A stretch of 64,000 nucleotides of DNA. Source: Alkalispirochaeta americana. GTDB lineage: Bacteria; Spirochaetota; Spirochaetia; DSM-27196; Alkalispirochaetaceae. The notes below the pieces were generated by a model. It saw only the letters and a program-made list of their open reading frames with translations. It was not told where the DNA came from and did no database searches. Below are positions 1-64,000 of this stretch, piece after piece. A program made the position numbers and the translations under genes. The DNA lies in the NCBI RefSeq assembly GCF_900156105.1, contig NZ_FTMS01000008.1, positions 98,527-162,526 on the forward strand, in the 5' to 3' direction. Numbering within the stretch: position 1 is the first letter of the stretch; each line of letters begins with the position of its first letter.

Positions 1-373
1 CTGTGGTGCGCATCCGCGAGTAAACGGGGTTTTTCATGAAACTTTCTCCTTGGCATGAATGACCTGACCAGGCAGACTATCAACCCGGCCAATTAAATTA
101 TTTCGTTCTCAAATTAATTTGAAGCGAAACAAAAGTCAACAGTTACAGACGTTCTTTCACGCAACTAAAAGAAGAAAATCAAGTTGTTGTATTACATAAT
201 ATTAGAACACCATCTCCCTCGACTAAAAACATTAGAGCCTCTTTTCTTTGCCGGAAAAAATATCGTGCAGGAAATAAAAATTCAGAAAAAACAAACCACG
301 GCACACCACCACCGCCCCGACGGCCTTCCTCCGGGGAAGAACCATCAGGGCTCCAGAGGGCAGATCGGGGCGA
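1..373. other. Intergenic left edge, no gene recognised
   Basis: This stretch is AT-rich compared with the rest of the window, especially about 90-300. No reading frame in it has recognisable protein character. It lies downstream of the minus-strand serine hydrolase. On the minus strand a T-rich tract (complement of about 276-297) follows a GC-rich, weakly self-complementary segment at 300-330, which could terminate that gene, but no clean stem is visible. Any neighbouring gene to the left is outside the window. Confidence 0.5.
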
Positions 374-1630
374 TCAGTCTTCCACTGCAGCAGCGGCCGC
401 AGCAATCATCCGGAGATTATTGGGCAAGGCCCCATCGAACCCCGGTGTCGACATCGTCATGATAACGGTATCGTGAGCCGGGTTATTCACGAACTTGGTA
501 CTCCAGAACCCCTGCCAACTGTAGGCGCCGGGGCCACCCAGATAGTGCAGGGACCCTGGCGGTGCGTTGACACCCTCCTGGATATCAAGCTGGTATCCCC
601 ACTTGTTCCCGGTGAGCTGCCAGTTAGTGAGGTCTCCAATCTGGTTGGAAGTCATCAGCTCCACCGACGCCCGGCTCAATACACGGACGCCCTCAAGAAC
701 CCCCTTGTTGAGCAACATCTGAGCAAAGCGGAAGTAATCATAGGTTGTGCCGTGCAATCCGGCGGCGCCACTAAAGTAGGTCTTGTGCGGACTGAAGGTA
801 TAATCGGGCCCCAGCATACCGAGGCCCAGGGGATGCTTCTCCACGTGCTTTTCCCCGGTACCCGCCCAGAACGCGGCCGGCACCCTGTGAAGTTCCTCCT
901 CGGGCGGAAAGAACCAGGTCTCCCGCATCCCCAGGGGCTCGAAGATGTTCTCCTGCAGGTAGCGGTTAAAATCCACCCCTGACACCACCTCAACCAGCCG
1001 GCAGAGCGTCTCGACACTATTGTTTGAATAGTCAAACATTTCACCGGGATGTGCAATCAGGGGCATCCTGGCCAGGATCTTCACGTTGTCCTCAAGGGTA
1101 ATGTTCGGAGCATCCAGATCATCCATGAGCCCCGACTCTTTGTACAACTTGGGAACAACCCGATAGCAGTCCGGCGTGAAGAGATTGTACCACCAGGTGT
1201 TTGTCATGCCCGCGGTCATCGACAAGAGGTCATGGATGGTTATCTCCCGCTTGGCCCGCTCCATTCGTACGGCGCCCCAGTTTTCCAGGACCGCCACCTT
1301 CGGTTCACTAAACTCGGGAAGATACTTCGACACCGGCTCGTGAAGGCTTATCTGCCCCCGCTCAAAGAGCTGCATCACCGCCACCGCGCTCGGCACCTTT
1401 GACATTGAGGCGAGCCGGAAGACAGCATCCTTCTTCAGGGGTTTGTCCTGGTCGGCCTCTCCGAAAGCCTTGAAATAGCAGATCTCTCCGTGTCGCGCCA
1501 CCAGAACGACCACACCACGGTAGGCCTTCTCCTGGATGAACCGGTGGGCAAGATCGTCAATATTCGACAAGTTCTTCGATGCCATGCCAACCGACTCCGG
1601 TCGCACAGCCTCGGGCAGGGTGATACTCAT
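374..1630 (-). CDS. Serine hydrolase, beta-lactamase class C family
   Basis: About 418 residues, resembling class C beta-lactamases, penicillin-binding esterases and EstB-type enzymes. The active-site Ser-x-x-Lys is visible as SMSK (about residue 75), followed by the family's Tyr-x-Asn as YSN in FDYSNNSVE, and a Gly-rich GGPGAYSW segment near the C-terminus in the place of the HxG/KTG box. The family hydrolyses esters, peptides or beta-lactams; the substrate cannot be told from sequence. No signal peptide is visible from the chosen start, so it may be cytoplasmic. The start is the ATG after a CAGGAGG ribosome site; the frame stays open 18 codons further upstream but without such a site. It is divergent from the small STAS-like gene. 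Confidence 0.85.
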   Translation of the reverse strand: MSITLPEAVRPESVGMASKNLSNIDDLAHRFIQEKAYRGVVVLVARHGEICYFKAFGEADQDKPLKKDAVFRLASMSKVPSAVAVMQLFERGQISLHEPVSKYLPEFSEPKVAVLENWGAVRMERAKREITIHDLLSMTAGMTNTWWYNLFTPDCYRVVPKLYKESGLMDDLDAPNITLEDNVKILARMPLIAHPGEMFDYSNNSVETLCRLVEVVSGVDFNRYLQENIFEPLGMRETWFFPPEEELHRVPAAFWAGTGEKHVEKHPLGLGMLGPDYTFSPHKTYFSGAAGLHGTTYDYFRFAQMLLNKGVLEGVRVLSRASVELMTSNQIGDLTNWQLTGNKWGYQLDIQEGVNAPPGSLHYLGGPGAYSWQGFWSTKFVNNPAHDTVIMTMSTPGFDGALPNNLRMIAAAAAAVED

Positions 1631-1783
1631 GAAAATCCTCCTGAGCGTTTTATCCAGTCTAGACCCCTTTGTACGCGACAGCAACGCAATCTTCTCCCGA
1701 TTCCCTCACGGCCCCGACCCATTCTGCACACCACTCATCCTTACAAACCGGAAAAAACCGTAGTAAAATCCACTACAGTGAAA

Positions 1784-2188
1784 ATGTTTCGGATCAGCCA
1801 CGAGCAGCAGCAAGAGATGATCATCCTCACCGTTGAAGGCGAGATAACCTGGCAGACAGGGCTTTTGATCGGCCAGGAGGCAACCAGAGTTGCAACAGAA
1901 ACAGGGCTCCAACGGGTTCTTGTAGACCTTCGCCGGGCCCGCAACGTCTCAACGGTAATAGAGCATTATTCTTCATCCTGGTCGTACCAGAAAATAGAAA
2001 AAAACCGCCTGCAGACAACGGGAGCCATGAGAATTGCCTTCCTCACGGCCCCGGACGACACCAGTCACGACGCAGCTCTTTCAGGACTGATCGGGCTCAT
2101 CCCGAGCAGGGACGTCTACCTTCTGAGCAAGGACGAAGCCAGCGCCCGGGAGTGGCTGATGGCATCGCCCGAACCCGACCCGGGCTAA
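1784..2188 (+). CDS. STAS/SpoIIAA-like small protein
   Basis: 134 residues. The pattern suggests a STAS or SpoIIAA-like fold: a beta strand (MIILTVEGEI), a helix, then a strand VLVDLRRARN, and a C-terminal tail with SRDVYLLSKDEASAREWL. Proteins of this type are common in spirochaetes and act as regulatory or membrane-associated single-domain modules; no substrate or partner is evident here. The frame is open much further upstream (to 1490), but that part is antisense to the serine hydrolase, so the internal ATG at 1784 is preferred. No strong ribosome-binding site precedes it. The next gene is about 150 bases downstream, so they need not share a transcript. Confidence 0.55.
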   Translation: MFRISHEQQQEMIILTVEGEITWQTGLLIGQEATRVATETGLQRVLVDLRRARNVSTVIEHYSSSWSYQKIEKNRLQTTGAMRIAFLTAPDDTSHDAALSGLIGLIPSRDVYLLSKDEASAREWLMASPEPDPG

Positions 2189-2336
2189 GAGTCTTCCCTG
2201 GCCAGGATTCTCGCCCCGCCTCTCTGACAGAGCTTTCCTGGACACCTCTCCAGACATCTCTGCGCCCCAGCAATCATGTTTGTTGTGAAAACAGAAATTC
2301 ACTTGTATCCTGTGACAGCACACAGGAGGAAACACC

Positions 2337-3587
2337 ATGGCAGAACCAATCAAAAACGCCCCTATTGAAGACATCAGCACACTGGGATACCACAAACAGC
2401 TCGCACTGGGAGTGCAGCACGTCTTTACACTCTTCGCATCCACCGTTCTGGTACCGATCATCACGGGACTCGATGTAGGCGTGGCCCTGGTGATGTCTGG
2501 TGTGGGAACCCTGCTCTTTCACATGATCACCCAAAAGAAAGTGCCCGCCTATCTGGGGTCGTCTTTCTCCTTTATCGCGCCGCTCCTTCTGGCCGGAGAG
2601 ATGTACGGCCTGGCAGCAGCCCGAGGGGGAATCGTCGTGGCGGGACTGATCTACGCGATCCTGGCAGGGCTGATCTCCAAGTTTGGTCCCGAAAAAATCC
2701 TGCGCTTCTTCCCGCCCGTCGTCACGGGCCCGATCATTATCGTCATCAGCATGACCCTGGCTCCGAATGCGATTAACATGGCCTCCCAGGACTGGTTGCT
2801 CGCGCTGATAACCCTCTCCGTCATCATCGGCGTAGCCTCCTATTCCCGGGGTTTCTTCAAGATCATTCCCGTTATCGTAGGGCTCGCCGTGGGCTATATC
2901 GTGGCAGCTCTGCTGGGGCGCGTGGATTATACCGCGATCACCCAGGCCGCCTGGATCGGCATGCCGAACTTCGAGCTTCCCTCGTTTAACATCGGTGCCA
3001 TCGCCATCGTGGCTCCCATCGCGCTGGTCACAGTGGTAGAACATGTGGGTGACGTGCTTGCCATGAGCGGTGTGGTGCGAAAAAACCTTTCCGTTGATCC
3101 CGGACTGGGGCGAACCCTCCTGGGCGACGGTATCGCCACCTCATTCTCCGCCTTTCTGGGCGGACCGGCCAACACCACCTACTCCCAGAACACCGGTGTG
3201 GTGGCACTGACCAAGGTCTACGATCCCAAAGTTATGCGGATCGCTGCGGTGATAACCATTCTGATCGGTCTGATTCCAAAACTGAACGCCTTCACCAGCA
3301 CCATTCCAACTCCCGTTATCGGAGGAGCGGTGGTAATTCTCTTTGGAATGATCGCCTCCATCGGCGCCCGAACGCTGGTGAACAACCGGGTAGATTTCTC
3401 CAAGACCCGGAACATGATCATCGGAGCAGTCATCCTTGTTTTTGGTCTCGGCGGAGCCGTGATTCCCATCGAAATTGGTATTGTGAAAATAAATGTCGTC
3501 GGCATGGCCCTGGCAGCGATCGTAGGAATCGGCCTGAACATCATTCTTCCCAAGGAAGAGGATGACGAAGCTGAACTGAAGCTCTGA
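2337..3587 (+). CDS. NCS2 nucleobase:proton symporter (UraA/PyrP-like)
   Basis: 416 residues with the hydrophobicity of a 14-helix nucleobase/ascorbate transporter, close in length and sequence to UraA/PyrP uracil permeases. The TM8 segment reads TVVEHVGDVLAM (Glu235) and the TM10 signature reads GGPANTTYSQNTGVVALTKV. UraA binds uracil with two glutamates; the first is kept, but the second is Gln284 here (SQN instead of GEN), and the UraA His245 position is Asp239. Gln-Asn is what xanthine and urate members of the family carry, so the substrate could be uracil, xanthine or another base. The ribosome site AGGAGG is just upstream, and a GC hairpin follows the stop. It stands alone with no pyrimidine or purine genes nearby. 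Confidence 0.88.
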   Translation: MAEPIKNAPIEDISTLGYHKQLALGVQHVFTLFASTVLVPIITGLDVGVALVMSGVGTLLFHMITQKKVPAYLGSSFSFIAPLLLAGEMYGLAAARGGIVVAGLIYAILAGLISKFGPEKILRFFPPVVTGPIIIVISMTLAPNAINMASQDWLLALITLSVIIGVASYSRGFFKIIPVIVGLAVGYIVAALLGRVDYTAITQAAWIGMPNFELPSFNIGAIAIVAPIALVTVVEHVGDVLAMSGVVRKNLSVDPGLGRTLLGDGIATSFSAFLGGPANTTYSQNTGVVALTKVYDPKVMRIAAVITILIGLIPKLNAFTSTIPTPVIGGAVVILFGMIASIGARTLVNNRVDFSKTRNMIIGAVILVFGLGGAVIPIEIGIVKINVVGMALAAIVGIGLNIILPKEEDDEAELKL

Positions 3588-3594
3588 AGCAACC

Positions 3595-3616
3595 GCCCGG
3601 GGCTCACCCCCCGGGC
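3595..3616 (+). terminator. Stem-loop after the nucleobase permease
   Basis: Perfect 8-bp stem (GCCCGGGG with CCCCGGGC, loop of 6) beginning 8 bases after the stop codon. The following bases are not T-rich, so it may be a weak terminator or an mRNA-stabilising end. Confidence 0.5.
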
Positions 3617-3705
3617 TTGAAATCTGACGACGGCAAACCTTGACCCTCCCTCTTGTATTTGGTTATATTGCCAATTATACAGAACAAGCCACAGGAGGCC
3701 TGACA

Positions 3706-3948
3706 ATGAAGATTCAGATTTTGGGACCAGGATGCGCCAACTGCACAAACCTGGAAAAGAACGCCCGGGCAGCCGCAGAAACACTGGGTATCCAGGCAGA
3801 GTTTGAAAAAATCACCGACATGAACCAGATCATGGACATGGGGGTTCTGCGAACACCCGGCTTTGCTGTGGACGGCACCCTCGTAAAATCGGGCAAGGTC
3901 TTTTCCCCCGAGGAGATCGCCGAAGCCCTGGCCCCCTACGTCAGCTAA
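3706..3948 (+). CDS. Thioredoxin-like CxxC protein (redox-active disulfide protein 2 type)
   Basis: 80 residues, one thioredoxin-fold domain. The motif GCANC near residue 10 sits directly after the first strand (MKIQILGPG), as in the small thioredoxin/glutaredoxin-like proteins of the redox-active disulfide protein 2 family, and the cis-proline loop is visible as RTPGF. Such proteins are often encoded beside ArsP/DUF318-type permeases; here that permease starts 73 bases downstream, so joint work in metal or metalloid export or reduction is likely but unproven. The ATG follows a clear AGGAGG. An AT-rich element ahead of it (about 3655-3685, with TTATATTG and CAATTATA) could hold the promoter and an ArsR-type site. 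Confidence 0.8.
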   Translation: MKIQILGPGCANCTNLEKNARAAAETLGIQAEFEKITDMNQIMDMGVLRTPGFAVDGTLVKSGKVFSPEEIAEALAPYVS

Positions 3949-4021
3949 CCACCTGGTTAACCCTCCGGGCCCCTCCGGGGCGGTGGGCATGACCACCGTC
4001 CCGCCTTAAGAAGGACACCTT

Positions 4022-5221
4022 ATGAACCCGATCGTACGACTCTGGCAGGAACCCAAAAACCGGCTCCTGGCATTAATGGGCGCTGTATTTCTTGCTGCTT
4101 TTTTTATCCCCTGGGAGGCTCCCCGCCTGATGGCGGGGGTGCAGGAATCGTTCCTGCTCCTCAATTATTACGCTCGCGAACACGTTTTGCTGTGCCTGAT
4201 TCCCGCTTTCTTTATTGCCGGCGCGATCACGGTCTTTCTGAACCAGCAGGCCGTTATCCGCTACCTGGGGCCGGATGCTCCAAAGCTCCTGGCCTACAGT
4301 GTGGCCTCCGTCTCGGGGACTATCCTGGCCGTGTGCTCCTGCACCGTATTGCCTCTTTTCAAGGGGATATACAAGAAAGGAGCCGGTCTTGGTCCCGCTG
4401 TGAGCTTTCTCTACAGCGGACCGGCCATCAATATTCTCGCGATCATCCTCACCGCCAAAGTCCTGGGGCTGCAGCTGGGCATTGCCCGGGCTCTGGGAGC
4501 GATCGCCTTCGCCTTTATCATTGGTCTGGCTATGCACCTGATCTTTTTCCGGGAGGACCGGGAGCGAACCACCAACGCCGCGATGTTCCAGGGTGACGAG
4601 AGCCAGGAACGATCGCTACCCCAGATGGGGCTCTATCTTGGGTCCATGATCGGTGTTCTGGTCTTCCTTAACTGGGCCCCTGGCGATGGAACTATCGGCT
4701 GGTGGGAGACGCTGCACCGGTTTCGCCTGGTGATCGCTGGTGGCTTTGGATTGCTTCTTTTGTATACGCTGGTTCGCTGGTTTACCCGGACCGAACTGGG
4801 AAACTGGGTGGCTGCCACCCGGGACTTTGCGGTACAGATACTTCCCCTGCTCTTTGCCGGTGTCATGGTTGCAGGTTTTCTCTTGGGCAGACCCGGTGAA
4901 ATGGCCCTGATTCCCGAGGAGTGGATCGCTCGGGCTGTGGGAACCAACTCCCTGGCAAGCAATCTCTTTGCCTCCCTGGCGGGGGCACTCATGTACTTCG
5001 CAACGCTCACCGAGGTGCCCATTATGCAGGGCCTCCTGGGGGCGGGGATGAACCAGGGACCGGCCCTGGCGCTTCTTCTGGCAGGCCCCTCGCTCTCCCT
5101 GCCGGCTTTGCTGGTGATCGGCGGCGAACTGGGACCGCGCAAGACCCTCACCTACGTGGCCCTGGTGGTGACCCTCTCCACCCTGGCCGGCATGATCTAC
5201 GGAAGTGTGATGGCCCTGTAA
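4022..5221 (+). CDS. arsP: ArsP/DUF318-family permease
   Basis: 399 residues with about eight to ten hydrophobic segments. The family hallmark is in the fourth segment: CSCTVLPLFKGIYKKGAGLG, with its CxC pair, followed by GPAINI; a second repeat has TEVPIMQGLLGAGMNQGPAL. Members export trivalent organoarsenicals (ArsP) or other metals. It follows the thioredoxin-like gene and precedes arsR-arsD-arsA. No ArsB or Acr3 pump is encoded in the window, so this is the only visible membrane partner for the ArsA ATPase, which is an inference. An AAGGACA ribosome site precedes the ATG, and a strong hairpin follows the gene. Confidence 0.82.
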   Translation: MNPIVRLWQEPKNRLLALMGAVFLAAFFIPWEAPRLMAGVQESFLLLNYYAREHVLLCLIPAFFIAGAITVFLNQQAVIRYLGPDAPKLLAYSVASVSGTILAVCSCTVLPLFKGIYKKGAGLGPAVSFLYSGPAINILAIILTAKVLGLQLGIARALGAIAFAFIIGLAMHLIFFREDRERTTNAAMFQGDESQERSLPQMGLYLGSMIGVLVFLNWAPGDGTIGWWETLHRFRLVIAGGFGLLLLYTLVRWFTRTELGNWVAATRDFAVQILPLLFAGVMVAGFLLGRPGEMALIPEEWIARAVGTNSLASNLFASLAGALMYFATLTEVPIMQGLLGAGMNQGPALALLLAGPSLSLPALLVIGGELGPRKTLTYVALVVTLSTLAGMIYGSVMAL

Positions 5222-5258
5222 GAGCTTCTGCTGCAGGAACAGACCAGCGATACCCCTC

Positions 5259-5291
5259 GGCCTCCGGAAAGCCCCGTGCTTTCTGGAGGCC
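5259..5291 (+). terminator. Strong stem-loop after the ArsP-type permease
   Basis: A 14-bp stem with a single G-T wobble (GGCCTCCGGAAAGC against GCTTTCTGGAGGCC) and a 5-base loop, about 40 bases after the stop codon. There is no T-run, so it is either a weak intrinsic terminator or a processing/stability element. It separates the permease unit from the arsR promoter. Confidence 0.55.
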
Positions 5292-5348
5292 TCTACCGTT
5301 AGATACCAGCTAAAACCCCGCAAACCCTGCAATTCCTTGACCACTCCC

Positions 5349-5403
5349 TTGACACGGCCAGCTCTCATGCCTACATTACATGCATGAAAGCGCATTTATG
5401 CAT
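5349..5403 (+). promoter_or_regulatory. arsR promoter with overlapping ArsR operator
   Basis: A TTGACA (5349-5354), 17-base spacer and TACATT (5372-5377) form a good sigma-70-type promoter. Immediately downstream, 5380-5403 is a near-perfect palindrome of two ATGCAT arms around GCGC (10 of 12 base pairs symmetric), which would cover the transcription start near 5384. ArsR-family repressors bind such imperfect palindromes at their own promoters, so autorepression relieved by As(III) is the likely logic. Confidence 0.7.
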
Positions 5404-5442
5404 ACGGTGTACAAACCACCCGCAAAGGAGACGAACCATCCA

Positions 5443-5859
5443 ATGAACACCCTGGGCGGACTTTTCAAAACCCTGGCAGATGAAACCCGGCTGAGGCTGA
5501 TATACCTCTTTCTGCGCAGTAGCGATTCTCTTTGCGTATGCGAACTGGTAGATGCCCTGGGCCTTCCACAGTACCAGGTTTCCCGCCACCTGAGCGCACT
5601 CAAGGCAGCCGGTTTGGTACAGGCCACCAAACAGGGAACCTGGGCGTATCACTACCTTGAAGAAGGCTCGCCCCTGATTCAGGCACTGTGGACATTCCTG
5701 CGGGAAGCGCCCTTGAGCGCCGACTCACAGGAGCAAATTCAGCAGGATTACCAGGCCCTGACACACCGCCTTGCCCTGAGAAGCAACGGATGTTGTGTGG
5801 TGGGCCTCAACCCGAACCCTCTCAAAGACCCGACACCAAAAGGAGATACATTCATATGA
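5443..5859 (+). CDS. arsR: ArsR-family metalloregulator
   Basis: 138 residues, winged helix: LFKTLADETRLRLIYLF, then the recognition segment LPQYQVSRHLSALKAAGLV. The metal-site motif is seen as SLCVCELVDAL, matching the CVCxL arsenite-binding motif of classical ArsR in helix alpha-3. An extra NGCCVV near the C-terminus adds a vicinal Cys pair. It is expected to repress this operon until As(III) or Sb(III) binds. The start at 5443 gives the normal N-terminus; an in-frame ATG at 5380 falls inside the operator and lacks a ribosome site. It overlaps arsD by ATGA (5856-5859), implying translational coupling. Confidence 0.88.
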   Translation: MNTLGGLFKTLADETRLRLIYLFLRSSDSLCVCELVDALGLPQYQVSRHLSALKAAGLVQATKQGTWAYHYLEEGSPLIQALWTFLREAPLSADSQEQIQQDYQALTHRLALRSNGCCVVGLNPNPLKDPTPKGDTFI

Positions 5860-6260
5860 GCGATACCGTAACCATAGAGATCTTTGACCCGCCCATGTGC
5901 TGCCCCGGGGGCTTGTGTGGTCCTGCGATCGATCCGGCACTTCTGGATATGAACGAAACGATTCTGACGCTGAAAAACGACCACGGCATCGTGATTCAGC
6001 GGTACCTGTTGCAGCAACAGGGCCAAAAGTTCATGGAGAACCCGGCCGTTCTGGAGCTCCTTCAGAAGCATAACACCGATATCCTGCCCGTCACCGTTGT
6101 GAACGGCAAGGTAGTCAAGACAAAGGCCTTTCCAACCTGCCATGAGCTGCTTGCCTGGAGCGGAGGAGAAACGCCGGAACCAAAGGGCGCCGGAGCCGTA
6201 GCCGTAGCCGTAGCCGAAACCGATGCCGAAAGCACAACAAGCAAGGATGAATCACTATGA
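5856..6260 (+). CDS. arsD: ArsD arsenite metallochaperone
   Basis: 134 residues, close to the 120-residue ArsD family. The N-terminal strand is followed by DPPMCCPGGLCG, giving the three conserved As(III)-binding cysteines (about Cys15, Cys16, Cys21), then a thioredoxin-like core with the P-V-T-V-V-N-G strand. ArsD hands arsenite to ArsA. The distal vicinal cysteine pairs found in the E. coli plasmid protein are absent; instead there is a low-complexity Ala-Val tail (AVAVAVAET) from a short GCCGTA repeat. Both ends are coupled by ATGA overlaps, to arsR upstream and arsA downstream, so the three genes form a tight translational unit. Confidence 0.88.
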   Translation: MSDTVTIEIFDPPMCCPGGLCGPAIDPALLDMNETILTLKNDHGIVIQRYLLQQQGQKFMENPAVLELLQKHNTDILPVTVVNGKVVKTKAFPTCHELLAWSGGETPEPKGAGAVAVAVAETDAESTTSKDESL

Positions 6261-8248
6261 CGAAAAACGATACACACTATATCTTCTTCTCCGGTAAAGG
6301 CGGCGTGGGAAAGACCACCATGGCCTGTGCCACCGCCGTCCATAATGCCCAGGAAGGCAATCGGACCCTGATCGTAACAACCGATCCCGCGTCAAACCTC
6401 TCGGACGTCTTTGAAACCGAGATCGGTCACAATATCCGCCCCCTGGGAAAATCCCGGGGAATCGACAACCTCTGGGGTATGGAGATCGATCCGGATCGTG
6501 CCACCGAGGAGTACCGTGAACGCATTCTCGCACCAATGCGCGCGGTGATGCCGGAAAACGTGATGAAGGTGATGGAGGAGCAGTTTAACTCCCCCTGCAC
6601 CACGGAGATCGCCTCCTTTGACCGTTTTGTGGACTTCATGTCTGGCGACGACGCATCCCGGGCAGCTCCAGGGGAAGATGGATCCCCTGGCGGCAGCGCT
6701 GGCGCAGCCTGGGACGTAGTAATCTTTGACACCGCTCCTACGGGCCACACCCTGCGTCTCCTGGAGTTGCCCGTGGACTGGAGCAAACATATCGAGGAAA
6801 GCGCCAGGGGGAGCGGGAACACCTGCATCGGCCCGGTGGCCTCAATCCAGGAAAACAAGGCCAAGTACGACGAGGCCACCCGCCTGCTGGGTGACCCCAC
6901 CCGTACAGAGTTCACCTTTGTGTTGCAGCCGGAAGAAACGTCAATTTATGAGACCCGTCGATCCTCCAGCGAGCTTGCTGAAATCGGGGTCGCGAATACC
7001 CGGTTGATCGTCAACGGGATACTCCCGGAGGCTGTCTGCGAGCACCCCTTCTTCCGCAGCCGCTATGAGATGCAGCAACGCCATCTCCAACAGATTCGCA
7101 GCGAGTTTTCCGTCCCTCTGACCTTTATGTATCAGCGCGATGGTGAGATCAAGGGCCTTGCCGGTTTGCGCCACGTGGCCAGAGATCTCTTTGCCGGCCA
7201 GGACCACAGGCCGGACTATCTGCTCCAGGCCGACACTACGGAGAATTCTCCGGAATCCCTCACCGACTCGCCCTCCTACGAGGAGCAGGATTCGCGCTCC
7301 TTGCTGGACACAATCAGCCCGGTCCGGGGAAAAACCAAGGCTCTGTTCTTTACCGGAAAGGGCGGCGTTGGCAAGACAACCGTCTCCTGCGCCACAGCCT
7401 TTGCCTTGGGACGCGCGGGATTCAAGACGTTGCTGCTCACCACAGACCCGGCATCGCACATTGGCCAGGTGCTGGAACAACCAATTGGCGACACGATTAC
7501 TCCGGTGCAGGGAGCGGAAAACCTCGATGCCGTGATGATCGACCAGGAAGCTGCTGTGGCTGAGTACAAGGAGCGGATCCTCGCCGACGCCCGGAGGAAG
7601 TACTCCGAGGATATGCTGATAGCGGTCAAGGAGGAGCTTGAGTCGCCCTGCACCGAAGAGATGGCAGCCTTTGACAAGTTCATGTGGTACGTGGAGCGCG
7701 AGGAATACGACCTGGTAGTCTTCGACACCGCTCCCACGGGACATACCCTGCGATTGCTGGAGTTACCCTTTGACTACGCTGACCAGGTCGGGATGATGGT
7801 CACTACCACAGGAGAAGGGAATACCGCCAAAAGCGAGACCCAGGCCCGATTCGACAGGATCATCGCACAGATGAAGGACCCGGACCGCAGCGCCTTTGGT
7901 TTTGTGGTCTACCCGGAATCAACTCCCGTGATTGAGGCATACCGGGCGATGGTGGATCTGAGGGCTGCCGGGATCGAGACGCAGTTTGTCGTGGCCAACC
8001 AGGTACTTCAGAAGGAATACTGCACCAACGATTTCTTCCGAAAGCGCCGGACGATGCAGGAAAAATACCTGGGCAAGATCAACCAGCGTTTTCAGTTGCC
8101 CGTGACAATTATGCCGCTCTTTGAGACGGAAATCACCGGCCTGGCCATGGTGGAACGCGCCGCCGACTCGCTCCTGGCAGGATCACTCCAGTCCGGCACG
8201 GCAGGGGACGGGACGCGGGTAAAGACAAAAACGGTAGCAGGAGGCTGA
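6257..8248 (+). CDS. arsA: ArsA arsenite-stimulated ATPase, two-domain form
   Basis: 663 residues, somewhat longer than the usual 583. Two homologous halves each carry a deviant P-loop GKGGVGKTT (about 14 and 368) and the signature DTAPTGHTLRLLELP. The three cysteines needed for metalloid activation are present (Cys114 and Cys190 in the first half, Cys465 in the second), so it should be allosterically activated by As(III)/Sb(III). A Gly/Ser-rich insert (about 137-150) and a longer linker explain the extra length. In the known system it energises ArsB, which is not in this window; the ArsP-type permease upstream or a distant pump may serve. It overlaps arsD by 4 bases, and the FmdB gene starts 3 bases after it. 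Confidence 0.93.
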   Translation: MTKNDTHYIFFSGKGGVGKTTMACATAVHNAQEGNRTLIVTTDPASNLSDVFETEIGHNIRPLGKSRGIDNLWGMEIDPDRATEEYRERILAPMRAVMPENVMKVMEEQFNSPCTTEIASFDRFVDFMSGDDASRAAPGEDGSPGGSAGAAWDVVIFDTAPTGHTLRLLELPVDWSKHIEESARGSGNTCIGPVASIQENKAKYDEATRLLGDPTRTEFTFVLQPEETSIYETRRSSSELAEIGVANTRLIVNGILPEAVCEHPFFRSRYEMQQRHLQQIRSEFSVPLTFMYQRDGEIKGLAGLRHVARDLFAGQDHRPDYLLQADTTENSPESLTDSPSYEEQDSRSLLDTISPVRGKTKALFFTGKGGVGKTTVSCATAFALGRAGFKTLLLTTDPASHIGQVLEQPIGDTITPVQGAENLDAVMIDQEAAVAEYKERILADARRKYSEDMLIAVKEELESPCTEEMAAFDKFMWYVEREEYDLVVFDTAPTGHTLRLLELPFDYADQVGMMVTTTGEGNTAKSETQARFDRIIAQMKDPDRSAFGFVVYPESTPVIEAYRAMVDLRAAGIETQFVVANQVLQKEYCTNDFFRKRRTMQEKYLGKINQRFQLPVTIMPLFETEITGLAMVERAADSLLAGSLQSGTAGDGTRVKTKTVAGG

Positions 8249-8251
8249 CCG

Positions 8252-8479
8252 GTGACCTACGAGTACCAATGCGAAAAGTGCGGGAACACCTTCGATGTCA
8301 CCGCCTCCATCGCCGAGAAGGCGGCCGGCCTGGAGCCGGCCTGCCCGGAGTGCGGATCAAAACAGACGTCGCAACTCTTTGGCGGAGTGGGAATACTCTC
8401 GGGCGCAGGCACCTCCAGCCCCGGCGGAAGTTTCGGCGGTGGCCTCTGTGGCCCCGGCAGGGGCTCCGGGTGCTGCTGA
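8252..8479 (+). CDS. FmdB-family zinc ribbon protein with Cys-Cys tail
   Basis: 75 residues with a GTG start four bases after the arsA stop and AGGAGG overlapping the arsA end. The N-terminus has the FmdB-type zinc ribbon, with CEKC near 8-11 and CPEC near 31-34. A Gly/Ser-rich tail of about 25 residues follows, ending in GLCGPGRGSGCC. The family is thought to be regulatory or metal-binding. The tail ends exactly on Cys-Cys, as does the tail of the YlbF-like protein at 8861-9244, which suggests a metalloid-binding adaptation. Its place inside the ars operon supports that, but no direct function is known. Confidence 0.8.
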   Translation: MTYEYQCEKCGNTFDVTASIAEKAAGLEPACPECGSKQTSQLFGGVGILSGAGTSSPGGSFGGGLCGPGRGSGCC

Positions 8480-8496
8480 ATCAAGGGAGCACAGCG

Positions 8497-8790
8497 ATGA
8501 ATGCTGAACAGGTGGTGCGGATCTTTGTGCCACCTACCGGCGAGTGCGCCGGAGACAACACCTGGGAGAAGGCAGCCCGGGGGATCGAGGAACGGCTACG
8601 AAGACGAACCGGCATCAAGGTCCGATTCGAAACGATCTACCTCTTTAGCCCGGAATTCTTTGCCCACCCCGAGGTGGCCCAACTGATTCAATCAGGACAG
8701 AAGCCACCGATCATCATGGTCAATAACCGGATAATTCAGGCCGGCGGAAAGCTCCGGGAACGAACCATACGGGAAGCACTGGAAGGCTGA
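8497..8790 (+). CDS. Small unknown protein of the ars operon
   Basis: 97 residues, not recognised with confidence. It starts RIFVPPTGECAGDNTWEKAA, then a charged helix, a hydrophobic strand near TIYLFSPEFF, and PPIIMVNNRIIQAGGKLRERTIREAL. The strand-helix-strand order and the 'PPIIMVNNRIIQAGGK' segment, which resembles a cis-proline loop followed by a turn, suggest a thioredoxin-like fold. Only one cysteine (Cys17) is present, so it is not a classical CxxC redox protein. It lies 17 bases after the FmdB gene and 70 bases before the first YlbF-like gene, within what looks like one transcript. Confidence 0.65.
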   Translation: MNAEQVVRIFVPPTGECAGDNTWEKAARGIEERLRRRTGIKVRFETIYLFSPEFFAHPEVAQLIQSGQKPPIIMVNNRIIQAGGKLRERTIREALEG

Positions 8791-8860
8791 AATGCACGAT
8801 CCCGGCAATAACGGATACGGATACGGCCGGATACGGACCAAAAACAACCAGGAGCACGAG

Positions 8861-9244
8861 ATGACGACAGACACGACAATAAATCAGGATATAGCAACAG
8901 CAGCGCAGGCCTTTGCCGCCGGATTGTCGGAAACACCGGAATACAGGGAATACGAAGCGGCCTCCGAGGCGTATCAGCAGGATGCGGAAGCCCGGGATCT
9001 ATTGCGAACATTTCAAATGGCGCAAGAGCAGACTCAACGCACGACCGCCTGGGGCGGAACCGCCGACGATGCCCAAACCCTGGAAGATCTCCGGAGCCAG
9101 GTAACCTCCAACGCGGTACTCTCGCGTTTTTTCGCCTCCCAGGAGAATCTGGTGCACCTCCTGAAGGAAACCAATACATATATGACAGAACGATTGGGCT
9201 TTGATTTTGCAACCCTCACCAAACCTGCCGGCGGATGTTGCTGA
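8861..9244 (+). CDS. YlbF/YmcA-family protein 1, Cys-Cys C-terminus
   Basis: 127 residues, mostly helical and Gln/Glu-rich, matching the YlbF/YmcA (com_ylbF) family: helix AAQAFAAGLSETPEYREYEAA, then DAEARDLLRTFQMAQEQ and SNAVLSRFFASQENLVHLL. In Bacillus, YlbF, YmcA and YaaT form a complex that carries Fe-S clusters and affects RNase Y and phosphorelay activity. Here the protein ends TKPAGGCC, a terminal vicinal cysteine pair. The start at 8861 follows GGAGCACGAG; an earlier in-frame ATG (8792) lacks such a site and would add a low-complexity leader made from a GGATAC repeat. A second family member follows 42 bases downstream. Why the family sits in an ars operon is unknown. Confidence 0.75.
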   Translation: MTTDTTINQDIATAAQAFAAGLSETPEYREYEAASEAYQQDAEARDLLRTFQMAQEQTQRTTAWGGTADDAQTLEDLRSQVTSNAVLSRFFASQENLVHLLKETNTYMTERLGFDFATLTKPAGGCC

Positions 9245-9286
9245 CCCTCAGGTCCAGCACTGCCACACCAACGAAAGGACCCTGCC

Positions 9287-9652
9287 ATGACCAACGCACT
9301 AAAGCAAGCTACCGACACGTTCATCGCGGCGCTTGAAAAGGCTCCACCGGTACATACCTTCCAGGAAGCCAACCGCCTCTTTGAAAGCAGCGAGGAACTT
9401 CAGGGTTTGCGCGAACAGTACAGCGCCCTGGCGCACGAACTTCAGCAGAAACAGATGGAGGGCACTCTGACACAGGAGAACATCACCGAACTGCGCGCGA
9501 TCCAGAACCAGGTAAACACCCACAAGATCACCGCAAACCTGCTGAGCACCCGGAACGAAGCTGTGACAACACTGGGTCTGGCAAACCGGACGATCAGCGA
9601 GATCGTAGGGTTTGATTATGCCGCCACTGCAGCACCGGCAAGGACGTGCTGA
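9287..9652 (+). CDS. YlbF/YmcA-family protein 2
   Basis: 121 residues, paralogous in pattern to the gene before it: HTFQEANRLFESSEELQGLREQYSAL, then a long helix with ELRAIQNQVNTHKITANLLSTRNEAV and TISEIVGFDYAA, the counterpart of MTERLGFDFATL in the first copy. It ends AAPARTC with one terminal cysteine rather than two. Two different YlbF-family subunits side by side suggests a hetero-oligomer, as with YlbF-YmcA in Bacillus. A ribosome site GAAAGGA precedes the ATG. It is the last plus-strand gene of the ars operon; a large stem structure lies between it and the convergent arsC. Confidence 0.75.
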   Translation: MTNALKQATDTFIAALEKAPPVHTFQEANRLFESSEELQGLREQYSALAHELQQKQMEGTLTQENITELRAIQNQVNTHKITANLLSTRNEAVTTLGLANRTISEIVGFDYAATAAPARTC

Positions 9653-9716
9653 GAGGCTGCGAGGAAAGCGGATTCTGCCGGGCAACCGGCGGGATCGCCG
9701 CCCGCCAGGCAGCCTC
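9653..9716. terminator. Nested stem structure between convergent ars genes
   Basis: An outer 8-bp stem (GAGGCTGC at 9653-9660 with GCAGCCTC at 9709-9716) encloses a GC-rich hairpin (GGCGGG at 9688-9693 with CCCGCC at 9701-9706). It fills the gap between the ends of the second YlbF gene and arsC and could act in both directions. No T-run is present on either strand. Confidence 0.45.
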
Positions 9717-9722
9717 CCCGCC

Positions 9723-10157
9723 TCAACCCAGGACCCGTTCCACGAAGTCCTTGCTCTTCGCCCGAATCTGGTCCCGGATCGGCCGCACGAAGGCAAGCTT
9801 CTCTTCCATGGTTCCGGTCGCCTTCGACGGATCCGGAAAGGGCCAGTGGAGCCGCTCCTTTTCAGCCGGAAAGATCGGACAACGCTCAGCCGCTTCCTTG
9901 TCGCACACGGCTATCACATAGTCAAAACGCTCCCCGGCTGTATGCAGATCGAAGACGCTGCGGGTACTCTTGCCGGTTATATCGATCCCGTCTTCTTTCA
10001 GCAGCTCCACCACCACCGGGTTCAGCGTCCCCGGTTCGATTCCGGCACTCACGACCTCAAGAGAATCTCCGGCGGCTTGACGGATGAACTCTTCTGTCAT
10101 TTGGCTTCGGGCGCTGTTATGTATGCAGATCGCCAACACTCGTGGTTTTAAACTCAT
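9723..10157 (-). CDS. arsC: Arsenate reductase, thioredoxin-coupled (low-MW phosphatase fold)
   Basis: 144 residues, full length for the family typified by S. aureus pI258 ArsC. The phosphate-binding loop is CIHNSARS with nucleophile Cys11 and Arg17, and the two shuttle cysteines are Cys85 and Cys93 (AVCDKEAAERC). The catalytic Asp is in WPFPDPS. It reduces As(V) to As(III) using thioredoxin, feeding the ArsD-ArsA export route encoded convergently. An AAGGAC ribosome site precedes the ATG. A TATAAC box about 80 bases upstream on the same strand may be part of its own promoter; no copy of the ATGCAT operator is seen there. Confidence 0.93.
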   Translation of the reverse strand: MSLKPRVLAICIHNSARSQMTEEFIRQAAGDSLEVVSAGIEPGTLNPVVVELLKEDGIDITGKSTRSVFDLHTAGERFDYVIAVCDKEAAERCPIFPAEKERLHWPFPDPSKATGTMEEKLAFVRPIRDQIRAKSKDFVERVLG

Positions 10158-10343
10158 ATTCCGTCCTTATCGTCAGGTTTTAGATCCATCCTCAGGCCAC
10201 AGATCGCAGACTACATCAACAGTAGCATCCTTAAGTTATAGCCATGTTAGCGATCTTTCAAACTATTTCGGGCATAACCATACCATACAACTCATATATG
10301 GCACCACCGAGACATTCTGAACCCCACACGGTTCCCGTGGCGC

Positions 10344-11129
10344 CTAGCGGGATCTGGTAAAGGAGTACCCCAGGGATATGGTAAAAACCGTCACATCCTT
10401 TTCGTGTTGCACAATGGAACTGAGCGAAAGATTAAGCGGCCTGTAGAGAAGATCAAATCCAAAAATAACCGACCCGTACCCGTCGATAGATCCGGAGTCC
10501 CCGTCGGGACTGTCGTCACCGGAATACTCAGTGATATATCCACCGAAGGAATAGCGATACACGCCAAAGGGACTCAGTATGAAATCAGAGAGTAGAATGT
10601 TTGCCTGGACACCACCTCCCGGCACAAGAAGATAGTTGAGCATCTGCATGGTCATATCGGAATCGTCCATATCCAGAACAAAAAACGTGGCGTGCCCTCC
10701 CAGGACCCCAAAAACCAGCAGATCCAGATTATCCTGGTGGTAGGGACGCAGGATCGGTGTAAAATCGTAGAGCAGAGGAAGCCCGGTGAGATCTGCACCG
10801 GGAAGGTCTCCCCGGAGGATACCCCCTGTGAAGGTTTGCTGAAAGGAGAGATCCGACGAGGGCGATTCCTGTTTGGAATAGCTCCCCAAAAGGCCATCGA
10901 AGCTCCAATCTTCGTCGGTGCTGATGTTTATATAGGTTCCACGCAAAGAGTGGGTGGTCTGGCCCTGGTCAAAGACGGGATAGCCCACGGGTGGTGGTGC
11001 AATGGTGAACTGAAACTCCGTATCCGCCGTGGCCCCGGCCAGAGTTGAAAAGAAAAAGAATACCAGGAAAAGATTTGCAGGCTTCCACCACCTTTTATAC
11101 ATATCTGCGTTATACATATCTGCGCACAT
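10344..11129 (-). CDS. Exported protein, probably outer-membrane beta-barrel
   Basis: About 261 residues from the chosen ATG. A positively charged KRWWK stretch and a hydrophobic segment (ANLFLVFFFFSTLAGA) form a signal peptide with cleavage near AGATADT. The rest alternates polar and hydrophobic residues with many Tyr/Phe/Gly, and ends SLSLSSIVQHEKDVTVFTISLGYSFTRSR. The aromatic strand-like end suggests an outer-membrane barrel. No family is recognised. The start at 11129 has AGGGGG six bases upstream; other in-frame ATGs at 11102 and 11117 lie inside a repeated 14-base stretch (GCAGATATGTATAA twice). Confidence 0.6.
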   Translation of the reverse strand: MCADMYNADMYKRWWKPANLFLVFFFFSTLAGATADTEFQFTIAPPPVGYPVFDQGQTTHSLRGTYINISTDEDWSFDGLLGSYSKQESPSSDLSFQQTFTGGILRGDLPGADLTGLPLLYDFTPILRPYHQDNLDLLVFGVLGGHATFFVLDMDDSDMTMQMLNYLLVPGGGVQANILLSDFILSPFGVYRYSFGGYITEYSGDDSPDGDSGSIDGYGSVIFGFDLLYRPLNLSLSSIVQHEKDVTVFTISLGYSFTRSR

Positions 11130-11207
11130 AAACATCCCCCTGCTCAATTCTACGATAGAACACCCGCGGAATGCAAAAACACCAGCAGGCACGCCTGCGG
11201 GGCGGCC

Positions 11208-11241
11208 CAAAATAAAACAGGCCGGTTCCGCTGAACCGGCC
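11208..11241 (-). terminator. Intrinsic terminator, minus strand
   Basis: Perfect 9-bp stem (GGCCGGTTC with GAACCGGCC, loop CGCT) followed on the minus strand by GTTTTATTTT. This is a textbook rho-independent terminator for the lipoprotein gene at 11301-11876, and it separates that gene from the exported-protein gene downstream. Confidence 0.85.
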
Positions 11242-11300
11242 CGCCTTGAGGTGATCACCTGACCACCTGTCAGGATCAGAGTTCAGGTGTCACGGTGATA

Positions 11301-11876
11301 TCACTCGAAACTTTCGTACACAATCTGGCGAATCTCCTGGGCAGCGTTGTAGGCGTAGTTTTCCACCAACTTCTGCTGGGAATCGTTCACCGTAACGGTG
11401 AAGGAAGGCGCATCGTAGCGGACCTCCCGGGTCTTTGCCGTGACCAGGTTATCGTCCCGATCGTAGGTTCGAACACGGAAAGTTGCCGAGATGCTGCGAA
11501 TCACATCGTTATCAGAGACCTGAATCACCGGGTTGGCAATCCGCACCTCGGTCTTGAACATGTAGTCAGCACCGGTACGGCGATCCTGAACGTTGAAAAT
11601 ACCGTCGGAAACAACATCTTCGATGAGCTGGTCCCGAATGCTTTGGGACAGACCCGAGGCGTAATTGTAACGCCAAATGCCGCTGGCCACCTCAAAGTCA
11701 ATGTATATGGTCTGGCCTTCCCACTCGGGCTTTGCCGTGGGAACGTACTCAACCCGCTCTATCTCCGTGGGCTGGAACATCTCCGAGAGAGTTTCGCAGC
11801 TGCTCAGAACCAAAGCCCCCGCAAGAAAAATCAAGGCAACCAGTAAACGCCCCCGCACTCCCTTTCTTGTACTCAT
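11301..11876 (-). CDS. Hypothetical lipoprotein
   Basis: 191 residues. The N-terminus is basic (STRKGVRGR), then a hydrophobic stretch and the lipobox LSSC, so it is a lipoprotein anchored by that cysteine. The mature part has mixed alpha/beta character with SIRDQLIEDVVSDGIFNVQDRR and a C-terminal helix ENYAYNAAQEIRQIVYESF. This resembles in outline small envelope lipoproteins of spirochaetes, but no family is recognised. The ATG follows GAGGAGGCGC. A terminator lies about 60 bases after the stop, so it is probably transcribed alone. Confidence 0.7.
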   Translation of the reverse strand: MSTRKGVRGRLLVALIFLAGALVLSSCETLSEMFQPTEIERVEYVPTAKPEWEGQTIYIDFEVASGIWRYNYASGLSQSIRDQLIEDVVSDGIFNVQDRRTGADYMFKTEVRIANPVIQVSDNDVIRSISATFRVRTYDRDDNLVTAKTREVRYDAPSFTVTVNDSQQKLVENYAYNAAQEIRQIVYESFE

Positions 11877-12004
11877 ACGCGCCTCCTCATGACCCGGGCT
11901 CCTCCCGGGTGTTTGACAGTAGTATCTCCCGGAAATGCTACTGCCACTGAGACCGCGCCACAATTGGCCGATCGGCCAATAAAGGCAACATCGGCGCACA
12001 ACAA

Positions 12005-12778
12005 CTAGAAGGGGTTCACCACCCCCAGATGGACCGCCCGGGCTACGCTCTCCACCACGGAAGCGGTTCCCAATTTTTTAAAAATGTTCTCACAATGGCG
12101 CTTGATACAGGATTCGCTCACCGTCAGAAGATCTGCCACCTCGTTCTTTGACTTTCCCCAGGAGAGCCACAGAAGCACCTCCCGCTCGCGCGCCGTGAGA
12201 AGCGGGAGATCACGCGGTGAACGCTCGCGTTCCCTGCCCTGGGTTTCTTCACCGTCGCTACGGGCGGATTCCTCCAGAAGTGAGTAGGCTGTCTGAAAAT
12301 GAACAGCTCCAGTCTTGAGGATCGCCAGGGCAGCCCTATCGGTCCTCATGTCCCCCGCGGAAGAAGCCAGGCCAAAGCCAATAATTATTCCACGGGGTCG
12401 ATAGATCGAGAAACCAGCTCCGCCAACGATGGAAAACTCCCGGGCCTCTTCCATGACCAACTGTGACCGCTTTGCAGGAAACCGCTGGGCAGCCTCCTTC
12501 CAGGTGAAGGGCCGGTCATCGATCCGGGCCATGGCACAGACAGGATCGTGGTCATAGTGCTCTGCCGCTACGTATCGGTCCAGCCAGTCCGAGGGATAAT
12601 TACTGATGTTTTGGAGGGCCGTCTCCCGCATCTGGTGCGGTTCGCGGCAGGAAACATCACCGATCATGAACTGATCAAAGCCAAAGCTCTTGATGAACCC
12701 CGCAAAACGCCCCAGCAGCTCTCCCGGAGACGCCGCCAGGAGGCAATCCTCCACAAAGGAAGGGACTGCGCCTAGCAC
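12005..12778 (-). CDS. LuxR-family regulator with autoinducer-domain pattern
   Basis: 257 residues. The C-terminal 65 residues are a LuxR/FixJ helix-turn-helix: LLTAREREVLLWLSWGKSKN, then EVADLLTVSESCIKRHCENI and a short tail. The N-terminal half keeps the residues that line the signal pocket in acyl-homoserine-lactone receptors: Trp and Tyr in YPSDWLDRYVA, Asp-Pro in DHDPVCA, and Trp in PFTWKEA, with a Gly-rich VGGAGFSIYRP later. No LuxI synthase is in the window, so it would be a LuxR solo. It is divergent from an MFS transporter. The GTG start is the furthest reasonable one. Confidence 0.82.
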   Translation of the reverse strand: MLGAVPSFVEDCLLAASPGELLGRFAGFIKSFGFDQFMIGDVSCREPHQMRETALQNISNYPSDWLDRYVAAEHYDHDPVCAMARIDDRPFTWKEAAQRFPAKRSQLVMEEAREFSIVGGAGFSIYRPRGIIIGFGLASSAGDMRTDRAALAILKTGAVHFQTAYSLLEESARSDGEETQGRERERSPRDLPLLTAREREVLLWLSWGKSKNEVADLLTVSESCIKRHCENIFKKLGTASVVESVARAVHLGVVNPF

Positions 12779-12896
12779 GGACTCACCGGCAATACTATTT
12801 TCTCTTTCATTGAATCTAAATTATAGGATCCTCCAGAAAAACCTGCAACAAAGGAGCTGTCAAAAAACGTCCAGGGCAGCCCCCGGTCAGAGCCGC

Positions 12897-12925
12897 TTGT
12901 GGTGATGATCTTCTTCAGATAAACT
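12897..12925 (+). promoter_or_regulatory. Probable promoter of the MFS gene
   Basis: TTGTGG (12897-12902), a 17-base spacer and TAAACT (12920-12925) lie just ahead of the ATG at 12938. The predicted start of transcription is only about six bases before the start codon, and no ribosome-binding site is visible, so the mRNA may be nearly leaderless. Confidence 0.4.
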
Positions 12926-12937
12926 GACCGCTCCGTT

Positions 12938-14170
12938 ATGTTCAAATACTATCTCTTTCTCCGGGCGTATCCCGCCCACGTGGGGTTTGGCTTTGCCCTT
13001 ACCTTTTTTTCGAGTCTGGGCCAGACTTTTCTCATTTCCCTCTACGTGCCCCATATCCTGGCCGATCTGGGCATCTCCAACAGTGCCTTCGGCGGCATGT
13101 ACGCCATCGCAACTATCGGATCGGCACTCCTGCTGATTCAGTTCGGAGGACTCATAGACCGCCGGCCCCTGCCAGGGTATGTCCTCAAGACCATCGCCAT
13201 TCTGGGAGCCGCCTCAATTCTTTTGGGACTCACCCGCCATGCCCTGATCCTGCCCTTTGCACTTCTGGGACTCCGTTTCGGCGGCCAGGGGCTCATGAGT
13301 CACATCAGCCAGACCACTCTGGGCCGGTTCTTCCAGGAAGACCGGGGAAAAGCCCTGAGCCTGGCCTCGTTGGGGTTTCCCGCTGGAGAGATGGTGTTCC
13401 CCCTGGTGGTGGCCCTGCTGATTCCCCTGGTGGGATGGCGCGTAAGCCTGGCGGTGAACGCTGCGGTGCTTCTGGGCGTACTGGTCCCCGCACTCTATCT
13501 CTTCCCGCTTGATGATTTCGATCAGGCCAAAGGAGAAACCGCCTCAACCTCTCTCCTTGGCATCTCCCGGCGGGAAATCCTGAAGGATCCGAACTTCAGG
13601 CGCATTGCCCCTTCGGCCATCTTTCTGAGCTTCTCCAATACAGCAGTCTTCTTTTACCAGCTGGTCCTTGCCGAAAGCAGAGGCTGGCCAGTAGCCTGGT
13701 ACAGCGCTGTCTTTGCCGGCTACGCTGCGGCACGCTTCGCCTTCGGGCTCCTGGGAGGGATTCTGGTGGATCGCTTCTCGGCCCGCAGGCTCTACGCAGT
13801 TCACTTTCTGCCCATGATTCTGGGGCTCCTGGTCCTGGCTGTTTCGCCGGACCGGTGGGTTGCCGTGGTCTTTCTGTGCTGCGCCGGCATCTCTCTGGGA
13901 CTCCACAGCCCGATAAAGGCCGCTGTCATGGCCGAGGTTCACGGAACGGCAAACCTGGGAGCCATCCGCAGCGTCTATACCTCCTTTCTGGTGGGAGGAA
14001 CAGCGCTGGGGCCCATGGTCTTCGGGCTTCTTCTGGATCAGGGGATTCCCTTTGGCGCCATCCTCACGGGAACGGCCCTGACCCTGGGGCTGACGGTGCT
14101 GCCTTCGGTTGCCCTGGCCTTTCCCGCCTGGGAGAGAGGCCCCCTTTGTTCAGCCAGAACCGGGCGCTGA
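12938..14170 (+). CDS. MFS transporter
   Basis: 410 residues with about twelve hydrophobic segments. The conserved loop between segments 2 and 3 reads GGLIDRRPLPGY (family motif A, G-x-x-x-D-R-x-x), and the second half has the repeat GGILVDRFSARRLYAVHF. It belongs to the general major facilitator superfamily of secondary transporters; the substrate is not evident. Divergence from a LuxR-type regulator suggests local control. The last codons, from 14138, lie in an 80-bp sequence repeated exactly at 14842-14921, after the nucleotidyltransferase cassette, so the original 3' flank of this gene was duplicated. Confidence 0.85.
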   Translation: MFKYYLFLRAYPAHVGFGFALTFFSSLGQTFLISLYVPHILADLGISNSAFGGMYAIATIGSALLLIQFGGLIDRRPLPGYVLKTIAILGAASILLGLTRHALILPFALLGLRFGGQGLMSHISQTTLGRFFQEDRGKALSLASLGFPAGEMVFPLVVALLIPLVGWRVSLAVNAAVLLGVLVPALYLFPLDDFDQAKGETASTSLLGISRREILKDPNFRRIAPSAIFLSFSNTAVFFYQLVLAESRGWPVAWYSAVFAGYAAARFAFGLLGGILVDRFSARRLYAVHFLPMILGLLVLAVSPDRWVAVVFLCCAGISLGLHSPIKAAVMAEVHGTANLGAIRSVYTSFLVGGTALGPMVFGLLLDQGIPFGAILTGTALTLGLTVLPSVALAFPAWERGPLCSARTGR

Positions 14171-14217
14171 TCCCGGCGGGAGATTTTTCCTCTCATCCTT
14201 GCAGGACGGGAAAAGCT
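14138..14217 (+). repeat. 80-bp direct repeat, copy 1
   Basis: Identical over 80 bases to 14842-14921. It contains the last codons and stop of the MFS gene plus about 47 bases of 3' flank. The two copies frame a segment of 624 unique bases containing the nucleotidyltransferase gene and a HepT-like stub. Confidence 0.95.
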
Positions 14218-14248
14218 CAAGACCCTCACGGAAGTGCGGCAGGGGTCA

Positions 14249-14330
14249 TCAATCAGAGATATCCACCCGCATACGCTTGAGAGCCCGTTCAATAATTGCG
14301 GCTTTGTTGATGAGAACGTTGTCGGGGGCC
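14249..14330 (-). pseudogene. HepT-like toxin gene remnant (5' stub)
   Basis: Directly downstream of the nucleotidyltransferase stop, one frame reads VLINKAAIIERALKRMR and then a stop after VDISD. Intact HepT proteins begin with a very similar helix (LNKxxxIERCLKRIREE) and continue for about 110 residues with the RX4-6H RNase motif, all missing here. No ATG or other normal start codon is in frame. I read it as the stub of a HepT gene cut off near the direct repeat. Confidence 0.5.
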
Positions 14331-14720
14331 TCAGATGGTGTAGGCATTCAGAATCTCCTGTCGTCCCTCGTTGAACTCCAGGTACAAGCCCAAGAGATTT
14401 GCGGCATATAACGCCGCCGCTCCGGGGTCTCTCGAGTAGAGCTGGATGCCGGTGTGCAACACCTCGTTAGCATAGACAAGGTTTCTGGATGACAGCATTC
14501 CAAGATCGACCTGGCGCCCAAGACGGTAAGATAATGCTGCGGCAATCTGAGCCCTATCCAGCTCGGAGATGTGTATACCTGGCTGCGTCATTATTGCTAT
14601 GTCGATATCACTGTCGGCCCGCAAGCGCCCCGAGGCCGCGCTACCCAAAAGATAAATTGCGAGGATGCGTTGATCTGTAGCAAGTTCGGCAGTAACGGCA
14701 TCCCGAATCTTCTGGTGCAT
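14331..14720 (-). CDS. MntA-type minimal nucleotidyltransferase
   Basis: 129 residues. The catalytic core of the minimal nucleotidyltransferases is clear: LLGSAASGRLRADSDIDIAI, giving GSxxxGxxxxxSDxD with the two metal-binding aspartates. A third acidic residue is in RQVDLGML. MntA proteins are antitoxins that AMPylate the HEPN RNase toxin HepT, normally encoded next door. Here only the first two dozen codons of a HepT-like frame follow, so the antitoxin appears orphaned. The preferred ATG is at 14720; the frame is open up to the repeat, but the upstream part looks non-coding. It is held within an 80-bp direct repeat pair on the opposite strand to its neighbours. Confidence 0.8.
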   Translation of the reverse strand: MHQKIRDAVTAELATDQRILAIYLLGSAASGRLRADSDIDIAIMTQPGIHISELDRAQIAAALSYRLGRQVDLGMLSSRNLVYANEVLHTGIQLYSRDPGAAALYAANLLGLYLEFNEGRQEILNAYTI

Positions 14721-14841
14721 TGCTTGTGTATTGTGAGAGTCCCTGTGTGAGTCCCGTGCCCGCAGCATACGTGCAGAGTAATGGATCGCCGGTTCAATGT
14801 CGACATGGCGCGTTGACCGCTTGAATGCGGGCACTTTATGC

Positions 14842-14921
14842 GGCCCCCTTTGTTCAGCCAGAACCGGGCGCTGATCCCGGCGGGAGATTTTTCCTCTCAT
14901 CCTTGCAGGACGGGAAAAGCT
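14842..14921 (+). repeat. 80-bp direct repeat, copy 2
   Basis: Exact copy of 14138-14217, ending just before the DUF4203-like gene. Copy 2 joins smoothly to the flank before the next gene, so the ancestral order was probably MFS end, one repeat, membrane protein gene. Confidence 0.95.
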
Positions 14922-14952
14922 GACCTAGACTGGTACCCCTGAGGAGGAGCCC

Positions 14953-15564
14953 ATGAATGTGTCACAGGAAATGATGAGCGCCCTGGTGGGGGCAAGTATC
15001 CTGATTGGGGCGGTGCAGTGTTTTCTGGGATACCGGATCTTCAAAGTTGTCCTGGCCGTTACGGGGTTTCTTGCAGGAGGGCTGGTAGCCGGATCCATCA
15101 CCTTCGCCATAACCGAGGTAGAAACGACAGCCCTCCTGGCCGGTGCGGTGGGTGGTGTTGCCGGAGCAGCGGTCATGCTGGGGCTCTATGTCTTGGGGGT
15201 CTTTTTTATCGGGGCCCTTCTGGGAGCCGTCCTGGGGGTTTCCTTCTCTGCCCTGGGAGGGTTTGCACCGGAACCGGTGGTTCTCCTTGTCCTGGCTGCT
15301 GCCACAGGGATCGCTGCCGTGGTATTGCAGCGGATCATGATCATTCTCTCCACCAGTTTTGCCGGTTCCTGGAGCGTTGTCATTGGCACGGCCTATTTTG
15401 TCACGGGTCGGGTAAATCCTGCTGATATGGGTGCGCTCCTCCGGATCGACCAGGGTCTGCTCTATGTGCTTTTGGGATGCTGGGTGGCCCTGGGTGTTGC
15501 CGGGGTGGTGGTGCAGCTGAAGACAACCACCGCCCGTTCCCGCCAGCGAACCTGGCGGTCCTGA
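14953..15564 (+). CDS. DUF4203-like integral membrane protein
   Basis: 203 residues, made almost entirely of about seven short Gly/Ala-rich hydrophobic segments: ALVGASILIGAVQCFLGYRI, then VVLAVTGFLAGGLVAGSI, and on to a last helix near LLYVLLGCWVALGVAG, with a basic C-terminus (TTTARSRQRTWRS). The compact repeats of two to three helices and the opening FLGYRIFKV followed by a glycine-rich helix fit DUF4203/TMEM198-type proteins, whose function in bacteria is unknown. The ATG follows GGAGGAG. It lies immediately right of the second 80-bp repeat and upstream of the cobalamin riboswitch. Confidence 0.7.
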   Translation: MNVSQEMMSALVGASILIGAVQCFLGYRIFKVVLAVTGFLAGGLVAGSITFAITEVETTALLAGAVGGVAGAAVMLGLYVLGVFFIGALLGAVLGVSFSALGGFAPEPVVLLVLAAATGIAAVVLQRIMIILSTSFAGSWSVVIGTAYFVTGRVNPADMGALLRIDQGLLYVLLGCWVALGVAGVVVQLKTTTARSRQRTWRS

Positions 15565-15639
15565 GTTTCGGGAACAAGAGCCGCGCGAATCGAAAATCCA
15601 GGTTGAATTGACGGCCCGCTCCGCCCGTGGTATCGTCAG

Positions 15640-15800
15640 ACAAGATCCGTATACGCGATACGAGGTCAGGGAACCCGGTGAGAATCCGGGACAGTCCCCG
15701 CTACTGTGTTCGGTGAGAACGTTGGCACAGGCCACCGCAAGGGAAGGCGCCAACCGACAAAGACCCGTAAGTCAGGAGACCTGCCCAATCGCGAAACACC
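15640..15800 (+). ncRNA. Cobalamin riboswitch
   Basis: The conserved core is obvious: GGGAACCCGGTGAGAATCCG, then GGGACAGTCCCCGCTACTGT starting near 15688, then GCCACCGCAAGGGAAGGCGC, and the closing CAGGAGACCTGCC element (about 15773-15785). These are the conserved elements of adenosylcobalamin riboswitches. The expression platform is probably in the 200 bases before the receptor gene, where GTACC near 15861 can pair with GGTAC near 15890. B12 binding is expected to shut off the receptor and the following tonB. Confidence 0.93.
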
Positions 15801-15999
15801 GTACGGCCTCGGAGGAAGGCGTGACGCGACAACTCTACACAGACCCTCATGATTGGTGTGTACCCTCGCCCTGTGCCGGAGGGGAGGTACGCAGGTAGCA
15901 TTAGCCATGATACTGCCACTACAGAAACCACGGAGAGGGACCCGTCCACAACGGGAACAAACACCACACAGCAAAAAACGAAAAGGAACGAACAAAGCC

Positions 16000-18021
16000 A
16001 TGAAACGATATCTCGTGGGATTGGTGCTCCTGGCAGCGCCAGGGGTACTTCTCTACGCGCAAAATCAGGAGAAGGACCGGGAGGAAAAGCAGAAACCTGC
16101 CACCCTTGAGGTGGTTGTCACAGCAGACCGGATACTCACCGAAATAGTCTCTACCGCCGCAAACGTCACCGTTGTAACGGAAGAGGAGATCCGCAGCTCC
16201 GGCGCAACAAACCTGCCGGAACTGCTGGACCGCCAGGCGGGGGTCTCCTTCCGGAGCTACTCCAATGCCCCCCAGGCCACAGTAGACATGAGAGGCTTTG
16301 GCGAGGGGTCTGGCATGCGTGTTCTGGTTCTGGTGGACGGACGCCGCCAGAATAACCCCGATATGTCGGGAATTAACTGGCTGGGGATTCCCCTGGATTC
16401 CATAGAACGGGTCGAAATACTCCGCGGAGGCGCCAGCGCGCTCTACGGCAACCACGCCCTGGGCGGCGTGATCAACATTATCACCAGAACTCCCTCGCCA
16501 GAGGTCCCCCTGGAACTGACGGGGTCTCTCGCACTGGGAAGCAACATGGAAAACCAGGAACGGCTGAACCTCTCCCTGGCCCGGGAGCGGTCCCGTTTGC
16601 GCGCCTCGGTCGAGCATTTTTCCACCGATGGCCACCGGGACCGTTCGGCCTACCGGGCTCTCAACTTCTCCATGGGTGCTCTTTTTGATCTCTCCGATAC
16701 CCTGGAAGTGGGCTTAAGCGGTCGCTACAGCAATATCTTTTACGAGATGCCGGGAGGGCTCACCAGAGCACAGTACAAGGATGACCCAAGCGATGCCACC
16801 AACACTGATGACGAAGCCAACGAACATCACTTTGGCCTGGACCTGGATCTGGTCTGGTACCCCACCCCGCTTGCCCGGGCCGAGATCGCTCTGGGCTACG
16901 CGGCAAAGCTGGTAGAGACCGATATGGAAAGTTTCTGGCCCCCTAACGAGTACACCGACAGGGATCTTCATACCTTCACGGCCTCACCGGCCCTCATTCT
17001 GGACTGGGATCTGGGAGCGGTGCCCCTGCGGACCCGCCTGGGGCTGGACTGGTCCTGGGCCCGCCAGGAGATCACCGCCTGGGAGACCTCAAGCCGCAAC
17101 ACAAAGAATTACCGGGCCGATCTCTCCCAGTGGACCCTGGGAACAGTGGCCTCCACCACGGCCTACGTGACGGAGCAACTCGATCTGGGGGGAACCCTGC
17201 GCTACGACCGCAGCACCATCGGGGCCGAAAAGGACGACGAGGGAATCGATAGCGACACCACCCATCAGGCCCTGGTCTTTGCCCTGAACGCAGTCTACCG
17301 TCCCCTGGAATACGCCAAGGTTTTTGTCTCGGGGGGAACGCTCTTCCGCTATCCGGCCCTGGACGAACAGGCCTCGGTGCAAGGCTTTGGTGACCAGTTC
17401 ATGAGCAATCTGGACCCGGAGCAGGGATTCACTCTGGAAGCCGGAGGGGGGCTCTATCTGGGGGCGCTCCTGCGGCTGAACGCGAGCCTCTACTGGATGG
17501 AGATGGAAGACGAGATCGCCTGGTTTACTATTGATCCTGTTACGTGGGAAGGCGAAAACAGAAACCTCGACAAGACCCGCCGGCTCGGGGGAGACCTGCA
17601 GATACAGAGCGAACCCCTGGAACAACTCCGCATCTCCGCAGGCTACAGCTACATTATGGCCACCTTTGCTGGGGGAGACAACAAGGACAAGGAGGTTCCT
17701 CTGGTTCCCAACCACAGCCTGGACGCCCAACTGGCGGTGCGGCTCCTCCCCGAGCTGGGCCTGGAGTTCGGTCCGGCCCTCACCTTCCGCAGCAGGTCCT
17801 ACCAGGGAGGGGATGATGCCAACAGCGAGGACCGGGTTGATGAGTACCTCCTGACAGATGTCTTTCTGCGGCTGCGGCCCCGGGGACTCCCGGGAGATCT
17901 GGCGGTGAGCGCCGAGGTGAAAAACATCTTCGACGAGACCTACGCGCCCTTCGTGAACTGGGACGCTTACTACCCCGCCCCGGGGCGGACCTTCCGCCTT
18001 GCTGCGTCCTACCGGTACTGA
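16000..18021 (+). CDS. btuB: TonB-dependent outer-membrane receptor, BtuB-like
   Basis: 673 residues. A signal peptide (KRYLVGLVLLAAPGVLLYAQ) is followed by a TonB box region (TLEVVVTADR), a plug domain with RGFGEGSGMRVLVLVDGRR and VEILRGGASALYGNHALGGV, then a 22-strand-type barrel ending on an aromatic residue (FRLAASYRY). The cobalamin riboswitch upstream makes corrinoid uptake by far the best guess, in line with BtuB. The ATG at 16000 gives the signal peptide; the frame is open upstream, but that part is riboswitch platform. The TonB protein gene begins 45 bases downstream, which would let the receptor and its energiser be co-regulated by B12. No BtuFCD genes are in the window. Confidence 0.88.
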   Translation: MKRYLVGLVLLAAPGVLLYAQNQEKDREEKQKPATLEVVVTADRILTEIVSTAANVTVVTEEEIRSSGATNLPELLDRQAGVSFRSYSNAPQATVDMRGFGEGSGMRVLVLVDGRRQNNPDMSGINWLGIPLDSIERVEILRGGASALYGNHALGGVINIITRTPSPEVPLELTGSLALGSNMENQERLNLSLARERSRLRASVEHFSTDGHRDRSAYRALNFSMGALFDLSDTLEVGLSGRYSNIFYEMPGGLTRAQYKDDPSDATNTDDEANEHHFGLDLDLVWYPTPLARAEIALGYAAKLVETDMESFWPPNEYTDRDLHTFTASPALILDWDLGAVPLRTRLGLDWSWARQEITAWETSSRNTKNYRADLSQWTLGTVASTTAYVTEQLDLGGTLRYDRSTIGAEKDDEGIDSDTTHQALVFALNAVYRPLEYAKVFVSGGTLFRYPALDEQASVQGFGDQFMSNLDPEQGFTLEAGGGLYLGALLRLNASLYWMEMEDEIAWFTIDPVTWEGENRNLDKTRRLGGDLQIQSEPLEQLRISAGYSYIMATFAGGDNKDKEVPLVPNHSLDAQLAVRLLPELGLEFGPALTFRSRSYQGGDDANSEDRVDEYLLTDVFLRLRPRGLPGDLAVSAEVKNIFDETYAPFVNWDAYYPAPGRTFRLAASYRY

Positions 18022-18066
18022 CGGGCAGACCGGCAGGGAAAGAAGAAACGAGGAGAGCGAGAAGCG

Positions 18067-18858
18067 ATGCAGACCCCGAAACGACCGGGTTCTCCCCAGA
18101 GCCGTCGCCTCACGGCGGCTTTGGGACTCTCTCTGGCTCTCCATTTTCTCGTTTTCGCCGGGGCGCCCCTGATCCCCGGCGTTTCTGTTCCCCCCTCCGA
18201 CCCGGCCTCTCCCACAACGGTAACAGTCAGCTTCCGTGACGTTCCTCAAGCGATATCCGAACCAGGCCAATCCTCCGAATCACCACAGCCACGGTCTGAT
18301 CCTGAGGTGCAACCTTCCGAGGAATCTCTCCCTGCAAAACCGCAGCCGCCACAGCAAGAGGAGGAGACACCTCAAACAGAGCATCAATCATCCTTAGCCC
18401 TGCCGGAAACCATCCCGGAACCATCACCACCTCCGCAACCTTCCGATTTGATTCCGGAAAGCCGGAACGCCACCGCCCGGGACTTCAGGGACTCCCCGAG
18501 CACACCGTCCCCAGCCGGGTCAGCTCCCCTTTCAGTCAAGCCTTCGCATGAAAGAGGGCCTGCTACCCTGCGCGTCCACGAACCCCGCCCGGTCGAGCCA
18601 ATTGTTCCCTCCTATCCCCTGGCAGACCGGCGTCGCGGAATTGAAGGAGAAGTCATCATTCGGGTGGTAATCTCTACCCGGGGAATCCCCCTGCAGGCAG
18701 AAATTGTCCAACCCGGTCCAAGCCGGAGCCTTACCCGAGCTGCCCTGAAGGCAGTTGAGTCAGCGCACTTTCACCCGGGAACCATCGATGATACGCCCTC
18801 GGAGATGGATCTCCAGGTACGCATCGTCTTCACCCTCTCGAATGTTCCCGGAACCTGA
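18067..18858 (+). CDS. tonB: TonB energy transducer
   Basis: 263 residues with the classical layout. A short cytoplasmic N-terminus is followed by one membrane helix, LGLSLALHFLVFAGAPLI, which keeps the Ser-x-x-x-His pair used to couple to ExbB-ExbD. Next comes a long Pro/Glu/Ser-rich periplasmic spacer (about 45-170), then the C-terminal TonB domain: VEPIVPSYPLADRRRGIEGE and VIIRVVISTRG. It transmits proton-motive energy to outer-membrane receptors, here most likely the BtuB-like protein. ExbB and ExbD are not encoded nearby. The ATG follows GGAGAGCGAGAAGCG, and co-transcription with the receptor from the riboswitch is likely. Confidence 0.9.
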   Translation: MQTPKRPGSPQSRRLTAALGLSLALHFLVFAGAPLIPGVSVPPSDPASPTTVTVSFRDVPQAISEPGQSSESPQPRSDPEVQPSEESLPAKPQPPQQEEETPQTEHQSSLALPETIPEPSPPPQPSDLIPESRNATARDFRDSPSTPSPAGSAPLSVKPSHERGPATLRVHEPRPVEPIVPSYPLADRRRGIEGEVIIRVVISTRGIPLQAEIVQPGPSRSLTRAALKAVESAHFHPGTIDDTPSEMDLQVRIVFTLSNVPGT

Positions 18859-19005
18859 CGTTTCCTGACTCAAGCTCCCGCCACATGACCCATCTCCCGG
18901 CAAAACGCTCCCCGATCAGCACTATTCCTCGACCTTTTTCGGCCTCGATGAGTATACTTGAGGGCACAGGATAAAAAACGCGGAGCATCATCAGGGAGGT
19001 CGATC

Positions 19006-20133
19006 ATGCCGACACACCACCATCCCCTTCGCCCCCTCCTCCTGACCCTGGCCCTCTATCTGGGCCTGGCCATGGCAACCCTCTCCCTGGCATCCTGCCG
19101 GCCCGGCCCCCCGCGAGGCTCCGCCCCAGATCCGGAGCAACCCCCGGAACAGGAACCCCGGCCCGTGCTGGTCGTGGCCGTGGAAGAGGCCCCCCTGGTC
19201 CGAACCATACGGGGCTCCGGCATGGTCTCGGGAATCAGGGAAGCCTCGGTGGTAACCGAAACAGAAGGCCCCCTGCAGCGGGTCTTCTTTGACCTGGGAG
19301 ACCAGGTGCGCCAGGGCCAGATCCTTCTCTCCTTTGACAGCGAGCGCGAGACAGCCGAGGTCCTCCAGGCCCGGGCAGATCTGGACCTGGCCAGAATTGA
19401 ACTGGCTGCTGCAGAATCGCTCCAGGATCGGGGCACCGTCTCCCGGGCCGAGGCAGCCCGCCGCCGGGCCGCCCTGAGCGGAGCCGAGGCACGCCTCACA
19501 GCAGCAGAAAAGCGGTACAACGATCGCCAGGTCCGGGCCCCCATCTCGGGCAGGATCGCCGCCAGGCCCATAGATCTGGAAGAGGGAACCTACCTGGGCC
19601 GGGGTGTTCAGGCGGCACGCATCGTCGATACCAGCCGGCTACGCACCGAGATTGGTCTGGGAGAACGGGAAATCGCCCACGTCCGGGTAGGCTCCGAGGC
19701 CCAGGTCCGTGTCCCGGCCTGCTCCGATCTGTGGAGAGACGCCCGGGTCTCTGCCGTGGGGGCCGCTGCGGACCCCCGAACAGGATCCTTTCCCCTTCGT
19801 GTGGAGTGGGAGAACCCCTGTCCCCTGCGCACCCGGGCGGGAATGTCTGTCCAGGTACGTCTGGTTCCCCAGGCAGCACCCGATCACCTGGTGGTCCCCA
19901 CGGAGGCAATCATCCGCAGGGGAGACGCCACATTCCTCTTTCTCCTGAAAGATAACAGTCTGGACCGGGAAGACCGGGCGGTATTGCAGGAAGTAGAGGT
20001 GGTGGCCACCCTTGCCAACCGAGCCGCCCTGGCCGGAGCGATAGCCCCGGGCGATCTGGTGGTGGTGAGCGCCCTCTCGGCTCTTCGGCATGATGACCGG
20101 GTTATCGCGGCGCTCCAGGAGGGTACCCCGTGA
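19006..20133 (+). CDS. RND efflux periplasmic adaptor lipoprotein
   Basis: 375 residues. The signal sequence ends in the lipobox SLASC, so the adaptor is lipid-anchored. It shows the HlyD/AcrA-type order: first lipoyl half (VVTETEGPLQRVFFDLGDQV), a short coiled-coil hairpin (about 115-160, LQARADLDLARIELAAAESL), second lipoyl half (RAPISGRIAARPIDLEEGTY), then beta-barrel and membrane-proximal domains. It bridges the inner-membrane pump encoded next to an outer-membrane channel, which is not in the window. AGGGAGGT lies ahead of the ATG, and the gene overlaps the pump gene by four bases (GTGA). Confidence 0.88.
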   Translation: MPTHHHPLRPLLLTLALYLGLAMATLSLASCRPGPPRGSAPDPEQPPEQEPRPVLVVAVEEAPLVRTIRGSGMVSGIREASVVTETEGPLQRVFFDLGDQVRQGQILLSFDSERETAEVLQARADLDLARIELAAAESLQDRGTVSRAEAARRRAALSGAEARLTAAEKRYNDRQVRAPISGRIAARPIDLEEGTYLGRGVQAARIVDTSRLRTEIGLGEREIAHVRVGSEAQVRVPACSDLWRDARVSAVGAAADPRTGSFPLRVEWENPCPLRTRAGMSVQVRLVPQAAPDHLVVPTEAIIRRGDATFLFLLKDNSLDREDRAVLQEVEVVATLANRAALAGAIAPGDLVVVSALSALRHDDRVIAALQEGTP

Positions 20134-23100
20134 GCATCGCCGGACGATCAGTGTCGAACCCGGTCCTTGTGAACATTCTCACCGTGGTCATCCTTGTTCT
20201 GGGACTTTTCAGCTATCAGCGACTCCCCCGGGAGCAGTTTGCCGAGGTCCCCTTCTATTTCATTACCATCGGCGTCCCCTACCCCGGCGTGGCAGCCGAA
20301 GACGTGGAACGGTCCGTCACAATCCCCCTGGAAGACGAGATGGCAAACCTGGACAGGCTGGACCGCATCCGATCCCGGACACGGGAGGGCTTCAGCTCGG
20401 TGACCCTGGAGTTTGACCAGGCCGTGTCTCGCCGGGAGTTTGACCGGCTCTTTCAGGAAGTTCAGAACCGTTTCAACCGGGTCTCCCTGCCCGCAGGGGT
20501 CCAGCAGGAGACGATTCAGGAGTTCTCCTCCAACGATTTCCTGCCCGTTATTGAGCTGGTCCTCTCGGGAGAAGCGCCCTACGGAGAACTGGTTGAGACG
20601 GCAGAGGCCTTCCGGGACCGTCTGAGAAGCATCCGTGGCGTCTCCCGGATCGAACTGGTGGGAGTCAGGGACCGGGAGATCACGGTTCGCCTGGATCAGG
20701 ACCTTCTTGAGGCGTATCAGGTCTCGCTCTTTGAGGTGGTACAGGCCCTGCAACAACGGAACGCCACCGTACCGGGCGGAGTTCTCACCACGGGAGATCG
20801 GGAATACCTCTTGCGCACCGTGGGGGCAGTTCGTTCTGTCCGGGAACTGGAGGATACCGTGGTGCGCGGTCCTGAGGGAACGGGAAGCCACAGCCTTCAG
20901 CTTTCCAGCCTGGGAAGGGTGAGCGAGGAATACCGCCGGGAAGGGACCATGGCCCGGTTCAACGGAAAACCCGCCGTAAGCCTGCGGGTAACCAAACTGC
21001 CCCGGGCAAGCTCCATCGGGATTATCGACGCGATCCACCGGAGGGTTGCATCTCTGGAAGACGCTCTGCCCGCTGATATCACCCTGGACTATTTCAGCGA
21101 CCAGTCCGTGCCGATCAACAACAGCCTGGACACGCTTCTCTCCAACGCGCTTCTGGGGCTTGTTCTGGTGGTCCTGGTGCTCTACGCCTTCCTGGGGCTG
21201 CGCAACGCCCTCATGACCGCCCTGGGCATCCCCCTCACCCTGGCCATGACCTTCCTGGTCCTGGATTCTCTGGGCGAGACCCTGAACAGCAACACCCTCT
21301 TCGGGCTGGTCCTGGTCCTGGGGCTGATTGTTGACCACGCTATCGTCAATGTGGAAAACAGTTACCGCCTCCAGCAACAGGGCCTCTCCCGGCGCGATGC
21401 CGCCGTGGCGGGGACGAATCAGGTGATTCTGCCCGTTCTTGCGGCCACGGCCACCACGGTAGCTGCCTTTTTGCCTCTGGCCTTTCTGCCAGGAGTGGTG
21501 GGGCGATTTTTGCGAGTTGTCCCCATTACCGTCTCCATCGCCCTGGTCGCCTCGGCGCTGGAAGCGTCGGTCATTCTCCCCTCGCACTACGCCGACTGGC
21601 CCGGCAGGGAGAAAGCTCCCCGCCGCAGACTCATTACGGCGCTGCAGGACCGGTTCGAGGTGCTCCTGCGCAGACTCTACCGCAGACGAGGCATCACCCT
21701 GACGGTGATCTTCCTGGCCATGGTAGCAGTCTTTTCCCAGGCGGGACGCGTTCCCCTGGATCTCTTTGCCTCGGAGGAGGTCTCTCTTTTTTATATCGAG
21801 ATCGAGATGCCCCCGGGCAGCTCCCTGGAACGGACCTCCCGCACCACAGAGCTCTTCGAGAATCGGCTGCTTGACTCCTCCCGCACCGATGATATCCGGG
21901 CCGTGAGCTCTTCAGTCGGCTTCTCCGGCGGAGGACGCTCGGGAGAGCGCCGGAGCAACCTGGCCCAGATCTCGGTGGAGCTCCGCACTCCCCAGGCGGG
22001 AAGAACCGCCTCTCTTCAGACAGTCATGGAGGATCTGCAAGAGGAAACAGCCCATATCGCCGGCCCCGAAGTTGTGGTCTTCCGGGAGCAACCCAGCGGC
22101 CCGCCCCGGGACCCGCCCGTTTCGTTCCGGCTCTTCGGCGACGATCTCCAGGCTCTTCGCCAGGTAGCCGAGCAGTTTCGCCTCCACCTGGAACAATACC
22201 CCGAGCTCTATAACATCACCGACAACTTTGACCGGGGAACACCGGAGGTTCGCATCACCGTCGATCACCAGGCGGCAGCCCGCTACGGCTTGAGCATTCA
22301 GGCAACGGGAGATTTTCTCCGGGGCGTTCTGGAGGGCGTCCCGGCCGGCTCGGTCTTTCTGGGCAACCGCGAGACCGATCTCCGGGTTCGCTATAACCTG
22401 CCCGAAGATATCACCCTGGAAGAGGCCCTGCAGGTCCAGATAGCCGGCCCCCGGGAACGGATGATCCCCTTTTCCAGCGTTGCCTCAGCCCGGGTAGACC
22501 AGGGAATCTCCCTGATCCGCCGTGTTGACGGCACCAGGGAAGTAACGGTCACGGCCGAAGCGCGAACTACCGACCGCCTGGGAGAGATCAACCGTGATCT
22601 TGACCGGCTCTGGCAGGAGGAGATTTCTCCGGGCTTTCCCGGCCTTTCCCTGACCCTGGAGGGGCGTTTTGCCGAGATTCTTACTATCTTTCTGGATATC
22701 CTGCGGGTCTTTCTGGTGGGGATCTTTCTCATTTACGCAATCCTGGGCACACAGTTCCGCTCCTATACGCAACCCTTTCTGATTCTCTTCTCCGTACCCT
22801 TTGCGTTTGTGGGGGTGATCGTCTTTTTGCTTATCTCGGCTGTTCCTCTCTCTTCGACAGTGATCTATGCGGGAGCTGCCCTGGCAGGAATCGCCGTAAA
22901 CGACAGCATCGTTCTCCTGAGTTTTATCAACGAGCGGCGCAGTCAAGGCGATTCCGTGGCCGATGCCGTGGCCGGAGCGGCCCGGACACGGTTTCGGGCA
23001 ATTCTGCTGACATCGCTCACCACCATAGGGGGACTCCTGCCCACCGCCCTGGGGCTCTTTGGGGAGTCTCCCCTCTGGGGGCCCATGGCGGGAACGATCG

Positions 23101-23198
23101 TCTTCGGGCTCCTCTTCTCCACCGTGACGGCCCTGCTGGTGATGCCCTGTCTCTACGGATTTTTCTATGATCGTCGGGGCGGATCACGGCTTGCGTGA
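20130..23198 (+). CDS. RND efflux pump inner-membrane permease
   Basis: 1022 residues, the normal AcrB/MdtB-like size, with twelve membrane helices and two large periplasmic loops. The N-terminus (GRSVSNPVLVNILTVVILVL) and the helix-10 segment GIAVNDSIVLLSFINERR are typical of HAE-type pumps. The proton-relay pair in helix 4 is normally Asp-Asp; here it reads LVLGLIVDHAIVNVEN, with Asp402 kept and the second position His403. A GTG start overlaps the adaptor's stop. The C-terminal end likewise overlaps the start of the amino-acid permease gene by four bases, so a single long transcript may continue into an unrelated transporter. Confidence 0.93.
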   Translation: MSIAGRSVSNPVLVNILTVVILVLGLFSYQRLPREQFAEVPFYFITIGVPYPGVAAEDVERSVTIPLEDEMANLDRLDRIRSRTREGFSSVTLEFDQAVSRREFDRLFQEVQNRFNRVSLPAGVQQETIQEFSSNDFLPVIELVLSGEAPYGELVETAEAFRDRLRSIRGVSRIELVGVRDREITVRLDQDLLEAYQVSLFEVVQALQQRNATVPGGVLTTGDREYLLRTVGAVRSVRELEDTVVRGPEGTGSHSLQLSSLGRVSEEYRREGTMARFNGKPAVSLRVTKLPRASSIGIIDAIHRRVASLEDALPADITLDYFSDQSVPINNSLDTLLSNALLGLVLVVLVLYAFLGLRNALMTALGIPLTLAMTFLVLDSLGETLNSNTLFGLVLVLGLIVDHAIVNVENSYRLQQQGLSRRDAAVAGTNQVILPVLAATATTVAAFLPLAFLPGVVGRFLRVVPITVSIALVASALEASVILPSHYADWPGREKAPRRRLITALQDRFEVLLRRLYRRRGITLTVIFLAMVAVFSQAGRVPLDLFASEEVSLFYIEIEMPPGSSLERTSRTTELFENRLLDSSRTDDIRAVSSSVGFSGGGRSGERRSNLAQISVELRTPQAGRTASLQTVMEDLQEETAHIAGPEVVVFREQPSGPPRDPPVSFRLFGDDLQALRQVAEQFRLHLEQYPELYNITDNFDRGTPEVRITVDHQAAARYGLSIQATGDFLRGVLEGVPAGSVFLGNRETDLRVRYNLPEDITLEEALQVQIAGPRERMIPFSSVASARVDQGISLIRRVDGTREVTVTAEARTTDRLGEINRDLDRLWQEEISPGFPGLSLTLEGRFAEILTIFLDILRVFLVGIFLIYAILGTQFRSYTQPFLILFSVPFAFVGVIVFLLISAVPLSSTVIYAGAALAGIAVNDSIVLLSFINERRSQGDSVADAVAGAARTRFRAILLTSLTTIGGLLPTALGLFGESPLWGPMAGTIVFGLLFSTVTALLVMPCLYGFFYDRRGGSRLA

Positions 23199-24148
23199 CC
23201 GATCCCGGCCCGGATCTCTCCCGAAGCCGGATTTCTTTCGGTTTTCGGGAGTTTTATCGCTCTTTTTCTGGACCTTTTTCCATCCGATCCCTTATTTTTT
23301 CGGTAATGATTTTCTCTGATGCCCTGCTGTCCATTCCCGCTCCCCGCCGGCTCAGGCGGTGGCTCCGTTCCCCCTGGGCGGATCTGGCAGCATTCCTGGT
23401 GATCGCCACAGTTGTGGCTGCCCTTATGGCTCACAACACGGCGGCCCTGGGCTACCGCTGGCAATGGCACCGGGTGCCTCGCTATCTTTATACCGTGACA
23501 GACCGGGGGTGGCAGGCAGGCCCCTTGCTTCAGGGGCTGGCCGTTACCATGCGGCTCACGGCAGTATCGCTGGTGCTTTCTCTGGGTGTTGCCATGGTTA
23601 CAGCCCTGTTCAGGCTTTCCTCGTCGGTTCTGGCCAGAGGCATCGCCCGGGTCTATCTGGAGGTAATCCGCAATACCCCCCTGATCGTGCAGCTCTTTTT
23701 CACCTATTTCGTGATCGCCCCCCTGATCGGGATGGACGGCTGGACCTCGGCAGTGATCGCCTTGAGCCTCTTTGAGGGCGCCTACGCGTCGGAGATCATC
23801 CGGGGGGGGATTGTGAGCCTGCCCCGGGGGCAGTGGGAGGCGGCCTACAGCACAGGACTCAGCCGGGGCGATGCCCTGCGCTTTATCATCCTGCCCCAGG
23901 CGTTCCGGCGTATCCTGCCGCCTCTGGTTGGGCAAGCGATCTCCCTGATCAAGGACAGCGCCCTGGTAAGCACCATTGCAATTTACGATCTCACCATGCG
24001 CGGCCAGGTGGTGGTGGCTCAAACTTTTCTGGCCTTCGAAATATGGTTTGTGGTAGCCGGAATATACCTGGTTATCACTATTTCACTCTCGGTAGCGGTA
24101 TCGCTGCTGAAACACACCCTGGGAGATCCCCATGAGCAGCATAGCTGA
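23195..24148 (+). CDS. Polar amino-acid ABC transporter permease 1
   Basis: 317 residues with an N-terminal extension before the usual HisM/GlnP-type five-helix domain. Key segments are [18 protein letters not shown], the coupling EAA loop [20 protein letters not shown], and [15 protein letters not shown]. The family imports glutamate, glutamine, arginine and similar solutes. The GTG at 23195 overlaps the RND pump stop; an internal ATG at 23306 would drop the odd Phe/Ser-rich leader and is a fair alternative, though its ribosome site is no better. It overlaps the ATPase gene by 17 bases. Confidence 0.9.
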
Positions 24149-24908
24149 TACCTTTGAAACCGGCCCTCTCCCGCAGGAAGAGATCATCCAGGTTCAGGGG
24201 CTGACCAAAACTTTTCCAAACGGAGTGCGGGCCCTGGACGGGGTCAGCCTGAAGATACACCGCGGCGAAGTGGTTGTCCTGGTGGGGCCTTCGGGCTCGG
24301 GCAAGTCTACTTTCCTGCGCTGCCTCAACGGTCTGGAGAGCGCCGATTCCGGAACGATCGTGGTAGACGGGATTCCCCTGGACGATAACCCCCGAAATCG
24401 CCGGGCAATCCGCACCGAAGCGGGGATGGTCTTCCAGCAGTTCAACCTCTTTCCCCACATGACCGCTGGCAGGAACATCGACCTTGCCCAGATCAGGGTC
24501 CGGGGAACATCCCCTCGTGAGGCCCGACAAACCACCCTGGAACTACTGAAAAAAGTGGGGCTCGCCGACCGCGTCGAGGCCTACCCGAGCCAGCTTTCAG
24601 GAGGCCAGCAACAACGTGTAGCCATAGCCCGGGCACTGGCACTGCGTCCCCGGGTGATGCTCTTTGACGAAGCAACCAGCGCCCTGGACCCGGAGATGAT
24701 CGGCGAGGTCCTGGACGTGATGCGAGATCTGGCCCGGGAGGGGATGACCATGGTGGTGGTTACCCACGAAATGGGCTTTGCCCGCGAGGTGGGGTCCCGG
24801 GCTGTCTTTATCGACGAGGGGCGTTTTGTTGAGATCGCTCCGGCACAGGACCTCTTTGACGCGCCCCGGGAGCCTCGGACCCGGGCTTTTCTGAGCAAAG
24901 TTTTATAA
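24132..24908 (+). CDS. Polar amino-acid ABC transporter ATPase (GlnQ-like)
   Basis: 258 residues with all ABC motifs: Walker [11 protein letters not shown]-loop [12 protein letters not shown], signature [17 protein letters not shown], Walker [15 protein letters not shown] and the switch histidine in [10 protein letters not shown]. It powers the two permeases that flank it and its binding protein. The N-terminus has about 18 extra residues ahead of the first strand ([11 protein letters not shown]). The start overlaps the first permease gene. A stem-loop separates it from the binding-protein gene, which suggests uneven mRNA levels inside the operon. Confidence 0.94.
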
Positions 24909-24913
24909 CCGAC

Positions 24914-24945
24914 CCTGAACACATCCCCGAAGGGACATGTTCAGG
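24914..24945 (+). promoter_or_regulatory. Intercistronic stem-loop ahead of the binding-protein gene
   Basis: CCTGAACA and TGTTCAGG (8 bp) enclose an inner TCCC/GGGA stem with a CGAA tetraloop-like turn. Placed between the ATPase and binding-protein genes, it may protect or process the mRNA so that the binding protein is made in excess. This is inferred from its position. Confidence 0.5.
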
Positions 24946-24975
24946 ACAACGAGTTCAAGACAAAGGAGACAGCAG

Positions 24976-25842
24976 ATGATCGAGACACAGAATCAACGAC
25001 GAATCGGGAGACCCGCCTGGCTGATCCTGGCAACCCTTGCCCTGGCCCTGCTTTTGGCCTGCGTACCCGCCGGACAGGATAAGGGAACTTCCCAGGGAGG
25101 GCCGGCCACCGGCCAGACCAGTCTTCTGGAGGCGATCCAGGAACGGGGAGTCCTGCGGGTTGGAATGTCCACCTTTGTTCCCTGGGCCATGCGCGATGCC
25201 CAGGACGAATTGATCGGCTTCGAGATCGACGTGGCCCGTCGCCTTGCCGAGGATATGGGCGTAGAAATTGAGTTTGTTCCCACCCAGTGGTCGGGGATCA
25301 TCCCCGCCCTTCTGACGGGACGTTTCGACATGATTATCGGAGGCATGGGAATCCGCCCGGCCCGAAACCTCTCGGTGAACTTCTCCATCCCCTACGATCA
25401 TTCGGGCATGGCCATTGCCGCCCACACGGAGATGGCCGCAGGCTTCGACAGCCTGGAAGATTTTAACGATCCCGAGGTGGTTATCACCGCCCGCATTGGA
25501 ACCACCGCAGCCGACGCGGCCGAGCGAACCTTCCCCAGGGCGCAGCACCGGTTCTTTGACGATGAGTCCCGGGCCGTCCAGGAAATCCTCAATGGCCGGG
25601 CCCACGCCCTGGTTGCCTCGGCGCCGCTTCCGGCATTCCAGGTGGTGGAGAACCCGGACCGGCTCTTCCTGCCCATCCAGGGAACCTTCACGCGGGAACC
25701 GATCGGTTTTGCCCTGCCCAAGGGGGACGTGGACATTCTGAACTTTGTGAACAGCTGGATCACCGTGGTTGAGGCCGAAGGCTGGCTTGCAGAGCGCAAG
25801 GCCTACTGGTTTGAAACCCGCGACTGGGCTGAACAACTTTGA
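24976..25842 (+). CDS. Polar amino-acid ABC transporter binding lipoprotein
   Basis: 288 residues. The signal peptide ends in the lipobox LLLAC, so it is a lipoprotein. The family-3 solute-binding fold is clear: LRVGMSTFVPWAMRDAQDEL, then IGFEIDVARRLAEDMGVEIE, then TGRFDMIIGGMGIRPARNLS, and the Arg/Asp that bind the amino-acid group (RNLSVNFS, then a TTAAD segment). A ribosome site AAAGGAG precedes the ATG; an earlier in-frame ATG lies in the stem-loop. It overlaps the second permease gene by four bases (TTGA). Confidence 0.92.
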   Translation: MIETQNQRRIGRPAWLILATLALALLLACVPAGQDKGTSQGGPATGQTSLLEAIQERGVLRVGMSTFVPWAMRDAQDELIGFEIDVARRLAEDMGVEIEFVPTQWSGIIPALLTGRFDMIIGGMGIRPARNLSVNFSIPYDHSGMAIAAHTEMAAGFDSLEDFNDPEVVITARIGTTAADAAERTFPRAQHRFFDDESRAVQEILNGRAHALVASAPLPAFQVVENPDRLFLPIQGTFTREPIGFALPKGDVDILNFVNSWITVVEAEGWLAERKAYWFETRDWAEQL

Positions 25843-26738
25843 TCGGACCCTACGCAGCCCGGCCATCCCGGCGAGTTTCCGCGCTTGATCTGCTGCTCCT
25901 GGCGTTGCTGGCAGTTGCGGCGGTTCGGATCGGCCTCCCCCTCATCAGCGGGGGAGGCTACCGCTGGGACTGGTCCGTGATCGGCCGCTACACCCTGCGG
26001 CGCGATCCCGCAGGCCGACTGGTTCCCAATGTATTACTCCAGGGGCTCTTCACAACCCTGCGACTCTCCATCTGGTCAGCGATCCTGGCTGTGGTGATCG
26101 GTCTGGCCATGGGAATCCTGGCAACCCGGAAGCGTCTTCTGGCACGAATGATCACCCGAACCTACGTGGAGTTTGCCCGAAACACACCTCCCCTGGTGCT
26201 GGTCTTCCTCTTCTACTTTTTTCTGGGAGAGCAGATAAACGCGATTCTGGGAATTGAACGCTGGGCATCGCAGCTCACACCCCTGGGAGCCAGGGTGGTG
26301 AGCATTCTCGCAGCACCACCCCGACAGCTCCCGGCCTTTGTCTCGGCCGTGATCACCCTGGGAATTTTTGAGGGAGCCTATCTCACAGAGATTATCCGTG
26401 CCGGAATTCAATCGGTTCCACGAGGCCAGAACGAGGCAGCCCAGGCCCTGGGGCTCACCGGGATTGACCGCTACCGCTACGTGGTGCTTCCCCAGGCCTG
26501 GCGTGTTGTCCTCCCCGCTGCGGTGGGACAGTTTATCTCGGTCATCAAGGATTCCAGCATCGTGGCGGTCATCTCTATTCCGGAACTCACCTTCCAGGGG
26601 CTGGAAGTAATGGCAGGAACCTACCGCACCTTCGAGATCTGGATTACCATCGCCGTGATGTACTTTCTCTTGAGTTCCCTCTGCTCCTGGACGGCCCACC
26701 GAATGGAACTACGCCTGAACCGCACCGTTGCGACATGA
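25839..26738 (+). CDS. Polar amino-acid ABC transporter permease 2
   Basis: 299 residues, paralogous to the first permease: TYVEFARNTPPLVLVFLFYF, then GAYLTEIIRAGIQSVPRGQN, the coupling loop EAAQALGLTGIDRYRYVVLP, and IKDSSIVAVISIPEL. With the first permease it should form the heterodimeric membrane channel. A TTG start overlaps the binding-protein stop codon. The 3' end overlaps the convergent MATE gene by 30 bases (26709-26738), so the two transcripts are antisense at their ends. Confidence 0.91.
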   Translation: MIGPYAARPSRRVSALDLLLLALLAVAAVRIGLPLISGGGYRWDWSVIGRYTLRRDPAGRLVPNVLLQGLFTTLRLSIWSAILAVVIGLAMGILATRKRLLARMITRTYVEFARNTPPLVLVFLFYFFLGEQINAILGIERWASQLTPLGARVVSILAAPPRQLPAFVSAVITLGIFEGAYLTEIIRAGIQSVPRGQNEAAQALGLTGIDRYRYVVLPQAWRVVLPAAVGQFISVIKDSSIVAVISIPELTFQGLEVMAGTYRTFEIWITIAVMYFLLSSLCSWTAHRMELRLNRTVAT

Positions 26739-28121
26739 CCCTCCCTCTCCAGAGGATTTTATGAGCCCCAGAGCAATAACACAGGCCACTACCTCGGCAA
26801 TAACCGGGGTGAGCCATATCCCTGGAACCCCCAGCCACAGGGGAAGAAGAAGAATCCCCGCAACAGGCAACACAAGCCCTCGCGCCAGGGCGATCACCAG
26901 AGATTTTCCGGCCTCTTCCCGGGCAGTAAAATAGACCGAAGCGATAATACCCAGGGGCATACACAGCGCCACCCAGCGGAAAAACGATGCGGCCTCAGCG
27001 GCTACCCTCTGGGCCTCACCATGGCCGGGCAGAAAGACCCCGGCAATCATCCGGGCCGGGGCCCCCAAAGAAAACCAGAGAAGAACCCCCACCAGAAAGG
27101 AAACAACCAGAGTGATTTCCAGGGCCCGGCGCACCCGCAGAACCTCCCCCGCTCCGTGGTTGTAGCTGAAAACAGGCTGAACACCGCTCCCCAGGCCAAG
27201 CACAACCATCACCCCCAGCATCACCGGATACTGAACAACGGTAAATGCAGCAACCCCCAGGGCACCCAGAAAGCTCAAGAGAACCCGGTTGAACAGGAAC
27301 GTGGTGACCCCTCCCGAGAGAGAATTAAGCAGCTCCGAGGCGCCGTTTCTGCAGATGGTGATCAGAGTCCGGGCATCCCTCACGGGACGCCCCAGGGAAA
27401 GCCCCGGCGTTCCACGAAGAGTCTTGACCAGAAAATAGCCGAAAAAAACCAGGGCTGCCCCGGTCTGGGAGATACCCGTTGCCCAGGCCGCACCGATAAT
27501 TCCGAAGTCCAGCACAAAGAGAAAGAGATAATCCAGAAAAATATTCACCAGGGCGCTTCCGGCCATGACAAGACTCGCCAGAGCGGCCTTGCCATCGTTC
27601 CGAACAGACTGCTCCAGGATAAAGACCAGAATCATCCCCCAAAAGAAGGGAAGCAACCCCAGAAGATAGTCCCGGACATACCCCGAGAGAACCTGGCCCA
27701 CCCCCAGAAACGCCAGCAACTGCGGCGTCAAAGCTGCGGTGATCACCGCACCGACGATACCCAGGAGAAACCCCAGGACAAGAATCGTTCCCAAAACCCG
27801 GGATGCGCTCCGGTGGTCTCCCTCACCCAGAAGAATCGCCGTACGGGCGTTTCCTCCTGTACCAATCATCACCGCCAGCCCCGCCACAAGCGCCACCAGG
27901 GGATAGAGAACGTTTACCGACGCCATTGCCTCGGGCCCCAGGCTTCGGCCCACCATGATTCCATCCACAATCTGATAGAGCGCCTGAAAGGCCATGGAAA
28001 TCACCGCTGGAGAGCCGTGACGAACTATCAGTTTTCCCACAGGCTCGGTGAGAAACTCCCGGCGGGCCGCACCCTCGGCAGGATCTATCTGAAGTGGGGC
28101 CAGTCTATCCATCGTTTCCAT
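26709..28121 (-). CDS. MATE-family efflux transporter
   Basis: 470 residues with twelve hydrophobic helices in two repeats, fitting the DinF/NorM-type MATE superfamily: SPAVISMAFQALYQIVDGIM with the following VGRSLGPEAMASVNVLYPLV is the family's helix 1-2 signature. It probably expels drugs or metabolites by Na+ or H+ antiport. Two start codons lie three codons apart (28121 and 28112). The 5' end overlaps the MarR gene by 17 bases, so the pair is one operon controlled by that regulator. Confidence 0.9.
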   Translation of the reverse strand: METMDRLAPLQIDPAEGAARREFLTEPVGKLIVRHGSPAVISMAFQALYQIVDGIMVGRSLGPEAMASVNVLYPLVALVAGLAVMIGTGGNARTAILLGEGDHRSASRVLGTILVLGFLLGIVGAVITAALTPQLLAFLGVGQVLSGYVRDYLLGLLPFFWGMILVFILEQSVRNDGKAALASLVMAGSALVNIFLDYLFLFVLDFGIIGAAWATGISQTGAALVFFGYFLVKTLRGTPGLSLGRPVRDARTLITICRNGASELLNSLSGGVTTFLFNRVLLSFLGALGVAAFTVVQYPVMLGVMVVLGLGSGVQPVFSYNHGAGEVLRVRRALEITLVVSFLVGVLLWFSLGAPARMIAGVFLPGHGEAQRVAAEAASFFRWVALCMPLGIIASVYFTAREEAGKSLVIALARGLVLPVAGILLLPLWLGVPGIWLTPVIAEVVACVIALGLIKSSGEGGSCRNGAVQA

Positions 28122-28587
28122 TGGTTTGATCCATTATTCGTCGTACCGACCCCACCAGTTGCCTCGACAACAGGGAAAACTCCCTTCGGGCATCGGCGGG
28201 AATCTCCTCAAGATATACCTGAAACTGTGCGGTCAACCGTTCCTCCAGCCGACCAAGCGTCTCCTGGCCCTTTTCTGTAAGGCTCAGCACCACCCGACGC
28301 CGGTCTTTTCTGTCCTGAGAACGATTAACCAGCCCCTGTTCTACCAGCGAGTGAACCATCACTGACACAGCCGCAGAGGAAACACCATAAATTCGTGACA
28401 GCTCTTTCAGACTGATGTCTCTGCTCAGGGAAAGCTCAAAGAGCATCATGTACCGCTCGGCCGTGAGGCCCTGCTCCCTGGCCAGGTCCGGCATCCACCT
28501 TACCACGGTCTGCCGCGTAAAAAGTGTGAGTGCGTTGACCATTTCCATGATTATCGATGCATCAGCAGGGGCAACCAGATCATCCAC
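28105..28587 (-). CDS. MarR-family regulator of the MATE operon
   Basis: 160 residues with the MarR winged helix: ISLKELSRIYGVSSAAVSVM is the recognition helix region, followed by the wing sequence NRSQDRKDRRRVVLSLTEKG, and a C-terminal dimerisation helix. It overlaps the MATE gene downstream and has AGAGGTT ahead of its ATG. A 27-bp inverted repeat lies just upstream of the start codon, a typical place for autorepression. The ligand is unknown, but regulation of the MATE exporter by its own substrate is the usual logic. Confidence 0.9.
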   Translation of the reverse strand: MDDLVAPADASIIMEMVNALTLFTRQTVVRWMPDLAREQGLTAERYMMLFELSLSRDISLKELSRIYGVSSAAVSVMVHSLVEQGLVNRSQDRKDRRRVVLSLTEKGQETLGRLEERLTAQFQVYLEEIPADARREFSLLSRQLVGSVRRIMDQTNGNDG

Positions 28588-28599
28588 AATTCAACCTCT

Positions 28600-28626
28600 T
28601 TAATGATTAAGTGATTTAACCATTAA
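28600..28626. promoter_or_regulatory. MarR operator
   Basis: Inverted repeat TTAATGATTAA, 5-base spacer, TTAACCATTAA (10 of 11 positions symmetric). It lies 13 bases upstream of the MarR start codon and also upstream of the divergent XRE gene, so it may control both directions. Confidence 0.7.
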
Positions 28627-28660
28627 TGTGGCAACTGTGTTTTGTCAACCCTCCGACGCC

Positions 28661-28707
28661 ACAAAATGCAAAATATAGTTTACAAAATGCAATGCATAGA
28701 TTACACT
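28661..28707 (+). promoter_or_regulatory. Promoter of the XRE gene with 21-bp-spaced direct repeats
   Basis: TTTACA (28679-28684), 17 bases, TACACT (28702-28707). The sequence ACAAAATGCAA occurs at 28661-28671 and again at 28682-28692, exactly 21 bases apart, so the copies face the same side of the helix and the second overlaps the -35 box. Transcription would start at or very near the ATG at 28714. Confidence 0.5.
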
Positions 28708-28713
28708 GGTCTC

Positions 28714-28989
28714 ATGCTGAAGAATCAAAACTCGAGAAACCAGGTTCGCCAAAGCCGAACAGAGCAAGGAATGACCCAGGAAGAACTTGCGCACCAAGCC
28801 GGAATCACCCGGCAAACGGTGGGTCTCATAGAAAAAGGGACGTACAACCCCACCCTGGATCTGTGCCTCAAGCTCTGTGGTGTTCTGGGTAAAACGCTGG
28901 ACCAGCTGTTTTGGCCCGACAGCCTTGACGACCCCGGGACAACTCAGGAAAGACATCTCACAGGAGGGAAAAACCATGATAACCGATGA
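28714..28989 (+). CDS. XRE-family HTH regulator
   Basis: 91 residues, a single helix-turn-helix: VRQSRTEQGMTQEELAHQAG, then ITRQTVGLIEKGTYNPTLDL and LCLKLCGVLGKTLDQLFW. It is the short YgzD/Cro type that commonly controls an adjacent small membrane protein. The ATG at 28714 has no ribosome site, and the probable promoter puts the first transcribed base near this codon, so the mRNA is likely leaderless. Earlier in-frame ATGs fall inside the repeats and promoter. The 3' end overlaps the start of the membrane-protein gene. Confidence 0.85.
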   Translation: MLKNQNSRNQVRQSRTEQGMTQEELAHQAGITRQTVGLIEKGTYNPTLDLCLKLCGVLGKTLDQLFWPDSLDDPGTTQERHLTGGKNHDNR

Positions 28990-29416
28990 ACGACTCAACC
29001 AGGAAAACCGTCAGGTGGAGAGCATCATCTGCCATGTTCTCAAATGGGGGCTTTTCGCCCTGCTCCTCTACCGATGGATACTGCTCAGGCAGAATCTCCT
29101 GGAGACCCTTGATCTCTTTCTCCTTTGGGCAGGATCGGGGCTGGCAGAGTTCTTCCTCATGGCATCCCGAGGAATTCCTCTCACATATCCCGTGCAGACC
29201 TCCCGAAGAGAGCAGATTTTCTTCCTGGGGGTGGCCCCCCTGGCAGCAGCAGCAATTGCCGTGGCATCGCTCTTTCCTTTGGGAGCGTATCAGGGCATCC
29301 TTCACAGTCTGGGCATCTTCGGAGTTACCTACCTTATCGTGGTGATTCTTTTCTCTTCCTATGTGTCGATCACCCGACTCTGGGAAAAGCGCCACATCCA
29401 GGATGATCAGCCGTGA
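28976..29416 (+). CDS. Small membrane protein paired with the XRE regulator
   Basis: 146 residues with about four hydrophobic helices (WGLFALLLYRWILL, then LDLFLLWAGSGLAEFFLMAS, FFLGVAPLAAAAIAVASLF and GIFGVTYLIVVILFSSYVSI), an N-terminal charged stretch (ITDERLNQENRQVESIICHV) and a charged tail. It resembles DUF6773-type proteins that are encoded after short XRE regulators in many bacteria. The ATG follows CAGGAGG, and the gene begins inside the regulator's last codons. The function is unknown. Confidence 0.75.
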   Translation: MITDERLNQENRQVESIICHVLKWGLFALLLYRWILLRQNLLETLDLFLLWAGSGLAEFFLMASRGIPLTYPVQTSRREQIFFLGVAPLAAAAIAVASLFPLGAYQGILHSLGIFGVTYLIVVILFSSYVSITRLWEKRHIQDDQP

Positions 29417-29492
29417 CTCACCACCATGAGAAAAGAGGCGCACAGAGCGGCCGGGCATAACGGGGGCAAACCGAAGGGGGCACATAAAATTG

Positions 29493-29521
29493 TTGACAGC
29501 GCAACTAAACCGGTTTAGTTT
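29493..29521 (+). promoter_or_regulatory. Sugar operon promoter with LacI-type operator
   Basis: TTGACA (29493-29498) is followed by the perfect 18-bp palindrome AACTAAACCGGTTTAGTT (29503-29520), which fills the spacer and runs into the putative -10 (TAGTTT, 29516-29521). The central AAACCGGTTT is typical for LacI/GalR repressors, and a LacI-family gene closes this operon. Confidence 0.8.
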
Positions 29522-29631
29522 TGTTTATACACGCGGACGAGGACTGTGCTGAGCCACCATCGGGGATAAAACACCGACACCCCGATTGAAGCCGGCCTGC
29601 CTCAAAGCCGCATCATTCAAGGAGGTCACGT

Positions 29632-30903
29632 ATGAAAAAACAAACCGCTCCGGCTGTTCTGGCGGTCCTTTGTGTCGCAGCGTTCTGCGCCACGGTGCTT
29701 TTTTCGGGATGTTCCAAAGACGACGGCAGAGAGCACGTAACGCTCATGCAAAACAAGCCTGAAATCGACGCAATGCTGCAACGCTACGGCTCAGACTGGT
29801 CGCAACGAACCGGCATCGGCGTTACCATAAAATCCGTAGGCGGCGGAACCGGAGCCACCCTGGGACAACAGCTGCGCGCAGATTACGCAGCAGGGGAGAT
29901 GCCTGACATCTTTATTATCGCTGGTCCTGAGGATTACCGGGAATGGGAGAGCCTCATTCTGGATCTCTCCGATGAACCCTGGGTTGCCGATACATCTCTG
30001 GCCTTTACCCTGGAAGGCCGGGTCTATGGGTTTCCCGTTGCCCTGGAGGGATGGGGGATGGCCTACAACGCCGACCTTCTCCAAAAAGCCGGGATCGATC
30101 CCCGAGAGCTTGTCAATTATGACGCCTATCGACGGGCATTCCAGCGCCTGGATTCCATGAAATCCGAGCTGGGCATCGATTCGGTTGTCTCCATGGCTGC
30201 CTCGGCTGACATGGGCTGGGTTACAGCCCACCACAACTTCAACTCCCTGCTCTCCAACGGCCTGCCCTACGGAGATTTCTCGGTGGTAGAGGATCTTTTG
30301 AACGGCCAGGTGGACCAGCAACTCCTGGAGGAATACGCCGACTGGGTGGAATTGCTCTTTCAATACGCCGACAGAACCGTTTTGACCACCGGCAACTACG
30401 ACACCCAGGTTGGTGCCTTCGCCACGGGCCGTGCCGCTTTTCTGCATCAGGGCAACTGGGTTGATCCCAATCTGGAATCAGCCGGAGCTGAGTTTCCCCG
30501 GGCCTTCGCGCCCCACGGCTCACAGCACAGCGATACGGAGGGAATCTTTGTGTCAGCCCCCTCGTTCTACGTGGTCAACGCTGAATCACCCAACATTGAG
30601 GCGGCAAAGCAGTTTCTGCGCGATAAAGTCTACACCGACCAGGGACAGCAGTTCATGGTGGAAGAAGCAGGGATGATTCCCGCCTTCTCCAACATCGAAC
30701 GGAGTCCGGCAGGACAACTCTCGCAATCGGTTCAGGAATGGGCAGCCCGGGACAAGGTCTTTTCCTGGAATCAGTACCATTTCAGCAACGATTTCCGGGA
30801 TCAAAGCCTGGCGCCAATCTACAACCGTTTTGCCACAGGCCAGATCAACCGGGACGAGTTCGTCCGTCAATTGACCTGGACCTTTGAAACCCGGGAGCCC
30901 TGA
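29632..30903 (+). CDS. Sugar ABC transporter substrate-binding lipoprotein (family 1)
   Basis: 423 residues. A basic N-terminus, a hydrophobic segment and the lipobox FSGC mark a lipoprotein. The family-1 sugar-binding pattern is visible: AGEMPDIFIIAGPED, then GFPVALEGWGMAYNADLLQK, then GRAAFLHQGNWV, and C-terminal VNAESPNIEAAKQFLRDKVY. Which sugar is bound is not clear. It is the first gene of a unit with two permeases and a LacI-type regulator, behind an operator-bearing promoter. AGGAGGT precedes the ATG by a normal distance. Confidence 0.92.
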   Translation: MKKQTAPAVLAVLCVAAFCATVLFSGCSKDDGREHVTLMQNKPEIDAMLQRYGSDWSQRTGIGVTIKSVGGGTGATLGQQLRADYAAGEMPDIFIIAGPEDYREWESLILDLSDEPWVADTSLAFTLEGRVYGFPVALEGWGMAYNADLLQKAGIDPRELVNYDAYRRAFQRLDSMKSELGIDSVVSMAASADMGWVTAHHNFNSLLSNGLPYGDFSVVEDLLNGQVDQQLLEEYADWVELLFQYADRTVLTTGNYDTQVGAFATGRAAFLHQGNWVDPNLESAGAEFPRAFAPHGSQHSDTEGIFVSAPSFYVVNAESPNIEAAKQFLRDKVYTDQGQQFMVEEAGMIPAFSNIERSPAGQLSQSVQEWAARDKVFSWNQYHFSNDFRDQSLAPIYNRFATGQINRDEFVRQLTWTFETREP

Positions 30904-30936
30904 TCCCCCAAAATAAAGACAAACCCGACAGGTGCA

Positions 30937-31014
30937 CGGCTCACGTGTACCTGGTCTCAGAGACCAGCTTCAAAGCTGAGGGGGATACCCGGGATTGCCT
31001 GACCGGGTTCCCCC
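30937..31014 (+). promoter_or_regulatory. Cluster of intercistronic stem-loops
   Basis: Between the binding-protein and first permease genes are at least two stems: CTGGTCTC/GAGACCAG (about 30950-30966) and a long GGGGG..ACCCGG with CCGGGT..CCCCC (30980-31014). A weaker GGTGCACG/CACGTGTACC pairing lies before them. Such structures often keep binding-protein mRNA more abundant than the downstream permease mRNA. Confidence 0.5.
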
Positions 31015-31030
31015 GCATTCCGGAGATACC

Positions 31031-31948
31031 ATGACCAGAAACAGACACACAGCGACCTTTTGGCTTTTTCTTGCCCCGGTGCTGGTTGCCTTCGTAATGA
31101 TTGTCCTCATCCCGTTTTGCATTGGCGTGTACTACTCCTTCACGGACTGGAACGCCACGGCCCGGGCAGGCCAGGGAATCTCTTTTGTGGGACTGGCAAA
31201 CTACCGGTCCAGCTTCAGGGATCCAGGTTTTCTCTACTCCTTCCTCATAACGACCATCTACACCGTGGTAAACGTGGCGTTTATCAACACCCTGGCGGTA
31301 GTCCTGGCCCTGGCCGTCACGAGCAAGCTCAAGCTACGCACGGTCTACCGCATGGGCTTTTTCATGCCCTATCTCATCGGAGGGCTCATTCTGGGCTACC
31401 TCTGGCAATTCATCTTCAACAACGCCCTTCCTGCGGCGGGCCGGATTGTTCCATTTCTGGGCGCCCTGGCACGTCCGGAAAACCTTCTTCTTGGAGAGGT
31501 TCCTTCCTCGATTCTGGCACTGGTTATCGTGGGGAGCTGGCAGTACGCAGGCTATATCATGATGATCTACGTTGCCGCGATCGAGGCGGTACCAGGCGAA
31601 CTGCACGAAGCAGCAACCCTGGATGGGGCATCGGAGTGGCAGCGTTTCCGCACCATCACCGTCCCCATGATAGCCCAGGCCTTTACGGTCACCATGTTTC
31701 TTACGATGGTGAACTCCTTCAAGCAGTTCGATGTGAACTACTCTCTCACCGCCGGCGGACCGGCAACAACCTTTATGGGACGATCAATCTTTGGCACGGA
31801 GTTATTGGCCATGAACATCTATAACACCGCCTTCGTGGGCAACAACCTGGCAGCAGGACAGGCCCGGGCAGTCATATTCTTCATCGTGATCGTCGCATTC
31901 TCGATCTTTCAGGTACGAATCAACAAGCGCAAGGAGCTGGAACTATGA
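31031..31948 (+). CDS. Sugar ABC transporter permease 1 (MalF-like, CUT1)
   Basis: 305 residues, six helices: FWLFLAPVLVAFVMIVLIPF starts the domain, and the coupling loop reads EAATLDGASEWQRFRTITVP. The pattern fits the MalF/UgpA-type CUT1 family. The ATG at 31031 follows CGGAGAT. It overlaps the second permease gene by four bases (ATGA). The stem-loops just upstream may lower its expression relative to the binding protein. No ATPase is encoded in this operon, so the pair probably uses a shared MsmK/UgpC-type ATPase from elsewhere. Confidence 0.92.
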   Translation: MTRNRHTATFWLFLAPVLVAFVMIVLIPFCIGVYYSFTDWNATARAGQGISFVGLANYRSSFRDPGFLYSFLITTIYTVVNVAFINTLAVVLALAVTSKLKLRTVYRMGFFMPYLIGGLILGYLWQFIFNNALPAAGRIVPFLGALARPENLLLGEVPSSILALVIVGSWQYAGYIMMIYVAAIEAVPGELHEAATLDGASEWQRFRTITVPMIAQAFTVTMFLTMVNSFKQFDVNYSLTAGGPATTFMGRSIFGTELLAMNIYNTAFVGNNLAAGQARAVIFFIVIVAFSIFQVRINKRKELEL

Positions 31949-32805
31949 GCCGCTATACCCGGAAACGCCAGATCCTTTTCGAAACACTCATGGGGCTCCT
32001 TTTGATCCTCTTCCTCTATCCCTTCGCGATCGTCCTGATAAACTCCGCCAAGGACTCCTTCAGCGCAACCCAGTTTCCCCTGGCCCTTCCCAACAACTGG
32101 GGCCAGCTGTTTATCAACATGAGGACAATCTGGACGAGCCCCAGTGTCCGGTATTCCTCTTCCTTCTTCTCGTCGGTGGTGATCACCCTCTCGTCGCTAC
32201 TGGCGGTCACGATCTTCCCCGCCATGGCAGGATGGGTTCTGGTGCGAACCAAGACCAGACTCTCCCAGATCATCTTCTTCACCTTTGTAGCAGCCATGGT
32301 GATTCCCTTCCAGATCGTGATGTTTCCCCTGGTATCGTGGTTTCGCCTGGTCTTCGAGGTAACGGGATTCCGTCTGCTCCGCAGCTACCAGGGGATCATC
32401 CTTTCCTATCTGGGGTTCGGCTTGTCTCTCTCGGTCTTCATGTACCACGGCTTCATCAAGGGAATCCCCCTGGAGCTGGAAGAAGCCGCCATTATCGACG
32501 GGTGCCGTCTCCCCGAGGTTTTCGGCCGGATCATTTTTCCCCTGCTCACACCCCTCCATGCCACCATAGCGATCCTGCATGGCCTGTGGATCTGGAACGA
32601 TTTTCTCCTGCCCCTGCTCATACTGGGACGGGGAAACCGTCTGCAGACTCTTCCCCTGGCAGTAGCCAATTATGCGGGGGCCTTTGTGAAACAATGGGAT
32701 CTGATCCTTACGGCGATCCTCATGGCGATGCTTCCCGCGCTGGTTTTCTTCTTTTTTGCCCAGAAAAAAATTATCCGGGGAATGATATCGGGCTCGATAA
32801 AATAG
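31945..32805 (+). CDS. Sugar ABC transporter permease 2 (MalG-like, CUT1)
   Basis: 286 residues, six helices. The N-terminus reads LFETLMGLLLILFLYPFAIV, and the coupling loop is EEAAIIDGCRLPEVFGRIIF, as in MalG/UgpE-type proteins. It forms the channel together with the preceding permease, with which it shares an ATGA overlap. The LacI-type regulator gene follows within about 50 bases and is probably part of the same transcript. Confidence 0.92.
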   Translation: MSRYTRKRQILFETLMGLLLILFLYPFAIVLINSAKDSFSATQFPLALPNNWGQLFINMRTIWTSPSVRYSSSFFSSVVITLSSLLAVTIFPAMAGWVLVRTKTRLSQIIFFTFVAAMVIPFQIVMFPLVSWFRLVFEVTGFRLLRSYQGIILSYLGFGLSLSVFMYHGFIKGIPLELEEAAIIDGCRLPEVFGRIIFPLLTPLHATIAILHGLWIWNDFLLPLLILGRGNRLQTLPLAVANYAGAFVKQWDLILTAILMAMLPALVFFFFAQKKIIRGMISGSIK

Positions 32806-32860
32806 GCTGCCTGCCCTATAATTCGCGTACTACAGAATACAGACAGATGTGACACAGCAG

Positions 32861-33904
32861 ATGGGAAAAGTAACAATCCAGGCCGTTGCCGAAGCAACAG
32901 GCTTCTCAAAAACCACCGTCTCCTTTGCCTTCAACGACCCTGCCCGGATCGGCAAGGAGACCCGGGCAAAAATCCTCGCCGCAGCGACCGAACTGGGCTA
33001 CGTGCCAAACCCGGGGGCACGCAACCTCAGCAGGGGAAGCTACGGAACTATCGGATTGCTCTTGCCCCAGGTCATCCCCAAAGCGCTGGAGAACCCCTAT
33101 CTGTCCCTCATTATTCAGGGCATCGGCCAGGTCTGCGAGCAGGAAGGCCACACCCTGACCCTTATCCCTCCCATCAAGCAATCGCTCCTGCTGGGCGTAC
33201 AGAACGCAGCCGTGGACGGGCTGATCACCCTGGGACTTGAACCCGAACACGAGGCTGTGGAGCTTATCCAGCGACGATCCCTGCCCTTTGTCTCGATCGA
33301 TGGGAAAGCAGGCAACGGATTTCCCGTTGTGGGTATCCGCGACCGCGATCTGGCCCGGGAAGCCATGTCCCTCCTGATAGAAACAGGGCACCGCCGGATC
33401 GCCCTGGTCTCTCTGGTGGATGCCCGCGAGATGAGTGTCGGCTCCCATGTGCGGTCCGAACGGCTGGCGGGATATCGAGGGGTCTTTGAGGAGCACTTTG
33501 GCCATCCCGGAGAGTCCCGGAACAGCGGCAATCCCTGGCTGATTGAGCTGTCCTGCCAGACATCTCTCCAGGGAGGGAGAGAGCTGGTCGACACGTTGCA
33601 GACCCTGGATATCTTTCCCGACGCCGCAGCGGTCATGAGCGACATCGTGGCCATCGGGATGATGGATCGGCTTGCCGAGATTGGCATCACCATCCCTGAC
33701 CGGTTCAGTCTGGTCGGCTTTGACGATATCCCCGAATCGACGATCACCAGACCCCGGCTCACCACGATCTCCCAACCCGGACAGGACAAGGGCCGTGCGG
33801 CGGCAGAGACGCTGATGAAAATCATTCGGGGCGAAGCGGTTCACCCCGAGCAGGTCCTCCACGGCCGCCTTCTGCTACGGGAAACAGTGCGACGAGTGAT
33901 CTAG
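32861..33904 (+). CDS. LacI-family repressor of the sugar operon
   Basis: 347 residues from the ATG at 32861. The helix-turn-helix is VTIQAVAEATGFSKTTVSFA followed by the hinge-type LGYVPNPGARNLS, and the rest is a periplasmic-binding-like sensor domain with VGFDDIPESTITRPRLTTIS. A GTG four codons upstream (32849) is also possible; neither has a strong ribosome site, and MGKVTIQ is the more usual family start. The perfect palindrome in the promoter at 29503-29520 is the obvious target. Its stop codon shares the CTAG tetramer (33901-33904) with the stop of the convergent GNAT gene. Confidence 0.9.
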   Translation: MGKVTIQAVAEATGFSKTTVSFAFNDPARIGKETRAKILAAATELGYVPNPGARNLSRGSYGTIGLLLPQVIPKALENPYLSLIIQGIGQVCEQEGHTLTLIPPIKQSLLLGVQNAAVDGLITLGLEPEHEAVELIQRRSLPFVSIDGKAGNGFPVVGIRDRDLAREAMSLLIETGHRRIALVSLVDAREMSVGSHVRSERLAGYRGVFEEHFGHPGESRNSGNPWLIELSCQTSLQGGRELVDTLQTLDIFPDAAAVMSDIVAIGMMDRLAEIGITIPDRFSLVGFDDIPESTITRPRLTTISQPGQDKGRAAAETLMKIIRGEAVHPEQVLHGRLLLRETVRRVI

Positions 33905-34380
33905 CCCGATCGCGGCTCCGTGACCCGCAACGAGAGAAGCACGGCATCGTCCCCATCGCGATACCAGTCCTTGAGCAGGGCCTCCCGGGAGAAGCCCTTT
34001 TTCTCGTAGAAAGCCAGAGCTTTCACCTCCTCCACCCCGGTATCGACGTATATCTTGCGCCCCCCCTGGGCACGGGTCCATTCGATCATTCGATCAAGGA
34101 GGTCCGTTCCAATGCGCTGACCCCGCAACTCCGGAATCAGACCGATCCACTCGATAGTGCTGGTATCGTTCCACTCCTCGTAGATCACACCGGCCACCCC
34201 CGCAAAGCGGCCATCCCCGGTCTCGACCACAAGCAGCAGAACCTCTTCATCGTCCCAATCCAGAAAATCCTCAAGATCCTGGCAGGTGACCTCCTTTGGC
34301 TCGTCCAGAACCCGGGCGATGAAACAGGCTGCCTCATCTACATGACGCTCTTCCATTTTTATTATTCGGGTCTGTTCCAC
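33901..34380 (-). CDS. GNAT-family N-acetyltransferase
   Basis: 159 residues from a GTG start. The acetyl-CoA-binding motif reads EWIGLIPELRGQRIGTDLLD, matching the family's V-x-P-x-x-R-x-x-G-x-G/A, and is followed by IYVDTGVEEVKALAFYEKKG. The acceptor is unknown; an acidic N-terminal part (DLEDFLDWDDEEVLLLVVE) is unusual. The GTG is preferred because AGGAGGTG sits seven bases ahead; the next ATG is eight codons in and lacks such a site. It converges with the LacI gene with a four-base overlap. Confidence 0.85.
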   Translation of the reverse strand: MEQTRIIKMEERHVDEAACFIARVLDEPKEVTCQDLEDFLDWDDEEVLLLVVETGDGRFAGVAGVIYEEWNDTSTIEWIGLIPELRGQRIGTDLLDRMIEWTRAQGGRKIYVDTGVEEVKALAFYEKKGFSREALLKDWYRDGDDAVLLSLRVTEPRSG

Positions 34381-34493
34381 TGAAACACCTCCTGGGAAAC
34401 CTCCACAAGCTCCCGGGAAAAGCATAGGGTCGTCTGACAAAAGATGTCAAGAAATAACAAGACCGGGAGACAACCAGGGACAGCGCAAAGAGA

Positions 34494-34874
34494 TCAGAAG
34501 GGTTCCTCGCTACGGATGCCTTTGGCCATGAAGCAACCCAGCCTGGGATGCGCTGGCTCCCTGATCACACGGCCCTCAAGAGTGACCACTGCTCCCTGGT
34601 AGTTTTTGGCAAGGTCTCGGGTTATCTCTCCAATTATTTCGTAACTCCCCGATTCCCTGGTAGTAATCACCAGTACCGCCTGGGGTGAACTGCCCTTGAC
34701 TGAGACCACTCCGGTGATCACCACTGATCTGCTCTCTGTCGGAAGAGGGGTGGCACCGGAGTCACCTCCGGCACAGCCCCCCAAGAACATGGCCCAGAGC
34801 AGGGGGAAAATGATTGTTCTGAAATCCTGTACCGCCCGGCCCCTCCTGGGACGCCCGGGTTGTCTCGCTAGCAT
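34494..34874 (-). CDS. Small lipoprotein, unknown function
   Basis: 126 residues. The N-terminus is Arg-rich (LARQPGRPRRGRAVQDFR), then a hydrophobic stretch and the lipobox FLGGC. The mature part looks like a small beta-barrel domain of OB type: SVVITGVVSVKGSSPQAVLV, then GEITRDLAKNYQGAVVTLEG. That would suit a binding role. GGGAGG precedes the ATG. It lies only 21 bases after the M30-like protease gene on the same strand, so the two are probably co-transcribed. Confidence 0.7.
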   Translation of the reverse strand: MLARQPGRPRRGRAVQDFRTIIFPLLWAMFLGGCAGGDSGATPLPTESRSVVITGVVSVKGSSPQAVLVITTRESGSYEIIGEITRDLAKNYQGAVVTLEGRVIREPAHPRLGCFMAKGIRSEEPF

Positions 34875-34895
34875 CCCCGAAACCTCCCTAAATCA

Positions 34896-36620
34896 TCATC
34901 GCACAATTATTGTCCAGTCCACGTTCTCGGCCAGAGAAACACTATAGGTCACGCTATCACTCCCGGCGGTTCCCATGTGGACGTAGAGATTTGAGCTGGG
35001 GTTCAGTTGAGGCAACACATCTCCCGAATCCCAGAAATACGGCCCATTCTGGCCATTATAGCTGTAGCTGTAGCTGTACAAGTCAATCGAACCTAAGGAG
35101 TAGCCACCGCTGGTAATGGCCTCACCGGTGTTATATCCGGCACCAATCTCTCCCGGAGAGCTCCCGCCCTGGCGGGAAACGTGAAGAACCCTGAAATCAT
35201 CAGCAGTCAGGTCGGTCTTGTCGGAAAGCACCACCGCCGCCCCCCATTCACGCAAGATATCGCGGAAAGAGATGTCGCCTCTCCCCGGGGAAGACCGGAC
35301 AGCCTCCACAACTGCCTGATAATCGGTCCACTGATTCTGCAGAATACCCCCGAAGAGTGTTGTAAAATCACCGTAATTTCGCGCAAGGAAGGCCCCGAAA
35401 GCATAGGAGTGGGAGTAATCAACATCGGGGTTATCGGTGTCCCAGTAGGCCAGGGGATGCTCGATCACGTAATTGAACAGGGGAAGGCGGCCACCGGTCA
35501 ATCCTGTTCCCTCGGGAGTATAAACAAAGGAGCCACCGGACAGGGGAACCCCTCGGGGCCCCTCGATTTCCAGCTTGTCTGCAACGATATCCTCGGCTAT
35601 CATGGCGCACATCTCGTCGATCCAGGTATCTGACCCATCGGTGTCGTTGACAATGGCCTTCTGGTAGAAGTGGATCATATGCTGAAACTCGTGTGCCAGG
35701 GTCGATATGATCTCGTCGGTCCAGTTCACGCCGTTCTGAACCCCCGCTGCATACATCACTGCGTCGAGGTAGAACATGATCTTCTCGTTTGAATCGCTGT
35801 CCTGGGTAAAATTATCCTTGGCCCAGAAGTATCCCAGGACACCGCCGCTTGCGCTGTTGTCGGCGTCTATGTCGTAGAGCAAAATATGAATATCGTTGGT
35901 TTCGTGAAGAAGATTTGAATAAGAAGAGGGCCCCCACTCCTCACCAAAAACACCGGTTATCCATTCGTAAATTGCCGGTTTAGCTGGATCAAGAAAGGCC
36001 CCGGCCAGATCATCAACCAGTTGGGAGGTGATCTTGTGTGCTTTCTGGCTATCTTCCCCCCAACAATCATCAGCAACCCAGACAAGGAGCCGTTTGTTCT
36101 TTGTTCCATCTCCAACCGAAATATCGGATTTTTCTACCATTCCCCGCAAGGTAGCACCCACAGCGGGAGCGCCAGCAGACAAGTTGGTCGAGGTCTGAAA
36201 GTCAAACCTTGTAGTATCTTGAGTATAACTGCGCGCGGGAGGAGGAGCAGCAGGACCTGACAATCCCCGAACCAGATCGGTTCTGATCCTCGACGGGGCT
36301 TCGCGGTTCCAGGCGGTGATCTCCGGTTTTCCCCTCTGTGCAACCGGTGTCGGTTGTAGCGATGTGGTTCGCACTCTGCGGGATCCACGGGAGGAGACAC
36401 TCCCTTCAGACAGAACGATCGACGGGGAAGATCTTCGTGCCGAGATCGAGTAGTTCGTGAAGACGAAGTAGATCTCTTTTCCTTGAGTGTCCTCCAGGGT
36501 ATACGAGAGGGTCGTGCCCTTGTCGCGGGAACTTTTCTTGTCGCTGCCAAACATGGAATCACAGGCCGAAAGGGCCATAAGTCCCACCAGAATGACCAAA
36601 AACCCAATATATCTGCGCAT
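34896..36620 (-). CDS. M30-like zinc metallopeptidase lipoprotein
   Basis: 574 residues. The signal sequence ends in the lipobox LSAC. The zinc-binding helix is HEFQHMIHFYQK (about residue 320), a HExxH followed 20 or so residues later by the glutamate of TWIDEMCAMIAED, as in hyicolysin-type (M30) peptidases, which are frequent in treponemes and spirochaetes. The N-terminal 170 residues are Ser/Arg-rich and may be a pro-region. It should act at the cell surface or periplasm. Near the C-terminus a short (YS)n run (LYSYSYSYNG) comes from a repeated hexanucleotide. AAAGGAG precedes the ATG. Confidence 0.83.
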   Translation of the reverse strand: MRRYIGFLVILVGLMALSACDSMFGSDKKSSRDKGTTLSYTLEDTQGKEIYFVFTNYSISARRSSPSIVLSEGSVSSRGSRRVRTTSLQPTPVAQRGKPEITAWNREAPSRIRTDLVRGLSGPAAPPPARSYTQDTTRFDFQTSTNLSAGAPAVGATLRGMVEKSDISVGDGTKNKRLLVWVADDCWGEDSQKAHKITSQLVDDLAGAFLDPAKPAIYEWITGVFGEEWGPSSYSNLLHETNDIHILLYDIDADNSASGGVLGYFWAKDNFTQDSDSNEKIMFYLDAVMYAAGVQNGVNWTDEIISTLAHEFQHMIHFYQKAIVNDTDGSDTWIDEMCAMIAEDIVADKLEIEGPRGVPLSGGSFVYTPEGTGLTGGRLPLFNYVIEHPLAYWDTDNPDVDYSHSYAFGAFLARNYGDFTTLFGGILQNQWTDYQAVVEAVRSSPGRGDISFRDILREWGAAVVLSDKTDLTADDFRVLHVSRQGGSSPGEIGAGYNTGEAITSGGYSLGSIDLYSYSYSYNGQNGPYFWDSGDVLPQLNPSSNLYVHMGTAGSDSVTYSVSLAENVDWTIIVR

Positions 36621-36780
36621 TATGAATTGCTCCTTTGTGAATCCCGGATTTTTCCCCGGTAAATGATTCTATTATTCAGAATAACCTTTTACACAAAAAA
36701 CTTCCTCCTGCTCAATCTGTCTTCAGCAGATCTTTCACGACAACATGTTTGGGGTGTCGCAAATCTTCAAGACGGGAATC

Positions 36781-37197
36781 ATGATTTCCGACAATACTCT
36801 TCCCATGGAAGCAAAACTTAAATACGTGATTCTCTTTGTTGAAGACGTGCCACGGTCGACGAAATTCTACGCCGAAGCCTTCGGCCTTGCCACCAGTTTC
36901 ATTGTCGAAAGCGGCGATTTCGGGCAAATGACGTCGGGAGAAACCTCGCTCTCCTTCTCATCACTGAAACTGATGAAAGAGCTGGGGAAGAACCCGGGAC
37001 GACCCACCGCCTCGGCCCCGGTCTTTGAAATTGCCTTTGAAGTTGACGACGTCCCGGCGGTTCTTGATCGAGCGCTTCGGGCCGGAGCAAACCTGGTGCA
37101 AGAGGTAAAGCAGGAAGCCTGGGGACAGACCACCTCCTACGTCAGCGATCCCGACGGGTATCTGGTAGAAATCTGCTCTCCCGTAGCTGCATCGTAA
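36781..37197 (+). CDS. VOC-family (glyoxalase/bleomycin-resistance fold) protein
   Basis: About 138 residues with one vicinal-oxygen-chelate module pair: LKYVILFVEDVPRSTKFYAE, then GLATSFIVESGDFGQM, then FEIAFEVDDVPAVLDRALRA, and the final [17 protein letters not shown]. The chelating positions look incomplete (no early His), as in many binding-only VOC proteins. The substrate is unknown. Start codons at 36781 and 36805 are both possible; 36781 has a GGGA five bases ahead. The 3' end overlaps the convergent AraC-family gene by 61 bases. Confidence 0.82.
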   Translation: MISDNTLPMEAKLKYVILFVEDVPRSTKFYAEAFGLATSFIVESGDFGQMTSGETSLSFSSLKLMKELGKNPGRPTASAPVFEIAFEVDDVPAVLDRALRAGANLVQEVKQEAWGQTTSYVSDPDGYLVEICSPVAAS

Positions 37198-37865
37198 CCA
37201 GGAGAACAGAGCTGGTTCACCAGATCCGGGCGGTGAACCAGTTCCCTGGGGCTCACGCCAAACCAGCGCCGCACAGAGCGGGACAGATGAGCCTGATCGG
37301 CATAGCCCGCCCGGAGAGCCGCTTCTGCACAGCCCTCGCCTGCCACCAGATATCTGGCTGCAGTCCGCACACGAACAAGCTGGGCCCAGAAGACGGGGGG
37401 CCGTGCGGTGTGACGCATCAACAAACGTTCCAGTGTTCTGGGAGAGATACCCAGGAGGGTTGCTGCACCGGCAACACTGGCCGGCATCGTCGCCACCGCC
37501 GAAAGCGCCTCGGCTACGCTGTGGTTCTCCCTGATCAGCCCCAGAATTCGGGAGACACTCTCGTCGGGATCATCCCGGGGGCACCCCTGCAGTTCCAAGA
37601 GAACCCGATCCGATACGTCTGCCCCCGGAGCCAGACGGTAGCCTGCCAGACGGGTTCCTTCGGGTATCGTTACACCCATGATGGTATCCTGCAGATGAGA
37701 GATTGACCAGACAGGGCTCTTGCCCGGAATCATCCAATAGAGCAGATCCCGACACCCGTCGGGGATAATGCGGACATCACCGGCAGAGGTGGTGTGATAT
37801 GTCCACCGTTGCAAGACAACACTATTGTGCCAGGACGTTTCTCCCGGATAGGCCTTCATTCCCAT
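37137..37865 (-). CDS. AraC-family regulator with DUF6597-like N-terminus
   Basis: About 242 residues from the ATG that follows AGGGGGG. The C-terminal domain is an AraC-type double helix-turn-helix: [20 protein letters not shown] and [20 protein letters not shown], ending FGVSPREL. The N-terminal half starts with [13 protein letters not shown], the short motif (P-D-G-C/x-x-D-L/I) of the DUF6597 ligand-sensing domain. Signal and targets are unknown; the convergent VOC gene, which it overlaps by 61 bases, and the divergent MCP are its neighbours. Confidence 0.85.
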
Positions 37866-38133
37866 AATCCTATCCCCCCTGAGGTCCCGGGACAACCTGC
37901 ATTCCCGCTTTCCGCAGGTTCGGTCCGGCCTGGTCGGGCCATATCTGGTTGGGTCGGGAATAATCGAACGATCCGAATTTTCTGGATTTTTCCCCCCGGT
38001 CTGGAAAATCGTGTTTCCGGGAATATACTTAAGGAAGAGAATCTCTTTCGAGGAAAATCCGGGAAGCCCGCCGGAGCCGGCTCGCGAGGAACTCAGGAAA
38101 AGACAGAAAGAGTTAAAAAGGGAGACAGAACCT

Positions 38134-40251
38134 GTGAAACTGAAACGATCCATCCCCGGAGTGGTTATCTTCTCGTTACTCGTGGGAGTGATTGCCTCTC
38201 TCCTGATCGGGCTGGTTCCGGCACGACAGCAATTTGCGGACCAGTCCTACCGAACCTTCCCGGTGATTCTGAGAGCATCCCAGGCTGATATTCAAAGCGA
38301 ACTCTCCCGGGGATGGGATATTGCACTCTCGATCTCGCGAAACCCCTTTCTCATAGACTGGATGGAGGGAGCCGAGACGGACCAGCTTCTTGGAGAGGGC
38401 ATAGAAGCCATGCTCCTGGAGGTGATGAATCGCCCGGGAGTGATGTCGGGCTTCACGGCCACGGGCAGCACGGGGAACTTCCGCGTGGGAGATCGGGTCC
38501 TGAATGTTCTGGACCCCAATCGGTCCGACGACAGCTGGTTCTTTGACAGTCTTCGAGCCACCGAGGAGGTCATGCTGAACCTCGACTACAACCCCGAACT
38601 GGGCGAAACTCTCCTCTGGTTTAACGCTGCCGTTATCAGGGAAGGAAACCGGATCGGTATTGCCGGAATCGGCTTGTCTATCGACGAGGCCGTAGAGAGT
38701 TTCCAGAACGCTGTCCCCAGCCCCGGAAGTGTCCTCTATCTTGTAGACACAACCGGGCGAATTCTGGTGTCTTCCGATACCACCGCATTGGACAGCTCGA
38801 TCTCGGAGTACCTGCCCTCGGAGGGCCAGGCCGTTCCGGGCCATCCCGGGATCCGGCGGTATCATTCCACCGCTTCGGGTAACACGATCATGGCAGAGTC
38901 GGCTCTGGAAGACACCGGCTACCGGATGATCCTGCTGGCACCGGAGGAAGAGTTCGTCCCCTCCTTCCTGGATTTTGCCGGCCTCTCGCTGCTCTTTATG
39001 GTCATCTTTGTTATGGCCGCCTCGTGGCTCACCTACCTGCTGATTGTGGCCAGGCTCCGCGGTCTGGAAACCCTGCGGGGGATGCTCCAGGATATCGCCG
39101 AGGGCGAGGGCGATCTCACTCGACGCCTGGCAACAAACCGAACCGACGAAATAGGAGCACTGGCCGAAGGATTCAACCAGACCCTCGATACCTTCAGCCA
39201 TCTCGTGGGAATCATAAAAGTCCAGGCAAACACGTTGTCCGGTCTGGGAGGCGATCTTGCCTCGAACATGACCCAGACAGCAGCGGCCATAACCGAGGTG
39301 ATCGCCACTATCCAGAGCGTCAAAAACCAGGTCCTTCGCCAGGCGGCCAGCGTGGAGCAGACAAGCCAAACCACGGAGGCCATCACCGGCTCGATCGAGA
39401 ACCTCAATGGCCAGATAGAGCAGCAGTCGAGCAACGTCACCCAGTCCTCGGCAGCAATCGAGGAGATGCTCTCCAGCATTCAGTCTGTAACGGGAACGCT
39501 CGTAAAGAACAGCGAGGCCATCCGGAATCTGACCGACCGCTCCGAACGGGGGCGGGAAGCTCTGGAAGAGATGGCCGCCGATATCAAGGCTGTAGCACTG
39601 GATTCGGACAGCCTGCTTGAAATCAGCCAGGTGATTCACGATATCGCGAGCCAGACCAACCTCCTCTCCATGAACGCCGCCATTGAGGCGGCCCACGCCG
39701 GTGAATCGGGCAAGGGCTTTGCCGTGGTGGCCGAAGAAATACGAAAACTCGCCGAGACCTCCGGTGAGGAATCAAAGAAAATCGCCGCCGTGCTTACAAA
39801 AATAAAGGCTGCCATGGACGGCATCACAACGGCGACGGGGGAGGTCCAGACCCAGTTTGAACAGATCTATTCCGAGGTAAAGACCGTATCGCACCAGGAA
39901 GAGATGATCAAAAATGCTATGGAAGAGCAGAACGCCGGAAGCCAGGAGGTCTATACGGCGATCAGCGAGCTCACGGATATCACCGAATCGGTGAAGGATC
40001 GATCCCAGGACATGCTCCAGGGAAGCAAAGAAGTTACGAAGGAGAGCAAAAACCTGAAGAGCATAACCGAGGAAATCACTCACAGCATGGACGAAATGAG
40101 CCAGGGCGTTCAGGAGATCACCCAGGCCGTTTCGTTTGTGGACGAGATGACCAAGCAAAACCAGGGAAGTATCGATGCGCTTCTGAACGAGATCAAGCGA
40201 TTCAAGATTGATGATGACACCCTGGACGAGGACACCCCTCCAGAAAAATAG
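38134..40251 (+). CDS. Methyl-accepting chemotaxis protein 1
   Basis: 705 residues. The first membrane helix is [20 protein letters not shown], a large periplasmic sensor follows (about 35-300) with a dCache-like layout, then the second helix [24 protein letters not shown] ([20 protein letters not shown]) and the coiled-coil signalling domain with the kinase-contact hairpin [20 protein letters not shown]. It should form a membrane receptor that feeds CheA/CheW and directs flagellar behaviour. The GTG start follows AAAAGGGAG. No che genes are nearby. A short hairpin (CCCCTC/GAGGGG) spans its stop codon. Confidence 0.92.
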
Positions 40252-40389
40252 AGGGGCAGGAGCAAAGACTAAAGGGAAATACCACATAAAGCACCGTAAC
40301 TTGAAAGGGGTCTCCTCACGTCTCTGCATGGGTCGTTTTCGCGCAGACCATACCTATGGTACCCTCCCCCCGAAGGAGCCATAACCGTA

Positions 40390-43146
40390 ATGCCCGGACC
40401 ACCCCTTCTTTTGTATCTGAAGAAAGCAGGAACATCCAGCACCTTGCAGCTGGCTGATTCAAAAGGCCGTCCAGCGGACTCGGAGTATCGCCGCTATACC
40501 GGCGACGCCCGAATCGCTCTGCGCGAATACGCTCTCCTGATGCATCGCCAACAGGAACAGATAAACTGGACGAGCGAGGAACCCCTCCCGGAGGGTTTGC
40601 AGTATCCGGGGCCACGCATTCTGCAACTGGCAGCACGGTCCGGTCTGCTCTGTGACAGCACAGGCAAACTGTTGAACCTCGCTCCCGGCACCTATTATCT
40701 GGAACTATCGATCAGGGAAGGAAAAGGCGAGGCGCTCACCATTAGACCCCGCCTTGTTGCCGGAGCAGAGGGTGATCCCGAGGTGCTGTCCCGGGTCAGT
40801 GAGGCGCCATTTCATTCCGTTTCTGCCAGCCACATTATGGCCGGGGAATATCTCTTCTGCTGTGAGGATCTGGGAAGTTACTGGGCTGAAGCCGATTTCC
40901 TGGGCTCGACAATCAACAAAACCGATCTTGGCATATTTCTCTCGATAACTCTGTCGAGATTTCCTCTTCTGAAAGTCGATTTCCAACAGTGCGAGACGGT
41001 CTACGGCAAACCGCGCACCCTGCGCGCTGCTCTCGTTTTCCAGGAGATCGATGCCTACAATTATCTCCACCTGCAGCCCGTATCAACCCTCGACGGCTAT
41101 CCTCCCGGTTTTTTCGAGGAACAGGACATCCTGAAAATTGCCGAAATACATTATCAGGAACGGCATCTGGAAATCGCCGAAATAATCTACGCCGATTCCC
41201 CCCAGGAGCGGTTTCTGGCAATACTGAAGAAGTTCAGAAAAGACGCCGAAAAACATGTCCACGCAGAGAACGGCCGCTATATCCTCCCCCCCGAGTTCGC
41301 CGAACCCTTCTTGTCGGAGCACATGACCGACCTGGCGAGGGACTTTGAACTCTTTCATGCCGAGACACTGAAGCGATACCGCATTCGCTACGCCAAGCCC
41401 AAGCTCAGGCTCTCCCTGGGAAGTGGCCTGGACTACTTCGAGGGCCGCGCTGCCGTGGAAGTAGACGGCCAGGAGTTTTCCTACGGTCACTTCCTGAACG
41501 AATACCGTCAGTCCGGATACGTGAAGCTCGATAACGGAGACAAGCTCTTTCCTGAAAAGCGGGAGATGGACCGCTTCACCCGGGTTTTGAACCGCAAGCC
41601 CTCGGGAACGGACGATGAAGTACACCTCTCCTTCTTTGATTTGGCCATGCTGGATATTACCGCCGGCGTGGAAGCCCCTCCCGATCTGATGAACCGCATC
41701 CGGTCCTTCTACAGGAACCTGAACAGCCTCAACGAGACCCCCGCCACGTTTCCACTGCACCAGGGAAGCCTGCGAGAATATCAGAAATACGGCGTTCAAT
41801 GGCTCCAGCATTTGCGCGAGCACCGGCTGGGAGGATGTCTGGCAGACGATATGGGTCTGGGAAAAACCGTACAGGTCATTGCCCTCTTGCGGGTACTGTA
41901 TTCGGGCGATCCCTACGGACCGACCCTGATCATCTGTCCCAAATCGCTCCTGTATAACTGGGAACTTGAAATCCAGCGCTTCGCCCCGGAACTGCCCGTG
42001 CACATGTACTATGGCCCCGGCCGGACCAGCCAGGAAATCAGCGAAACCTGGAACGGAATCATTCTCAGCACCTACGCCACGATCCGCAACGATATCACCA
42101 GCCTGCAGGAGATCTGCTTCAGCAGTATCATCCTGGATGAATCGCAAGCCATCAAGAATACCGCCGCTATGACAACCATAGCGGTGTTGAGCCTGAAGGG
42201 AGACCATCGTATTGCCCTCAGCGGGACGCCCGTGGAAAACCATCTGGGTGAACTCTATAGCCTCTTCCGTTTTCTGAACCCTTCTTTCTTCGGTAGCGAG
42301 AACCATTTCATGAAAACCTGGGCCAAGCCCATTCAGGAAAAAGACGATGCCGACGCTCTGCAGGACCTGAAAACCCGCATATACCCCTATATCCTCCGGC
42401 GATTGAAACGCGACGTCCTGAAGGATCTACCCGAAAAAACAGAGCAGACCGCCCTGATAGAGCTGGATTCAGCCCACCTTGCCACCTACCACCGTCGGCG
42501 AAAGATGCTCTCCGAGGGAATACAGGGAGAGATCAGGAAAAATGGTATGCACAAATCCATGTTCATGATCCTCCAGGCCCTGAACGAACTCCGCCGCCTG
42601 GCCAGTATCCCCGAGGCCGATGCCGAGTACGGTGGAATTTCAGCAAAACGTGAGTATCTGCTGGATATGATCAGCGAAATCAGCGAAACGGGTCACAAAT
42701 CGCTGATCTTCACCAACCATCTCACAGCGGTTGAGCTCATTTCGGAAGATTTGAACAGCAGAAACATAGGAAACCTGGTTATGACCGGTGCTACCAGCGG
42801 CCGCCAGGAACTGGTGCAACGGTTTCAGAGTGATCCCGACATAGCAGCTTTCGTGATGACCCTCAAAACGGGGGGGACCGGTCTGAATCTGACAGCAGCC
42901 GACTACGTTTTTATTGTCGATCCCTGGTGGAACCAGGCAGCCGAGAACCAGGCAATCGATCGGACCCATCGGATCGGACAGGTGAATCCGGTCTTCTGCT
43001 ATCGCATGATCGCCAAAGAAACGATCGAAGAGAAGATCCTTCAACTACAAAAGCGCAAAAGCCAGCTCACGGCATCGCTCTTTTCCGCCGACAGCGACGG
43101 CATAAAAAGCCTGACCGAAAACGACATTGCCTTCCTGATGGAGTAA
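40390..43146 (+). CDS. SNF2-family (Swi2/Snf2) DNA-dependent ATPase
   Basis: 918 residues. The C-terminal 460 residues form a complete SNF2 engine: motif I LADDMGLGKT, motif II ILDESQAIKN, motif III ALSGTPVENHLGELYSLFRF, and motifs V-VI LKTGGTGLNLTAAD and QAIDRTHRIGQ. The N-terminal 450 residues contain no zinc finger that I can see and are probably target-recognition and DNA-handling regions. SNF2 enzymes move along or remodel DNA-protein complexes rather than unwinding. The next gene starts three bases after the stop, so the two proteins are surely co-produced. The ATG lies 138 bases downstream of the MCP stop, after CGAAGGAG. Confidence 0.92.
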   Translation: MPGPPLLLYLKKAGTSSTLQLADSKGRPADSEYRRYTGDARIALREYALLMHRQQEQINWTSEEPLPEGLQYPGPRILQLAARSGLLCDSTGKLLNLAPGTYYLELSIREGKGEALTIRPRLVAGAEGDPEVLSRVSEAPFHSVSASHIMAGEYLFCCEDLGSYWAEADFLGSTINKTDLGIFLSITLSRFPLLKVDFQQCETVYGKPRTLRAALVFQEIDAYNYLHLQPVSTLDGYPPGFFEEQDILKIAEIHYQERHLEIAEIIYADSPQERFLAILKKFRKDAEKHVHAENGRYILPPEFAEPFLSEHMTDLARDFELFHAETLKRYRIRYAKPKLRLSLGSGLDYFEGRAAVEVDGQEFSYGHFLNEYRQSGYVKLDNGDKLFPEKREMDRFTRVLNRKPSGTDDEVHLSFFDLAMLDITAGVEAPPDLMNRIRSFYRNLNSLNETPATFPLHQGSLREYQKYGVQWLQHLREHRLGGCLADDMGLGKTVQVIALLRVLYSGDPYGPTLIICPKSLLYNWELEIQRFAPELPVHMYYGPGRTSQEISETWNGIILSTYATIRNDITSLQEICFSSIILDESQAIKNTAAMTTIAVLSLKGDHRIALSGTPVENHLGELYSLFRFLNPSFFGSENHFMKTWAKPIQEKDDADALQDLKTRIYPYILRRLKRDVLKDLPEKTEQTALIELDSAHLATYHRRRKMLSEGIQGEIRKNGMHKSMFMILQALNELRRLASIPEADAEYGGISAKREYLLDMISEISETGHKSLIFTNHLTAVELISEDLNSRNIGNLVMTGATSGRQELVQRFQSDPDIAAFVMTLKTGGTGLNLTAADYVFIVDPWWNQAAENQAIDRTHRIGQVNPVFCYRMIAKETIEEKILQLQKRKSQLTASLFSADSDGIKSLTENDIAFLME

Positions 43147-43149
43147 CTT

Positions 43150-44961
43150 ATGGCAGAAATAGCAGACTGGATTGCAGCCCAGGCTCCTGTCCTTGAGAGA
43201 ACCCTCACGGTACAGGAACTGAAAACCATATGTACCGATCTGACCGGACATCCCGGAAAAGGAACGAAGCAGGAGTTGCTCGAGCGACTGCTGGAATTCC
43301 TCTCCTTTAAAGATTCCCAAAAAGTCTTTAACTCCTGGTTCAAGAGCAGCCCCACATACTTTCAGGCTGCTCTGGAACAGGCAGCCTTCCGGGATTATAT
43401 CGCTATTCACGATATTCCCGAGCTTCGCTCGATCGATGTGATCACTCATCGTGATGCCTACAGGACCAGCTACGAGATGAACCCCAAGTTATCCCTGGGC
43501 ATGTTCACCCCCTGCACAGATGCCTTTATCGGGCTGAAACCGGGGCTCAGAGCGATCTTCATGCACTGGCTTCCCAAACCTGAGCAGTTTCCACTACGGC
43601 CGCAGGAAGACCAGTCCCCTGAATCTGTCTGGTCCAACGAACATGCTCTGGGCGAGTCCATCCCCCTTCTGTTCAAGGCCTTGGACAAATACCTTCAGGA
43701 ACAGGAGGATCTGGAGAAGGTCTGCCGAAAGGGCCTGAACAAAAGCCAGATCAAGTCGGTACGGGCTGTCTGCGCCCAGAGGCCATTCCCCCAAGGCCAG
43801 ACGATCAACCTGGATCCAATCAATGTACTGGCCCGCTTCCTTCCTTTTTTTGATTGGGATAGTGCGACACGACCACAACGCATTCAGGACAGAATCAAGC
43901 AGTTGGTGAACAACTTTTTTGCAACTCAACTACCGGAAGACGCCGATCCCATGCTGGCCTACCACCACAGCGGTATGTATGAATACGACGTGATCACCTC
44001 ACACCTGTCACGCATGACCGGAAAACCGGTATACCCCAGTCATCTATGGTTTTCTCCGCCCTCACGACACTACACTCACGAGCTTCTACTCACCATCGCC
44101 AAAGAACAAAAGTGGCATGATATCGAACAGACTCTCTTGGGCATGGAAATGCAAGACCTTGAGATATCTTGCCTCCCGGCGGACGTCCTTCAAACCCTCC
44201 GCTACAAGGCAACAGCGATCAATATCAGGAACTACACTCTCTCATCACCGGATTATTATCATTACCTTCACCCCTACCAGATTTTCAAGCGCCATCTCCT
44301 GGACGCCCCCGCCATGAAGGCCTACTGCTACCTTATGGCAACCCTGGGAGTTCTGGAGATAGCCGAAACAACGCCCGCCCGCCCGGTGACTCACCGGGAC
44401 AAGATGCTCCCGGTGAGTCCCTATGACGCGCTCAAGGCCATCAGGGTAACTGATTTTGGCCGCTGGTGCCTGGGGTTACAGGATGAAAGACCGGAAATCG
44501 CACGCCCCGAATTCGAGGCTCTGGCCGACCGGGATTTACTTCTTGTTACACTCAAGGGAACATCGCTGGAACGCCGGTTGTTCCTGGACGACATCGGTGA
44601 AAAATTGGGAGAAGACCGCTACCGGATCACCCCCGGTAGTTTTATCGGGAAATGCACATCCACCGCAGATATTCGGGAAAGAATAGACCTCTTTCACCAC
44701 CTGATTGATCAGGAGCCGGCTCCCCATTGGGAAAGCTTCTTTGTCAACCTTCTCGAACGGGCTCGGGCATTCTCCGACCACGAAGAATGCACCCTCTTCT
44801 CCCTGCCCGACGATCCTGATCTGCGAAGACTCCTCTCGACAGACCGGAAACTCTCGTCAATGGCGTTTCGGGCCGAGAAGGGCCACCTGGCTGTTCCCAA
44901 GAGCCAGATAAAGAAGTTCCTGAAGCTGATCCAGGATGCGGGGTACCTGCCGCCCTTGTAG
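43150..44961 (+). CDS. Unknown protein coupled to the SNF2 ATPase, SAP-like N-terminus
   Basis: 603 residues, not a family I can name. Residues about 18-50 (LTVQELKTICTDLTGHPGKG, then TKQELLERLLEFL) look like a SAP DNA-binding helix-turn-helix. The centre is helical. The last 150 residues resemble the end of XPB-N/helicase-associated proteins: a winged-helix-like stretch, then DLRRLLSTDRKLSSMAFRAE and a closing LAVPKSQIKKFLKLIQDAGY, the form by which such proteins end. With the SNF2 engine next to it, a DNA-bound partner or target selector is the best guess. There are no ATPase motifs of its own. The stop-to-start gap of three bases implies coupled translation. Confidence 0.75.
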   Translation: MAEIADWIAAQAPVLERTLTVQELKTICTDLTGHPGKGTKQELLERLLEFLSFKDSQKVFNSWFKSSPTYFQAALEQAAFRDYIAIHDIPELRSIDVITHRDAYRTSYEMNPKLSLGMFTPCTDAFIGLKPGLRAIFMHWLPKPEQFPLRPQEDQSPESVWSNEHALGESIPLLFKALDKYLQEQEDLEKVCRKGLNKSQIKSVRAVCAQRPFPQGQTINLDPINVLARFLPFFDWDSATRPQRIQDRIKQLVNNFFATQLPEDADPMLAYHHSGMYEYDVITSHLSRMTGKPVYPSHLWFSPPSRHYTHELLLTIAKEQKWHDIEQTLLGMEMQDLEISCLPADVLQTLRYKATAINIRNYTLSSPDYYHYLHPYQIFKRHLLDAPAMKAYCYLMATLGVLEIAETTPARPVTHRDKMLPVSPYDALKAIRVTDFGRWCLGLQDERPEIARPEFEALADRDLLLVTLKGTSLERRLFLDDIGEKLGEDRYRITPGSFIGKCTSTADIRERIDLFHHLIDQEPAPHWESFFVNLLERARAFSDHEECTLFSLPDDPDLRRLLSTDRKLSSMAFRAEKGHLAVPKSQIKKFLKLIQDAGYLPPL

Positions 44962-45002
44962 CGGTTGTATTCACCCCGGGATTTCCCTAGACTGAACCAG
45001 GC

Positions 45003-45770
45003 ATGATCACGCTCTATTTTTCAGGGACGGGCAACTCCCGTTTTGTTGCCGAGACCTTCTCCCGGCAGACCGGTGGGGCCTGTCACTCCATAGAAGAGCC
45101 TCTTCATTTTGCGTCGCTCCTGGCCCGGCAGGAGACGATCTGCTTTTGTTACCCCGTCTATGGATCCTGCGTACCCCCGATCCTGCGCGACTTCGTTCTG
45201 CTCCACCGGGAGTCCCTGGAGGAGAAAAAGCTGGTGATCCTGGCCACGCAGTTTCTCTTTTCCGGCGATGGGGCCAGGGCCTTTACCGACCTGCTTCGGG
45301 GAACCCCTTGCCAGATCATCTACGCCGATCACATCACCATGCCCAATAATATCTGCAATTTTTTTCTCTTTCCCGCAAAAGACGCGAGCCGTTGCGCCCG
45401 GCGGCTACGGTCGGCACAGAAGCGGGTGACCCGCGCCGTGGAGTGTCTGGAATCAGGCGTTGTTCGCAGACGAGGCTTCTCTGGGGCATCACGCATCCTG
45501 GGGCTCCTGACCCAGCGCCTGTGGTTCCAGCGCATTGAGGATGCAGCAAGCCAGGACGTTCGCGTTGCGAACTCCTGCACCGGCTGCGGACTGTGCGTGC
45601 GGGTCTGCCCCAGGGAGAACCTCTTCCTGACCACCGATTCTGGACCTGCCAGGGTGGACCAGCGAGGGCGCTGCACCCTCTGCTACCGTTGCGTAAACAT
45701 GTGCCCCGAGATGGCAATTACAGTCCTGTGGCACAGCCCCGTTCGACGGCAGTACCACGGACCTGAGTGA
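45003..45770 (+). CDS. EFR1-type flavodoxin/ferredoxin fusion
   Basis: 255 residues. The N-terminus is a flavodoxin-like FMN-binding fold (ITLYFSGTGNSRFVAETFSR, with the SGTGNSR phosphate loop; YPVYGSCVPP is the second loop). The C-terminus has two [4Fe-4S] motifs, CTGCGLCVRVCP and CTLCYRCVNMCP. This matches EFR1-family electron-transfer proteins of anaerobes, which shuttle low-potential electrons; the partner enzyme is unknown. The start follows the SAP-like gene by 41 bases. A fused flavodoxin-ferredoxin points to an anaerobic or facultative lifestyle. Confidence 0.9.
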   Translation: MITLYFSGTGNSRFVAETFSRQTGGACHSIEEPLHFASLLARQETICFCYPVYGSCVPPILRDFVLLHRESLEEKKLVILATQFLFSGDGARAFTDLLRGTPCQIIYADHITMPNNICNFFLFPAKDASRCARRLRSAQKRVTRAVECLESGVVRRRGFSGASRILGLLTQRLWFQRIEDAASQDVRVANSCTGCGLCVRVCPRENLFLTTDSGPARVDQRGRCTLCYRCVNMCPEMAITVLWHSPVRRQYHGPE

Positions 45771-45802
45771 TCGGGAATACCCGGCCCCTTACCCTGCGCC
45801 TT

Positions 45803-46801
45803 CTACCACAGATGGTGGATCGATGGCCGGATATACTGATTGTATATCCCCGCTACCACCTCCATCTCCTGCGCAGCAAGGGGCTCCGCCTGAACAGCCC
45901 GGACGTTTCGCTGAACCTGCTCGGGCTTTGATGCTCCAGGAATGATGCAACTAACCTGATCAAACATGAGAATCCACCTGAGAGCAACTGCGGCGAGATC
46001 TTCCCGTTGGGGCAACGCCTTCTTGAGCTCTTCCACAGCCTTCAGGGCTATGTCGTAATCTACCCCGCTGAAGGTTTCCCCCTTGTCAAAGGTAGCGCCA
46101 TCACGATTAAAGGACCGGTGATCCTGGGGGTGAAAGCTGGTCCGGGCGGTATACTTTCCTGCAAGAAGACCGCTGGCCAGGGGAACCCGCACAATTATTC
46201 CGACATCCTTTTTTTGGGCTTCCTGGAAAAACGCTTCTGCCGGTTTCTGGCGGAACATGTTGAAGATAATCTGCACCGACGAAACGTTGGGGTACTGCAC
46301 GGCCGTCATGGCCTCTTCGATTTTCTCGACGCTGACGCCCAGGTTTCTGATCTTTCCTTCCTTTTGCAAATCCTCAAACAAACCGAATATCTCGGGCCGG
46401 CTGTACACCGGAGTGGGCGGGCAATGGAGCTGGATCAGATCGAGTGTTTCCAGACCGGTGTTTCTGAGACTCTCCTCAACGTGAAGCCGGAGCGTTTTGG
46501 GAGTATAATTTTCGTCGGTGTGGGGATCAATCCGCCGCCCGCACTTGGTGGCAAACCGTATATCTTCCTTCCCGCCCCTGTTTCGCTGCCTGACCACCCG
46601 GGCTACGGCGGCCTCGCTTTTTCCGTCGTCATAGACATCGGCAGTGTCCAGGAAGTTCACCCCTTCGTCGATTGCGGCATTGATTATGTTCTCGGCCACC
46701 TTGTCATCAAAGGCCTGGCCCCAGCCACCACCAACCTGCCATGTTCCAAGGGACACTTCCGAGACGGTGTAGCCTGTTTTTCCCAGTGTTCTGTACTTCA
46801 T
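45803..46801 (-). CDS. Aldo/keto reductase
   Basis: 332 residues, (beta/alpha)8 NADPH-dependent oxidoreductase. The catalytic tetrad is visible: Asp and Tyr in FLDTADVYDDGKSE, Lys in FATKCGRR and His in LIQLHCPP. The NADP-binding end is seen as IIPGASKPEQVQRNV. It reduces aldehydes or ketones; the natural substrate is not clear. The start MKYRTLGKTG is the normal family N-terminus; the frame is open further upstream but would run into the MCP gene. The gene lies 31 bases after the end of that MCP gene on the same strand. Confidence 0.92.
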   Translation of the reverse strand: MKYRTLGKTGYTVSEVSLGTWQVGGGWGQAFDDKVAENIINAAIDEGVNFLDTADVYDDGKSEAAVARVVRQRNRGGKEDIRFATKCGRRIDPHTDENYTPKTLRLHVEESLRNTGLETLDLIQLHCPPTPVYSRPEIFGLFEDLQKEGKIRNLGVSVEKIEEAMTAVQYPNVSSVQIIFNMFRQKPAEAFFQEAQKKDVGIIVRVPLASGLLAGKYTARTSFHPQDHRSFNRDGATFDKGETFSGVDYDIALKAVEELKKALPQREDLAAVALRWILMFDQVSCIIPGASKPEQVQRNVRAVQAEPLAAQEMEVVAGIYNQYIRPSIHHLW

Positions 46802-46832
46802 AGCCCCATGATACCCGGAACGCAGAGATCCA

Positions 46833-48836
46833 TCACCTGCTGTCGGAATTTTCGTCACGAGCCAGAGCAATTCCCAGAACCTTTTGGGAAGCGTTTCGAT
46901 CTGCTGGCTCGAGTTTCCCCTCCTGTTGCTCCCGAAGCTTGAAGTAGGAAATGGACCGCTCCAGTGAACGGGCCTGCTCCAGAAGCTCGTCTGCTGCCGT
47001 GGAAAGACCCTCGACCTGGGCTGTCTGTTCCTCGGCTGTTGCAGCCAGCTCTTCTGAAGATGCAGCAGTCTGCTGTATTACCTCGTCCAACTGGTTCACT
47101 GCTGCGTTCACCTGACTCGTCCCGGTATTCATCTCCCGACTTGTAGCGGCAATCTCCTGGACCAGCTCGGCCGTACGCTGGATGTTTGGAACCATTTCGT
47201 CCAGTTTGCCACCGGCCTTTTCGGCTACCTGCACCGAACGCCCGCTCAACTCGCTGATCTCCCTGGCGGCAGCCGCCGAGTTTTCTGCCAGCTTGCGAAC
47301 CTGGGAGGCGACCACGGCGAACCCCTTGCCGTGCTCGCCGGCCCGGGCCGCTTCAATTGCAGCATTCAGGGAAAGCATATTCGTTTCCCGGGCAATATCC
47401 TCGATAATACTCACCTTTTCAGCGATCTGCTTCATCGCCTCCACGGTTTCCCGCATGGCATGCCCGCTTTCCTCGGCGTTCGCTGAAGATTGTCGGGCAA
47501 TCTGCTCCGTGGCGTTGGCGTTATCCGAACTTTGCTGCACGCTGGCAGCCATCTCCTCCATCGAGGCGGAAACTTCCTCGGCCGAGGCAGCCTGCTCGGT
47601 AGACCCTTGAGACAGCTGTTGCGACATCTCCGATATGGCGCTGGATCCTCGGGCAAGTTCCTGACCAGACAGGCTGATACTCTGACTGGTAGCGGTTAGC
47701 TCCACCGCCCCCTGGTTGATCCCCACCACCACAGACTGGATGTTGTCCTGTATTTTCTCGAAAGCCCGCGCCAGCGCGCCAAGCTCATCGCGGCGATGCA
47801 AAAACTTCTGTTGATACTCGGTTGTCAAGTCTCTGGTCATGTCTCCCGAAGCGTATTCCTCGGCCTGGGCAACGTAGTCACGCAGAACCGTTACAAAACG
47901 CCGGGAAAAGACCAGGATCACCAGCAGGATACCACCGGTAGCGACCAAGATGCTGAGTGCAATAATCTGTACGAGCCGTACCACCGGAGCGTTGATATCG
48001 GCATGAGGTAAAAGATACGCCACGGACCACCCGGACCCACCCGGAACTGGACGATAAACCGCCCGAAAGCGTTGCCCCTGGGGTGAGGTATAATCCCTTG
48101 TTCCCCCACGGCCGGCCAGAAGATCCCGGGCGATCGCATCCATTCCCTGATACCCCTGGGCGTCGGTAAGGTTAAGGTTCATCCGAACCTCGGCTCGGGA
48201 ATCGCCAATGACCAGGCCGGACCCATCCACGACAGACCCCATGCCGTCACGACCGAACCGCATCTCTCCCGCCAGCTCACTCAAACCAGTCAGCGTGACC
48301 GAAGCACCCATGATTCCCACAACCTCACCATCGCGGTTTCGCACCTCGTGGGCCACGGGAGCGATGGCGTTTCCTGTGGCGGCACTGATCACCCCGTCGC
48401 TAACCGACGAGGCGTTACCCCGCTGAAAGATCGCCTGAACGTAGTCGCGGTGCATAAGGTTTCCCGTGAGGCCACCGCTGGTGATGAAATCGCCCTCGAG
48501 ATTCACAAAATAGATGTTCTCGTGGTCCGGGTGTATCTGATCGTGGCGCAACCTCAAGTCCCGGGCTATCACATCGAAATCGGCATCAGAAATGATCACC
48601 CGCTGACTCATGGTGCGGACGTTCTCTACATGACCGGCCAGCCAGCGCCCCACCTCGGCCGTTCGTGCTTCCACAATTTGCGTTGCCATCTCTTCCACGG
48701 TCTCTTGCTGGGTTTTGGCGACCTGCCAGACCATGAACAGCGAGACCAGCATCAGGAGCCCGATCGAGATCCCTCCAAAAAGAGTCATAAAAAGTCCCTG
48801 AAGAGACCGGAAGCCCGCCATCTTCTTTGTATTCAT
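46833..48836 (-). CDS. Methyl-accepting chemotaxis protein 2
   Basis: 667 residues. A first membrane helix ([20 protein letters not shown]) is followed by a double-Cache periplasmic domain (about 55-280, with [20 protein letters not shown] and [20 protein letters not shown]), a second helix ([20 protein letters not shown]), HAMP and a signalling coiled coil with [20 protein letters not shown]. dCache_1 receptors commonly bind amino acids or other small ligands. The ATG follows GAGGGTAACGG. The 5' flank holds a 9-bp tandem repeat 46 bases ahead of the start codon. Confidence 0.92.
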
Positions 48837-48882
48837 TCCGTTACCCTCTATGAAAATAGTACGCGATACAGCAGGGGTATGC

Positions 48883-48917
48883 CAGGAAAAGCAGGAAAAG
48901 CAGGAAAAGCAGGAAAA
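48883..48917. repeat. 9-bp tandem repeat in the MCP upstream region
   Basis: CAGGAAAAG is repeated three times and then continues for eight bases of a fourth copy. It is 46-81 bases upstream of the second MCP's start codon, ahead of a TACTAT box near 48860, so a change in copy number would alter the promoter spacing. Confidence 0.85.
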
Positions 48918-48967
48918 TTTTAAAATGCAAACTGAATCAGCAGCTCGGGGTTCAGGTCAAAGGATCA

Positions 48968-48997
48968 CCCGCTCCTGCCACACAGGCAGCGAGCGGG
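48968..48997 (-). terminator. Strong hairpin in the MCP-tctA remnant interval
   Basis: CCCGCT and CTGCC pair with GGCAG and AGCGGG around a short loop, leaving an internal G mismatch. On the minus strand it follows the tctA remnant, so it may be the former terminator of that gene. Confidence 0.5.
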
Positions 48998-49035
48998 CGT
49001 GGACCATCCGGGTCAGATAAGGGGTCGCTCATCCT

Positions 49036-49345
49036 TCTTCGGTACTATCTCCGGGAACAGGCCCGGGAGGTATCAATTTCGTTTTCTGCTCGAGCCGTTT
49101 AAAGAGAACCGTCAGGGCAAGACTTATCACGGTGTGCTGCAATATAAACATGAAATATTGGATACAAAGAGCCCGATAAATATTGCATACACCAGCTGAA
49201 CTTCGTTTCGGAAGAGCGACGGCCCCGGAGATATTCCGTGGGTTATAAGCCCTGCAAGAATTACAGCGGTCACGGTGTTCCCGGGAATACCCAGGGTAAT
49301 GGTGGGGATATAGGCCCCTCCCGAGGGCCACCTCCCCCGGGCCAC
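49036..49345 (-). pseudogene. tctA: tctA-type tripartite tricarboxylate transporter permease remnant
   Basis: One frame (49127-49345) reads GGAYIPTITLGIPGNTVTAV, then ILAGLITHGISPGPSLF and LVYAIFIGLFVSNI. This is a strong match to the best-conserved core of TctA permeases (G-G-x-I-P-T-L-x-L-G-I-P-G, then G-L-x-x-x-G-I-x-P-G-P). After VSNI the sequence shifts to another frame (FMFILQHTVI and onward), pointing to a frameshift. A full TctA has about 500 residues; no other part, nor tctB or tctC, is found nearby. I read this as a decayed internal fragment. Confidence 0.7.
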
Positions 49346-49416
49346 CTCACACCCATTGAAGGATGCGGGTGCCCCCTCGGGGAGGCGCGTTCTGACAGCG
49401 CAAAAGAGCTGAAGGT

Positions 49417-50805
49417 TTACAATTTGCCCTTCATGGCCGCTGCCACAGCCCTGGCAGCGGCGGAGCGCTCCGCGGAGAAATCACCAATCTCGTTATCCCT
49501 CAGAGCCCGGACATGATTACTGATAGCAACACCAAGCCTGCTGGCGTTCCGGTTCAACCTCTGGTGTTCATCCCAATCCATCGTGAAGGGCGGGAAATAA
49601 CCCATAGTACCGTCCGCTCCGGGACGGGCAATAAGATGGGGCCCCCGGATCAAGAGGATATTGTCTATTTTCTGCTTCAGTTCCGCGAAGGTTCCTATGC
49701 TTGTAATATCGTCGTCGGTTGTCTGGTTGATAAAACTAAGAGTCCTGTCCATGACAGGCCCCATCGCCTCGTATTCGCGGGCAGTCATATCCACAATGCG
49801 GTACTCGCGAGATCCCCCGTACCCATCGAGATTCAGGTTTTCTTCCCGTTCGTTGTACAGAAAGTTGTAGGCAATTGTATGGGTGTTTGTGCTTTCGTGG
49901 TTTTCAGACGCGATCACGCTACCGTTGCTCAAGTCAATGAGCGTGGCTGTAACGTTGTAGGTGTGTGTGAAGCCCCGGGTTTCTCTTCTGACAGTTTTCC
50001 CGCCCTCTACCATGGGGACATCAGAGTTATCTACTATGCTCTCGCTTTTCTTTTCTGCATCCAGGTAGATCAGAAAATCGTGACTGGAACTGAACCTTTC
50101 CCGTGCTTCCGAAAGGGAGTGATTCGCCTGGACCAGATCGATAGCCGCATAGGTTTCCTGGCTGGACAAGGTACCCTCGACCTGTTTCAGCAACTCACCG
50201 AGGGCATCGCTGTTGGCCGTGACGACGACCCTGGATACTGCCTGCTCTCTGGCTTGAGCCATCTGGTCGTTCAGATCCTGGTACCCGGGAATGGCTTCAG
50301 CGGCTTTCTCAAAGTGTTCTATGGCAATCCGGGCGTTCCCGAATCCTCCCTTGCCCAGGGCTTCAACGCCGGCAGCGTACCGTTCAGCGGCAGCGGTCTC
50401 CCGGGCTTCTGCAAGAGGCTCGGCGTAGGACTTGGTATCGAAGGCATTGCTATAGGGCGAAGCGGCCACGGCCTGGTGCATCTTCTCCAGGGTTGCGTAG
50501 ATCTTCCAGATCTCATCCCAGCGGAAAGGTTCCGAAGAGGCTTTTTTTTGTGCGATGGAGCCTTCATAGGTGGTGGTACCTGTTCGGAAGGCTTTTCCCA
50601 GCAGTTCCCGGGCTTCCTCAAAATCGGGGTTGGTCTCAAGGGCGTTGAGAGCGTGATCAACGGCCTCGGCGTACTTCCCCTGCTCGAAGGCCCTGTCGCC
50701 GGCCCGGAAGGCGCCGCCTCCTTTTGTAAACATATGAGCGCAGCTACCCAGAAGGAAAACTGCGAGAATCAGTGTTGCCAATCCAGATGTTTTTTTTGTC
50801 GTCAT
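49417..50805 (-). CDS. Lipoprotein with TPR-like N-terminal part
   Basis: 462 residues. A short basic start, a hydrophobic run and the lipobox LLGSC give a lipoprotein. Residues about 33-75 (AFRAGDRAFEQGKYAEAVDH and ALNALETNPDFEEARELLGK) look like one or two TPR-like hairpins, and more helical repeats follow (KGGFGNARIAIEHFEKAAEA). The C-terminal half (DFLIYLDAEKKSESIVDNSD, then THTYNVTATLIDLSNGSVIA) looks like a beta domain. It may scaffold envelope complexes. No family name is offered. Nearby are the ankyrin protein and a sensor kinase on the same strand. Confidence 0.72.
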   Translation of the reverse strand: MTTKKTSGLATLILAVFLLGSCAHMFTKGGGAFRAGDRAFEQGKYAEAVDHALNALETNPDFEEARELLGKAFRTGTTTYEGSIAQKKASSEPFRWDEIWKIYATLEKMHQAVAASPYSNAFDTKSYAEPLAEARETAAAERYAAGVEALGKGGFGNARIAIEHFEKAAEAIPGYQDLNDQMAQAREQAVSRVVVTANSDALGELLKQVEGTLSSQETYAAIDLVQANHSLSEARERFSSSHDFLIYLDAEKKSESIVDNSDVPMVEGGKTVRRETRGFTHTYNVTATLIDLSNGSVIASENHESTNTHTIAYNFLYNEREENLNLDGYGGSREYRIVDMTAREYEAMGPVMDRTLSFINQTTDDDITSIGTFAELKQKIDNILLIRGPHLIARPGADGTMGYFPPFTMDWDEHQRLNRNASRLGVAISNHVRALRDNEIGDFSAERSAAARAVAAAMKGKL

Positions 50806-50915
50806 CGGGTGTTTCTCCTTTTGCCGATTTCTTTTTCGTGAGTATACACACCTACTCTTAAATTAAAATTAAATGTAGCCCGTGAAAGGTGTCTGCAGGA
50901 CCGACCCTGCGGGCC

Positions 50916-51563
50916 TTACTCCGGGGGTGTCCACACTTCGAGGAGCTTGCGGAACTCCCCACGGCCTTGGCCCGCTTGGACGATGTAGTCCAGGGCGGTC
51001 AGGCCATGCTCATCCCGGAGCCGGGGATCTGCTCCGGCAAGGAGGAGTTCCTCCAAAACTCCGGGAGAATCGTTGTACCGGGCGGCGAAAAAGAGTGCAG
51101 ACCAGCCGTATTCACGCTCCTCTTCCGGGGCAGCTTCCTGAAATAATCCAAGCCCGTCAAACTGAACCATGCCGCCGGTGAACCGTGCGACACCATAGCC
51201 GGCCACCCAGGCATCCCTGGTACGACGGTCGGGATCTGCTCCGGCCTCGAGAAGAGCCGCCAGAACATCCCTGTTGGGGTTGAAGGCTGCGGCAAACATC
51301 AGAGCGTCCCAGTCGTCCAGACTGCGAGCCTCCCGGTTCTCTCCCTGCTCAAGGAGCAAGACGATTACCTCGGGGTGGTGGTTTTGCGCTGCCGCGAGCA
51401 TGAGGGGCGTCCAGTGGAAAGCGTCCCGCTCCAGGGCGTTCCGGATTGATCCAAGCTGACTCTTTATCTCCTCCGGAGTACCCGTTGCAAGGATATCCCG
51501 GGGATCAGCCCCGATTGCCAGGGTTGTCAGAACAAGGATGGCAACAAGAATCAAGCTCTTCAT
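50916..51563 (-). CDS. Exported ankyrin-repeat protein
   Basis: 215 residues. A signal peptide (KSLILVAILVLTTLAIGAD) leads into four or five ankyrin repeats: HWTPLMLAAAQNHHPEVIVL, then DALMFAAAFNPNRDVLAALL, EAGADPDRRTRD, and ALFFAARYNDSPGVLEELLL with AGADPRLRDEHGLTALDY. Ankyrin repeats bind other proteins, so this is likely a periplasmic binding adaptor. It ends 110 bases before the TPR-like lipoprotein's upstream region, and the sensor kinase lies upstream on the same strand. The partner cannot be told from the sequence. Confidence 0.85.
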   Translation of the reverse strand: MKSLILVAILVLTTLAIGADPRDILATGTPEEIKSQLGSIRNALERDAFHWTPLMLAAAQNHHPEVIVLLLEQGENREARSLDDWDALMFAAAFNPNRDVLAALLEAGADPDRRTRDAWVAGYGVARFTGGMVQFDGLGLFQEAAPEEEREYGWSALFFAARYNDSPGVLEELLLAGADPRLRDEHGLTALDYIVQAGQGRGEFRKLLEVWTPPE

Positions 51564-51593
51564 GGTCTCTGTTTCGGCACATCCCGGAACATT

Positions 51594-53909
51594 CTACAGG
51601 CTGAGGGCCTCACCCGCAGGCTCCGGCTCGCGGCCCTGTTTTTGAGGAAACCTGACCAGAACCACGGTACCACCCGACGGGGGGGATTCGATCGTGAGCA
51701 AGCCCTCCAGCTGTTGCACCAGGCTGTCGATCAGAACCAGCCCCAAAGAGGATCGCTCCCGGATGTGGTGATAATAGTCTGCTTGAGTCATTCCGCAGCC
51801 GTTGTCGACAACCTGAACAGTCATGGTCTGGCGCTCCAGGGCCACACCTATTGTGACCTGGGGATCGACCGATGCAGGACAGGGAGGTTCGAAGGCATGC
51901 TCGCAGGCGTTGCTGACCAGCTCGTTGATTAACAGGCCCAGGGGCAACGCCTCATCTATATCGAGGTTCACATCAGGAATGTTATCGGCAGTCCGCAAGA
52001 GGATTCGTGCGTTGCAGAGCTGATGCAACTGCCCAATCAGATCGCAGAGATATCCTTGAAGAGGTACCAGCGCTACAGTATCATTAGCATATAGTTGCTC
52101 GTGCAGGGCCGCCATAGCGTGGATACGCAACCGGGTCTTCTCTGCAAGCACCGTAAAGTCCTTGTGATCGCCTTGGGACATCTCCAGACTGAGCATGCTG
52201 GCAACAATTTGCATATTGTTTTTAACCCGATGATGAATCTCCCTGATCAGGACATCTTTGGTACCAAGACTCTCTTTCAGCTGCTGTTGCAGACAGATCA
52301 GTCCATCAATATCGGTTTGGGTGCCGATGGCGCGCACCGGTGTACCAGCGGCATTCCGCTCCACCACCATTCCCTGATCCAGCATCCAGCGATAGGTTCC
52401 GTCGGCGCAGCGCTTGCGGGTGCTCAACTCGTAGTGGCTGCTGCGGCTTGCCCTCATCTCGTCCAGTGACGATACTGCCCTGGGGAGATCGTCAGGATGA
52501 ATCAGTTGGAGGGAATCGTCTACTGCAGAGATCCAGGCCGATACTGAATACCCCAGCATGGAGTACCAGCGATCCGATACAAGAAGAGAATCCTGAACCA
52601 TGTCCCAATCCCAGACCCCGCTGCGACCGCCCTCCAGAGCAAACTGCCAGCGTTGCTCGCTCTCCATCAATAAGTTGTGCTGCTTTTTCTGTTGCCTGCG
52701 ACCCCAGGCAGCCATGAGCAGCAAAAGGAACAGACTTGAAAACAGGATCACCAGAACAAGAATCTCCAGGCGATAGAGATCCCATGCGGTCTGGCGGCGA
52801 TTCAACCATTCCACATCCAGCTGCGCATCCTTGACCGCTGATATGAGACCCCACTCGTCTACGGCCCGATAATCCAGCATCACCCGCGATGTGGGATACA
52901 AGCCTGAATCAGCCCGGGGAAACTGACCGGTCTGAAAATACCTGCGAGCGATTCCAGCTACAGCACGACCCTGATCCCGTCCGCGCAGAACCCGCCCCCC
53001 CAGGGCATGACCGTTGCCAAGGAGGAAATCCCAGAGCACAAAGACCGGCACCGGCGAGACGGCAGCCACACGTTCCAGTCCCCCGGTGTAACTGTAGAGT
53101 TCGCCCGAACTCAACCTGATGTAGGACACATAGAGAACCGCACTATCCGGGGGCAACTGCCGCAACCGCAACTGCAACTCCGCCGTCGGCAGATCCGGCA
53201 AGAAATCGATCCCCAGAGGGCGCTCCGGCAACAGGCCCCGAAGAAGACGCCTGTTCAGATCGGCTGTCACAGTCGCATCGGTTACAACCGCCAGGCGGCT
53301 CAGATCGGGCAACATTTTCAGAGCCAGGTCAATCGTACCCAGAAAATCAACCTCCTCGATAATACCCGTTGCCCACCCCTGCGAGAGAGTCTGTACTTCC
53401 TCCTTACTGCGGTTGATACCGGTGTAGAGAACAGGAACTTCCGGAAAGGCCTCTTCGCGATAGCTCACCAGGAAGTTCAAGGCGTTATCATCGGTGGCGA
53501 TAATGAGTTCCGGCAACCGCCCTGCGTACTTGGCCCGCAGGAAGTCAGCCTGGGCAGGAAACAACTCCTCGGGATCCCAGCGCTTGGTATCCAGGTACTC
53601 CACATAGAGCGTCTCGGCTGCGGCTTCACGGGAAAACTCGTCGGCAACGCCCTGGAGAATCTCTTCGCCCCAGCGCATCAGCGGGTGATAGCTCTGGAGG
53701 ACCAGAATATCACGAGGTACATCGGCTGCCAGAGGCGTCTGCCCCAGGCCCAGTACCAGGAAGGAGAGCCCCAGGGCGAGACTGTTCCGGCGGCGAGGAT
53801 TTTCCTGATACCGCCTGGTTTGCACCGGCTCCAGGCCAGGCCCGTTCAGGAAAAATCCGGGCCTCGATACACGCGGTGCGGGCACTGTGGACACGACCAC
53901 CCTCCGCAC
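51594..53909 (-). CDS. Sensor histidine kinase with periplasmic ABC-binding-type sensor and PAS
   Basis: 771 residues. A signal or membrane segment (about 42-62) is followed by a periplasmic domain of the ABC substrate-binding type (about 65-370, with ILVLQSYHPLMRWGEEILQG and PELIIATDDNALNFLV). Then come a membrane helix (ILVLVILFSSLFLLLLMAAW), a PAS domain (FALEGGRSGVWDWDMVQDSL), a HisKA_2-type dimerisation domain with the phospho-acceptor in REIHHRVKNNMQIVASMLSL, and an HATPase_c domain (INELVSNACEHAF, VVDNGCGMT). No response regulator is adjacent. The GTG at 53909 is the longest start; a GTG five codons in has GGAGG six bases ahead and may be the true one. Confidence 0.88.
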   Translation of the reverse strand: MRRVVVSTVPAPRVSRPGFFLNGPGLEPVQTRRYQENPRRRNSLALGLSFLVLGLGQTPLAADVPRDILVLQSYHPLMRWGEEILQGVADEFSREAAAETLYVEYLDTKRWDPEELFPAQADFLRAKYAGRLPELIIATDDNALNFLVSYREEAFPEVPVLYTGINRSKEEVQTLSQGWATGIIEEVDFLGTIDLALKMLPDLSRLAVVTDATVTADLNRRLLRGLLPERPLGIDFLPDLPTAELQLRLRQLPPDSAVLYVSYIRLSSGELYSYTGGLERVAAVSPVPVFVLWDFLLGNGHALGGRVLRGRDQGRAVAGIARRYFQTGQFPRADSGLYPTSRVMLDYRAVDEWGLISAVKDAQLDVEWLNRRQTAWDLYRLEILVLVILFSSLFLLLLMAAWGRRQQKKQHNLLMESEQRWQFALEGGRSGVWDWDMVQDSLLVSDRWYSMLGYSVSAWISAVDDSLQLIHPDDLPRAVSSLDEMRASRSSHYELSTRKRCADGTYRWMLDQGMVVERNAAGTPVRAIGTQTDIDGLICLQQQLKESLGTKDVLIREIHHRVKNNMQIVASMLSLEMSQGDHKDFTVLAEKTRLRIHAMAALHEQLYANDTVALVPLQGYLCDLIGQLHQLCNARILLRTADNIPDVNLDIDEALPLGLLINELVSNACEHAFEPPCPASVDPQVTIGVALERQTMTVQVVDNGCGMTQADYYHHIRERSSLGLVLIDSLVQQLEGLLTIESPPSGGTVVLVRFPQKQGREPEPAGEALSL

Positions 53910-53977
53910 TCATTGTAGATCATTCCTGTTGCAGATTCCATTCGGAGAGAGGCGCCTCCTGAATGGGAAAGGCACAG

Positions 53978-55054
53978 TTACAGGCCGGTCAGCTCGTCCC
54001 TGATGTCGGCAAAGAGCTGTTTGCGGATGGACCTGGCTTCATAGTGGAGGCCATGCAGGGCGCCGGGGTATGTTTTGATTCTCACTTCGGGAAGCTTCTC
54101 TTTGAGAAATTTCAGGTTGTATTTCCAGTCCACCACGGAGTCGCCGGTTCCCTGAAAGACAAGGGGGCTCAGGTTGTCTTTCGCAGGATAGGATCGGTTC
54201 CGGGAATCCCAGCTACGCAGCGCCTCTACCCAGCTCAAGGAAGTCTCCTTGCCCCGCAAAGGGTCCTTTTTATGCCGCTCCTTGATCGTCCTGTCCCGGG
54301 TGGGGGGACTCCCCAGAAGATTCGGGACCTTCCCTCCCATGCACGTTTCCACGAAGCCCCCCAGGAGATCAAAACCAAGATAGGAAAGATCCCATTGGGC
54401 GCTTCTGACCAGGGGAGCCAGGAGGATATACCTGCGGAAAATGTGCCACGAGGGCTGGCCTGATACCATTCCCGCGTTACCCGATGCCAGACAAGCGTCA
54501 ATGAAACCCGAGCACCCGGTGCTATGACCGATAAAGAAGTACGGGGCTGGCCAGTTCCTTTTCAGCCAGAGGCTGAACTGGACAAAGAGATCGCTGTAGC
54601 GGGAAAAATCATCGATGTCATGCAATGGACCCTGGCTGAGTCCGTGTCCGGGAAGGTCCAGGGAAAAGACCCGGTATCCCTCGCCGGCAAGAAACCGGAT
54701 AAGCTCTGCCCCGCTGCCGGTATGATTCAGATAGCCATGGAGCAAGAAAAGGGTTCCCCTGATTTCGCCTTTGCCCGGGCTCTCAAAAAGATGCACCGCC
54801 AGGCTGGTGTCGCAAAAGTTCCAGGAAAAACTGTAGGCCAGGCCCCGTTGTGGAAGCGCACAACTGCGCCGATACCGCTTCCAGTGGGGATCTTCGGGAA
54901 CGGTTGCACTGAGGCCCTGGTGTTTTTTCTGCTGGAGTTCTGTGTAGACAGCCTTGTCGTAGGGGTTCAGTTTCCGGGCCAGTTCAGAGCGGTGATCACA
55001 GACTCTCATAATTGTTCCCCAAACCTGCCAGGAAAATCGCATGAAGTCCTGCAT
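53978..55054 (-). CDS. Alpha/beta hydrolase (lysophospholipase-like)
   Basis: 358 residues. The core starts at GTLFLLHGYLNHTGSGAELI, with the oxyanion HG; SLDLPGHGLSQGP and the nucleophile elbow FFIGHSTGCSGF follow, then the acid in QGTGDSVVDW and the histidine in YPGALHGLHYE, all in the right order. This resembles monoacylglycerol lipase/lysophospholipase L2-like proteins. Another 90 residues at the N-terminus precede the core, and a helical insertion is present near 210-270. No signal peptide is seen. Substrates are unknown. It is not closely linked to a neighbour. Confidence 0.88.
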   Translation of the reverse strand: MQDFMRFSWQVWGTIMRVCDHRSELARKLNPYDKAVYTELQQKKHQGLSATVPEDPHWKRYRRSCALPQRGLAYSFSWNFCDTSLAVHLFESPGKGEIRGTLFLLHGYLNHTGSGAELIRFLAGEGYRVFSLDLPGHGLSQGPLHDIDDFSRYSDLFVQFSLWLKRNWPAPYFFIGHSTGCSGFIDACLASGNAGMVSGQPSWHIFRRYILLAPLVRSAQWDLSYLGFDLLGGFVETCMGGKVPNLLGSPPTRDRTIKERHKKDPLRGKETSLSWVEALRSWDSRNRSYPAKDNLSPLVFQGTGDSVVDWKYNLKFLKEKLPEVRIKTYPGALHGLHYEARSIRKQLFADIRDELTGL

Positions 55055-55181
55055 GAATTCATCCTCTTCCTCATGCCCCGCATCTCACCCCCGAAGGGGC
55101 AAAGAGACTCCACCTATTTGTCGGATAGATTTACGGAAAGTTCAAGACCGGATTCTCGAAGGATGTATGAGACGGCGGGTG

Positions 55182-56723
55182 TCAGGGGCGTTGCAAGAGC
55201 CGGGCAGCACGCTGGAGATGCTCCTGGCGGGTGGCGGGAGCCATTTTATCGAGCATCCGCGGCATCATGGACATGCGATGGTTGGCGGCGAAGAGCGCCC
55301 GGTGCTGGTGAATAAAGTTCCAGTACAGGGCGGTCCAGTCGTCCTGCCAGGGGCCGGGGGGATAATCGGACATCTTGCGCAGGTAGTTGCTGCCGCTAAT
55401 GTAGGGTTTGGTGGCAAAAAGCCCGCCATCGGCGAACTGACTCATGCCGTAGACGTTAGGCACCATGACCCAGTCGAAGGCATCGACGTACATTCCCATG
55501 AACCATTCATAGACCTGGTCGGGGTGGGTTCCGGCAAGCAGAAGATAATTGCCGGTGACCATCAGGCGTTCGATATGATGGGCGTAGCCCCAGCGCAGGC
55601 TGCGCTGAATGGCGGTGTCCAGCGGGGGAATTCCGGTGTCGCCGCTCCACAGGCCGGCGGGAAGAGGACGGGTGTGACCAAAGAAGTTTCGGGTGCGCAG
55701 GGCGCGGCCGTCCTCCTCGTAGGCGGCACGTATAAACTCTCGCCAGCCTGTCAGCTGTCGGATATATCCTTCCAGCGAGTTAATCGGGATTGAGTTAATC
55801 GGCGAACTGTGGCTCCCGGCGTGGGCCAGGAGGGCGTCCAGAACGTCACGGGGGGACAGAAGACCGATGTTGAGATAGGGCGACAGGGCGGAGTGGAATA
55901 GCCGGGTATGGGTCTGGCTGATGGCGTCTTCGTAATTGCCGAAGAGAGAAAGCCGCTCCGAGAGGAAGTTCTGCAGGGCCTGGCGGGCATGTTCCGGGGT
56001 CCAGCCGCACCAAATCTGGCTGCTGCCGTAGTGTCGGCCGGGGATTTGGGCCAGCCAGGACCGGGCCAGGGCGATCTCCTGATCTTCCTCGGGATTTTGG
56101 GGTTTCCAGGGCTGGATGTCGGTCGGGAGAGCAAGGCTTCTGGGCAATTTTTTGCGGTTCTCCTGATCGTAGCTCCAGAGGCCGCCGACGGGCTCCTGAT
56201 TATGATCTATCAGAATGTGCCAGTCCTTGCGCAGGCGCTGGTAGAACCGGGCCATGTGTCTTTTTGAATCGAGATAGCGTTGAACCGCCTGGGCTTTCGG
56301 GAGCAGGAAGAGCGAACTTTCGTAGCGTATGAGCCCGATGCCGTGCCGGGTTTCTGCCGAGGCAAGGGCGCGCTCGAGGTAATCGTCGGTGGTGTCGGCC
56401 ACATGGATGGAGGTAATGCCGTCGGCCGTGAGCTGCTGCCAGACCGCGTCGGTGCTGTCGATGCTGCGCAGATCCAGATACCGGACAACGTGGCCGAGCT
56501 GCTCCAGCCGCCTGGCATAGGCCTTCATGGAGAGCCGGTGCAACAACAGGCGCTGCCGATGGACCGGGTTGTGGGTCAGAAGAAGGGGTTCCTCAACCAG
56601 ATAGACCGGCAGATCCGATCTCAGTACCGGGTGGTGCCGGGGATCGTAGAGCTGGTGGGGATAAATAAGAGCGGCACTGATCATCGGGAGGTTTTCTTTG
56701 GCCGGGCCGGAGGCGGTTCTCAT
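55182..56723 (-). CDS. Cryptochrome/photolyase-family protein (PhrB/FeS-BCP-related)
   Basis: 513 residues, matching the deoxyribodipyrimidine photolyase-related (PhrB, FeS-BCP-like) family: N-terminal alpha/beta (MISAALIYPHQLYD, GHVVRYLDL), then the FAD-binding helical domain with LTGWREFIRAAYE, GYAHHIERLMVTGNYLLLAG, and DWVMVPNVYGMSQFADGGLF. The family's four [4Fe-4S] cysteines are absent: the segment that usually reads C-x-x-C...ACPF is here YPPGPWQDDWTALYWNF, and only one cysteine is present in the whole protein. It could repair DNA or act as a light sensor. The start at 56723 follows GAGGGACAAA. Confidence 0.85.
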   Translation of the reverse strand: MRTASGPAKENLPMISAALIYPHQLYDPRHHPVLRSDLPVYLVEEPLLLTHNPVHRQRLLLHRLSMKAYARRLEQLGHVVRYLDLRSIDSTDAVWQQLTADGITSIHVADTTDDYLERALASAETRHGIGLIRYESSLFLLPKAQAVQRYLDSKRHMARFYQRLRKDWHILIDHNQEPVGGLWSYDQENRKKLPRSLALPTDIQPWKPQNPEEDQEIALARSWLAQIPGRHYGSSQIWCGWTPEHARQALQNFLSERLSLFGNYEDAISQTHTRLFHSALSPYLNIGLLSPRDVLDALLAHAGSHSSPINSIPINSLEGYIRQLTGWREFIRAAYEEDGRALRTRNFFGHTRPLPAGLWSGDTGIPPLDTAIQRSLRWGYAHHIERLMVTGNYLLLAGTHPDQVYEWFMGMYVDAFDWVMVPNVYGMSQFADGGLFATKPYISGSNYLRKMSDYPPGPWQDDWTALYWNFIHQHRALFAANHRMSMMPRMLDKMAPATRQEHLQRAARLLQRP

Positions 56724-56734
56724 TTTGTCCCTCG

Positions 56735-57115
56735 GGATTCAAGATACACAGAGATTACAGGCACGTCAAAAATATCCTCGGTGGTGTCCTGGAGTATGAT
56801 TATGGCGTTGTCCAGGAAGACAGTGGCTATACTCTGGACAGGGTGACTTCCGGTGAGTTGAACTATCGCAAACTCGTTGCCGGGCGCATCGATGCCGTTC
56901 TCGAAGAAAGGCTGGTAGGGCTTCGAGATGCAAAGCAGACGGGCCTTGGAGATCTTATCACCTACAATCCCAAACCTATAAAAGCAGATCCATACTACCT
57001 TCTGGTTTCCAGACAGCACCCCAGAGCAGAGGAGATCATTCTGTCCTTTAACAGGGGGGTTCGTCAGCTGCAGGCTGATGGACGGCTGGATGAAATCCTG
57101 CGGGTTGCACCGTAA
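56735..57115 (+). pseudogene. 5'-truncated amino-acid-type binding protein gene
   Basis: The frame reads ILGGVLEYDYGVVQEDSGYT, then YRKLVAGRIDAVLEERLVGL, then DPYYLLVSRQHPRAEEIILS and FNRGVRQLQADGRLDEILRV, which is the second lobe and end of a family-3 solute-binding protein. No signal peptide or first lobe is present; the frame simply runs into the start region of the divergent photolyase gene. The best internal start is GTG at 56843, but it would give a useless 90-residue fragment. I read it as the stub of a lost gene. Confidence 0.65.
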
Positions 57116-57208
57116 CTACGGTGGCACTGGGGGAGCTTTTGTCCGGGTTGATTCGTGTGGCGGATCAAACAGGGCTCCCCCCATCAGATAGCGAGGGCCC
57201 TGCCCGCG

Positions 57209-57883
57209 CTATCGCTCTAACTCCCGAATGTTGAGAAGATCCATGGAGTCATCGCTCATGGCCAGGGCGTAGATCCCGTGGCGGGTAAGCAACTCCACCT
57301 GATCGGTTGTCAGGTAGAGAGAACTCATGATCGGGATGATCTCGTGGCCGGAATATTCAGGAAAATAGTCGGTTACTTCCTGATAGCTCTCGGCAAAGAT
57401 GAGCACATCCTGTTCCCTGAGTTTTGATTTGGTCTCATTCAGAAAAATCCGGTTACCCGCCACGGCGAGAACATCGAACTCTCGTCGACGTCCCGGGTCC
57501 TGGGGGTGCTTCTTGCGGGGCCGCACCATCAGCAGGTCAGGCTCGTCTACCCCAAAATAGCGGGCCATGATTCCAGGGATGTTGGGTGCCACAATATCTT
57601 CGATGACTGTTCCCAGACGGTTGGCCAACTCTCCCCAGCGTTTGTTCATCTCTCGAGACTGACGACGGGACTCGTTCTTGAACTCTCTCATCTCATCCTT
57701 GAACTCTCTCATCTCATCCTTGAACTCTCTCATCTCATCCTTGAACTCTTTCATCTCGTTCTTGAAATCCTTCAGTTCATTCGAGAGTTCTTCCAAAGAC
57801 CGTTCGGTGCGTAACTGCGCGTAGGCGAGTTCTTTCAGAGATAACTCAAGATTCGAAACCCGTGGCTCGAGCGCTGTGGACAT
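57209..57883 (-). CDS. Coiled-coil protein with PD-(D/E)xK-like end
   Basis: 224 residues from MSTALEP. The N-terminus is a long coiled coil made of near-identical heptads (EMREFKD repeated) from a 21-bp DNA repeat at 57678-57761. After an acidic/basic linker the C-terminal 110 residues have EFDVLAVAGNRIFLNETKSK, whose acidic-x-Asp and Glu-x-Lys spacing is that of PD-(D/E)xK nuclease-like folds (DUF3782-type proteins). The catalytic status is uncertain. The longer frame upstream starts at 57919, but the ATG at 57883 gives the natural N-terminus and has AGGAACC near by. Confidence 0.7.
   Translation of the reverse strand: MSTALEPRVSNLELSLKELAYAQLRTERSLEELSNELKDFKNEMKEFKDEMREFKDEMREFKDEMREFKNESRRQSREMNKRWGELANRLGTVIEDIVAPNIPGIMARYFGVDEPDLLMVRPRKKHPQDPGRRREFDVLAVAGNRIFLNETKSKLREQDVLIFAESYQEVTDYFPEYSGHEIIPIMSSLYLTTDQVELLTRHGIYALAMSDDSMDLLNIRELER
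57678..57761. repeat. 21-bp tandem repeat inside the coiled-coil gene
   Basis: Four consecutive 21-base units: the first three are identical (starting TTGAACTCTCTCATC), the fourth has three or more changes. Each unit encodes one coiled-coil heptad, so gain or loss of units would change the rod length in exact heptad steps without shifting the frame. Confidence 0.92.
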
Positions 57884-57991
57884 AGGAACCTCCGACTCAA
57901 GTATACAGCATTCCGGCAACAGATGTCATTGAAAGCCCACTCCTCTTTGCACATCCTGGCTCAAAGCAACCGGGGCGAGGGGCTCCCCTAA

Positions 57992-59719
57992 TCAACCGCT
58001 GAAGCTCCTCTCGCTATACCAGCGGGGAAACCACCGGGTAAAAACCATGGCAGGAACGAGGAGAACCTGGACGATCAACCCCGAGAAAGGCCTCAGGAGA
58101 CTTTGGTCCAGAGCCAGGACGAACAGGGCAATCAGCATATAGACTCCTGCCCAAAAGAGGGTCATGATCTGGTTGGTTTGCCGGAACAAAGGCGAGGCAA
58201 CAATGGCCGGGGAGTAGGAGCGACCGGAATAGTCCGAGGTCAGCGGCCTTTGCAGGCAGCTCAAGGCCCACTGGGCTGATGCGGCCAGGTACATTGGAAC
58301 CACGCCTGCCTTGGGAAAAAAATCCGGAAACACAAGGCTCACACCCAGAAGGAGTCCCAGAATCAGGGGATTCGTGTACTCGTACCAGGTTGCCCTGTTG
58401 TTCCGACCCGACATCCAAAGAATTCCATTGGAAAGAACCAGGGCCAGAAGCAGAACCAGGTTGTGGTCCAACACATGCCCCAGGGGCAAGAAAACCCAGC
58501 AGAGTATCCAGGGCAGAAGCCCCAGGAACAGGGGGTTCCCGGAAGGATTTTTTGGGGCGCCCCCCCTGCCCTTCCCTTCCTGTGGTCCAATGGCGCTCTC
58601 AGAACTACCGTCGAAGAGGCCATCTCCCATGCGAATTATCAGACTGGTATCACCCGTGACCTTGTACCGACCAGTGATCAGGGCTTCAGTACCATCCAGC
58701 TCGCCTCGGGCGATGGCGGCCCAGAGGGAAGCGTCTGTTGTTATGGTGCAGTCTGACTTCCCGTCCTCGAGGTTCAGATCCTCAGGAGAATCAGCAACGG
58801 TGCAGGATGTTTTATCCATCACCAGATAGAAACTCCGCTGAAGATCCTGAAAGTTCATTTCAAGAATGGTTCTCCGGGGCGGAGCCTTTGACGTGTTGTA
58901 CATGAGGCTCATCTGGTTCAGGAGGATTTCAGCCCGCTCCTCCGGACTGGGGCCCCCCGTCTCGTCGTGACCGGGAGAACTCCAGCTGGCATTGGCCAGA
59001 CGAAGAAAGCGCTCCGGTTCCATCAGCGGTGTTTCCAGCTGATTCCGAAGATCCGGGGAAAACCCCGCCCAGGCTTTTTCCTCGAAGAGTGCCTGGGCCC
59101 ATTCCTCCCCAGCCTGCCGAACCGTACCATAATAGGCATCGCCCAGGGAGCGCAGCTCCGGAACCTTCAGAAGTTCTGCCTGGACGCATTCAATTTTTTC
59201 CCACTGGTCCCGCCCCAGAAGCAGATCCAGATGAGCGTGAAGGGGTTCGTAGTTGTTCCTGGTGGAGGGAAAGCCGCAGGTGCTTACCAGAAGATTTCGG
59301 GGCATCCCTTTTGTCGCGGGTTTTGATGCTCGAACCGGGTGGCTGAACCCCCCGTCCCCATCGGGAATGATTGTTCCCTGGAGTTCCGGGAGGGTGCGTT
59401 CCACGCATTTTTTCATGATAGCCGGCATTCCGAAATGATAAAGAGGCATGGACCAGAGGATCAAATCGGCCTGCCTGTAGGCCGGCAACAGATCAGCCAT
59501 GTCGTCCTTGATCACACAGATCCCCCCATTCTGCCAGCAGGCAAAACATCCCCGGCAGGATTGTATGTCGGCTTCTACCACATGGACTTCCTTGATGGAG
59601 GCGGGGGCTTCGCCCAACTGATCCCGCCGGGACTGGAGGCCCTCCAGAAAGTGACGACTCAGGGAGAGGCTTATGCTTTGCTCACCCCGGGGACTGCCGT
59701 TCAAAAGCAAAATGTTCAT
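57992..59719 (-). CDS. Flavodoxin-like oxidoreductase / SCP2 / membrane fusion
   Basis: 575 residues in three parts. Residues 1-190 are an NADPH-dependent FMN reductase/iron-sulfur-flavoprotein fold: MNILLLNGSPRGEQSIS, CRGCFACWQNGGICVIKDDM and SMPLYHFGMPAIMKKCVERT. About 265-365 is an SCP2-type sterol-carrier domain: MNFQDLQRSFYLVMDKTS, then CTITTDASLWAAIARGELDG, then TEALITGRYKVTGDTSLIIR. The last 190 residues hold about six membrane helices (LFLGLLPWILCWVFLPLG and onward). A flavoprotein fused to a lipid-binding and a membrane domain suggests redox work on a membrane-embedded or lipid substrate. It overlaps the PadR regulator gene by ATGA. Confidence 0.8.
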   Translation of the reverse strand: MNILLLNGSPRGEQSISLSLSRHFLEGLQSRRDQLGEAPASIKEVHVVEADIQSCRGCFACWQNGGICVIKDDMADLLPAYRQADLILWSMPLYHFGMPAIMKKCVERTLPELQGTIIPDGDGGFSHPVRASKPATKGMPRNLLVSTCGFPSTRNNYEPLHAHLDLLLGRDQWEKIECVQAELLKVPELRSLGDAYYGTVRQAGEEWAQALFEEKAWAGFSPDLRNQLETPLMEPERFLRLANASWSSPGHDETGGPSPEERAEILLNQMSLMYNTSKAPPRRTILEMNFQDLQRSFYLVMDKTSCTVADSPEDLNLEDGKSDCTITTDASLWAAIARGELDGTEALITGRYKVTGDTSLIIRMGDGLFDGSSESAIGPQEGKGRGGAPKNPSGNPLFLGLLPWILCWVFLPLGHVLDHNLVLLLALVLSNGILWMSGRNNRATWYEYTNPLILGLLLGVSLVFPDFFPKAGVVPMYLAASAQWALSCLQRPLTSDYSGRSYSPAIVASPLFRQTNQIMTLFWAGVYMLIALFVLALDQSLLRPFSGLIVQVLLVPAMVFTRWFPRWYSERSFSG

Positions 59720-60303
59720 GGTATCGCTCCCTGATCTGTCTCTTCAGAGGCCGTCTCTTCAGAGGCTGTGGAATCCAGGTTCCTGTCTATCCACTCGAGA
59801 TGGGCCTGAGCCATATGTCTTCCAAAGGAAATACTGAGCCGCCAGGCTCGCGCTTCGTCTGGCGCCGGGATGTGCCGGGCATAGAAATCGACCAGGGCTT
59901 CAGCCGCGTCCAGCTCCTCCAGACTCTGCTCGACCTCCCGGCGGCGTTGGTGCAAGAAAGCCGTCAGCTCCGGGGAGCTCAGAGCGGCCGAAAAGAAGAG
60001 GCGCATCACGTAGGTCGAGCGGGCAGGTTCGGGCCTGGCCCGGGAAAAGCCCGTGATCCAGTCCTGGAAGGACTTTAGCCCCGGGGGCTCAAGGTGATAT
60101 ACCCGCCGGTCGGGCCCCTTTTCACTGCTGACCCGTTCGGCTGAGACCAGGCCTGCCTCTTCCAGGTGCTTCAGCTCCCGATACACCTGGGACCCCGTGG
60201 CTTGCCAGAAAAATCGCAGTGAATCGTTAAAGGTCTTTACCAGGTCATACCCGGACTGGGGACTGTAACGCAACAATCCTAAAATGCCGTAGCGAAGTGA
60301 CAC
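59716..60303 (-). CDS. PadR-family regulator
   Basis: 195 residues. The PadR winged helix is typical: SLRYGILGLLRYSPQSGYDL, then FNDSLRFFWQATGSQVYREL and KHLEEAGLVSAERVSSEKGP with RRVYHLEPPG; a PadR C-terminal helical domain follows (MRLFFSAALSSPELTAFLHQ). It overlaps the fusion oxidoreductase gene by four bases, so it most likely controls that gene. The C-terminus has a short duplicated stretch (ASEETASEETD) from a 15-bp repeat. An ATGT-N10-ACAT site lies just ahead of the start. Confidence 0.9.
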   Translation of the reverse strand: MSLRYGILGLLRYSPQSGYDLVKTFNDSLRFFWQATGSQVYRELKHLEEAGLVSAERVSSEKGPDRRVYHLEPPGLKSFQDWITGFSRARPEPARSTYVMRLFFSAALSSPELTAFLHQRRREVEQSLEELDAAEALVDFYARHIPAPDEARAWRLSISFGRHMAQAHLEWIDRNLDSTASEETASEETDQGAIP

Positions 60304-60314
60304 AGATACTCCAT

Positions 60315-60332
60315 ATGTTTATTATTACACAT
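60315..60332. promoter_or_regulatory. Probable PadR operator
   Basis: ATGT, ten bases, ACAT, within a TA-rich stretch 12 bases upstream of the PadR start codon. ATGT-N8/10-ACAT is the published binding pattern of PadR repressors, so the regulator probably represses its own operon. Confidence 0.6.
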
Positions 60333-60470
60333 GTAGAATAGATCTTTATCAACGGCTTGTCAACTTCGGGGTTCCCTGTCTTGGGCCCGGGCTGTCGAGG
60401 AAGGTCTTGAACGTGGCCGATGGCGGCGACCAGGCTGTAGCCTGAGCGAGGCGATTCAGGCGAGCTCTTG

Positions 60471-61082
60471 CTACTTCTGATTCAGGTCCTGTGCGCTTTC
60501 AACAGCCCGGGTCACCAGGGCCCGCGCTTCCCGAAGCCAGCCTTCCCGTTCTTCCGGCGTGCTGGTCATGACGATACTGAAGGATCGTCTGTGGACGTTT
60601 TTTACCCCGCAAAACCGGAAAATACAGTTCTTCCAAAGTGTTTCCAGCGGATCGCCCAGGATATTTTCCTCCACATCACGGCTTGTCTCGGAGGTGTTCA
60701 AAACGACAGCAAACTCTGTGGAGAGCAGTCCATGCTCCACGGTTCCTCCGGCGGAATCCTCGTTCCCGTAGGCAACTCCTGCCCGAAAAACACGATCCAC
60801 CCATCCTTTCAGTATCGCCGGGGGCTGGCCCCACCAGTTGGGATGAATGATCACGATACCTTCCGCTGCGCGGAGTTCCGCGCAATGATCGGCCACCACC
60901 GTGTCCTGAAGAGCGTCGCGAGGGATCTCCCGGTGTTCGAGAATCGGATCAAACCGCTCGGCGTAGAGGTCGTGAAAGATGACGGAAAACCCGAGTTCTT
61001 CCAGCACTGAAGCAGCTTCTGTGGCAAGAGCGTGGTTCAGACTTCCAGCGTTCGGGTGTGCGAGGACTACCAATGCTTTCAT
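60471..61082 (-). CDS. NAD(P)H dehydrogenase (quinone)-type flavoprotein
   Basis: 203 residues, flavodoxin-like fold of the KefF/NQO1-type family: MKALVVLAHPNAGSLNHALA is the FMN phosphate loop, then DLYAERFDPILEHREIPRD, and IHPNWWGQPPAILKGWVDRV with the quinone-site HPNWWGQPPA motif and FRAGVAY. It should reduce quinones with two electrons. The start MKALVV is the natural one; the frame is open far upstream, but that part is not protein-like. It and the PadR operon are both redox flavoprotein units next to each other, but with separate transcription. Confidence 0.88.
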   Translation of the reverse strand: MKALVVLAHPNAGSLNHALATEAASVLEELGFSVIFHDLYAERFDPILEHREIPRDALQDTVVADHCAELRAAEGIVIIHPNWWGQPPAILKGWVDRVFRAGVAYGNEDSAGGTVEHGLLSTEFAVVLNTSETSRDVEENILGDPLETLWKNCIFRFCGVKNVHRRSFSIVMTSTPEEREGWLREARALVTRAVESAQDLNQK

Positions 61083-61245
61083 GATCCTCATTATGATGGG
61101 AACTTTCTTATTGGGCAATCGAGTTTGGAGGAGGTGAAGGCTGAAGGAATCGCCTCCGACACCGGCGGTGCCGTTGCTGGATTGACGCCGACTCCGCATA
61201 GAGAGAGAATGGGTTTGTTCAACTGAATCGCGCGAGGACAAAAGC

Positions 61246-61869
61246 ATGGAAATAAAACGAACTGTCGAGAATCTTGAAAAAAACGGATTCCTTGTGTACA
61301 TGGCCGAAACCACGGTCGATGCACAAAAAATTGTACTTGAGAAAATAATCCCCGAAATAAACCCGTCGTCCATATCATACGGAGACTCACTTACGCTGGA
61401 GGAAACTTTTATACTCGATGAACTAAGACGGGAAAAATTGATTCGCATGATAGAGCCCATCGTCGATGGGACTTTTGATACTACCTATGAGTCGTCGAGA
61501 AAGGGCCTGCTGGCAGATCTTTTTATGGCAGGAACGAACGCAATCACCGAGCAGGGCGAGCTTGTGAATTTAGACATGGTCGGAAACAGAATTGCCGGTA
61601 TTATTTTTGGGCCCAAGAGTGTAGTACTGACCGTTGGAACGAATAAAATTGTAAAGAACAAGGCTCAAGCCTACGGGAGGATCAAAAAAATCACAGCTCC
61701 TCGCAATGCGAAACGGAATAGTGATTTGTCTGTTCCATGTCAGGAAACAGGAATATGCAGCGATTGTACCTCCGAAGACCGGATATGCAACTACTGGTCG
61801 ATTATTGACAAATGCTTTCCTGCAGGAAAAATACGAATAGTCTTAATAAACGAATCAATCGGGTTATGA
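61246..61869 (+). CDS. LUD-domain protein (DUF162)
   Basis: 207 residues of the LutC/DUF162-type LUD fold: MEIKRTVENLEKNGFLVYMA, then ISYGDSLTLEETFILDEL (the conserved G-D-S-x-T-L) and GTNAITEQGELVNLDMVGNR, then GPKSVVLTVGTNKIVKN. A Cys-rich tail follows (VPCQETGICSDCTSEDRICN). LUD proteins act in lactate utilisation or as helper subunits; this short, tail-bearing form is common in anaerobes and its role is unclear. Codon use is visibly AT-richer than in the flanking genes, suggesting horizontal arrival. The ATG follows GAGGAC. Confidence 0.88.
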   Translation: MEIKRTVENLEKNGFLVYMAETTVDAQKIVLEKIIPEINPSSISYGDSLTLEETFILDELRREKLIRMIEPIVDGTFDTTYESSRKGLLADLFMAGTNAITEQGELVNLDMVGNRIAGIIFGPKSVVLTVGTNKIVKNKAQAYGRIKKITAPRNAKRNSDLSVPCQETGICSDCTSEDRICNYWSIIDKCFPAGKIRIVLINESIGL

Positions 61870-61973
61870 ACGGGGAATTGCAGGAATGCCTGCGGCACCA
61901 TCAACGTACCGCAGGCCTTTTTCATGGCGGAATATGCAAGCTGATGTAGTTCAGGTTGCATGAGGCGTCTTTT

Positions 61974-62146
61974 TCAGCGGCTCATCGCATCATCAATTCG
62001 ACGAGCTGCTGATTCAAGGACCGCATCTACGTCCGCATTCAAGAGCCAGGTCCGCTGCAGTTCTTCATAGATGATTGTTTCAACCTGCGCATAGTTTACA
62101 ACAAGGGGATGAGGACGTTTTCTTGGACTCCTTGAGATCCCGATCA
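61974..62146 (-). pseudogene. 3' stub of a sugar ABC binding-protein gene
   Basis: Reading on the minus strand gives PLVVNYAQVETIIYEELQRT, then WLLNADVDAVLESAARRIDD and AMSR before a TGA. This is the C-terminal end of a family-1 sugar-binding protein (typically P..Y.QVE.I...EL...L.G....ALE.A..RI). Upstream the frame meets a stop (TAG near 62153) instead of the rest of the protein. Only about 55 residues remain. Confidence 0.6.
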
Positions 62147-62190
62147 TTGGCTATGTCGCTCCACCACGTTAGGTGGGGTGCTTTTGTCGC

Positions 62191-62382
62191 TTACGATTCT
62201 TTGATCAACTCTACCACCTGATCAGCAGTCTCTAGATCCATGACCTTCTCAGCTAGAGCCTTGGCTTCCACATAAGAGGTAGATCGAATTATCGATTTTA
62301 CACCGGGAATTGATGGCCCACTCACACTCAGTTCATCTAATCCCAAGCCCAACAAAAGCTTGGTCGCTGCTTCGTTACCTGC
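62191..62382 (-). pseudogene. ptsI: 3' stub of ptsI (phosphotransferase enzyme I)
   Basis: The frame ending at 62191 reads AGNEAATKLLLGLGLDELSV, then SIIRSTSYVEAKALAEKVMD. Enzyme I ends with this kind of sequence (A-G-D-x-x-A-x-x-x-L-L-G-L-G-x-D-x-x-S), so it is the last 64 or so residues of PtsI. Just at the first codons it joins the duplicated unit that starts at 62377, so the rest of the gene was cut off there. The residual reading frame (to 62442) is a fusion with element sequence. Confidence 0.75.
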
Positions 62383-62768
62383 AAACTCGGGGTGCTGTGA
62401 TAAAATAGCGCGGACGCTTACACCCGCGAATACCCACGCCATCTCCGGTGCCTGCTGTTGATACCTCCAGGAAACAGGAGTAGTATATCTCCATGGATCG
62501 TATCGAGCGGCCGCTGAATCCCATGGCGGATGTTTTCGTCCGGTATCTGCTGGGTTCGGAAGAGAACAAGGACATTCTCATCGACTTCATCAACGCCGTC
62601 TTTGCGCAGAAAGGGCACGATCTGGTCGTCGAGATCGAACTCCTCAATCCCTTCAATCTGCGGTCTATCGGCACAACCAAGGAAAGCATTCTCGATGTGA
62701 AAGCCCGGGACAACCGCGGCCGCTGGATCAACGTCGAGATACAGATCGCCGGAGACGAGAACTTCGCC
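62377..62768 (+). repeat. Tandem duplicated segment, copy 1 start
   Basis: From ACCTGCAAACTCGGGG at 62377 the sequence matches 63609-64000 (window end) with only two differences noted (A/G at 62673 and G/A near 62663 relative to the second copy). The unit is 1232 bases long between equivalent points and contains the Rpn-like gene. Confidence 0.95.
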
Positions 62769-63500
62769 CACCGCAGCCTGTACTACTGGGCCAGGAGTTA
62801 CGCCGGGCAGCTAAAGAAAGGCGACGACTATATCGAGCTGACCCCCTCGGTCTGTATCAACCTGCTGGACTTCGAGATCTTCCCCCAGCTTCCCGGCTAT
62901 CATAGCTGTTTCCAGATCACCGAGGCCGATGCACCGGAGTATGTGCTGTCCGATCACCTGCAGATCCATTTCATCGAACTGCCCAAGAACCACCTGAAAA
63001 GCACCGGTGATGTGAAGGACAAACTTGATACATGGTGTTATTACTTCGAACACGAAGGCACCGTGGAGGAGGAGGATATGACGCTATTGCTGAAGGACAA
63101 CCCTGCTCTGGGCAAGGCCCACAGAGTCTACCGCACCTTTACTGCCGACGACGAGCTTATGGACATCGCCGAGGCGCGTGAGAAATGGCAACGCGATGTC
63201 AGCTCGCGGTTACGCAGCGCCGAGCAACGCGGCAAGGAAGAGGGCATGCAAGAAGGTATGCAGCAGGGCATGCAGCAGGGCATGCAGCAGGGCATGCAGC
63301 AAGGCATGCAGCAGGGCATGCAGCAAGGCATGCAGCAGGGCATGCAGCAGGGCATGCAGCAGGGCATGCAGCAGGGCATGCAGCAGGCGCGTCGTGAAGA
63401 TGCCCTGAAGATGCTGAAACGCGGGTTCCCCCTTTCCGACATCGCCGAGATTACCGGCCTTTCCGAGCAGGAGATCGGGGATCTCGAGCGATCAACCTAG
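62493..63500 (+). CDS. Rpn-family PD-(D/E)xK recombination-promoting nuclease/transposase-like protein
   Basis: 335 residues. The Rpn/PD-(D/E)xK transposase-like core is visible: NPMADVFVRYLLGSEENKDI, then LIDFINAVFAQKGHDLVVEI, ESILDVKARDNRGRWINVEI (the Asp...Glu-x-Gln catalytic pattern, VEIQIA), then HRSLYYWARSYAGQLKKGDD. Residues near 252-300 are a low-complexity MQQG run from a 12-bp DNA repeat, followed by the C-terminal RGFPLSDIAEITGLSEQEIGDLE, a small helix-turn-helix-like end. Rpn proteins are nucleases that promote RecA-independent recombination. A second, nearly identical copy starts 1232 bases later. Confidence 0.9.
   Translation: MDRIERPLNPMADVFVRYLLGSEENKDILIDFINAVFAQKGHDLVVEIELLNPFNLRSIGTTKESILDVKARDNRGRWINVEIQIAGDENFAHRSLYYWARSYAGQLKKGDDYIELTPSVCINLLDFEIFPQLPGYHSCFQITEADAPEYVLSDHLQIHFIELPKNHLKSTGDVKDKLDTWCYYFEHEGTVEEEDMTLLLKDNPALGKAHRVYRTFTADDELMDIAEAREKWQRDVSSRLRSAEQRGKEEGMQEGMQQGMQQGMQQGMQQGMQQGMQQGMQQGMQQGMQQGMQQGMQQARREDALKMLKRGFPLSDIAEITGLSEQEIGDLERST
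63246..63386 (+). repeat. 12-bp tandem repeat inside the Rpn gene
   Basis: The unit ATGCAGCAGGGC (Met-Gln-Gln-Gly) occurs about ten times in a row with occasional CAG/CAA changes, flanked by one variant at each end. Since 12 is a multiple of 3, copy-number change keeps the frame. Each unit begins with ATG, so the tract also carries many potential internal starts. Confidence 0.95.
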
Positions 63501-63608
63501 CACCCCTTCTCGGGGCGCCTGTGAGTTTACCGGGGATGGGGCTGGAAGGCCCGTCGGCCGCACCCCCGTTTACAGCGGAACAGCCGGCAGGTTTATAGCG
63601 TAATTCCC

Positions 63609-64000
63609 ACCTGCAAACTCGGGGTGCTGTGATAAAATAGCGCGGACGCTTACACCCGCGAATACCCACGCCATCTCCGGTGCCTGCTGTTGATACCTCC
63701 AGGAAACAGGAGTAGTATATCTCCATGGATCGTATCGAGCGGCCGCTGAATCCCATGGCGGATGTTTTCGTCCGGTATCTGCTGGGTTCGGAAGAGAACA
63801 AGGACATTCTCATCGACTTCATCAACGCCGTCTTTGCGCAGAAAGGGCACGATCTGGTCGTCGAGATCGAACTCCTCAATCCCTTCAATCTGCGATCTAT
63901 CGGCGCAACCAAGGAAAGCATTCTCGATGTGAAAGCCCGGGACAACCGCGGCCGCTGGATCAACGTCGAGATACAGATCGCCGGAGACGAGAACTTCGCC
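63609..64000 (+). repeat. Tandem duplicated segment, copy 2 (continues past window)
   Basis: Matches 62377-62768 nearly base for base to the end of the window, including the upstream leader and the first 276 bases of the Rpn-like gene. The 3' end of this copy lies outside the window. Confidence 0.95.
63725..64000 (+). CDS. Rpn-family protein, second copy (partial at window edge)
   Basis: The first 92 codons of a second Rpn-like gene, identical to the first copy apart from a threonine-to-alanine change in IGTTKES/IGATKES (and a silent change a few bases earlier). The gene is cut by the window edge, so whether its 12-bp repeat tract has the same number of units cannot be seen. The identical upstream leader implies the same promoter and expression. 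Confidence 0.9.
   Translation, partial: MDRIERPLNPMADVFVRYLLGSEENKDILIDFINAVFAQKGHDLVVEIELLNPFNLRSIGATKESILDVKARDNRGRWINVEIQIAGDENFA

Follow-up and report, generated by a model that had tools for sequence, protein, structure and literature searches.

Why should an arsenic resistance operon continue past arsA with a zinc-ribbon protein, a 97-aa protein and two YlbF-family proteins, and why should three of these four end in cysteine? ArsD and ArsA form a textbook metalloid pump, and the locus considered here, in a window of 64,000 nucleotides from Alkalispirochaeta americana, has the gene order arsR-arsD-arsA-fmdB-(97-aa gene)-ylbF1-ylbF2. Our main reading, to which we assign a probability of roughly one half on the strength of sequence comparison and structure models, is that the tailed YlbF pair and FmdB may capture As(III) and pass it via ArsD and the ArsD-like 97-aa protein to ArsA.

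Organization of the extended ars operon

A preliminary description of this locus had proposed that arsR, arsD and arsA are chained by ATGA overlaps and that the four genes behind them extend the operon. Both overlaps were located (Table 1), and the gaps, the protein families and the SGCC, GGCC and RTC ends of the extension were all confirmed; 3 nt separate the end of arsA from the start of fmdB, and 17 nt lie between fmdB and the 97-aa gene. HTH_5, ArsD and ArsA_ATPase all score over their Pfam cut-offs in one chain, so the core is an ArsRDA operon. The nearest NCBIfam model for ArsA is a haloarchaeal one (NF041417), which it matches with 666.1 bits, under the cut-off of 800. The start of arsR was picked by its GGAG-ATG spacing in a reading frame open from position 5380, and ArsR contains CVCEL, which we take to be a motif of the As(III) type. 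A promoter scan of the region gave 3 sites where chance alone would give 2.5, and within the stretch from arsR to ylbF2 the sole promoter-like match is a weak one (9/12) inside arsA.

The small thioredoxin encoded in the upstream unit is probably a partner of the ars operon. We rejected arsC as an operon member since it lies on the minus strand, convergent to the ars transcription unit; its product scores 114.6 bits against TIGR02691, under the cut-off of 174.3. Neither ACR3 nor ArsB has a match in the genome, which is 95.6% complete, and ArsP_1 is thus, by elimination only, the one candidate ars membrane carrier.

Table 1. Features of the ars region, in window coordinates.
Feature	Position	Strand	Evidence and remarks
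ArsE/MTH895-type small thioredoxin	3706..3948	+	Thioredoxin_3, 87.1 bits; TIGR00412, 90.9 bits (cut-off 62)
ArsP_1 permease, CSC motif	4022..5221	+	PF03773, 250.5 bits
Promoter-like site 5' of arsR	5349..5377	+	TTGACA-17-TACATT; 10/12 matches, weak evidence
Imperfect palindrome (24 bp), candidate ArsR operator	5380..5403	.	12-nt arms, 83% complementary; putative function
arsR	5443..5859	+	HTH_5 over cut-off
arsD, metallochaperone, MCCPGGLC	5856..6260	+	NF033727, 106.8 bits (cut-off 90); ATGA shared with arsR at 5856-5859
arsA, two fused ATPase halves	6257..8248	+	ArsA_ATPase, 487.1 bits over two stretches; ATGA shared with arsD at 6257-6260
fmdB, zinc-ribbon protein, ends GSGCC	8252..8479	+	TIGR02605, 48.4 bits (cut-off 31.3); Zn_ribbon_8; CC codons 8471-8476
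97-aa protein, predicted ArsD-like thioredoxin fold	8497..8790	+	one Cys after strand 1
ylbF1, ends GGCC	8861..9244	+	PF06133 (Com_YlbF), 63.4 bits (cut-off 23.9); Cys codons 9236-9241
ylbF2, ends RTC	9287..9652	+	PF06133, 46.6 bits (cut-off 23.9); second-partner clade; single terminal Cys, codon 9647-9649
arsC, LMW-phosphatase type	9723..10157	-	LMWPc, 58.8 bits, over cut-off

Recurrence of the extra genes beside arsA

We surveyed gene neighborhoods using ArsA as the bait, a design that is blind to the tails, and used the best 80 of 321 confirmed loci; the rates therefore describe close relatives of this ArsA. Of these best 80, 43 carry one or more of the four additional genes beside arsA, an association that we did not find described in the open-licence literature. 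YlbF is present at 25/80, FmdB at 28/80 and the 97-aa type at 32/80, while 37/80 lack all four, which means that ArsA can function in their absence; at several loci the absence is weak evidence because the contig runs out a few kb from arsA. The linked loci come from Spirochaetota, Ignavibacteria, a deltaproteobacterium, UASB270 and Chloroflexota. The extension of the operon is thus confirmed and is found again with arsA in several phyla. A protein search with YlbF1 returned five proteins, including the window's own, and a search of viral contigs gave no match.

The order of the genes varies. FmdB lies 5' of arsD at L208, L210 and L211, everything from FmdB through YlbF2 lies upstream of arsD at L214, and the genes form a divergent unit at L201 and L202. 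This reshuffling across phyla bears on the view that the extra genes are just passengers of a mobile resistance island with no role in arsenic handling. YlbF and FmdB families are indeed found unlinked to arsA as well, as that view would have it. Linkage that persists across phyla in changing order, and in 24 haloarchaeal plasmid records, argues the other way, as do tails that have been kept in proteins whose remaining sequence has diverged, and we consider the passenger view very improbable.

At the ArsA loci, ArsD itself has [ML]CC....C in 76 of the 79 proteins read. We rejected the idea that a second CC pair of ArsD had been relocated to the tailed proteins: a CC after residue 80 occurs in just 1/79, with or without YlbF, so there is no trade-off between ArsD and the tails.

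Cysteine tails of the linked proteins

The preliminary description was to count as refuted if linked YlbF and FmdB proteins in related genomes mostly lacked the tails. This check did not refute it: the first YlbF of the arsA-linked pair ends in CC or CCG in 23/23 complete proteins, the second has a cysteine in its last three residues in 22/22, and a CC lies within the final four residues of linked FmdB in 26/28. The 25 YlbF loci yield 23 complete first partners, since L197 is cut by a contig end and L274 is a fragment, and 22 second partners, since L197, L201 and L265 run off their contigs (the L274 fragment is counted here). Partners were assigned by gene order, and in Chloroflexota both often match the same model. 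L218 and L219 share the same FmdB. Related rows are not independent, so the tail counts carry no binomial figure. The terminal cysteines are the sole invariant columns of the YlbF1 alignments (A5 and A6, the latter comprising the window protein and 21 of the 23 complete first partners) and of the YlbF2 alignment (A8: the window protein, 16 ars-linked and 2 other second partners).

Several controls set these counts in context. The tails exceed chance: among other open reading frames with 60 aa or more at the 80 loci, many of which are not genes, 18/2958 end in CC or CCx. Housekeeping FmdB proteins of the same order have no cysteine in their last 14 residues (0/27; 27 read of the 30 best-scoring loci), and YlbF proteins elsewhere in Spirochaetota lack a Cys tail (0/23; 23 read of 26 loci). 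Short FmdB proteins with Cys-rich ends also occur in other genomes, with no arsenic link seen, at loci L191-L196 (just 1.4-2.5 kb long; L195 has no readable FmdB).

The proposal that unrelated proteins of the operon share terminal thiols holds for the zinc ribbon and for the YlbF helical fold, and fails for ArsR and the 97-aa protein, which has no Cys tail. The NGCC of ArsR, which had been counted into the pattern, is internal; close relatives have one cysteine there, of the CVVG type, with which just the second cysteine of the NGCC aligns, and a vicinal CC in the last 30 residues occurs in 6 of 57 ArsR proteins read. We therefore exclude ArsR from the tail pattern.

Some of the arsA-linked YlbF tails read GCCG or SCCG and are similar to a redox motif at the C terminus of certain thioredoxin reductases. 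Together with the thioredoxin-type ArsC and the small thioredoxin alongside, such tails would fit redox-active vicinal disulfides on swinging arms that, instead of binding arsenic, deliver electrons, for instance to ArsC or to the small thioredoxin. This seems distinctly unlikely to us, since 11 of 22 YlbF2 proteins have no vicinal CC, which makes a vicinal disulfide impossible in them, and since the haloarchaeal loci L060, L061 and L063 keep their tails while an incomplete gene table lists no LMW-phosphatase nearer than about 4 kb.

YlbF pairs within and away from ars operons

The predicted structure of YlbF1 superposes on 6prk_A, assigned by sequence as RicF, with TM scores of 0.74/0.81 and an rmsd of 1.9, and residues 125-127 of the model have pLDDT <50; the fold is accordingly predicted to be RicF-like with disordered last residues. 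In a tree built without the tails (the last 12 residues were cut from each row), second partners other than that of UASB270 form one clade (98/92, from few columns and with a bootstrap that had not settled), suggesting an old pair of paralogues that move together.

The comparison of linked with unlinked YlbF called for in the preliminary description gave a split result. Tails are absent from the 23 other spirochaetal proteins noted above, but in this order all 15 YlbF pairs read at a distance from arsA carry tail cysteines, so a Cys tail alone is no arsenic signature, and we dropped the idea of an ars-only mark. Three of these 15 non-ars first partners end in CC, 2 have CC further in and 10 have CxC. 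Left out of the 15 are L162, the loci L169 and L175, where just the second partner is present, and the weak matches of G359 and G407. L162 is a contig of 4.9 kb that lacks arsA and has a pair ending GGCC and AAC next to a gene of the 97-aa type. In G402 and G404, a CC-tailed FmdB adjoins arsA and a CxC-tailed YlbF pair lies elsewhere in the genome.

In PMC6751060, a [4Fe-4S] cluster is described that is ligated by the C-terminal cysteines of RicF and RicA together with RicT. The arsA-linked pair could likewise be a module of the RicA/RicF kind, its tail cysteines serving to hold, sense or rebuild an Fe-S cluster in concert with RicT or an ATPase carrier. In ars operons its task under arsenite would then be the protection or repair of Fe-S proteins, or the tuning of RNA decay. 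The genome does encode a PSP1/RicT protein with CX4CC twice (L190, 990-1967), some non-ars pairs adjoin Fe-S genes (an ApbC/Mrp-type carrier at L172 and, by reading, at L170; Nfn-type subunits at L005), and CxC is the tail of two thirds of the non-ars first partners. Against this, PSP1 has no match in six genomes of the same order (G376 and G408-G412, 64-96% complete) that all keep the YlbF pair, nor in Haloferax volcanii, the sole haloarchaeon among the controls; that the pair always acts through RicT is therefore not borne out. The arsA-linked first partners have vicinal CC without exception, and PMC6751060 reports that RicAF without RicT takes up little iron and that its authors knew of no documented case of vicinal cysteines ligating one cluster. 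We regard the Fe-S explanation as unlikely, while still giving it some weight.

The 97-aa protein

The window's 97-aa protein has no Pfam or NCBIfam family match, no ArsD family score and no MCC....C motif, and a search of PDB sequences with the alignment of the 97-aa type gave no match of note. Proteins of this type have a cysteine near strand 1 in 28/28 cases and a second one further on in 16/28. Structure modeling predicts an ArsD-like fold, and this predicted fold suggests that the protein may work in an ArsD-like way.

Haloarchaeal counterparts

Haloarchaeal plasmids carry arsD-arsA-hcsL-hcsS, with a tight arsD-arsA-hcsL chain at the seven loci read, and HcsL and HcsS both end in CC in 7/7. 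The 24 haloarchaeal records among the 60 ArsA matches listed are the same 24 that hold HcsL; 10 of them are from Halobacterium, mostly near copies. HcsL is a YlbF-family protein (Com_YlbF, 53.8 bits; cut-off 23.9), and HcsS matches YlbF2 through its C-terminal half (hhalign 96.2%). The gene table for the seven arsA loci, which is incomplete, shows neither FmdB nor a gene of the 97-aa type. The window's YlbF1 finds its best NCBIfam match in the HcsL model, NF041416, at 72 bits (four relatives, 58.6-75.7 bits); with a cut-off of 140, the model does not class it as an HcsL. It shares with HcsL the terminal CC, here as GGCC, and a place behind arsA, as the third gene after it, following fmdB and the 97-aa gene.

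The tight arsD-arsA-hcsL chain, along with the short gaps downstream of arsA at many bacterial loci, suggests that the tailed proteins work with ArsA. If they were instead thiol sponges, meaning plentiful cytosolic proteins that buffer As(III), Sb(III) or other soft metals without touching ArsD or ArsA directly, one could account for the same tail on unrelated carriers, for linkage in varied gene orders and for a tail that is modeled with low confidence and is probably flexible. One or two tail cysteines per protein would be a poor store, and with the tight chains this makes a sponge quite improbable.

The preliminary description knew of no role for YlbF-family proteins in arsenic resistance. 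The open-licence literature agrees, in that we found none among the papers listed there, nor a binding or resistance experiment on any of the proteins considered here; PMC6016940 names both YlbF and arsenite and does not join them. The database is ahead of the literature in one respect: NCBIfam already names the arsA neighbors HcsL (NF041416) and HcsS (NF041415) as 'halo-CC-star' proteins, a name without a function, on which we found nothing in the open-licence literature. Nor did we find FmdB linked to arsenite; the papers that name both appear to concern molybdoenzymes and selenium. A review (PMC3600143) reports that the arsADRC cluster of pNRC100 confers As(III)/Sb(III) resistance, as judged by knockout, and is arsenite-inducible. 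Directly 3' of that arsA lie hcsL and hcsS, which the reported deletion may or may not have included.

A possible As(III) relay

Under the As(III) capture reading, the flexible Cys tails of YlbF1, YlbF2 and FmdB would catch arsenite. As(III) prefers two or three thiolates, and paired tails (CC plus C or CC) could supply them if YlbF1 and YlbF2 dimerize with each other in the manner of RicA and RicF. A tail CC might then exchange As(III) with the cysteines of ArsD, and the metalloid would be handed through ArsD and the ArsD-like 97-aa protein to the ArsA ATPase, which may power export via the ArsP_1 permease. Such tails would take the place of glutathione, whose first biosynthetic enzyme, glutamate-cysteine ligase, has no match in the genome to either of its Pfam families, and BshA matches there are only far under cut-off. 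A single heterodimer with one shared site is disfavored because the tails of RicA and RicF exit opposite faces of their dimer, as PMC6751060 describes. Also weighing against the relay are the ArsA loci with none of the extra genes, the tail cysteines of YlbF pairs far from arsA, the Cys-rich ends of short FmdB proteins elsewhere, the lone terminal Cys of the window's YlbF2 and the lack of FmdB and 97-aa type entries in the haloarchaeal gene table.

In its broader form, a YlbF heterodimer and a zinc ribbon would have independently gained the same C-terminal CC, with the paired tails picking up and assembling As(III) and feeding ArsD/ArsA in glutathione-free cells of four or more bacterial phyla and of haloarchaea. 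We hold this generalization, drawn from sequence comparison, tentatively and as not quite an even bet.

If the tails carry As(III), they would show how glutathione-less anaerobes and haloarchaea load the pump, and a terminal CC would become a marker for metalloid-handling proteins. The YlbF family would then gain a metalloid-chaperone function beyond RNA processing, and the haloarchaeal CC-star proteins would be explained.

Comparison with known systems

The operon resembles the R773-type ArsRDA(B)C pump in its ArsR, its ArsD with MCC....C and its fused ArsA, and differs from it in the four extra genes and in having an ArsP_1-type permease with no ArsB or ACR3 match. The window's FmdB has the zinc ribbon of its family, over the TIGR02605 cut-off, but is short with a terminal CC, whereas housekeeping FmdB has no tail cysteine. 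ArsD and the SA0789/DUF1462-like thioredoxin-fold proteins are the comparison for the 97-aa type, which differs in lacking MCC....C and in reaching no family cut-off. With RicA/RicF (YmcA/YlbF) of the Bacillus RicAFT complex, the YlbF pair shares the Pfam family, the predicted fold, the pairing of paralogues and the C-terminal cysteines; unlike RicAFT, its arsA-linked tails are vicinal CC, it persists without a PSP1/RicT match and its context is arsenic export. HcsL and HcsS likewise form a pair with CC ends, placed directly after arsD-arsA and with HcsL in Com_YlbF, but the bacterial second partner is full length, whereas HcsS is about 60 aa.

Organization of the operon

The genes from arsR to ylbF2 are closely spaced: arsR/arsD and arsD/arsA overlap at their ends, and the gaps that follow arsA, through to ylbF2, are 3, 17, 70 and 42 nt, respectively. 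The arsC gene is convergent to this unit. Since the whole promoter scan is at chance level, it is the gene spacing that suggests co-transcription of arsR through ylbF2.

Features of the ars region in the window
Feature	Position	Strand	Remark
ArsE-type small thioredoxin, then ArsP_1 permease	3706-5221	+	
ArsP_1 permease	4022-5221		has CSC motif
Promoter-like match	5349-5377		upstream of arsR
24-bp palindrome	5380-5403		upstream of arsR
arsR, arsD, arsA, fmdB, 97-aa gene, ylbF1, ylbF2	5443-9652	+	

Recurrence beside arsA

The proposal in the preliminary description that FmdB and YlbF proteins extend the ars operon is borne out beyond the window. In a survey that used ArsA alone as bait, and was hence blind to tails, at least one extra gene lies within 7 kb of arsA in 43 of 80 loci, the best of 321 that were confirmed. 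YlbF is found within this distance in 25 of these 80 loci, FmdB in 28, the 97-aa type (predicted to have an ArsD-like thioredoxin fold) in 32, and YlbF together with FmdB in 17. The 25 YlbF loci belong to Chloroflexota (15), Spirochaetota (4), Ignavibacteria (4), a deltaproteobacterium and UASB270; among the same 80, YlbF was not found in loci titled Nitrospirae or Clostridium, and three Nitrospirae loci carry an FmdB with a GGCC end. The order of genes around arsA differs between loci, indicating that the link to arsA is not one frozen cluster. The extra genes make up a conserved accessory set of the ArsDA pump.

ArsA of the window type is present in 11 of 46 genomes of the order, the window's genome counted (ArsA is cut at a contig start in G418, and the match in G402 crosses one stop). 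Among the ten others, the arsA contig carries FmdB in six, always with a GCC end, and the 97-aa type in eight; YlbF1 on that contig ends in GGCC in all three complete cases, a fourth being cut by the contig end. On an Alicyclobacillus plasmid (L064:5783-6136), a 117-aa protein, DsrE-like by eye, follows two split ArsA genes where YlbF would otherwise stand, as a further kind of arsA neighbour.

Cysteine tails

The terminal cysteines that had been singled out in the window's YlbF and FmdB proteins are kept in their arsA-linked counterparts. In the best 80 of 321 loci, the first YlbF partner ends in CC or CCG in 23/23 complete proteins, and FmdB has CC in its final four residues in 26/28, the exceptions ending in ACSCS (L216) and KPGSC (L243). 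All 22 second partners, one a fragment at its start, have Cys in the final three residues, with vicinal CC in 11. Of the 2958 other ORFs from the same loci that reach 60 aa or more, only 18 end in CC or CCx; we attach no probability to this contrast, as the ORFs include many that are not genes and related rows do not count as independent. No column other than the two terminal cysteines is invariant in either first-partner alignment (one of 28 rows with a mean identity of 38%, drawn from bacteria and haloarchaea; the other of 22 rows), and among 19 second partners the same holds for the terminal Cys. Cys is absent from the final 14 residues of 27 housekeeping FmdB proteins and from the final six of 23 YlbF proteins elsewhere in Spirochaetota. 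One YlbF subfamily of other Spirochaetota (L011-L029) has a cysteine-free KIITG/KIITDF-like motif at its end. Cys-rich ends are also found on short FmdB proteins outside confirmed ars loci (L191-L194, L196, L176, L177).

An arsenic-only meaning of the tails did not hold, since Cys tails also mark all 15 YlbF pairs that we read at sites away from arsA in the window's order. The tail cysteines are therefore a trait of the paired YlbF subfamily, and strict vicinal CC is what accompanies arsA. First partners of these 15 pairs end in CC in three, have CC further in in two and carry CxC in ten; one of the three (L037) adjoins an ArsR. In G402 and G404, a CC-tailed FmdB adjoins arsA and a CxC-tailed YlbF pair sits elsewhere. 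Neighbours of the non-arsA pairs include an ApbC-type Fe-S carrier (L172), Nfn-type subunits (L005), a 2-oxoacid dehydrogenase E2 (L173), malic enzyme (L164), and ArsR with a small thioredoxin (L167).

The L005 pair (8941-9735, contig C4) is a second pair in the window's genome; it ends in GGCC and SCCG and lies directly 5' of the Nfn-type flavoprotein subunits, an arrangement that is conserved in a further genome of this genus (L038). At L172:8145-10200 and, by reading, L170, CxC-tailed pairs adjoin an ApbC/Mrp-type ATPase, a P-loop relative of ArsA; here, as in the ars context, a Cys-tailed YlbF pair accompanies an ATPase of this kind.

In a YlbF tree built with tails removed, from few columns and with bootstrap not settled, second partners form one clade (98/92), that of UASB270 standing apart, and HcsL, a haloarchaeal "halo-CC-star" protein of NCBIfam, falls on the first-partner side. 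The window's pair clusters with the pair from its genus that is linked to Nfn. Pairs linked to ars and other pairs are interleaved, suggesting that they moved between contexts.

Possible roles

The chief rival to an arsenic role is that the YlbF tail cysteines serve an Fe-S cluster, because the tails of RicA and RicF ligate one together with RicT (PMC6751060) and RicT is present in the window's genome. However, the authors of that paper state that they are aware of no case in which vicinal cysteines serve as ligands of one cluster, and six genomes that retain the YlbF pair give no match to PSP1, the RicT family.

We consider a putative arsenic hand-off the likeliest role of the accessory set. 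As(III) would be captured by the CC tails and passed on from them by thiol exchange. The first CC of ArsD is the part that delivers As(III). ArsD supplies ArsA, the pump, with As(III) (PMC2440759). Three features agree with the hand-off proposal: a search of the window's genome found neither glutamate-cysteine ligase family, the extra protein has a predicted ArsD-like fold, and the set adjoins arsD-arsA.

ArsB and ACR3 have no match in the window's genome, which by elimination leaves ArsP_1 as a candidate arsenite carrier; known ArsP transports organoarsenicals (PMC4435449). The nearest models to the window's ArsP_1 are SaoE and SO_0444 efflux, with a score far below their cut-offs. An ArsP_1 relative lies directly 3' of the YlbF pair in L208.

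Comparison with haloarchaeal ars clusters

Seven haloarchaeal loci that we read have the order arsD-arsA-hcsL-hcsS, with CC ends on both HcsL and HcsS in 7/7. HcsL is a Com_YlbF protein, and HcsS, over its C-terminal half, matches YlbF2. Among 60 ArsA matches listed of 2134, the 24 haloarchaeal records (H3-H26) coincide with the 24 records holding HcsL, as judged by comparing accession lists by eye; ten are Halobacterium, mostly near copies. The NCBIfam entries for HcsL and HcsS are names only. Within reach of our literature searches, the accessory set appears unpublished, its haloarchaeal part having been named without function. A review (PMC3600143) does not name HcsL or HcsS in its arsADRC text, and the knockout result it relates is stated for the arsADRC cluster. 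According to that text, the membrane carrier of the NRC-1 system is unknown, and the arsADRC cluster is arsenite-inducible and, from knockout work, gives resistance to As(III) and Sb(III).
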